Assembly: GCA_016210665.1 (NCBI GenBank)
Contig: JACQTT010000002.1
Location: 1-33,965 of the forward strand
Source: Chloroflexota bacterium
GTDB lineage: Bacteria; Chloroflexota; Dehalococcoidia; Lucifugimonadales; JACQTT01
DNA: 33,965 nucleotides
Direction: 5' to 3'
Positions 1-33,965 of this stretch are shown piece by piece (the stretch's first letter is position 1; each line of letters starts with the position of its first letter). A program made the position numbers and the translations under genes. The notes beneath the pieces were generated by a model, which searched no databases, had not been told where the DNA came from, and worked only from the letters and a program-made list of their open reading frames with translations.

Positions 1-2
1 CC

Positions 3-122
3 GAACACGACGAGGGTAGGCCACGGTTCAACCGCCTTCGCCAGGAGAACTCCGACCACCCCGTCGAGCGCGTCGGCAAGGAGCTCCGAGCCATGATGCC
101 CTGGCTCAAGGAGACAATGTAG
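3..122 (+). CDS. ilvC: Ketol-acid reductoisomerase, C-terminal fragment (starts outside window)
   Basis: Frame 3 reads [39 protein letters not shown]; the GRPxFNxxRxxxxxHPVExVGxELRxMMPWL pattern is the IlvC C-terminus. Followed by BCAA genes leuA/leuC. Confidence 0.8.
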
Positions 123-135
123 GGGGGAAGCATAT

Positions 136-210
136 CACACCCTGAAGGGTGTGGCATGAGGCAGGATTCCCTAGGGCTTGTGATGCCCCAGCCTTCAGGC
201 TGGGGCATCA
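136..210. repeat. Left hairpin module (two hairpins)
   Basis: 136-153 CACACCC-TGAA-GGGTGTG; 181-210 TGATGCCCCAGCC-TTCA-GGCTGGGGCATCA (13-bp perfect stem); GGATTCCCTAG between them. Confidence 0.85.
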
Positions 211-359
211 GAGGCACCAGGAGTTACGATAACGCTGATTGATGGGGAAACGCTAGTCAATGAGATGGTAGAAGTAGGATTGGCCGTCAAGACAACTCCG
301 GTAGTTCAGCAAGAGTTAGATGAGGAATTTTTTCAGAGCCTAGGAAGCTGAATCCTTAA

Positions 360-426
360 ATACCACACAATAAATTGTGTGGTATCAGGGGAAAGACAGA
401 CGATGCCGCACTTTTCAAAGTGCGGT
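360..426. repeat. Two hairpins just upstream of the transposase ORF
   Basis: 360-385 ATACCACACAAT-AA-ATTGTGTGGTAT; 405-426 GCCGCACTT-TTCA-AAGTGCGGT. Confidence 0.85.
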
Positions 427-439
427 ACAAGAAATAAGA

Positions 440-823
440 ATGGCCTATTACCACGTATGGTTTGCGACAAAGAAACGGAAGTAGCTATTACAAGGAGATG
501 TGGAGGCTTATATCAAGCAGACTATAGGAGAAATTGGTAATGACAAAGGCATACGCCTGCTGGACTATGAGGCAGTCATTGACCATGTACACTTGCTAAT
601 AGAGATTGGGGCTGATGAAAACTTGAGTGCTGTTGTGAAACTCTTAAAGGGAACGTCTTCCAGAAGAGTTTTTCAGAAGTTTGCGGAGCTTAAGCTAGAC
701 GCAAGAACCAGCAATTTCTGGCAAAGGCGCTATGGTTCAAAAATTGTGGAGCCTAACTCTTTGTCAACGGTTTCAAAATACATCCGGACTCAGAAGGAGA
801 GGCTAGAGAAGTACGAAAGGTAG
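440..823 (+). pseudogene. IS200/IS605-like (REP-associated) tyrosine transposase, interrupted by an in-frame TAG
   Basis: ATG at 440 reads MAYYHVWFATKKRK-TAG(482-484)-LLQGDVEAYIKQTIGE...; the same frame continues to 823. HUH motif HVHLLI; candidate catalytic Tyr in SKYIRTQKE. Confidence 0.8.
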
Positions 824-836
824 GAAGGGGCGAGTA

Positions 837-940
837 CTACACCCTTCAGGGTGTAGCATCGGGTAGGATTCCCTAGATCCCCCATGCCTCGGCCTTTAGG
901 CTGAGGTAGTACACAGATGCCCCAGCCTTCAGGCTGGGGT
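837..940. repeat. Right hairpin module (three hairpins)
   Basis: 837-856 CTACACCC-TTCA-GGGTGTAG; 886-907 GCCTCGGCC-TTTA-GGCTGAGGT; 919-940 GCCCCAGCC-TTCA-GGCTGGGGT; same GGATTCCCTAG spacer as the left module. Confidence 0.85.
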
Positions 941-969
941 AGCGGAGTAGGAACCCAGGAGGAAAAGGA

Positions 970-1068
970 ATGTCAACTAAGGAGGTGCACAACGTGGTTC
1001 GCCCCAGCGGTGGGGCTCTGGCCGTGCCCCGCGCGGCGGACCGCGTTGCCCTTCAGACCCTTTCTTAA
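970..1068 (+). other. Possible short upstream ORF before leuA (32 aa)
   Basis: Strong SD-like AGGAGGAAAAGGA before ATG; reads [32 protein letters not shown] then TAA TAG. Confidence 0.3.
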
Positions 1069-1118
1069 TAGTTCTGCGCCTTAATTCAAATCAAGAGAAG
1101 GGGTTGGAAAGGAGAATC

Positions 1119-2663
1119 ATGCCAGAAGACAAGGTCATCATATTTGACACCACCCTGAGAGACGGCGAGCAGGCTGCCGGTGCCGCCATGACTCAGGAGG
1201 AGAAGTTGGAGATAGCCAAACAGCTAGAGCGCATGGGCGTTGATGTGATTGAGGCCGGATTTGCCGCCAGCTCCCCCGGCGACTTCCAGGCAGTGCAAAC
1301 CATAGCACGGCAGGTACGCAAGCCCATAATAGCCTCTCTGGCCCGGGCGCACCCCAACGATGTGGATCAGGCTTGGGAGGCCATCAAAGAGGCAGAGCAC
1401 CCCCGTATTCACGTCTTCCTCTCCAGCTCCGACATCCACATCATGCACCAGCTTCGCAAGAACCGCGAAGAGGTCATGGACATGGCCACATCTATGGTAG
1501 CCAGGGCAAAAGGGTATTGCCAGGATGTGGAGTTTTCCCCTATGGATGCCACCAGAAGCGAGCCCGAATACCTCTACATGCTCCTTCAGAGCGTCATAGA
1601 CGCCGGCGCTACCACCGTCAACATTCCCGATACCGTGGGCTACGCTGCACCTGAAGAGTTCACCAGGCTGCTCAAGGGTATTCAGGAGAACGTCCCTAAT
1701 ATCCGTAAGGCCGTTATGAGCGTCCACTGCCACAACGACCTCGGCCTCGCAGTAGCCAACAGCCTTGCTGCTGTGCGCGTGGGTGCTCGTCAGGTAGAGG
1801 GTTGCATCAACGGCCTGGGGGAGCGGGCGGGCAACGCCTCCCTGGAAGAGATCATCATGGGCCTGGAAACCCGCAAGGACTTCTACGGGGTCAACACCAA
1901 CATAGACACCACACAGATTTACCGCACCAGCCGCCTGGTCAGCGATATCACCGGCTTCCCGGTGCAGCCCAACAAGTCCATCGTGGGTGTCAATGCCTTC
2001 CGCCATGCCTCTGGAATCCATCAGGACGGCATAATCAAGGAGCGGACCACCTTCGAGATTATGGACGCCCGCTCCGTGGGTTGGCCGAGTAACGCCCTGG
2101 TACTGGGGAAGCTTAGCGGCCGAGCCGGGCTTAAGGCTCGCCTGGAAGAGATCGGCTACTACCTCAGCCCAGAGGAGCTAAACCAGGCCTTTGTGGCCTT
2201 CAAGCAGCTTGCCGACAAGAAACGGGAGGTCAGCAACAGGGACCTGGAGGCCCTCATGGAGGACCAGCGCAGGACATCCTCCGAGACCATCGTCTATAAG
2301 CTGGAGCACGTCCAGGTATCCTGCGGAGACCACGAGATCCCTACCGCCACGGTGAGCCTGAAGGGCCCCGACGGCAGCGTCGCAACCGACGCCGCCACTG
2401 GAACCGGCCCGGTGGACGCCATTTACAAGGCCATTAACCGCATCGTCCAGGTGCCCAACGTACTCAGCGAGTTCACCATCAAGTCCATCACCGAAGGGAT
2501 AGACGCCATCGGGGAGGTTAGTATAAGAGTACAGAAGGATGGGAAGACCTACGTAGGCCGAGGCTCCTCTACAGACATCATCGTAGCCAGCGCCAAGGCC
2601 TACATGAACGCCCTCAACCGCCTACTGGCTATGGGAGAGGCGAAGAAAAGCTCTGGGACGTAG
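1119..2663 (+). CDS. leuA: 2-isopropylmalate synthase
   Basis: [46 protein letters not shown] motifs; SD AAAGGAGA before ATG 1119 (track ORF begins at TTG 1104). Confidence 0.95.
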
Positions 2664-2765
2664 CCGCTCAGTCTTTCACAGTCTATAAAGTCGCTCATGG
2701 TTCGACATTCTCACCACGAGCGAACGCCCATATTGGGACGACTCCAAGAAGCTATTCGGAAGTTC

Positions 2766-2805
2766 ACTCCCGGGGGAGTGCCCCGATAGAATCGGGGCCG
2801 GGAGT
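2766..2805. repeat. Nested intergenic hairpin between leuA and leuC
   Basis: Outer ACTCCCGG/CCGGGAGT and inner GCCCCGAT-AGA-ATCGGGGC. Confidence 0.7.
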
Positions 2806-2835
2806 CTGAGGGTGTCCCTCAGCTTTAACTCTCTT

Positions 2836-2864
2836 CCCCCTCTCCCGCTGTGCGAGAGAGGGGG
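2836..2864. repeat. Intergenic hairpin CCCCCTCTC...GAGAGGGGG
   Basis: 9-bp complementary arms with an 11-nt loop. Confidence 0.6.
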
Positions 2865-2926
2865 ACACCGGGGGGTGAGGGTTTTGATACAGACTCTTAG
2901 TATTAGCTCGTGAGAGGGTAAACTAT

Positions 2927-4333
2927 ATGCCGAAGACTCTGTTTGAAAAGATATGGGAGAAACACGTAGTCCACGAGGAGGCTGGAAAGCCTACCCTCCT
3001 CTACATTGACCTTCACCTGGTACATGAAGTCACCTCGCCCCAGGCATTTGAAGGGCTTCGCCTGGCGGGTCGCAAGGTGCGACGCCCCGAGATGACCATC
3101 GCCACCGCCGACCATAACGTCCCCACCTGGGACCGCTCTCTCCCCATTACCGACGAAATCTCCTTGAAGCAGCTCCAGGTTCTCTCCCAGAACTGCAAGG
3201 AGTTCGGCGTCACCCTCTACGACATCCACAGCCCCAGCCAGGGCATAGTCCACATCATCGGCCCGGAGCAGGGCTACACTCAGCCGGGCAAGACCATCGT
3301 CTGCGGAGACAGCCACACCTCAACCCACGGCGCATTAGGCGCCCTCGCCTTCGGCATCGGCACCTCCGAGGTAGAGCACGTCCTCGCCAGCCAGTGTCTC
3401 CTCCAGAGAAAACCCAAGACCATGGAGATTCGTGTCAACGGCTCCCTACCCCAAGGGGTAACAGCCAAGGATATCATCCTGGGCATCATCGGCCGCATAG
3501 GTGTGGAAGGGGCTGTCGGCCATGTCATCGAGTACACCGGCGAGGCCATCCGCTCCCTCTCCATGGAGGGCCGCATGACCGTGTGCAACATGTCCATCGA
3601 GGCGGGCGCCCGGGCAGGGATGATTGCCCCCGACGATACCACCTTCAAATATCTACGAGGGCGCCCCCAAGCCCCTAATGGGAAAGAGTTTGACAAAGCT
3701 GTTGAGAGGTGGCGAACGCTACCAACGGATCCCGGAGCCGTCTTCGATAAGCTGGTGGAGATAGATGCGGCAAGCCTTGTACCTCATGTCACCTGGGGCA
3801 CAAACCCCGGCATGGTGGTTCCCGTCACAGGGCGCGTCCCCGACCCCGTCTCCTTTTCTTCAGCTGCGGACCGACAGGCCACCCAGCGGGCCCTGGACTA
3901 CATGGGCCTGGAGCCGGGCATACCCATCCAGAGCATCGCCCTCGACCGCGTGTTCATCGGCTCCTGCACCAACTCCCGCCTGGAAGACCTGAGGGCGGCT
4001 GCAAGCGTGGCCAAGGGGCGCAAGGTGCACCCCAAAGTCCATGCAATGGTCGTCCCAGGCTCCTTCGCCGTCAAGAAGCAGGCCGAGGCCGAGGGTCTGG
4101 ACCGCATCTTCAAGGACGCGGGCTTCGATTGGCGTGAGGCGGGGTGCTCCATGTGCCTCGGCATGAACCCGGACATCCTCCAGCCGGGGGAGCGGTGCGC
4201 CTCCACCGCCAATCGCAACTTCGAGGGGCGCCATGGCAAGGGCGGGCGCGTCCACCTGGTCAGCCCCCCGATGGCCGCCGCCGCCGCCATCGCCGGCCAC
4301 TTCGTGGACATACGGGAGTGGAAGGCCATCTAG
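2927..4333 (+). CDS. leuC: 3-isopropylmalate dehydratase large subunit
   Basis: [54 protein letters not shown] (Fe-S ligands); 468 aa. Confidence 0.95.
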
Positions 4334-4474
4334 TCCGCTTAAGATTGGTTGAGCGGGGCATATCCTAAGAACTCCTTGTACGAATTTCGAGGTGACGCGG
4401 GGATTGCTGAATGAAAGACACCCTAACGTATATAATGTCATTTGACCGCAGTTCTTGATCAGGAGGCTGTGTAC

Positions 4475-5215
4475 ATGACTGAGCAGACATCTCCTAAGCG
4501 ACGCCGAGGGCCAAAGACTTTCCCAACAGTGAAATTTGAAGACGTGTTGGTTCTGGCAAAAGGGATACAAGAGCATGGCGCAGGTGATCGGATGCGGCGG
4601 CTTACACTCTTTGACGAACTGGAGCGCTCGCCTGAGAGTAGCACTAGCCGCAATTTGGTCACTATATCCGCAAGGTACGGTCTAACATCTGGTGGTTACG
4701 CCGCCGAATACCTGGCGTTAACCGATGACGCTAAGATCGTGCTTGGGGACACCCATCCCGAAGAAGAAAGGCGACAAAAATCCTTTCAGATGGCAATTGG
4801 GAAGCAAGAGGTTTTGCAGAACCTCTATGACCGGCTGAAGAATAAGCGGTTACCTGCACCCGCCGTATTGAAAGATGAACTCGCCGAGTTAAGCGTCTCT
4901 GAAGCAGACCGCTCGCTGGCTGCTGAGGTGTTTGTTGCCAATGCGCGCTTCCTTGGACTTGTCCGAGAGGTGAGTGGGGCTGAAAGGCTTCTGCCTATTG
5001 AACAGGTCTTGGAGGAGTTGTCAGGGGCACCTAAGCAAATAGTGCCTGCGGAGCCAAAGCCTGAGACACCGCCTGTGACTCAAACGCCACCTGGAGTGAT
5101 GGTCACGGAGCCGTCCGTTCATATAGACATTCAAATCCACATCGACTCGAGCGCTTCAGCAGAGCAGATCGATCAGATATTTGCCAGCATGGCCCGCCAT
5201 TTGTACCGTCGATAA
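4475..5215 (+). CDS. Hypothetical protein, possible N-terminal winged-helix-like region
   Basis: AGGAGG SD 8 nt before ATG 4475; intact ORF MTEQTSPKRRRGPKTFPTVKFEDVLVLAKGI...; no confident family. Confidence 0.7.
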   Translation: MTEQTSPKRRRGPKTFPTVKFEDVLVLAKGIQEHGAGDRMRRLTLFDELERSPESSTSRNLVTISARYGLTSGGYAAEYLALTDDAKIVLGDTHPEEERRQKSFQMAIGKQEVLQNLYDRLKNKRLPAPAVLKDELAELSVSEADRSLAAEVFVANARFLGLVREVSGAERLLPIEQVLEELSGAPKQIVPAEPKPETPPVTQTPPGVMVTEPSVHIDIQIHIDSSASAEQIDQIFASMARHLYRR

Positions 5216-5228
5216 GGCCGATAACTGT

Positions 5229-5786
5229 ATGGTGGAGAGAAAGCGCAGCCATAGGGACTTGCTTGGCGTCGCGGGCCGACTCCAAAGAGAAGTCAACTCG
5301 GTAGGCATGGGGCCGCCACCCCCAGACGTGAGCGGGTTCCAGCGAACTTGGTTGGATCAGTTCGACGAAATCGTCACTTTTGAGCCTCTTCGTGCTGCCA
5401 GTCGAAGCCTATTCGCGAACGCTTATTATGCACGGGCTGTCGAGGAAGCATTCAAGTGCCTAAACAATGCTGTAAAGAAAAGATCTGGGCTTCCTAGGCT
5501 TGACGGGGACGCCCTGATGCGGCGTGCGTTCAGCGCCGATAATCCGGTTATGAAGCTCAATAGCTTAAGATCAACGTCTGACAAAGACGAGCAGCGAGGA
5601 TACATGGACTTGTACGCTGGTGGGATGACAGGTATCCGTAACCCTAGAGCGCATGAACACCGATTAGAAGACACGCCGGAATCTGCCCTTGAGATGCTAA
5701 CAATCGCAAATCATCTCATGCGGAAGCTGGAGTCCTCAAGGCGGAGTCGGATTCAAAAGAGTCGCGCCTCTACACGGAGAAGGTGA
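5229..5786 (+). CDS. TIGR02391 / Ymh family protein
   Basis: FANAYYARAVEEAFKCLNNAVKKRSGL...GYMDLYAGGMTGIRNPRAHEH is characteristic of the Ymh C-terminal domain; track ORF begins 5181, ATG at 5229. Confidence 0.75.
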   Translation: MVERKRSHRDLLGVAGRLQREVNSVGMGPPPPDVSGFQRTWLDQFDEIVTFEPLRAASRSLFANAYYARAVEEAFKCLNNAVKKRSGLPRLDGDALMRRAFSADNPVMKLNSLRSTSDKDEQRGYMDLYAGGMTGIRNPRAHEHRLEDTPESALEMLTIANHLMRKLESSRRSRIQKSRASTRRR

Positions 5787-5984
5787 AAGCAATCAGCGGC
5801 CGCGGTGCAGGTATTGCCCCGCTTAAGGCACCTTAACCCGTCCAATGCCTGCTACCGCGCCCCAAAATAGTACAGGCATTGAGCATCCTGAGATTCGATA
5901 AGCTCACCACGAGCGAGGGAAAGGCAGACCACCCTACTCTAGCCACGCTCTAACCAGGTTGGTCATGGATATTGGAGTTCCCAT

Positions 5985-6332
5985 CTAATGCTCCAGACCC
6001 AGGCTCCGATGCAATGCCAGGTCAATCTCTCGCATCTTGTCATCGCTCAGGGCCCCAGAGCGGTCTCCCAAGCGCCTCTGGTCAATGGTGTAGATCTGCT
6101 CACATAAGACCGTCCCATCTAGGGTCAGCCGGCTTTCCTGCGCGGTGAAAGGCACATGGAAAGGATACCCTCGGCGGCGCGGTTGCGAGGTGATGGCGGC
6201 GACTATAGTAGTGGGGCTGAAACGGTTACCGACCTCGTTCTGGACTATGAGAACCGGACGGCGGCCTTCCTGTTCGGAGCCAATGCCAGGAGGTAGTGCT
6301 AGCCAGTAGATCTCTCCTCGCCTAACCATCAC
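5985..6332 (-). CDS. mazF: MazF/PemK-type endoribonuclease toxin
   Basis: RRGEIYWLALPPGIGSEQEGRRPVLIVQN...TIVAAITS...LDGTVLCEQIYTIDQRRLG. Confidence 0.9.
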   Translation of the reverse strand: MMVRRGEIYWLALPPGIGSEQEGRRPVLIVQNEVGNRFSPTTIVAAITSQPRRRGYPFHVPFTAQESRLTLDGTVLCEQIYTIDQRRLGDRSGALSDDKMREIDLALHRSLGLEH

Positions 6333-6594
6333 TCCGCTCGTCCCATTGGATGCCCCGCCGAATCCCTTCGCCGACTAAGGGAAGGGTCTCTGCGGCGAAG
6401 CGACGATTCTCATCGGCCATCTCGCGGTAACCCTCCGCCATGAGGGCCTGGATTCGGGCCTCCTCCTCCCTCTGCAATAGCTCCGCGATCACACCACTCC
6501 TGGTGGTTGACCTTTCTCTTGCGAGCCGATCAGCAAGATTAAGGAGCTCTTTAGGCAGACTGACGGTGACCTTAGCAACTTTCTGCTCACGCAT
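6322..6594 (-). CDS. Ribbon-helix-helix type antitoxin
   Basis: KVTVSLPKELLNLADRLARERSTTRSGVIAELLQREEE (RHH); overlaps the toxin start by 11 bp. Confidence 0.85.
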   Translation of the reverse strand: MREQKVAKVTVSLPKELLNLADRLARERSTTRSGVIAELLQREEEARIQALMAEGYREMADENRRFAAETLPLVGEGIRRGIQWDERSDG

Positions 6595-6861
6595 ATCTTA
6601 CCTCCTCCACCCATGTTACCATACCAATAGTATGACTACAAGTATTACTAATGGCTGCTTTGATTGGACCTTCGCAAGAAGATTTAGTTGATCTGTTTCA
6701 CAGGTATTGCTTGGCTTGTCCTTGCCTAAGCGAGGCATGCGGTCAGGCAAGGAAGGGTGATCCGCAGATCACATCTTCAGGCGTCGAACCGCAAAGGGAT
6801 GCATTGGCGTATCACCAGGGCGCACCTCACTCTACCCCATCTTTGTGCTCAGTACAACCGA

Positions 6862-6891
6862 TTGTTAACAATAGCCGGCCCTGTGTATAAT
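6862..6891 (+). promoter_or_regulatory. Putative sigma70 promoter upstream of ORF 6943
   Basis: TTGTTA - 18 nt - TATAAT. Confidence 0.5.
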
Positions 6892-6942
6892 ACCCCCAGG
6901 CGTCCTTTGGGCGTACCTCCGCATTGAGCATAGAAGCAGGCC

Positions 6943-8400
6943 ATGACTTTATCAAGCGATTCACCTAACCCCTTCTTGGGACCCAGACTGTGGGCTGCCA
7001 GGGCCTTATGGATTGGAGTAGCTGCTCTGGCAATATGGCTATGGGGCCTCAGCTCCATAAGATTCCTCGGTGAACCCTTCCACCCTGCTGCCGAAGTGAG
7101 CGACCCTACCGTCTTCACCCTTGAAGACCTGGATATCCTTCGGGGCCTCGGCCTGCCCGAGGCGTTGGCAACGCTACCAGCCCTCTTTTTCACCGCTTTC
7201 GGCGCTGTCTATTTTGTCCTCGGTGGATGGATCTTCTGGCGACGATCAGGGGAATGGATGGCCATGCTTGTCTCCTTCGTCCTGGTCTTCCTGGGGTCCA
7301 TAGTATTAGGTTACACCTGGGAGACCCTTCATCGCGCTTATCCTGGGTGGCTCCCCGCCTTTAGCGCCCTGCTGTTTTTGGGCGTCATGTCCCTGGCCCT
7401 CCTTCTTTACCTCTTCCCCGACGGCCAGTTCGTCCCTCGCTGGACCCGTCTTCTGCCCGTGCCCCTTGGGGCCCTATTGCTTCTCTTCGTTCTCCCCACG
7501 CCTAAAGAGGTCGGGCAAACCGGCATTATCCTAGCCTTTCTGGGAATCAGCGTCACGGGCATTTATGCCCGTGTCTATCGCTACCGTCGTTTCTCCACCT
7601 CGGTACAACGGCAGCAGGACAAATGGGTAGGGCTTGGCCTGGCTACCATGGTAGCAGGAATGACCCTCTGGTCTATATCCTTCTTCCTGTTTCCTCCAGA
7701 CGAGCCGGGAGAGGGCCGAATCTACTTCTTGATGACACTCCTTCCCGTCGCAGCCATAATGACGGTGCTCCTTCCAGTCTGCATCGCCATTGCGATACTA
7801 CGCCATCGGCTATGGGAGATAGACACCCTGATAAACCGCACTGTTGTTTACGGTCCCCTGAGTGGCATACTGATGGGAGTCTATGTGGGATTCCTACGCC
7901 TTTTCCAGGCTCTCTTCGTCCGGTTCACCGGAGAGCAGTCCGACTTCTCCATTCTGTTCAGCACCATGGTATTAGCCGCTGTTTTTTGGCCCATGCGACT
8001 CCGCTTGCAGGCTCTGGCCGACAGGTACTTCAAAGATGTCCCTGACCCCGTCCGTGGTTTGACAGCCTTCGAAAACCAATTGCGCTCTATGACCCAACTT
8101 ATTGATACCGGTTATATCTCACGTAGGCTGCTGGACGAGGCGGTGGCGGCTTTCCATGCCGAGAGCGGGGCGGTGTTCTTGCGTCAAGGAGACGACTTGC
8201 GCCTTGCCCAGAGTGCGGGTGCGTGGGGAGGAAACGCCAAGATTAGCATACCGCTAGAGCACGGGGGCATCCAATTGGGACAGCTGTCTCTGGGTCCACG
8301 GCCTAAAGGGCGGGAATACGGCGCCCAAGACATCGAAACTCTTCGGAGAATGACTGAATCTGCTGCTCCTGCCTTTGACCTTTCCTTGCGCGCAAGGTGA
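6943..8400 (+). CDS. Multi-TM membrane protein with C-terminal GAF-like domain, no kinase domain
   Basis: Several hydrophobic segments followed by LLDEAVAAFHAESGAVFLRQGDDLRLAQSAG...ISIPLEHGGIQLGQLSLGPRPKGREYGAQDIETLRRM, a GAF-like pattern; ends without H-box or ATPase. Confidence 0.7.
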   Translation: MTLSSDSPNPFLGPRLWAARALWIGVAALAIWLWGLSSIRFLGEPFHPAAEVSDPTVFTLEDLDILRGLGLPEALATLPALFFTAFGAVYFVLGGWIFWRRSGEWMAMLVSFVLVFLGSIVLGYTWETLHRAYPGWLPAFSALLFLGVMSLALLLYLFPDGQFVPRWTRLLPVPLGALLLLFVLPTPKEVGQTGIILAFLGISVTGIYARVYRYRRFSTSVQRQQDKWVGLGLATMVAGMTLWSISFFLFPPDEPGEGRIYFLMTLLPVAAIMTVLLPVCIAIAILRHRLWEIDTLINRTVVYGPLSGILMGVYVGFLRLFQALFVRFTGEQSDFSILFSTMVLAAVFWPMRLRLQALADRYFKDVPDPVRGLTAFENQLRSMTQLIDTGYISRRLLDEAVAAFHAESGAVFLRQGDDLRLAQSAGAWGGNAKISIPLEHGGIQLGQLSLGPRPKGREYGAQDIETLRRMTESAAPAFDLSLRAR

Positions 8401-8434
8401 TTCTGGCCGGCAGCGCCGCACAGAGGAACGGTGT

Positions 8435-8821
8435 ATGAACCTAGTCGTTATGGTGATAGCTATAGGAGGAGCGGTTATCCTTGCTGTCGGCCTTGGCATC
8501 TACGCCATCGGCCGCCGGTTTCAAAAACGTGAGCCTTATGGCACCTTCCTCCGCTTGAAAAACCGTCAGAAGATAGCCTTCTTCAAGCGTCTGCTATCTG
8601 ACCGAAGGGTGCCCTGGCTCGTCAGAATCATACCAATTCTCGTGATTCTCTACCTGATCAACCCTATAGACCTGATTCCAGATTTCCTGCCCGTTCTGGG
8701 CTATCTCGATGACGTGGCTATCGTACTCCTCGCACTAGCCCTCGTCATCAGGTTTACCCCGAAGACCGTTCTGCTGGACCTTCTCGAGCAGCTCCAGACT
8801 ACAGGTGTGGAGTCATCTTGA
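8435..8821 (+). CDS. YkvA/DUF1232 family membrane protein
   Basis: VRIIPILVILYLINPIDLIPDFLPVLGYLDDVAIVLLAL is the DUF1232 signature. Confidence 0.85.
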   Translation: MNLVVMVIAIGGAVILAVGLGIYAIGRRFQKREPYGTFLRLKNRQKIAFFKRLLSDRRVPWLVRIIPILVILYLINPIDLIPDFLPVLGYLDDVAIVLLALALVIRFTPKTVLLDLLEQLQTTGVESS

Positions 8822-9549
8822 ACGAACTCCTCATCCCTGTAGTCGTAGGCCTCGCTGCCTTGGCCGCCTCTACTCTGGCAGCCGTGGCCGGCTTTGGAGG
8901 AGCCGCCATAATGCTACCCATCCTGGTATGGGCCTTCGGCGTGCGCGATGCTGTCCCAATTCTCACGGTTGCACAGCTGATAGGAAATCTCTCCCGTGTA
9001 TGGTTCAACAAGGGGGAGCTTTCCATGCCTGTTGTGAGGTGGTTTGCGCTGGGAGCCGTGCCGGCGGCGACCATTGGCGGCATCGTCTTCGCTACAGCTC
9101 CGGCTGGCGCCCTGGTCCGTCTGTTGGGGGTGTTCCTGCTGCTGATCGTGGCCTACCGGCACACGCCTTGGGGCAAACGGGCGAGTATCCGCCTAAAGGG
9201 CTTTCTCTTGCTAGGAGGGGTCTCTGCGGCCATCTCTGCTCTAGTAGGGACAGTTGGACCTTTCATGGCCCCTTTCTTCCTGGCCTACGGCCTCGTCAAA
9301 GGGGCCTACATAGGCACCGAGGCCCTAGCCACCGTCGTCATGCATGTGACCAAGCTGGCCGTATATGGCCGCTATGCCCTGCTGGGTGTACACACCATTC
9401 TCGTCGGCCTCGCTATAGGCGCAGTCATGATCCTTGGGTCCTATCTGGGCAAGCGCACCCTCAAACGAGTGCCTGAAAGGCTCTTTCCCTACATCGTAGA
9501 GGCGGTGCTGATCGCCGCCGGCCTCCTCTTCATAGTGCAGGGGAGCTAA
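8818..9549 (+). CDS. Sulfite exporter TauE/SafE family protein
   Basis: Multi-TM; AAVAGFGGAAIMLPILVWAFGVRDAVPILTVAQLIGNLSRVWF; TTG start overlaps the previous stop. Confidence 0.85.
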   Translation: MNELLIPVVVGLAALAASTLAAVAGFGGAAIMLPILVWAFGVRDAVPILTVAQLIGNLSRVWFNKGELSMPVVRWFALGAVPAATIGGIVFATAPAGALVRLLGVFLLLIVAYRHTPWGKRASIRLKGFLLLGGVSAAISALVGTVGPFMAPFFLAYGLVKGAYIGTEALATVVMHVTKLAVYGRYALLGVHTILVGLAIGAVMILGSYLGKRTLKRVPERLFPYIVEAVLIAAGLLFIVQGS

Positions 9550-9677
9550 GTATGGGGTATGTTGCCACCGCCTGATTTGGTCCCATGCCGCGCTCTCTGG
9601 TATCTATATGGAGAAGCGAAGCACAACAAATCAATGACTACAGGTTTTCGATAACGACCATTGGGCAGACCTGGACA
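9388..9677 (+). repeat. Copy 1 of a ~290-bp direct repeat (tauE 3' end plus downstream)
   Basis: Near-identical to 12211-12501; 8 differences counted by eye over the 162-bp coding part, about 92% overall. Confidence 0.95.
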
Positions 9678-9799
9678 GATAAAACCGCGGATACGGGCGA
9701 CTTCCTCGGACCAAGTCTCCAGGGCTGGACTTGAATCTCACTGCGTACTGTTTAACCTTGGTGACCATTGCTAGCACACGGCTAGCTCTCCTACTCTTA

Positions 9800-10108
9800 T
9801 CACTGAACTTCAAGTTTAGTACATTTACCTTTACCTTCCTCAATATGCACTTCAAAGGCAGCCACGCTTGGCCTGCCCGAGAACAGGAAGTCCTCAACAC
9901 CCCTCTCCATTTGTAGCCTTGCATGGAGCTCTGTGGTGGACGTGATGTAAAATTTCGCACTTGGGGGAACAAAGTAGCCCCTCTCTTCGAAGAACACCCT
10001 AGGTTTAGCCAGCAGCGAATCAGCTGCTTTATCACTTCGTTCCACCTCAAGGATTATGTCACTGAGATCATTTAGACTGCATTCTGTACATAGATTCTTC
10101 GCCACCAT
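9800..10108 (-). CDS. Uncharacterised 102-aa protein, paralogue of 10214-10522
   Basis: MVAKNLCTECSLNDLSDIILEVERSDKAADSLLAKPRVFFEERGYFVPPSAKFYI...GKGKCTKLEVQ; ungapped match to its neighbour, ~49/102 identities by eye. Confidence 0.8.
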   Translation of the reverse strand: MVAKNLCTECSLNDLSDIILEVERSDKAADSLLAKPRVFFEERGYFVPPSAKFYITSTTELHARLQMERGVEDFLFSGRPSVAAFEVHIEEGKGKCTKLEVQ

Positions 10109-10213
10109 ACGATCCTCCTTCTTTGCACGCTATATAGGCCCTATGGGAAGTAACTTCAAGCAGGACTTGCTATCTTGGCTGATGCCAGCCCCCGGCTGGG
10201 TTTATTTTTTCGG

Positions 10214-10522
10214 TCACTCAAACTCGATTTTTACACATTTAGCGACGCCTGTTGTCACATGTATTTTAATTTTCGTTCTTGCGTCTCGTTCTTTCTCTAT
10301 GAATTTGTTAACATCATCCTTCGTTTGAAGCCTTGCTTGGAGTTCTTCGGTAGGGACCATATAGGCCCTTGCGCTCAAGGGAACGAAGTACCCTCTCTCT
10401 ATGAAGAACGTCCTTGGCTGGGTCAGCAGTTGTATAGCAGCCTGATCATTCTGTTCTACTTCGGTGACCATCTGCCTGAGCTCCGTTAAACTGCATTCTG
10501 TACAAATGTTCTTCGCTGGCAT
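10214..10522 (-). CDS. Uncharacterised 102-aa protein, paralogue of 9800-10108
   Basis: MPAKNICTECSLTELRQMVTEVEQNDQAAIQLLTQPRTFFIERGYFVPLSARAYM...GVAKCVKIEFE; SD-like purine stretch upstream. Confidence 0.8.
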   Translation of the reverse strand: MPAKNICTECSLTELRQMVTEVEQNDQAAIQLLTQPRTFFIERGYFVPLSARAYMVPTEELQARLQTKDDVNKFIEKERDARTKIKIHVTTGVAKCVKIEFE

Positions 10523-10777
10523 ACCATCCCCCTTCCTTTTGCAATAGTCTTAGGAAATGCTGATAGTGCATTATATCACATAACTCCTTAGCGTCACTTT
10601 AGCGGTAGGAGCATCTTGGTCAGGGTATTTGTGTCATATACCTCCCGCTTGACGGCAAGTAAAAGCATCTCGAAAGATCCTGGTAGTTCACTGAGTGTCG
10701 GTGACTTCGCTATCCCTAGAGGCATTCACCTGCAAGCTGTGAAACGCGGCTTCTCAACGCTAAAAGGTATGCCCCGC

Positions 10778-11128
10778 TTAAGCAACTCTAGAAGGCTCCC
10801 TACCAAGCAACCACCAACCGGCCCTCTCTTCCGAAGCAACTAGACCGTGCGATTGCGCAACGGCCGTGAATTTCGTCGATAACCGGGTCGGCACGTTCAC
10901 TACGTTCACCTTGAGTTGTGAGCGACCCCCGCCAATACTCTCGTCGATGATCACCAACATTTCATCTAAGAAGGATGGGGCGATTCCTTCAACTTCGGAG
11001 AAGTCCAACGTAATGTTTTCCGGGCTGGCTTTAACAGCCGCAATCACATACTCCTTCAACTCCCGCGCCGTCCCTCGTGTGACCAAGACCCGTTTCTGAG
11101 TCAACTCGAACACTCTGATACTCTTCAT
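10778..11128 (-). CDS. STAS-like (DUF4325-like) domain protein
   Basis: RELKEYVIAAVKASPENITLDFSEVEGIAPSFLDEMLVII resembles DUF4325/STAS-like proteins; 9 nt after the upstream GHKL gene. Confidence 0.7.
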   Translation of the reverse strand: MKSIRVFELTQKRVLVTRGTARELKEYVIAAVKASPENITLDFSEVEGIAPSFLDEMLVIIDESIGGGRSQLKVNVVNVPTRLSTKFTAVAQSHGLVASEERAGWWLLGREPSRVA

Positions 11129-11137
11129 AGTCGCCCC

Positions 11138-11995
11138 TCACGCAGGGATGGATACATACGCCAAGGTACCTGGAAAGAGAGCAGACCGCTTCGCTTTGCT
11201 ATCAGCCTTGTCACTCACCGACAACGCCCCCAGCCCTGAATGGATAACCAGTATGCGCCCAGCCTTTTTCATATCCTCAGCAACCCCAAACAACCCGATG
11301 CCCCGGTTGACTTCCCCAGTGCCACTAACACGTTCCCGCACCGCCATTTCAAGTGCGGTCCAATCGTAAGAGAAGGTTCCTTTAAGTTTCGGATTCTTCT
11401 CCAGCGACCTCCGCACACCGATACCACCGTCTGCGACACAGCATACGAAGTATTCCCTCCGCTTGAAGGCATAGAATTGGATAAGCCCAAACGCTCCAAT
11501 GCTTGACTCCGCGTGCTGAACCGCGTTGACAGCCAACTCTCCGAAAGTTTCACTGACTACCGGATATATATTCGCAGCTCCAACCCGAGAAACTTTTAGG
11601 TATGCCATTGCACGATTCGCCAGTTCTTCCGCTGCTGTTTCCGTTTCAAACATAGTTAACGGGAGGATAACCTGACGACTCTCCAACTTTGAAATGCCCC
11701 GGTCATCCAACTCCACTTTAGACTCAAGCAACATCTCGAACAATCCAACTGATTTCAAGTAGGTGCAAACCCCAAAGTTCAGCGGCACCAATACTCGACA
11801 GGCCGCGCCCCTCTTCTTTGCTAACAACGCGTAAACCACACACCACAGAATAGCTGCTGGCCTCACGAACTCCGTACTTCGTAAGTCGATGACGACTTCG
11901 TGCTCCCGGAATGACGGCATACGCGGATCTGCAGGATCAAATTTGCGAGGAATGCCTCGTGCGTCGCGGAATTCGGAGGGCAGTTCGATTAGCAC
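11138..11995 (-). CDS. GHKL (HATPase_c) ATP-binding protein with N-terminal STAS-like region
   Basis: N-box-like ETFGELAVNAVQHAE, G1 VADGGIGV, G2 NRGIGLFGVAEDMKKAGRILVIHS; no DHp or receiver domain. Confidence 0.75.
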   Translation of the reverse strand: MLIELPSEFRDARGIPRKFDPADPRMPSFREHEVVIDLRSTEFVRPAAILWCVVYALLAKKRGAACRVLVPLNFGVCTYLKSVGLFEMLLESKVELDDRGISKLESRQVILPLTMFETETAAEELANRAMAYLKVSRVGAANIYPVVSETFGELAVNAVQHAESSIGAFGLIQFYAFKRREYFVCCVADGGIGVRRSLEKNPKLKGTFSYDWTALEMAVRERVSGTGEVNRGIGLFGVAEDMKKAGRILVIHSGLGALSVSDKADSKAKRSALFPGTLAYVSIPA

Positions 11996-12210
11996 AGCGT
12001 GTCACCTCGCAAGTAAACGCTTGCCTGGCTCTACCCACCAACTGCTTAAGAAAAATCCGCCTCGCGACGGACCGTTCCCAACGAACGCTTTCAATGGTGG
12101 ACCAAACAGGACTCAATCCTCTAGGCTACTCTACCATCATACAGCAGTCCCCTCAAGGGGACAAGCTCGACATGCGGATTTCTCACGAAACACGTTCATT
12201 CCCTTTGCTA

Positions 12211-12372
12211 GTACACACCATTCTCGTCGGCCTCGCTATAGGAGCAGTCATGATCCTTGGATCCTATCTGGGCAAGCGCATGCTCAAACGAGTGCCTGAA
12301 AGGCTCTTTCCCTACGTCATAGAAGCGGTGCTGATCGCCGCCGGCCTCCTCTTTATAGTGCAGGGGAGCTAA
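12211..12372 (+). pseudogene. TauE/SafE C-terminal remnant
   Basis: VHTILVGLAIGAVMILGSYLGKRMLKRVPERLFPYVIEAVLIAAGLLFIVQGS* duplicates the last ~54 codons of 8818-9549; no upstream tauE sequence. Confidence 0.9.
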
Positions 12373-12501
12373 GTATGGGGTATGTTGCCACCGCCTGATT
12401 TGGTCACATGCCGCGCTCTCTGGTATCTACATGGAGAAGCGAGGCAGCAACACATCAAAGACTACAGGTTTTCGATAATAGCTATTGGATAGGCCTGGAC
12501 A
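12211..12501 (+). repeat. Copy 2 of the ~290-bp direct repeat
   Basis: See 9388-9677; begins GTACACACCATTCTCGTCGG, ends near CCTGGACA. Confidence 0.95.
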
Positions 12502-12652
12502 AACCCTCTGTAGGCTGCCGAGCCACCCATAGACAGGAACTTGGTATATCGAGGTTGGGCAAGGACAAGCGCAGCGATACCTGCATTACCTCTGAGAGCA
12601 GCGTTGGCATCTGCCTGTTTGCCCCGGGGCTTGCAAGCGAATGTCTCTCGTC

Positions 12653-14248
12653 TTAGCCGAAAACGTCCTTTTTTAGAGTTTCATATGCTTTAGTCCCGGG
12701 TGTAAGCAGCGGAACGAGGAACTCTAAAGCGAATGCTTCCACGGTGCTTCCGCTCTGGGTCAGATTCAAAAGCTGCCTTGCGGCGGCGTGGATATTGGGT
12801 GCCGCTGACTTTACGTTATCGGCGGGGTTGCCACGGCTCTCGCTTTCAGACATGGCGCTCCTCTTAGCTGCGAGAAGTTTTTCCGCCATTGCCGTGGCAT
12901 CCCGTTGATCACACAACTTGATCAATATCTCATCGTCGAACAGGTACGACTCTATATGACGCAGGGTCAGAACCTTGCGGCCGCTCTTCCGCAGATTAGC
13001 GATCTCTGCTTCGGTTAGATCATCCCTGTCCACCAGTCGGGTTACGGCGGTCCCTTTAGAGATGGTTTGAATAGCCCATCCGATCTCTAGTCGGTCATTG
13101 ACCACATCAGAGGCATTCCCAACGGAGATGAAATCAGCCTCAGGGAATTCGTTCGCGAATATCCTCCGATAGCATTGGGCATCGAATTCAGCTATCTTGG
13201 CTACGGATCCCGTCACCGGCTTGCCTTCGCAAAGGACAATACGCTCTGGCGCTACGAGCGTAGCCATGTCTCCTAAGGCAACGCCTAGTGCTTGAATCCA
13301 ACGCACCCGCGTCATTTTCACCGGCGAGAGCTGGACCGATTTATCAAAGTCCTGTTGGTCGAAATCCAGGAAAACAACGGATTCCGGCGATGTCTTCTGC
13401 AGTTCCTTGGCCTTTGCCATCATCCCGACTGAATGGGTCGAGATCCATAATTGGCTATTGTCCGGAATCCATCGGTAAAGCTCATCAAGTAGTTTCGCCT
13501 GAAGCCTCGTATGCATGTGAAGGTCGGGCTCATCAATGCAATATATTGTGTCATCATAGAACCGCAATTTCACTATCAGGTCGAGGAGCAGATCGAATGC
13601 ACCCTTCTCGCCGCCTGATAGGTTCATGTATTTGAACTCTCGGGAGGTCCCTTTGTCGAACAGGAACGTGCCTTGTGAGGTGGGCTCTCCGAGGCCGCTC
13701 AAGATCAAGTCATCAAATACTCGGCCCATTGAGTCTTGGATCATGCCAATCTCCCTTTCGCGCAATGCCTTGACGTTCAAATTGTCATTGGCACGGTCGT
13801 AAAGGCCGGCTACCGAAGCCCATACCAACCTATTGTAATTGTTCGACACCGAGACATCATTGTCCGCGAGTCTCGGCACCTTAGGCGCATCCTGAATATT
13901 CCCAGGTTGCTGAACAGAAGATACGGAGAAATCCGCTTCGTTTCTGTACCCTGATCGGATATAGAATGTCTTCCTTCGATTCTGCGGAAGGTCTTGGTGA
14001 AACTGTATCTGAACTGCCTTGTTTTGATCCGAGTCTGTAATGCCTTGCTTCACGTGATAGACCGGTTGCCACGGGTTCCCTATCTGAGCATTGACACCAG
14101 CCCAAACCCTGAAGGAATCGAAGAGGGAGGACTTACCACTGCCGTTCGGGCCAATCAGAACCACTAGACGTGCAGTAGTCGGCAGGTCCTTGATAGAGAC
14201 GTCGGTGAATCGCTTGAACCCCTTGATCGAGACTTCCTTGACCCTCAT
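12653..14248 (-). CDS. AAA/SMC-like ATPase with C-terminal TOPRIM/DUF4435-like region (OLD-family related)
   Basis: Walker A GPNGSGKSS, signature LSGGEKGAFDLLLDLI, Walker B TIYCIDEPDLHMH, H-loop LWISTHSVGM, then RIVLCEGKP...TRLVDRDDL...LRHIESYLFDDEIL. Confidence 0.8.
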   Translation of the reverse strand: MRVKEVSIKGFKRFTDVSIKDLPTTARLVVLIGPNGSGKSSLFDSFRVWAGVNAQIGNPWQPVYHVKQGITDSDQNKAVQIQFHQDLPQNRRKTFYIRSGYRNEADFSVSSVQQPGNIQDAPKVPRLADNDVSVSNNYNRLVWASVAGLYDRANDNLNVKALREREIGMIQDSMGRVFDDLILSGLGEPTSQGTFLFDKGTSREFKYMNLSGGEKGAFDLLLDLIVKLRFYDDTIYCIDEPDLHMHTRLQAKLLDELYRWIPDNSQLWISTHSVGMMAKAKELQKTSPESVVFLDFDQQDFDKSVQLSPVKMTRVRWIQALGVALGDMATLVAPERIVLCEGKPVTGSVAKIAEFDAQCYRRIFANEFPEADFISVGNASDVVNDRLEIGWAIQTISKGTAVTRLVDRDDLTEAEIANLRKSGRKVLTLRHIESYLFDDEILIKLCDQRDATAMAEKLLAAKRSAMSESESRGNPADNVKSAAPNIHAAARQLLNLTQSGSTVEAFALEFLVPLLTPGTKAYETLKKDVFG

Positions 14249-14460
14249 CCGGTTTTCCTATCAGGTTTCCTCTAGTTTACGACTCGGTGCTCGATGGACG
14301 CAATCGGTTATTCTCACAGGTAGGTCACCTGCTACCTGACCCGGCTTAAGGTGCCTCAAGATTTCCGATACCTGCAGGTTCTTAGATACGAAAATGATGA
14401 ACCTCGCTTACCCAACCCTAATCGGGATAATCCTTGAGTTTCCAGGAGAACCGATGGCCT

Positions 14461-15366
14461 TTATCCCCTTTTGCCTCTCCCACTGACCTTAGATGCCAGC
14501 ACCTTTTTGGCGGTGATCCCTATCTCTGCTGGCGATGGGGCAATGGCAGCCCCCGCTTCTGCCAGGGCACGACTCTTCTCCTCGGCTCGGCCAGCTGTTC
14601 CTGTGATGATGGCCCCGGCGTGGCCCATTCGTCTGCCCGGCGGAGCGCTCTGCCCCACTATCAGGGAGATGACCGGCTTGGTAAACTCCCTCTTTATGTA
14701 TTCCGCGGCTTCCTGCTCCTTTGTGCCCCCGATTTCGCCAATAAGCACGACGGCCTCTGTTTCATCGTCTTCCTGGAAGAGCTTGAGGATGTCTACAAAG
14801 GAGCTCCCTACCAGGGGATCGCCACCTATGCCCACACAGGTGGACTGGCCCAGACCCTCGTGGGTAAGCTGGGATACCGCTTCATAGGTAAGGGTACCGC
14901 TGCGTGAGACGACGCCTATTCTCCCAGGGATGTGGATGTCTCCTGGCATGATGCCTACCTTGCACCTGCCCCCAGGGGATATGAGGCCGGGGCAGTTAGG
15001 CCCAATGAGGCGAGCAGGAGTGCCCTTCAAGTGGCGCAACACTTTAACCATGTCTAGAACAGGGATGCCCTCGGTAATGCAGGCGATGAGAGATATACCA
15101 GCATCGGCGGCCTCTAGAATAGCATCCGATGCGAAGGCCGCAGGCACAAATATCAGGGATGCGTTAGCATCGGTTTCCTTCACGGCCTGCTCTACAGAGT
15201 TGAATACTGGCACCCTCTCTTGGAAGAGGCTCCCACCCCTGCCGGGGGTGACTCCCGCTACTATATTGGTACCGTACTCCATACAGCGTTGGGAGTGGAA
15301 GCCACCCTCCCTGCCGGTGATCCCTTGTACCAGAAGGCGCGTGTTTTTATCTACAAGAATGCTCAT
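14461..15366 (-). CDS. sucD: Succinate-CoA ligase subunit alpha
   Basis: [55 protein letters not shown]. Confidence 0.95.
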
Positions 15367-15419
15367 TTAGCCTCTCCGTACACATATCTTTCGCTTTTTA
15401 TCTCGCTTAATGTTGCCCT

Positions 15420-16580
15420 CTATCCTATCGAGGTCTTGATTGCCTTGGCGGCTTCACCCAGGTCGTTAACCAGAGTAACCTTTAGAGCTGAGCTAGACAA
15501 TATCTCTCGACCCTCCTTCACATTGGTCCCCGACATGCGAACCACAATGGGAACCTTGACTCCTCCCATCTCCTGGGCCGCCGTAACTATGCCTCGTGCG
15601 GCCACGTCGCAGCGCAGGATGCCGCCGAATATGTTGATGAGGATTCGCTTCACCTTGGGGTCTGAAAGGATGATCTTGAAGGCCTGGCTTATCTTCTGCT
15701 CGTCGGCGCCACCCCCCACATCCAGGAAGTTAGCGGGTTCGGCGCCGGCCTTTTTCGTTGTGTCCATGGTTGCCATGGCCAGGCCAGCACCGTTGACCAT
15801 GCAACCTACGTCGCCGTCCAGTTTGATATATTGAATATCGTATTTGGCAGCCTCTACCTCCAAGGGGTCTTCCTGGCTCGTGTCCTGCAATTCTCGCAGC
15901 TCCCCATGGCGAAAGAGGGCATCGTCGTCAAAGTTGAGCTTGGCATCCAACGCCAAAAGCCGGCCGTCCTTGGTTACCACCAGGGGATTTATCTCCGCCA
16001 GGGAGCAGTCTTTGGCAACAAATAGCTGATAGAGGTTGGAGACGAGGTCTGTGATGGGGCGCACCAGCTCAGGCTTGAGGCCCATGCCATAGGTCAGTTT
16101 ACGCCCCTGAAAGGGCTGAACGCCTAGAACAGGGTCCACCTGTACCTGGAGGATTTTTCCCGGAGACCTGGCAGCTACCTGTTCGATCTCCATCCCCCCG
16201 GCCTCGCTAGCCACAATGACAGGGCCCAGGGACTGGCTGTCTATGAGGATTGCCAGGTATAACTCCTTTTCGATGTCCATGGCCTCCTCCACCAGCACCT
16301 GGCGCACCGACACGCCCTGAGGCCCTGTTTGGAAGGTCACCAGGTTCTTACCCAGGAGAGAGGCGGTGAACTGCTTCGCCTCTTCAGCAGAAGAAACCAC
16401 CCTAACACCGCCGGCTTTTCCCCGTCCGCCTGCATGAACCTGAGCCTTCACTACGACTCCTCCGCCCAATCTCTGGGCAATCTCCCTGGCTTCTTGAGGC
16501 GTAGAGGCCGCGTCGCCTTTAGGTACTGGAATTTTGAATTCGGACAGGATTTTCTTAGCCTGATACTCATGAATTTTCAC
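15420..16580 (-). CDS. sucC: Succinate-CoA ligase subunit beta
   Basis: MKIHEYQAKKILSEFKIPVPKG, VKAQVHAGGRGKAGGV, EINPLV, FLDVGGGAD, NIFGGILRCDVAA. Confidence 0.95.
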   Translation of the reverse strand: MKIHEYQAKKILSEFKIPVPKGDAASTPQEAREIAQRLGGGVVVKAQVHAGGRGKAGGVRVVSSAEEAKQFTASLLGKNLVTFQTGPQGVSVRQVLVEEAMDIEKELYLAILIDSQSLGPVIVASEAGGMEIEQVAARSPGKILQVQVDPVLGVQPFQGRKLTYGMGLKPELVRPITDLVSNLYQLFVAKDCSLAEINPLVVTKDGRLLALDAKLNFDDDALFRHGELRELQDTSQEDPLEVEAAKYDIQYIKLDGDVGCMVNGAGLAMATMDTTKKAGAEPANFLDVGGGADEQKISQAFKIILSDPKVKRILINIFGGILRCDVAARGIVTAAQEMGGVKVPIVVRMSGTNVKEGREILSSSALKVTLVNDLGEAAKAIKTSIG

Positions 16581-16594
16581 AGAAGGTCTCCTTG

Positions 16595-17050
16595 TTATGT
16601 AGAGTTCGGTTTACTAAATTCGTGTACTAATTGCCTACCTTGGGGTTCCATTGACTTCACGAGCACCTCCACCCGTTGCCGGATCGTGTCCCTGATGGCT
16701 CCCACTTCCTCCAGGCTTTTTCCCTTGGGGTCTGGGAGTCCCCAATCTTCCACACCCTTCAGGAAGACGGCGGGGCACGCCTCGGCATCTACGGTGCAGC
16801 CCATGGTTATCACCCGCCTGGCATCGTAAACCATGTCGTTTGTCAGGCGCTTGGGACTCTCGTGGGAGAGGTCGATCCCCATCTCTTTCATAGCCTCTAG
16901 TACATTCGGATGAATGTGCTCGCCAGGCTCGGTCCCCGCAGATTCGGCTCTGAAGGGTAGTCCTTGCTCTTTTGAGAGCTTGTTGAATATGGCTTTGGCC
17001 ATCTGGCTCCTGCCAGCGTTGTGCACGCAGACAAAAATTACATCGCTCAC
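16595..17050 (-). CDS. arsC: Arsenate reductase, low-molecular-weight phosphatase fold (ArsC)
   Basis: FVCVHNAGRSQMA (CX5R) and MGCTVDAEACPAVFLKGVEDWGLPDP redox cysteines. Confidence 0.85.
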   Translation of the reverse strand: MSDVIFVCVHNAGRSQMAKAIFNKLSKEQGLPFRAESAGTEPGEHIHPNVLEAMKEMGIDLSHESPKRLTNDMVYDARRVITMGCTVDAEACPAVFLKGVEDWGLPDPKGKSLEEVGAIRDTIRQRVEVLVKSMEPQGRQLVHEFSKPNST

Positions 17051-17073
17051 TTTTCTTCCCCGAAATCCTTGCC

Positions 17074-17952
17074 TTAGTCTTCGACGCTGGAACCCTCTGT
17101 CCCATTATTAAGGACAGTTTTCAAACCTGGACGCAAAACAAACTCGTAGATTGCCGCACCTAATGGTCCTCCTACTAAAGGACCGATTATGTATGCCCAG
17201 AACCCTGTTCGAGGTCCGGGTATCGCTACAGAGTCCCAGCCAGCGAAGAACGCCACCAGGCGTGGGCCAAAGTCACGAGCAGGATTCCAACCTGCTTGGG
17301 TCATGGGAGCAAATAGGCTAATTAGTACAGCAATAGTCAAACCAATGAAGACGGGAGCCAGATATTTGGCAGAGAGGCTCGAGTTCCGCCGATCTAGAAG
17401 TGCGAAGATTGTGAACACTAGGATTGCCGTTCCAAACCCCTCAACAATTGCAGCGCCTACGGGTGAGATCAGGGCGTGAGACTCTGGACCTGTCCCAAAT
17501 AGGGCGGGGTTTGGGAAGTATTCGCCAAACGACATGCCGGACAGCTCGCTGCCAGGCTCACCCCGTACAAGGTTATGTTGTAACTCGAATCTGGTGATAA
17601 AAGGACCGAACAAACCCAGTACAGCAAGCCCAGCAAGTGCTGCGCCCGTCAATTGCCCTGCCCAATATGGGAAAACCCTAGTCCACGGGAACTCGCGGTT
17701 TCGAAAAATCGCGAATGCCAAACTAACGGCCGGGTTCAAATGTCCCCCTGAAACACCGGCTGTGATGTAGATGGCAAGGGTAACTCCCAGCCCCCATACA
17801 ATAGCAATTTGCCAAAGTCCCACCTGAGCTCCAGTGAAGACCGCTGCGGCTACTACTCCTGTGCCAAAGAGGACAAGCAGAAACGTCCCTAGAACCTCAG
17901 CGACACACGCCTGCAATAAGCCCGGAGAGTGGTGCACCCTCTTTTCTTTCAT
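17074..17952 (-). CDS. MIP family aquaglyceroporin
   Basis: GHLNPAVSLAFAIF and GWNPARDFGPRL NPA boxes; Asp after the second NPAR is aquaglyceroporin-like. ATG at 17952. Confidence 0.9.
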   Translation of the reverse strand: MKEKRVHHSPGLLQACVAEVLGTFLLVLFGTGVVAAAVFTGAQVGLWQIAIVWGLGVTLAIYITAGVSGGHLNPAVSLAFAIFRNREFPWTRVFPYWAGQLTGAALAGLAVLGLFGPFITRFELQHNLVRGEPGSELSGMSFGEYFPNPALFGTGPESHALISPVGAAIVEGFGTAILVFTIFALLDRRNSSLSAKYLAPVFIGLTIAVLISLFAPMTQAGWNPARDFGPRLVAFFAGWDSVAIPGPRTGFWAYIIGPLVGGPLGAAIYEFVLRPGLKTVLNNGTEGSSVED

Positions 17953-18118
17953 GAGATGTAGATTAGCAAGCAAACAGCAAATTGTCCATGATGACTGGGA
18001 TGAGAATGTCCCCTCAAACATACCCTCGGTCCGACGAGGGGGACGTAGCATAACAACTACCTTGAACTAAGCGCCCTTGTGTGCGCTGATTTATGGAACC
18101 AGGTACTAGTATCAGTGT

Positions 18119-19405
18119 TTACCTGCTTCGATAAATCTCTGTGTTTGGCTTGTAGGCAGCCCAGGCAAACCAGAACGGATTAAGGTGAGAAATAGGAGAT
18201 AAGCTCTTTCCTATCATGGGCCCATATTCCGCTTGCCCCAGCAGATTCCATCTACTCCACGTCTCCTGGTCCACGATATGATCCCCATCTCTTTTGAAGG
18301 TCAGCTTTCTTCCATCCAGATTGGAGTCGAATACACCTGCGGCACCAACATCTCGACCCGAAGCAATGCTACTTGTATCCAAGGCTGAGGCCGTGCCCTT
18401 CCTGTAGAATACCACCAGCTCCTTATCTCCTACGCTGACGTGAACAACCGGGTTTTTACCCAGCTCTGAAAAGGGAATCGCCAGGGAGTCCTCTCCAATT
18501 TCCACGGCTACAACCCGCTCCATGGCGGGTAGCCTCCTGTCATCGGGGCCGCTGTAGAGGAAGGGCTGAGAGGTGTCATACAAAGTGTAGGGGTTTTCTC
18601 CATAGGGCCTGTCGTAGCCTGTGTTTCTGGAAAGAACCCTTCCATTGGGGTAGGTGCTCTTGAACTCGTTCCAGGAGACTAGACTCTGAGCTAGTCTCTC
18701 CATCTTCTTACCTGTCAGGTCTCCCACAATGGCTTCTCCGGTGAACTCTTGCCACCAGGACTGGGTCTTGCGGTCATACATTACAAGGTTGCTGAAGCGT
18801 AGTACGCCAGAAACACCAAACTCCAGCACCTCTTTGTCAACCGTGCGCCTATACACGAAGGCGCTGTTGCACAAGGGTCAGTAAGTGATCAGGACAGGCT
18901 CTCTAGCTACTACATCGTTGACAAGCTCGTGCCACATAAGAATCTGAAGGGGGTATGCCCTTGCCTCGTCTTTTATATTTACCACCTGGACGGGCTCCCG
19001 GTCGCTGAGCCATTTGTTAGCCTCTTGGACAGACTCGAATTTGGGGTTGACTATGGAAGGGATAGCGTCCTTGGGAATAGCGTTGGGGAACTCACTATAG
19101 GGTACGCTACGGATATTAAAGTTGGTTTTCCAGCCTTGGGGAGAGAAACCCGCTTCCCTTAGCTCCTTCTTCAACTGCTCGTCACTTATCTGGCCAATCT
19201 CATTCCTGGAGATAGCTTTTGAAGTAGGGGTGGGTGGTGGCATCGGCTGGACAACTGGCTCGGGAGCTGCTGGCGTAGGCGTGATTCCACGGTTAGTTCT
19301 GGTAACAGGGCCACACGAGGCGATTAAAACCAACACAAAGAGGAAAAGGAGAGTGGCTAGAAAAACCCTTTTGGTATTCACGTTGTGCCTGACCCCACTA
19401 TCCAC
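18119..19405 (-). CDS. DUF3179 lipoprotein, probable selenoprotein (UGA at 18880-18878)
   Basis: ORFs 18878-19405 and 18119-18874 are one frame interrupted only by TGA: ...AREPVLITY-TGA-PLCNSAFVYRRTVD...; the DUF3179 family has CPLC here. Lipobox VLIASCG. Exact start uncertain. Confidence 0.8.
18845..18864 (-). promoter_or_regulatory. Candidate bSECIS hairpin for the DUF3179 UGA
   Basis: Minus strand GCGCCT-TCGTGTAT-AGGCGC, starting 13 nt after the UGA. Confidence 0.5.
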
Positions 19406-19436
19406 CCTATTACGCCAATTGTGAAATATCCGGATC

Positions 19437-20090
19437 CTATAAGCCAGATGCCTTGAGCAGCTCTTCGACGAAGGCAGCCATGCGGTCCCTTGGGAGCAAG
19501 CCGGCCCATTTTCTGTGTATGCCGCCTTGGGACGTGATGAATACAGTGGTTGGCATCCCCAGGATTTCGTAGCGCGCCGGGACGCTCTGGTCGGAGGTAG
19601 TGCCCGCCGGGTATGTGATGCTCAAGTCCTCCAGAAGCATGCGTCCATCCTCCCTAGAACCGAGGCCAACGAAAGGGCCAATGTCCACACCCAAAAGGAG
19701 GAACCTGTCATCATATTGCTCATAGACCCTCTGAAAGTCAGGCATCTCAGCTCGGCAGGGCGGACAGAGGCCAGCATAGAAGTTCAATACTAAAGGCTTA
19801 CCTCTGAGCTCTGAGAGCCTGAATTTCTCCTTCCGCAAGACTTTTTCACCCTGATATAGAGTGACCTCGAAATCAGGTGCCGACATTAGGGCCGTACTTG
19901 AAGGGGCTGTAGAGTTTGGGGCAGGGCTAGTGGTGTTACGCTGAAGGCGAGAAGGGTCAACTGGTGTTCCGCATGCGACTGCCAATAGAAGCGAAAGCGC
20001 TAGAATCCAGAGCGAGCAAACTCTGATGAATATCCCTCGCCCTAAACCCTTGAGTAATGTGTGCTTTGCCAAGGTGGTTGCATCGCCCAT
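19437..20090 (-). CDS. TlpA-like thioredoxin-fold lipoprotein
   Basis: Signal with LLAVACG lipobox; LVLNFYAGLCPPCRAEMPDFQRVYEQY (CPPC). Confidence 0.9.
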   Translation of the reverse strand: MGDATTLAKHTLLKGLGRGIFIRVCSLWILALSLLLAVACGTPVDPSRLQRNTTSPAPNSTAPSSTALMSAPDFEVTLYQGEKVLRKEKFRLSELRGKPLVLNFYAGLCPPCRAEMPDFQRVYEQYDDRFLLLGVDIGPFVGLGSREDGRMLLEDLSITYPAGTTSDQSVPARYEILGMPTTVFITSQGGIHRKWAGLLPRDRMAAFVEELLKASGL

Positions 20091-20307
20091 AGATCTCCTC
20101 TATTCACCCAGCTATGCCTTACGAGTAATTCTGAAGTATTTGATGCTCAAAGAAAATAAATGATTTGATAGAGCACCGCAGCTATCAAGAATAGAATAAC
20201 CGGGCATTCCCTGATGTTCCTTACATTTTGCCTGGCGCAGAGTGTCGTCAGGTAAACTCTGGCCGACAGCCCATTCACAACGGCGATGCCAAAGAGAAAA
20301 TGATCTC

Positions 20308-21051
20308 CTAACGGAGCGCGTTTGTAAGAGCAGGGTCCCACAACGAATCTCGGCCATAGTAAATGGGACGACCTACGTGGAAACCCTCTATTGGAAAGAA
20401 GTCACCTGCCCTTAATGCCTCTAGAAGATCCCGCTCGTTGCGGATGCTACCCTTGAAAACAGTTACTCCTTTACCCAGACCGTTGGTAGAGTGGGCATCG
20501 CTTCCTCCGGTTCCCCATCGCCCCAGTACTGCGGCTACCTCCTGGGCAAAGCGATTTTCTACCTCAATGTTCCCTCCGTTTACCACTTCAATATCATCTA
20601 CCAGCTCAAAAACAGGATGGAGGGCTGCCTCTTCAGGAGTGTCGGGAACCTTGGCCGGATCTTCAAACAGCTTATTCTGGGTGTAGATGCCGTGAACGTC
20701 AAAGAGGAATCGAAAGGGGTGTGCTAGGATCATGAACCCTCCCACCCTCTCTACCTCCCTCTTCAGTTCACGAACCTGGTTAACGTCTCCATGGAACCCC
20801 GTCACATGTCTATCTAGACCCATGGTAATGATGTGCCCTAACGGCGTGTACACCTCTAGCGCTCGTATCAGGATGACGCTCTGGTTACGTGCGAACTCCT
20901 CAAAGTCATGCCGGGGCCAGCCGTTGTGCTCCGTTACCATGGCTCCCGTGAGACCTATGCGGTGGGCTTCCGTTACGAGCTCCTGCGCGTTAAGACCGCT
21001 ATCAGGGCTTCCCCGGTTAGTATGGACATGGAGGTCGAAGAAAGAGGTCAA
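20308..21051 (-). CDS. PHP domain phosphoesterase
   Basis: FFDLHVHTNRGSPDSGL, MVTEHN, MILAHPFR, GGSDAHST. Confidence 0.9.
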   Translation of the reverse strand: MTSFFDLHVHTNRGSPDSGLNAQELVTEAHRIGLTGAMVTEHNGWPRHDFEEFARNQSVILIRALEVYTPLGHIITMGLDRHVTGFHGDVNQVRELKREVERVGGFMILAHPFRFLFDVHGIYTQNKLFEDPAKVPDTPEEAALHPVFELVDDIEVVNGGNIEVENRFAQEVAAVLGRWGTGGSDAHSTNGLGKGVTVFKGSIRNERDLLEALRAGDFFPIEGFHVGRPIYYGRDSLWDPALTNALR

Positions 21052-21375
21052 GAGGGCGTGTATATCTCCTTGTTAACTTTGCAATCTTATAATAAAGTCA
21101 CCGCCCCGTATATATATAGAAATTTCTCATCCCCGTCAAGGCGATGTCCTCGTCCAGTAGATCAATCGCCATTTACCTCCTTATCTAAAACGTTTCAGAA
21201 AATCCTTTAGCTAGGCCCGCCTAAAGGGCGGGGCACGAAACTCATTTCCGAACAGCTTCTGGTCTTTGCCCGGCCCCGTAAGATGCTCTGGATAGAATTC
21301 TTATTTCTTCGTGACTACCTTAGTAACCTTAACACATCATTATCAAGGTTAATTGTATTTTAATATTAAGGCTTA

Positions 21376-21404
21376 TTGACAAGACACTCTCAGGAATATA
21401 TGCT
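21376..21404 (+). promoter_or_regulatory. Putative sigma70 promoter of dnaJ-hspR-clp
   Basis: TTGACA - 17 nt - TATGCT, 24 nt before ATG 21428. Confidence 0.6.
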
Positions 21405-21427
21405 AGACATATTACAAGGTAGGGGTT

Positions 21428-22324
21428 ATGGCTAGAGACTACTACGAGATACTTGGCATACCCAAGAGCGCCTCGGAAAAGGAGCTACGACAGGCCTACC
21501 GCCGCCTGGCTCGGAAGTTTCACCCGGATGTGAATCCCGGGAACAAGACGGCTGAGGCAAGGTTTAAGGAGATTAACGAGGCCTACGAGGTCCTCTCCAA
21601 CGCCGAGACGCGGCGAAAATATGACCGCTTTGGCCATAACTGGAAGCAAGCTGACAGGTTCGCTCAAACAGGATCTCGGGTGGGAACGCAAGAGCCCGTC
21701 GAATGGACTTACCGTTCTGGCTCGGATCTGAGAGATGAGCTGAATAACGTTGGCCTTGGAGACATCTTTGATCGCTATTTCGGCGGGAGAGGTTCCAGAA
21801 AACGCAGACGGCCTAGCATAGAGCAGCCGGTAGAGGTTACCCTGGAGGAGGCCTTTGCCGGAACCACGAGAATTATCGAGATCACTAGCCCGGAGGGTAA
21901 CACACCAAAGCTCCACCGCCTGGAGGTAAAGATCCCTCCTGGGGTGGATAGCGGATCACGAGTTAGAGTAGCTGGCCCATCAGGAGAAGAGATAATCCTC
22001 CAGGTCTCAGTCATGCCCCACAGTCGTTTTGAGAGGAAGGGCAACGATCTTAATATTGAGGTCTCTGTACCCCTCTACGAAGCTATTCTTGGAGGGGAAA
22101 TAGAGGTCCCCACGCTTAAGGGTAAAGTGTTGCTAAAAATCCCTCCCGAAACGGATAACAAGCGTAGCTTCAGGTTAGCTGGTCAGGGTATGCCCCGGTT
22201 AGGTTTCCCAAACAAACGGGGAGACCTGCTGGTCAGGGCGCAGATTGTCTTACCATCGGGTCTTTCTCAGCGAGAAAAGGAGATGTTTCAGGAGCTAAAA
22301 GCCCTCCGCTCTCAAGGAAGGTAG
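21428..22324 (+). CDS. DnaJ/CbpA-type J-domain co-chaperone
   Basis: DYYEILGIPKSASEKELRQAYRRLARKFHPDVNPG (HPD); C-terminal DnaJ_C without zinc-finger. Confidence 0.92.
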   Translation: MARDYYEILGIPKSASEKELRQAYRRLARKFHPDVNPGNKTAEARFKEINEAYEVLSNAETRRKYDRFGHNWKQADRFAQTGSRVGTQEPVEWTYRSGSDLRDELNNVGLGDIFDRYFGGRGSRKRRRPSIEQPVEVTLEEAFAGTTRIIEITSPEGNTPKLHRLEVKIPPGVDSGSRVRVAGPSGEEIILQVSVMPHSRFERKGNDLNIEVSVPLYEAILGGEIEVPTLKGKVLLKIPPETDNKRSFRLAGQGMPRLGFPNKRGDLLVRAQIVLPSGLSQREKEMFQELKALRSQGR

Positions 22325-22328
22325 TGAA

Positions 22329-22667
22329 GTGATTGTGGACGACTATAACGAACCCTGCTTTATCATCAGCGTGACCGCCCGCATGGTAGGTGTCCATGCC
22401 CAGACTCTACGTTACTACGAGAGGCTGGGCCTTATAGAGCCTTCCCGCTCAGGCGGCAACATTCGCCTCTATTCTCCACGGCAAGTCGAGATGCTACGAA
22501 GGATCAAAGACCTTATTGACGATTTGGGAATTAACCTGGCTGGGGTAGAGGTCATCATGCGTATGATGGACCACATGGCGAAAATGGAACATGAGGTGCA
22601 ACGGCTCACATCCGAGGTGCAAACACTAAGGAGCCAGTTGGTACCGGGGTCGGCGGATAATAGTTGA
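22329..22667 (+). CDS. hspR: MerR-family heat-shock regulator HspR
   Basis: VHAQTLRYYERLGLIEPSRSGGNIRLYSPRQVEMLRRI, between dnaJ and clp as in HspR operons. Confidence 0.85.
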   Translation: MIVDDYNEPCFIISVTARMVGVHAQTLRYYERLGLIEPSRSGGNIRLYSPRQVEMLRRIKDLIDDLGINLAGVEVIMRMMDHMAKMEHEVQRLTSEVQTLRSQLVPGSADNS

Positions 22668-22705
22668 ATCAATTACTTAATCCCTTGTAAAGGCGGGTGG
22701 AATCA

Positions 22706-25150
22706 ATGGTTCTAAGGCCAGACCAGTTTACCGAGCAGGCCCAGGAAGTATTGACTAACTCACAGGAGATGGTGAGACGCAATAAGCACAGCCAGTGGGA
22801 CGTGGAGCACGTTCTTTTGGCCTTGTTAGAAAAGGAGGAGGGCGTTCCGTCAGAGATCATGAAAGCCCTTGGAGTGCCTGTTGACACTATGATCCAGCGT
22901 CTTCGCGAGGTTATAGAGCGTACTCCCAAAACAGCGTATGAGTCGCCTCAGATCTACGTAACTCCAAGAGCAGCTCGCCTGCTTGACAACGCCAAAGCCG
23001 AGGCCGACCGCTTGAAGGACGAATTCATAGGTACAGAGCACCTCTTGGTAGCTGCCACTATGGAGCGGCAAGGTGACGCCGCCAGTATCCTCAAGGAGTT
23101 TGGCGTTGACCAGGAGAGGGTGTACCAGGCCCTTGTCGATATAAGGGGTGGCCAGAGGGTGACCGACCCAAGAGCCGAGAGCAAGTACAGGGCACTGGAG
23201 AAGTATAGCGTTGATCTTACGGCTCTATCTCGCCAGGGGAAGCTCGATCCCGTAATCGGCAGGGACCAGGTCATCAAACGGGTGATGCAGACCCTAACTC
23301 GCCGTACCAAGAACAATCCAGTCCTCATCGGAGAAGCTGGGGTGGGTAAAACAGCTATTGTCGAAGGTCTGGCTCAGGCCATTGTGTCAGGAGATGTGCC
23401 AGACACACTAAAGAGCCGCCGAGTGCTGGCTTTAGATATAGGCGCTTTGGTAGCCGGGAGCAAGTTTAGAGGCGAGTTCGAGGAGCGCCTCAAAGCTGTG
23501 ATGGACGAGATTAAAAGAGCTCAGGGAGAGATCATCCTGTTTATAGATGAGATTCACACTGTAGTGGGCGCGGGCGCCGCAGAAGGTGCTATAGACGCCA
23601 GCAACATGATGAAGCCTGCCCTGGCCCGAGGCGAGCTCCAATGCGTTGGCGCCACCACTGTGGACGAGTACCGTAAGCACATCGAGAAAGACAAGGCCTT
23701 GGAGCGCCGCCTCCAACCCATTTTAGTAGAAGAGCCCGATGTGGAGACGACTATTGAGATGCTCCGCGGCCTTAAACCCAGGTACGAAGCCCACCATAAG
23801 GTCACTATCAGCGAACCGGCTTTGGAGGCTGCGGCGCGCCTCAGTCATCGTTTTCTCACCGATCGCCATCTGCCTGATAAGGCTGTGGACCTCATTGACG
23901 AAGCCGCTAGCAAGATGCGTATAGAAGCCCAGAGCCTACCTAAAGAGCTGAAGGACAAAGAGAAACAGCTTCAGCAGCTTCAGAATGAGGAGGAGGCGGC
24001 CTCCCAACGAGGAGATTACAAGCGGGCCGCTGAGCTGAGGGCGGAGCGGTTGCGCCTGGAACAGGAATATAGTACCCAAAAGGAAGAGTGGCTCAAAGAC
24101 AAGAAGATAGATATGGTAATAGATGCCGAGGATATAGCCGGCCTTATATCTATCTGGACCGGCATACCCGTCAATCGCCTTTTGGAGGGCGAGGCTGAAA
24201 AGCTCCTCCACATGGAGGAGAGGCTACACCAGTGGGTCATAGGCCAGAACCAGGCCATCGGCGCTCTTTCTGAGGCCATTCGCCGAGCCAGGGCGGGTCT
24301 CAGTGACCCCAAGCGACCTATCGGGAGTTTCATCTTCCTCGGTCCTACAGGCGTCGGCAAGACGGAGCTAGCAAAGGCTCTGGCGAGATTTCTCTTCGAC
24401 CACGAAGAGAATATGATACGTTTAGACATGTCTGAGTACATGGAAAAACATACCGTTTCCCGCCTCATCGGTGCCCCGCCAGGATACGTAGGCTACGAGG
24501 AAAGCGGACAGCTTACAGAAGCGGTACGAAGATTCCCTTTCCGGGTCATACTCTTGGATGAGATAGAAAAGGCCCATCCCGATGTTTTTAATATCCTTCT
24601 CCAGATACTGGAGGATGGTCGCTTGACCGACGGTCACGGACGGACTGTGGACTTTCGTAACACCGTCATCATTATGACTAGCAACCTTGGCACAGGCGAG
24701 TTTGGCCGTTCCAGCGTGGGCTTCCGACGGGATGGAGGTACCCAATATGACAAAGAACGCCTTCGAAGCTCAATAGAGGAGGCGCTGAAGAAGACCTTTC
24801 GCCCTGAATTTTTGAACCGCGTTGACGAAATAGTAATCTTTGACCCCCTTACTCACGATCAGATCAAGCAAATTGTTGACCTCATGGTCAAGGATGTAGC
24901 CAAACGCCTGGAGGAGCGCAGGGTGGGCATAGAGCTCACCGAGGGCGCCCGCGATTGGTTGGCCAAAGAGGGATTTGACCCTGTCTTTGGTGCCCGACCT
25001 CTGCGAAGGGCCGTCCAGCGCTACCTAGAGAACGCCTTGTCCAAGAGGATCCTAGCTGGTGAGGTACAGGAGGGTGAGCACGTGGCGGTTGACGCTGACC
25101 AGGACGGCCTGACCTTTAGGAAAGCAATTGCAAAAGAAGCCACCCACTAG
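22706..25150 (+). CDS. Clp ATPase (ClpB/ClpC type, short middle domain)
   Basis: Clp_N repeats, GEAGVGKTA and GPTGVGKTE Walker A motifs, [30 protein letters not shown]; track ORF begins 22697, ATG 22706. Confidence 0.95.
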
Positions 25151-25158
25151 GAGCCTCT

Positions 25159-26088
25159 ATGCTACCAGGCGAGTCGCGCTACAGTAAAGTTGACGGCGTT
25201 AACATCCACTACGTAGTAGCAGGTGGAGGGCCTCCGGTACTACTTCTTCATGGTTTGGGTGCGTCAGTGATTACCTGGCGAGATAACATAGGACCCCTTT
25301 CTCAGAGCTTCACTGTTTATGCCATAGACCTGCCCGGCCATGGCTACAGCGATAAGCCTGATTGGGACTACAGTCCAGACTCTCTTCTATCCCTGATGAC
25401 CCACTTCTTAGACTCACTAGGCATTGACCGTTGCTCATTGATAGGAAACTCTGGTGGCGGCTTCCTGGCCCTCAAACTTGCTTTGGACTATTCCCAAAAA
25501 GTAGAAGGGCTGGTTCTTGTTGACAGCGCCGGCTTAGGGCGAGAACTGCCCCTCTATATAAGGCTTGTAACCATCCCTTTGCTGGGGAATGTGTTAGAGA
25601 GCGCCAAGATAGGAGGGGTCGGTTATATGCTGAGGAAGGTCTTTTACGACCAGGGTTTTGTCACTAACGGCCTGCTCCACGAGCTATATCAGAGTCACAG
25701 CATGCCCGGAGCCAGGGAGGCAGTAGTTCGATCAGTGCGCTATGGAGCGAGCCCGTGGGGCTTGCGTAAGAGGGTGCTCCTGCTAGATAGCTTGAAGGAC
25801 CTTCAGGTGCCGTTACTCCTGGTTTGGGGAGCAGAAGATCAGATAATTCCAGTGTCCCATGCCTATGATGCTCTCAGAGAAGCTCTTAAGGCTAAGCCTC
25901 CATCCCAAGGCTTAGGTGACGCCATTCAGACTAGTCAGAAGGTTGGGTCGGATGGCGAAGTTCCCCTGGCTCGATTGAAGGTCTTCGAAAGATGTGGACA
26001 CTGGCCCCACATGGAGAAAGCACAGGAGTTCAACGAGTTGGTGCTCAATTTTCTTAGCTCTGACTTTCAAAGCCGGATGGGTAAATGA
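25159..26088 (+). CDS. Alpha/beta hydrolase
   Basis: PVLLLHGLGASVITW, IGNSGGGFLALKLAL nucleophile elbow, GHWPHMEKAQEF. Confidence 0.9.
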   Translation: MLPGESRYSKVDGVNIHYVVAGGGPPVLLLHGLGASVITWRDNIGPLSQSFTVYAIDLPGHGYSDKPDWDYSPDSLLSLMTHFLDSLGIDRCSLIGNSGGGFLALKLALDYSQKVEGLVLVDSAGLGRELPLYIRLVTIPLLGNVLESAKIGGVGYMLRKVFYDQGFVTNGLLHELYQSHSMPGAREAVVRSVRYGASPWGLRKRVLLLDSLKDLQVPLLLVWGAEDQIIPVSHAYDALREALKAKPPSQGLGDAIQTSQKVGSDGEVPLARLKVFERCGHWPHMEKAQEFNELVLNFLSSDFQSRMGK

Positions 26089-26675
26089 ATATCTTGCTGA
26101 GCAACCAGGCCGCGAGGATTGAGAAGTTCATTTCTACCAGGGAAAACCAGCTTCGTCTGCTGGCTCTATTGGTTGTAATTGTCATCGGAACAGTCGCCTG
26201 GTTTGCCCGTAGTAATCTGACCTCCCTTAAAAGCCTTGGCTATCCCGGAATCTTTGCCCTGAGTCTCATAAGCAGCTCCACAGTATTGGTTCCAGTTCCT
26301 GGCATCGCTTCCGTATGTGGTGGCTCCTCCTTCTTGAACCCTGTTGCATTGGCAATCGTCGCCGCCTTAGGAGAGACCTTGGGGGAGCTATCTGGATACG
26401 CATTGGGCTTTAGTGGCAAAGGCATCCTGGAAAAGCGGAACATATACTATAAAATGCACACCTGGTTAGAGAAGCGCGGCGCTGTTACACTCTTTATAGC
26501 CTCCCTGGTACCCAATCCTATTTTCGATGTAGTAGGCATTACTGCTGGGGCACTTCGCTACCCTATACCTCGCTTTTTGGTTGTCGTTCTATCGGGTAAG
26601 AGCATAAAGAACCTCGGAGTGGTCTATGCATGTGTCTTTGCTATTGATATCGTCATAAGCATCTTTCAAGGCTAA
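26085..26675 (+). CDS. VTT/DedA-like membrane protein
   Basis: Multi-TM with ALGETLGELSGYALGFSGKG and FIASLVPNPIFDVVGITAGALRYP; overlaps the previous stop by 4 nt. Confidence 0.75.
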   Translation: MNILLSNQAARIEKFISTRENQLRLLALLVVIVIGTVAWFARSNLTSLKSLGYPGIFALSLISSSTVLVPVPGIASVCGGSSFLNPVALAIVAALGETLGELSGYALGFSGKGILEKRNIYYKMHTWLEKRGAVTLFIASLVPNPIFDVVGITAGALRYPIPRFLVVVLSGKSIKNLGVVYACVFAIDIVISIFQG

Positions 26676-26787
26676 TCATAGGGACTTTGCTCCTGAAGGG
26701 GCACCGGCAAAATTCCGTTGCTGGCCTTTCTTCTCCTCTGCTATACTGTCTAGGCATCTGAGCTAAATCGGCAGGGGGAACCTGGCT

Positions 26788-27330
26788 TTGCCCTCAGTAA
26801 GCGCCAACATTCTCGTCCTTTACGATGCCCATGGGCCTCAGATAAGGCCTCTAGCCCTGGCATTGGCCGAGGGAGCGAGCAGGATTCCTGGCGTCTCCGT
26901 GACCATTAGGCACATCCAGGAAGCTGAGCAGGCGGACTTTACGGCCAGCGATGCTATTGTGTTGGGTTCCCCCAACTGGAGCGGCGTCACGGGCTTCATG
27001 AAAACCTGGCTAGATGACAGAGGAGACCTGTGGGAAGAGGGTTCCCTGGCAGGTAAGGTAGGTGCTGCTTTCACCACTGGCCGGGGGCGACACTCCGGGT
27101 TGGAGTTTACCCTACTGAGTCTTATACACTGGTTACTGGCCAATGGAATGGTAGTGGTTGGACTCCCATGGAACGAGAGGATGAAGGTTTCTGGCTCATA
27201 TTACGGCGCTACCGCCGCGGGATCTGTTACAGAGGATGACCTGGAGCAGGCGCGGGCCCTGGGTCAACGGGTAGCCAAGATAGCCCTGAGCCTCAAGATA
27301 TCCAAAGGTCACGGCATTACTAGATCCTAA
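26788..27330 (+). CDS. Flavodoxin-fold NAD(P)H:quinone oxidoreductase-like protein
   Basis: ILVLYDAHGPQIRPLALALAEGA, IVLGSPNWSGVTGFMKTWLDD, GAAFTTGRGRHSGLEFT. Confidence 0.8.
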   Translation: MPSVSANILVLYDAHGPQIRPLALALAEGASRIPGVSVTIRHIQEAEQADFTASDAIVLGSPNWSGVTGFMKTWLDDRGDLWEEGSLAGKVGAAFTTGRGRHSGLEFTLLSLIHWLLANGMVVVGLPWNERMKVSGSYYGATAAGSVTEDDLEQARALGQRVAKIALSLKISKGHGITRS

Positions 27331-27343
27331 TGAGGTAGTCGCT

Positions 27344-27796
27344 ATGCCCGAGGTAGGCGACAAAGCCCCCGACTTCACCCTTGCCAGCACAGTGGGAGAG
27401 TTGACCCTCAGCAAGGTCAACCAGAGGAAAAAGGTCGTTTTGGCCTTTTACATCGAGGATAATACCCCTGGCTGAAGTCAAGAGATATCCTCCTTTAAGG
27501 AGGAGTACGCCACTATTCAGGAATTGGAGAGTGAGGTGCTGGGGATAAGCGCCGACAGCGTGGACTCCCATGCCAAGTTTTGTGAAAAGATAGGCGGCTG
27601 TCCATTTCCCCTACTCAGCGACACCACCCTCCAGGTAGCTCGGCTCTACGACGTTCTGGGAGAGGATGGCAAGCGCATCCGCCGAGCCGTATTCGTTCTC
27701 GATGCAACAGGCATAATTATTTACAAGATTCCGTGGTATCAACCAGGCAATGTGGGGCAGTTCATGGAGGTCTTCCAGGCTCTAGGGCTAAACTAA
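27344..27796 (+). CDS. Peroxiredoxin (BCP/AhpC-TSA-like), probable selenoprotein (UGA 27473-27475)
   Basis: MPEVGDKAPDFTLASTVGELTLSKVNQRKKVVLAFYIEDNTPG-TGA-SQEISSFKEEYATIQELESEVLGISADSVDSHAKF...; UGA replaces the peroxidatic Cys of the TPGC motif and the frame is otherwise open. Confidence 0.88.
27488..27504 (+). promoter_or_regulatory. Candidate bSECIS hairpin for the peroxiredoxin UGA
   Basis: TCCTCC-TTTAA-GGAGGA, starting 12 nt after the UGA. Confidence 0.45.
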
Positions 27797-27822
27797 ATTT
27801 GAAAAAGGTTTAGAACGGGTCG

Positions 27823-27851
27823 TTGACAGTCTCTCCAGAGTTGCGTATAAT
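27823..27851 (+). promoter_or_regulatory. Consensus sigma70 promoter
   Basis: TTGACA - 17 nt - TATAAT, perfect match to both hexamers. Confidence 0.9.
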
Positions 27852-27861
27852 GTAAACAGTT

Positions 27862-27921
27862 ATGACTTATCAGATTGTAATCGAGTGCATCTGTACCTGT
27901 ACCCGGGAGGGTCCGGGGTAG
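27862..27921 (+). CDS. Cys-containing leader peptide, near-leaderless (19 codons)
   Basis: ATG 10 nt after the -10 box; MTYQIVIECICTCTREGPG*, with three Cys codons (27886, 27892, 27898) within five codons. Confidence 0.65.
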   Translation: MTYQIVIECICTCTREGPG

Positions 27922-27943
27922 GCTAACTTTGTCTTCATGTAGG

Positions 27944-27984
27944 GCCCTCTCGTAGAACAACCTCTACGAGAGGGCTTTTCTTTT
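27944..27984 (+). terminator. Intrinsic terminator / attenuator upstream of tusA
   Basis: GCCCTCTCGTAG / CTACGAGAGGGC 12-bp perfect stem followed by TTTTCTTTT; lies between the promoter and ORF 28012. Confidence 0.9.
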
Positions 27985-28011
27985 ACGAATAATCTAGTTC
28001 AGGAGGAAGAA

Positions 28012-28260
28012 ATGTCATCGCAGATTCAGGAGATCAAGGACGACAAGGTCTTGGATACGAGGGGAAAGCTCTGCCCCATGCCCGTTATCGAGGCCTCCCT
28101 GGTTATGAAGGACCTAATCTCAGGGCATGTGCTGAAGGTTCTGGCCACCGACCCCGGCTCCAAGGCCGATTTTCCTGCTTGGGCCGAGGCCTCGGGGCAT
28201 CGTTTGCTAAAGCAAGAGGCAAAGGATACCATCTTCACCTACTGGATACAGAAGGGATAG
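28012..28260 (+). CDS. TusA/SirA-family sulfurtransferase
   Basis: LDTRGKLCPMPVIEASLVMKDL, LKVLATDPGSKADFPAWAEASGHRLL. Confidence 0.92.
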   Translation: MSSQIQEIKDDKVLDTRGKLCPMPVIEASLVMKDLISGHVLKVLATDPGSKADFPAWAEASGHRLLKQEAKDTIFTYWIQKG

Positions 28261-28269
28261 GAGGTCACC

Positions 28270-28833
28270 ATGTTGGAGTCTCTCGAGAAACTCTCCCTGG
28301 ATTTGGAGGAGTTCAAGCGCCTTCACAGCGAGGTTCATAAGGATACTGACACAAAAAGGCTGGCCATCGTGGCTTCAAAGGGCAGCCTGGACATGATCTA
28401 TCCCGCCCTGATCCTGGCCACTACGGCCGCTTCTATGGGCTGGCAGGTTGGGATCTTCTTCACCTTTTACGGCCTGGACGCCCTTCATGTCAAGCGTTAT
28501 AAGAAGCTGAAAGTCGCTCCTCTAGGCAACCCGGCCATGCCTGCACCATTCCATGGCATCCCTGTTCAGGTGCCAACTATCATAGCGGCTATTCCTGGCA
28601 TGACCACGGTTGCCACTATCCTGATGAAAAGCTGGATGAAACGCTCCAGACTCCCAACGGTGGAAGGTTTTCTGAAGATGTCCAACCAGATGGGCGTCAA
28701 GCTCATCGCCTGCTCTACTACCATGGGAGTCATGAAGATAAAGCAGGAGGATCTGCTGCCAGAAGCCGAAGTGCAAGGTGCAGCCGCCTTTCTTCACTTT
28801 GCTTCCAAGGCCACGGTCAGCCTGTTTATATAG
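28270..28833 (+). CDS. DsrE/DsrF-like family protein
   Basis: LAIVASKGSLDMIYPALILATTAASMGWQVGIFFTFYGL...LIACSTTMGVMKIKQEDLLPEAEVQGAAAF. Confidence 0.88.
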   Translation: MLESLEKLSLDLEEFKRLHSEVHKDTDTKRLAIVASKGSLDMIYPALILATTAASMGWQVGIFFTFYGLDALHVKRYKKLKVAPLGNPAMPAPFHGIPVQVPTIIAAIPGMTTVATILMKSWMKRSRLPTVEGFLKMSNQMGVKLIACSTTMGVMKIKQEDLLPEAEVQGAAAFLHFASKATVSLFI

Positions 28834-29009
28834 GTAGCGACCACAAGAGCAGAAACATGCCCAAGGCTTGGTAGAGGCCTCTAATTGTTGACATACGCCG
28901 TGATCTGAACGAGCACAACGCCTTGACATGGCCGCCAAGAGGGGGTAATTTTGGGAAGGAAAGCTGGCGCGCCCAAGCCTTCGTTAGGAACGGAGGCGGC
29001 GATGAAAGG

Positions 29010-29615
29010 ATGAATAGCATGCCCCGAATCCACCCCCTGAAAGAGGAAGAGGTGCCCTCAGAGAGCAGGGCATATTTTGAAAGGAGCCGGCTCTCTTTCG
29101 GCGCAGTGCTTCAGAGCACCGCCCTCTACGCCTACTGCCCTCCCATCCTGGAGGGAATCAGTCTCCTGGGTACCAGCATAGAGAGGTCGAGAAAGCTTAC
29201 TCGACAGCTACGGTGTTTGATCAATGTGAAGGTAGCGGCCATAGTAGGCTGTCCCTTCTGAATGGATACCAACGCTAGCGGAGCTAGCAAGGCTGGCGCC
29301 TCCCACGAAAAGATCATGGCAACCTTTTGCTTCCGAGAGAGCGGACTTTTCACCCCGGCGGAAAAGGTGGCTCTGGAAGTGGCTGAGGCTATGACTCAAA
29401 CCCCTCCGAGAGTGACCGACGTCCTGTTCCAGCAGTTGCAGGAACACTATGCTGAGGCACAGATTGTGGAAATGGCGGCCGTTATCGCTCTGGAGAACTT
29501 TCGCAGCCGTTTCAACCGTTGCCTGGGGGTTCAGGCCCACGGATTCTATCATGGATTGAAAGAGGTGCTGGAAGCGGCTGGGCTCTCGATGCGAGAATCA
29601 GTCCAATTGTCCTGA
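29010..29615 (+). CDS. AhpD/carboxymuconolactone-decarboxylase-like protein, probable selenoprotein (UGA 29259-29261)
   Basis: ...RKLTRQLRCLINVKVAAIVGCPF-TGA-MDTNASGASKAGASHEKIMATF...; the second Cys of the CxxC motif (GCPFC) is UGA; continuous frame to 29615. Confidence 0.82.
29274..29288 (+). promoter_or_regulatory. Candidate bSECIS hairpin for the AhpD-like UGA
   Basis: GCTAGC-GGA-GCTAGC, starting 12 nt after the UGA, G-containing apical loop. Confidence 0.5.
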
Positions 29616-29656
29616 AGCTGCCTGGGAGAGGATGTGTCTCCTCGAAAAGAGGTGCC

Positions 29657-30574
29657 GTGACTCGTTTTGGCGTTTATCTACCTAACGTGGGCTGGGAGGC
29701 GCTTCCCACCCCCTCCGAGTTGGTGGACTTTGCCGTGGCGGCGGAGGAGATGGGCTTTGACTCGGTGTGGGTCGAGGACCGCCTTCTCCATCCCCGGCTG
29801 GGAGTCCTGGAGGCCCTGACCACCCTCACCTACGTAGCTTCTCGTACCCACCGGATTCGGCTAGGGACCAGCATCCTGCTGGTCAATCTGCGGAACCCCT
29901 TGGTGGTGGCCAAGATGCTGGCCACCCTGGACTATCTTTCGGGAGGTAGGGTCGTGCTGGGGGCCTCTTTGGGAGGCAGCCCTGACGAATATCTAGCTGC
30001 TGGAGTAGCGATGAAGACCAGAGTCACTCGGTTTGTCGAGACCCTAAGAGCTATACGGGCTTTTTGGGGGGAAGCATCCTTTGAGGGCAGGTCCTCGCTT
30101 TTCGCGTCGCCAGATCTGGTCATGGAGCCTAGCCCGGTGCAGTCTCGCATGCCCGTCTGGATCGGAGGGAGGGGAGAGCCGGTGTTCCGGCGGGTGGCTA
30201 CCCTGGGCAATGGTTGGCTTGCCTCTAGCACGACCAGTGCCGAGGAGTTTGCGCGCGGGTGGGAGAGTATCCGGGAGCATGCTGCCGCTGTCGGTCGGAA
30301 TGCCGACGACCTGGAGCCGGCCAAGTTCACCTACATCCACATAGGCGACAGTGCCGAAGAGGCCAAGGCGGTCCTTGAGCAGAGGCTCCCAAGATATTAC
30401 TCCTTTCCTTACGACGTCGCCCATCGGACCCTTTACGGACCACCATCCTTGTGTGTTCAGGGGGCCCAGAAGTTGTTGGATGCTGGAGTGAAGACGCTGA
30501 TTTTCGCCATGGTGGGCGATGATAGGAACCAGCTAGAGCGTGTGGCCCGCCAGGTGCTGCCTCAGCTAACGTAG
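29657..30574 (+). CDS. LLM-class (F420/FMN) flavin-dependent oxidoreductase
   Basis: FGVYLPNVGWE...FAVAAEEMGFDSVWVEDRL...RIRLGTSILLVNLRNPLVVAKMLATLDYLSGGRVVLG; GTG start in the longer track ORF 29519. Confidence 0.9.
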   Translation: MTRFGVYLPNVGWEALPTPSELVDFAVAAEEMGFDSVWVEDRLLHPRLGVLEALTTLTYVASRTHRIRLGTSILLVNLRNPLVVAKMLATLDYLSGGRVVLGASLGGSPDEYLAAGVAMKTRVTRFVETLRAIRAFWGEASFEGRSSLFASPDLVMEPSPVQSRMPVWIGGRGEPVFRRVATLGNGWLASSTTSAEEFARGWESIREHAAAVGRNADDLEPAKFTYIHIGDSAEEAKAVLEQRLPRYYSFPYDVAHRTLYGPPSLCVQGAQKLLDAGVKTLIFAMVGDDRNQLERVARQVLPQLT

Positions 30575-30680
30575 TAGGTCAGGGTCGATCTCTTGACCCC
30601 ACAAAAGTGTCTTAGCTGGTACCACCCGGACGTGGCCTCTAAACTCCGGTGTCTCACATATACTGGACGAGTACCCACCC

Positions 30681-30709
30681 TTGACGTAGCGAGTCAGATT
30701 GCCTATACT
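30681..30709 (+). promoter_or_regulatory. Putative sigma70 promoter of rplU
   Basis: TTGACG - 17 nt - TATACT. Confidence 0.6.
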
Positions 30710-30740
30710 GGTGTCTCCAGAATAGACTCGGGGTGAAAAA

Positions 30741-31064
30741 TTGGTAGATTACGCCATAATTCAGACCGGTGGCAAACAGTATCGTGTCCAGGAGGGCGAT
30801 TCTATACGAGTAGAGTCCCTTCCGGTCGAGGCTGGGGACGCCCTGGACCTTGAGGAAGTGCTTTTGGTTTCCAAGGGCGGATCGCTTAAGGTCGGCAACC
30901 CGACGGTCCCGGGAGCCAGAGTCAAGACAGAAGTAAAGGGTCATGGCCGAGGGCCGAAAGTGATTATCTTCAAGTTCAAGGCCAAGACAAGGTATCGCCG
31001 TAAGACAGGGCATCGTCAGGGATATACCGAGCTAGCCATCAGGGACATTCTGGTGGAAGAATAG
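30741..31064 (+). CDS. rplU: 50S ribosomal protein L21
   Basis: [23 protein letters not shown]...[24 protein letters not shown]. Confidence 0.97.
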
Positions 31065-31091
31065 ATAGATTCAATAGCGGGGTGAATCGAA

Positions 31092-31358
31092 ATGGCCCAC
31101 AAAAAGGGAGGGGGCAGTTCCCGAAACGGGCGCGATAGCCAACCTAAGCGCCTGGGAGTGAAGCGCTATGACGGCCAGCTCGTGAGGGCAGGGACCATTC
31201 TCATGCGCCAGCGAGGAACAAGGGTGCGCCCTGGGACAAATGTGGGGGTAGGGAGGGATTACACTCTCTACGCTCTAGTAGATGGAAAGGTCAAATTTGA
31301 GCAGGCATCTAAAGAACGGCGCAAGGCTAGTGTTTATCCCTCCTCGGTGGTGCTGTAA
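31092..31358 (+). CDS. rpmA: 50S ribosomal protein L27
   Basis: [52 protein letters not shown]. Confidence 0.97.
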
Positions 31359-31558
31359 TGAAGACTAAAATACATCCTGAATACTATCCCAATGCCCAGG
31401 TGACCTGCAATTGCGGAAATACTTTTATTTCCGGCTCTACCAAGCCTATGTCAAAAATCGAGGTTTGTAGCCAGTGTCATCCCTTCTTTACCGGCCAGCA
31501 GCGCATCGTGGACACCGAGGGAAGGGTGGAGAGGTTGAGACGCAGATTTAAGCTATAA
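31358..31558 (+). CDS. rpmE: 50S ribosomal protein L31
   Basis: [28 protein letters not shown]...EVCSQCHPFFTGQQRIVDTEGRVERLRRRF (Cys-containing form). Confidence 0.97.
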   Translation: MKTKIHPEYYPNAQVTCNCGNTFISGSTKPMSKIEVCSQCHPFFTGQQRIVDTEGRVERLRRRFKL

Positions 31559-31580
31559 CACACTGTAATACGGGCACCGA

Positions 31581-31609
31581 AAAATGGGGTGAAAGCTCAC
31601 CCCATTTTT
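31581..31609 (+). terminator. Intrinsic terminator after rpmE
   Basis: AAAATGGGGTGA-AAGC-TCACCCCATTTTT. Confidence 0.9.
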
Positions 31610-31804
31610 GTTTCCGGCCTCGGAACGTCCGCCCTCTACCACAAGGGCTCAGGATACGCGCGGTTTCGTCAGCCCATAGTGAGCCCTTCATCCTGACACA
31701 ACGAGGCTCAATGCATTAGAAACATGACATTACCCCCGTGCTTTCCTGACATCCTAGATATCGCTCCATCGTCAGGCTTCTCGTAAAGAAACTGCAAATG
31801 CCAT

Positions 31805-32752
31805 ATGATAGGAATCAAAGACTTTGAGAAATCTTTGTTCACGGGAGAGTATCCAATGGCTGGCGTACACCGTTATGGAGGACAGGCGCTTATTGAGGGA
31901 GTGATGATTCGTGGAGAGAGGAAAGCCTCCATTGCAGTACGCTGCCCTAACGGGGAGATAGCCCTGCGCTGCGACGACCTTAATCCCCTATTCACCGGTC
32001 GCCTTAGACGTGTCCCCCTGATAAGGGGGGTCGTTGTGCTGATAGAGACGGTGATCTTGGGTATGAGTGCTCTCAATTACTCAGCTAACGTGGCCCTTGA
32101 GCAGGAGGGACACGAAGTTTCCAAAGGCTCCATGGTTATAATGCTCCTCGGGGCATTCACTTTTGGCATAGCTCTTTTTTTCTTGGCTCCATTATTTGCT
32201 GCTCGGGGCATAGAGACCTTGATAGCCTCCAACGTGGCGGCAAGCAATCTCATCGAAGGGACAATACGCCTCGCTCTCCTCATTGGTTATATTACCCTGA
32301 TCGGCCTGTTGCCAGACATACGGAGAGTCTTTGCCTATCATGGCGCTGAGCACATGACCGTTCACGCTCAAGAGGATGGAGTGCCATTGGAGGTCCCCTC
32401 GGTGCGTAACTATCCTACTGCTCATCCTCGATGTGGGACCGCCTTCCTTTTAGTCGTTATGGTGATAGCCGTTGTTGTGTTTGCATTACTCGGACGACCT
32501 TCCCTTGTTTGGAGCATCGTCTCCCGCATTCTTCTAGTGCCCGTGATCGCTGGCATCAGCTATGAGATCATCCGTTTCAGCGGCTACCACAGCCACAGGC
32601 CGCTGGTGCGCCTCATCACCGCTCCCAGCCTCGCTCTCCAGAGACTAACTACTCGACAGCCCGAGGATAGCCAGATAGAGGTAGCTATTCAGGCCATGAA
32701 GCAGGCGATAGACGCAGATAAGACATTCAGTTCCCCCGCGACTCCTGGATAA
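31805..32752 (+). CDS. DUF1385 family membrane protein
   Basis: YGGQALIEGVMIRGERKASIAVR, YHGAEHMTVHAQE, HPRCGTAFLLVVMV; start may be ATG 31856. Confidence 0.93.
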   Translation: MIGIKDFEKSLFTGEYPMAGVHRYGGQALIEGVMIRGERKASIAVRCPNGEIALRCDDLNPLFTGRLRRVPLIRGVVVLIETVILGMSALNYSANVALEQEGHEVSKGSMVIMLLGAFTFGIALFFLAPLFAARGIETLIASNVAASNLIEGTIRLALLIGYITLIGLLPDIRRVFAYHGAEHMTVHAQEDGVPLEVPSVRNYPTAHPRCGTAFLLVVMVIAVVVFALLGRPSLVWSIVSRILLVPVIAGISYEIIRFSGYHSHRPLVRLITAPSLALQRLTTRQPEDSQIEVAIQAMKQAIDADKTFSSPATPG

Positions 32753-32881
32753 TCGGTCAAGGTATATACCCCGTGAACTCACAGCGTGGTATCATAGGGC
32801 GTCTATCCCACGCCCGTGGTTTGTCTTGATTGGTCACCTTGAGGGCGAATAGGCGAGAGTAAGATATAAAAGGAGGGAAAT

Positions 32882-33661
32882 ATGGCTTATCAGTACATTC
32901 TCTACGAAAAAAGGGAACGGATCGCCCACGTAACAATTAACCGCCCGGAGGTGCGTAATGCCATGCACCCACCGGCCAACCAGGAGCTAGCCGAAATCTT
33001 GCACGACTTCCGAGACGATCCAGAGGTGTGGGTTGCCATACTGACGGGTGCTGGCGACAAAGCATTTAGCGCAGGCATGGACCTGAAATACTCCGCCGAG
33101 CAGCAGGGTCGCCCCCGCTCCTCACAGTCGGCCCCTCTTCCTGGCCTCACCTCCGGTTTTGTGTGCTGGAAGCCTATCATAGCTGCCGTCAACGGTTTCG
33201 CTATGGGAGGTGGGTTGGAAACCGCCCTGGCCTGTGACATCATCATAGCTGCTGACCATGCTCAGTTTGCCCTGCCCGAGCCGCGGGTGGGTCTTACGGC
33301 CGGAGCCGGAGGGATGCACCGCCTTCCCAGGCAGGTACCGTTGAAACAGGCTATGGGTATGCTTCTCACAGGCAGACGCATCAACGCTCAGGAGGCATTC
33401 CGTATTGGTCTGGTCAACGAAGTAGTACCCTTTCCTGAGCTAATGCCCGCCGCCGAGCGATGGGCCAAGGAGATACTAGAGTGCGCTCCCCTATCAGTGA
33501 GGGCTTCTAAGCAAGTGGCAATGAGCTCCCTGGGCTGGCCCCTCGAGGTGTCCATGAGCCGTACCTTCGATGGGCAGCGAGCAGCTAGCGAGTCAGAGGA
33601 TTCTAAAGAGGGCCCCCGAGCCTTTGCAGAGAAAAGGTCGCCTCAGTGGAAGGGACGGTGA
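32882..33661 (+). CDS. Enoyl-CoA hydratase/isomerase family protein
   Basis: VTINRPEVRNAMHP, GDKAFSAGMDLKY, IAAVNGFAMGGGLETALACDIIIAA, GLTAGAGGMHRLPR. Confidence 0.93.
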   Translation: MAYQYILYEKRERIAHVTINRPEVRNAMHPPANQELAEILHDFRDDPEVWVAILTGAGDKAFSAGMDLKYSAEQQGRPRSSQSAPLPGLTSGFVCWKPIIAAVNGFAMGGGLETALACDIIIAADHAQFALPEPRVGLTAGAGGMHRLPRQVPLKQAMGMLLTGRRINAQEAFRIGLVNEVVPFPELMPAAERWAKEILECAPLSVRASKQVAMSSLGWPLEVSMSRTFDGQRAASESEDSKEGPRAFAEKRSPQWKGR

Positions 33662-33965
33662 ACATATCTGGGTAGCCTGATTGCCGAAGCGTGGGATTCA
33701 GGTAGATATTTTCAGCGCCCCTCCTCAAAGGTGCGGGCTTCCTTAGCATCGTTAAATAGTTATGCCTACGGAAGCCTTACCCATGAAGTTGGCTAGACAA
33801 CCACGATGGTTCGACAACCACATCGTGAGGGGAAGACTATCACAACCGTTCGCCCTTGTATCTTGTATCATTGGTATAGAGGTGTGACAGACCGGTTCGC
33901 CCTGGGTTGTAAGAGGCCGTGGCTCAGCAGGGTCGTCACACCCCATATCTTAAGAGCCCGAACAG

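Follow-up and report, generated by a model that had tools for sequence, protein, structure and literature searches.

Candidate cysteine-responsive transcription attenuators with near-leaderless leader peptides upstream of tusA-dsrE2 and sulfite reductase genes in an order of Dehalococcoidia

The upstream reading frame uORFC-8-2, located ahead of cysS in Rhodobacterales, is a predicted cysteine transcription attenuator (PMC8632094). In Actinobacteria, Cys leader ORFs lacking terminators were predicted ahead of cys operons (PMC1262725), and mycobacterial Cys leader ORFs were found to be leaderless (PMC4633059); these two papers gave the earliest candidates of this kind. PMC13236596, citing Canestrari et al. 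(2020), describes the leaderless polycysteine uORFs of mycobacteria as translation attenuators. The trp/his-type attenuators of Proteobacteria and Actinobacteria are built from a codon run, a stop codon, and mutually exclusive antiterminator and terminator helices. In the open-licence literature, transcription attenuation by cysteine has been predicted, but not shown as a broad system.

The window analysed here is a stretch of 33,965 nucleotides from an uncultured member of the Dehalococcoidia (Chloroflexota), whose genome assembly comprises 1.38 Mb and is 74% complete. A base-by-base check confirmed the promoter, leader ORF, Cys codons, antiterminator, Shine-Dalgarno sequence and tusA gene of the original prediction, coordinates included. 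The locus is composed of the following elements.

27823-27851, + strand: sigma-70 promoter TTGACA-N17-TATAAT, matching the consensus at 12 of 12 positions
27862-27921, + strand: leader ORF MTYQIVIECICTCTREGPG and stop codon, 19 codons, predicted near-leaderless, 10 nt from -10 box to ATG
27886-27888, + strand: Cys codon 1 (TGC), predicted sensing codon; antiterminator arm free when a ribosome masks this position
27892-27894, + strand: Cys codon 2 (TGT), predicted sensing codon; antiterminator arm free when a ribosome masks this position
27898-27900, + strand: Cys codon 3 (TGT); antiterminator arm partly masked by a ribosome here
27904-27914, + strand: antiterminator 5' arm CGGGAGGGTCC, within the final leader codons, co-varying with the terminator arm across families
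27941-27956, + strand: terminator 5' arm, of which 27942-27952 doubles as antiterminator 3' arm GGGCCCTCTCG
27941-27985, + strand: intrinsic terminator hairpin and T-rich tail; stem 27941-27978, 16 pairs, loop of 6
28001-28006, + strand: Shine-Dalgarno sequence AGGAGG of tusA
28012-28260, + strand: tusA, sulfur carrier of 82 aa (Pfam TusA PF01206, 1.8e-21)
28270-28833, + strand: dsrE2-type sulfur carrier of 187 aa (Pfam DrsE_2 PF13686, 2.3e-41)

The perfect TTGACA-N17-TATAAT promoter occurs once in the 34 kb window and in none of 100 shuffles. With a gap of only ten bases between the -10 box and the ATG, a usual start site would leave a leader of 3-4 nt, and promoter spacing thus points to transcription starting about that far ahead of the ATG. 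The Cys codons occupy positions 9, 11, and 13 of the 19. The claim of a strong intrinsic terminator behind the leader is borne out by the 16-pair stem, which is followed by the T-rich tail TCTTTTACGA, has a computed folding energy of -26 kcal/mol and is the strongest within 6 kb. The antiterminator CGGGAGGGTCC/GGGCCCTCTCG contains 11 pairs, nine Watson-Crick and two G-U. The dsrE2 product scores 158 bits against the NCBIfam family SulfCarrDsrE2, under the family cut-off of 210.

Like the trp/his-type attenuators, the locus contains a codon-enriched leader ORF, a terminator before the first gene, and an antiterminator that overlaps the terminator 5' arm. However, those systems sense Trp or His, whereas this leader carries Cys codons and appears to start at the extreme 5' end. 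Trp-type attenuators also add termination when untranslated, but the window's leader has no clear protector hairpin. With uORFC-8-2 (PMC8632094) the locus shares a short ORF with Cys codons, an intrinsic terminator, and inferred sensing of Cys-tRNA through ribosome stalling. The two differ in lineage and target, which are Alphaproteobacteria and cysS in one case and Chloroflexota, tusA-dsrE and the sulfite reductase gene sir in the other. The Cys codons of uORFC-8-2 are moreover in tandem at about positions 14-15, inside the first stem, and no near-leaderless start was reported for it. The mycobacterial polycysteine uORFs are near-leaderless short ORFs, as the window's leader is predicted to be; they too have Cys codons near the stop and precede genes for sulfur or cysteine metabolism. 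Yet they have no terminator (PMC1262725) and act by translation attenuation (PMC13236596), whereas the window has a terminator with a co-varying antiterminator.

A search of the open-licence literature for cysteine attenuation together with Chloroflexi, TusA or sulfite reductase gave nothing relevant, and none in Dehalococcoidia was among the ten best matches listed. The original prediction had noted that such a locus looks undescribed. Within that literature this stands for the lineage, the targets, and the pairing of an intrinsic-terminator switch with near-leaderless initiation, all of which look undescribed, but not for the principle, since cysteine transcription attenuation had already been predicted (PMC8632094).

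To judge from its sequence and that of its relatives, the locus is very probably a transcription attenuator with near-leaderless initiation, in which the translating ribosome senses charged tRNA-Cys. RNA polymerase would start about 3-4 nt ahead of the leader ATG, and a ribosome would translate the leader while the polymerase makes the RNA downstream. With ample Cys-tRNA, the ribosome would reach the stop codon and cover CGGGAGGGTCC, allowing the terminator to form and transcription to stop ahead of tusA. With scarce Cys-tRNA, it would stall at Cys codon 1 or 2, leaving CGGGAGGGTCC free to pair with the emerging terminator 5' arm, so that the polymerase would enter tusA-dsrE2. Cysteine shortage is therefore expected to raise tusA-dsrE2 expression, and the read-through would enlarge the supply of sulfur carriers. 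A reasonable motive for the wiring would be that the sulfur carried by TusA and DsrE2 goes into cysteine or into related thiol chemistry, as is suggested by the cysteine-synthase gene that adjoins the leader in relatives.

Computed folds fit this attenuation model and refine it. The early transcript has a folding energy of -24.9 or -24.3 kcal/mol when a ribosome masks Cys codon 1 or 2, and the terminator arm is then paired upstream with a probability of 0.74 or 0.71. With the ribosome at the stop codon, the early transcript reaches just -1.8 kcal/mol and the antiterminator cannot form. The masking scheme of the original prediction thus holds for stalls at the first two Cys codons and for the stop, but half of the antiterminator arm is already covered once the ribosome sits on Cys codon 3. 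Because the terminator beats the antiterminator at equilibrium whatever the position of the ribosome on the window's leader, the decision has to be kinetic, taken while transcription is under way. In the untranslated leader the antiterminator is favoured early (0.75), which predicts read-through, with no extra termination, when translation is absent.

Taken by itself, the window locus exceeds chance only weakly. Of random 330-nt windows, 10.7% contain at least three Cys codons within eight, as do 7.5% of shuffles, and the antiterminator duplex compares with dinucleotide shuffles of the leader end at p=0.077. The case for an attenuator is therefore carried by comparison among relatives.

A whole-genome DsrE2 search of 250 genomes of the same order yielded 11 with dsrE, and scanning the GTDB representatives brought a further close tusA-dsrE locus (L019). 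A Cys-codon leader precedes tusA in nine of the 11 genomes and in L019, with a terminator next in nearly all. The leaders, each ending at a stop codon, read MVGSATLCCCACTCPREGFP in G012, MSNMACLCTCTWEGPSG in L019, MIQCKALCCVCRCAGESPG in G020, MGICCRCCAVPRGP in G054, MGLCCRCCGVARGP in G021, and VVGQTFPRGLCCCLCSTL in G041. Three have fewer Cys codons: SCICTPGR (G037), MCTRCRLGDG (G063), and CTCTWEG (G013), the last with no stop codon ahead of its terminator. Conservation of the Cys codons had been named as a check that could overturn the original prediction; across families the peptide sequence drifts and the Cys codons stay. The leader stop lies 85-96 nt from tusA in the relatives that pass a strict Cys-cluster filter. 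A cysteine-synthase gene ending GKVWW lies directly upstream of the leader in G012, G054, G021, G037, G063, and G041, and in G037 and G041 the leader frame starts at its stop codon. A simple terminator was not found in G037, nor a convincing antiterminator in G041. G004 and G038 have no credible leader upstream of tusA; an apparent one in G004, MPCRCWVCTPLSALC, is due to chance, since its frame falls inside a protease-like gene.

An NCBIfam scan of five leader peptides gave no match. A DNA pattern for C-T-C-x-[R/W]-E-G had seven matches in the 250 genomes, versus three in the reversed control. Nothing of relevance came up beyond the known loci, as three other matches fell inside genes and one was unclear.

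Cys-rich sequences were also observed ahead of tusA in further records. An Acidimicrobiia record of another phylum (L052, about 3497-3560) has the leader MNVRCAFCMYCVCTRRGRNA and stop upstream of tusA-dsrE, accompanied by GTGGGAGG/CCTCCCAC and a terminator; an independent origin is possible. In two Chloroflexi records (L041, L042), tusA is preceded by a GC hairpin and by a Cys motif, CICT.RN, conserved between them, in a layout unlike that of the window's leader.

The helix that joins the leader end to the terminator 5' arm recurs with altered sequence. By eye, GGGAGGG or a near relative faces CCCTCTC in the window, G012, G013, L019, and G020, the equivalent pairing is GGGGGCC/GGCCCCC in G054 and G021, and in G063 it is GGCTTGGGGAC/GTCCCCAGGCC. 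Duplex energies for the window, G012, G013, L019, G020, G021, and G063 compare with shuffles at p of 0.006-0.08. Against dinucleotide shuffles, the combined p is 1.4e-5 for eight tusA loci and 2.7e-8 for 63 sir loci, values that are too small because related sequences are not independent. In a swap test on 71 loci, each leader end was paired with each terminator arm and row and column effects were removed. Own pairs are 1.06 kcal/mol stronger than swapped pairs (permutation p=5e-5); when each of 25 families is represented by a single locus, the median p is 0.002. The arms thus co-vary, and the other check named beforehand, the conservation of the antiterminator pairing, also came out in favour of the original prediction.

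The same architecture is found ahead of sulfite reductase genes, among 110 sir loci of the order. Leaders were defined here, irrespective of Cys, as frames whose start codon lies 33-42 nt past a TTGAC box, and were kept if the box was TTGACA or TTGACC and the leader was 200-420 nt away from the end of the piece extracted. The 68 leaders retained come from 23 families and contain 181 Cys residues versus 32 expected, a 5.6-fold excess; every other residue is at most 1.8-fold. Two Cys within four positions (C-x(0-2)-C) are present in 63 of the 68, and the next residue reaches 15. At least two Cys occur in 64 leaders from 22 families, of the 110 sir loci. A terminator follows 63 of these 64, and the distance from the -35 box to the start codon is 37-39 nt in 53. 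Examples, each followed by a stop codon, are MRFPDDLFHLCTCPP, MSINYSFNCCCSL, and MLVRNICICTCTCPPT. The usual antiterminator arm, TAGGGGC, lies at the stop codon itself. The element is restricted in lineage: none of 18 sir genes from other orders or classes of the phylum has such a Cys leader.

The window's attenuator is thus best read as belonging to a class that extends across the order and acts mainly on sulfite reductase. The predicted switch recurs in more than 20 families of one Chloroflexota order, at the assimilatory sulfite reductase gene and a sulfur-carrier operon, and would provide a concrete, testable rule by which sulfur assimilation is tuned in uncultured Dehalococcoidia. It also raises the question of how a ribosome that starts at the 5' end is coupled to the polymerase along a leader of about 60 nt.

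In family f41, sir leaders such as those of L242, L233, and L217 end in CTCPPT before the stop, and their Pro-Pro codons can pair with a GGGGCGGG segment 3' of the stop. CCGCCC/GGGCGG adjoining the stop forms, by eye, a candidate protector hairpin, and the Pro-Pro/GGGGCGGG pairing may be the one missing from the window's leader.

The window's own genome contains two further Cys leaders, ahead of its two sir loci. The second sir gene has a TTGACA box, the leader MKYVILATRPLVSSRCCPS with its stop, and then a terminator; GGGGCGG, directly after the leader, can pair with the terminator arm CCGCCCC. The other leader (contig C14, 103-430; L139 in genome G000) ends in SARLCCSCCSC and precedes tauE-sir-hemD-cysH-sat, an operon for sulfate assimilation that continues with a sirohaem-synthesis gene and a tetrapyrrole methylase gene. 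Its promoter is TTGACA-17-TATACT. This leader has no intrinsic terminator, and CCTCCTC just 3' of its stop can pair with the tauE Shine-Dalgarno sequence GAGGAG, suggesting that it acts by translational attenuation and that both modes, transcriptional and translational, coexist in one genome. No Cys leader lies ahead of cysK or cysM among the PALP-family genes of this genome.

The C14 leader bears on whether the window's leader could itself work in the mycobacterial manner, its translation gating the tusA ribosome-binding site and the hairpin being incidental. Near-leaderless mycobacterial Cys ORFs are described as translation attenuators (PMC13236596, citing Canestrari 2020), and C14, with an anti-Shine-Dalgarno segment and no terminator, indicates that this mode may exist in the same genome. 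However, a strong terminator and its T-rich tail stand between the leader and tusA, the tusA Shine-Dalgarno sequence lies outside the hairpin, and nearly all sir Cys leaders also have a terminator, making this explanation very improbable. Slightly less improbable, though still unlikely, is that the Cys-rich peptide itself is the effector, as a metal-, thiol- or persulfide-binding microprotein or an arrest peptide. Cys-x-Cys spacing is indeed common, and some groups share terminal residues (CTCPPT before the stop, TREG/WEG), but RNA pairing accounts for these conserved ends, because they overlap with the antiterminator arm. The peptides otherwise differ freely outside the Cys codons, Cys number and spacing vary (CICTCT, CCCACTC, CCRCC, CCC, CTC), and a terminator follows nearly every leader.

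T-box and metabolite riboswitches often regulate Cys and Met genes in Firmicutes, and one of them could govern the terminator here, the ORF being incidental. But an Rfam scan of the whole window gave 0 matches at the gathering scores of the families, and the leader of about 120 nt is taken up by the ORF and the terminator, so the probability of this is negligible. Equally slight is the likelihood that a random short ORF with Cys codons happens to sit downstream of a promoter and ahead of a constitutive terminator. About a tenth of random 330-nt windows do contain a Cys cluster this large, but the Cys leader is kept in most tusA relatives and in 64 of 110 sir loci, Cys is in 5.6-fold excess, and the arms co-vary. 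The preferred reading of the window's locus remains transcription attenuation governed by charged tRNA-Cys.

A wider scheme is conceivable but doubtful. An order-wide Cys-tRNA regulon of Dehalococcoidia might use sensor ribosomes loaded at the 5' end to control sulfite reductase, TusA-DsrE2, and perhaps more, with ATP sulfurylase tails possibly an extreme form. In family f41, ATP sulfurylase genes that apparently precede aprBA (L109-L120, L132, L137) end Cys-rich (CTCTREKA, GCTCSGTA, DCTCCCET before the stop), and an intrinsic terminator lies 4-16 nt later. Both the Cys tail and the terminator are absent from most of the remaining sat genes examined (L121-L131, L133-L136). The tails show no antiterminator pairing in the swap test (p=0.55) and are thereby ruled out as classical attenuators. 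In such a tail, the enzyme's own final codons could serve as the sensor, and a ribosome at the stop would block termination, giving the opposite polarity.

Two candidate selenoprotein genes flank the attenuator in the window. Directly upstream, a peroxiredoxin-like gene (27344-27796) has an in-frame TGA at the catalytic Cys position (NTPG-U-SQE). Downstream, a gene at 28950-29612 for a YciW-related (seleno)protein (NCBIfam NF053654) has an in-frame TGA at 29259-29261 (GCPF-U-MDTNA). Judged by these codons, both probably encode selenoproteins. No selB scored above cut-off in the 74% complete assembly; a tRNA-Sec is present in the same genome, at 68.9 bits against a gathering score of 47.
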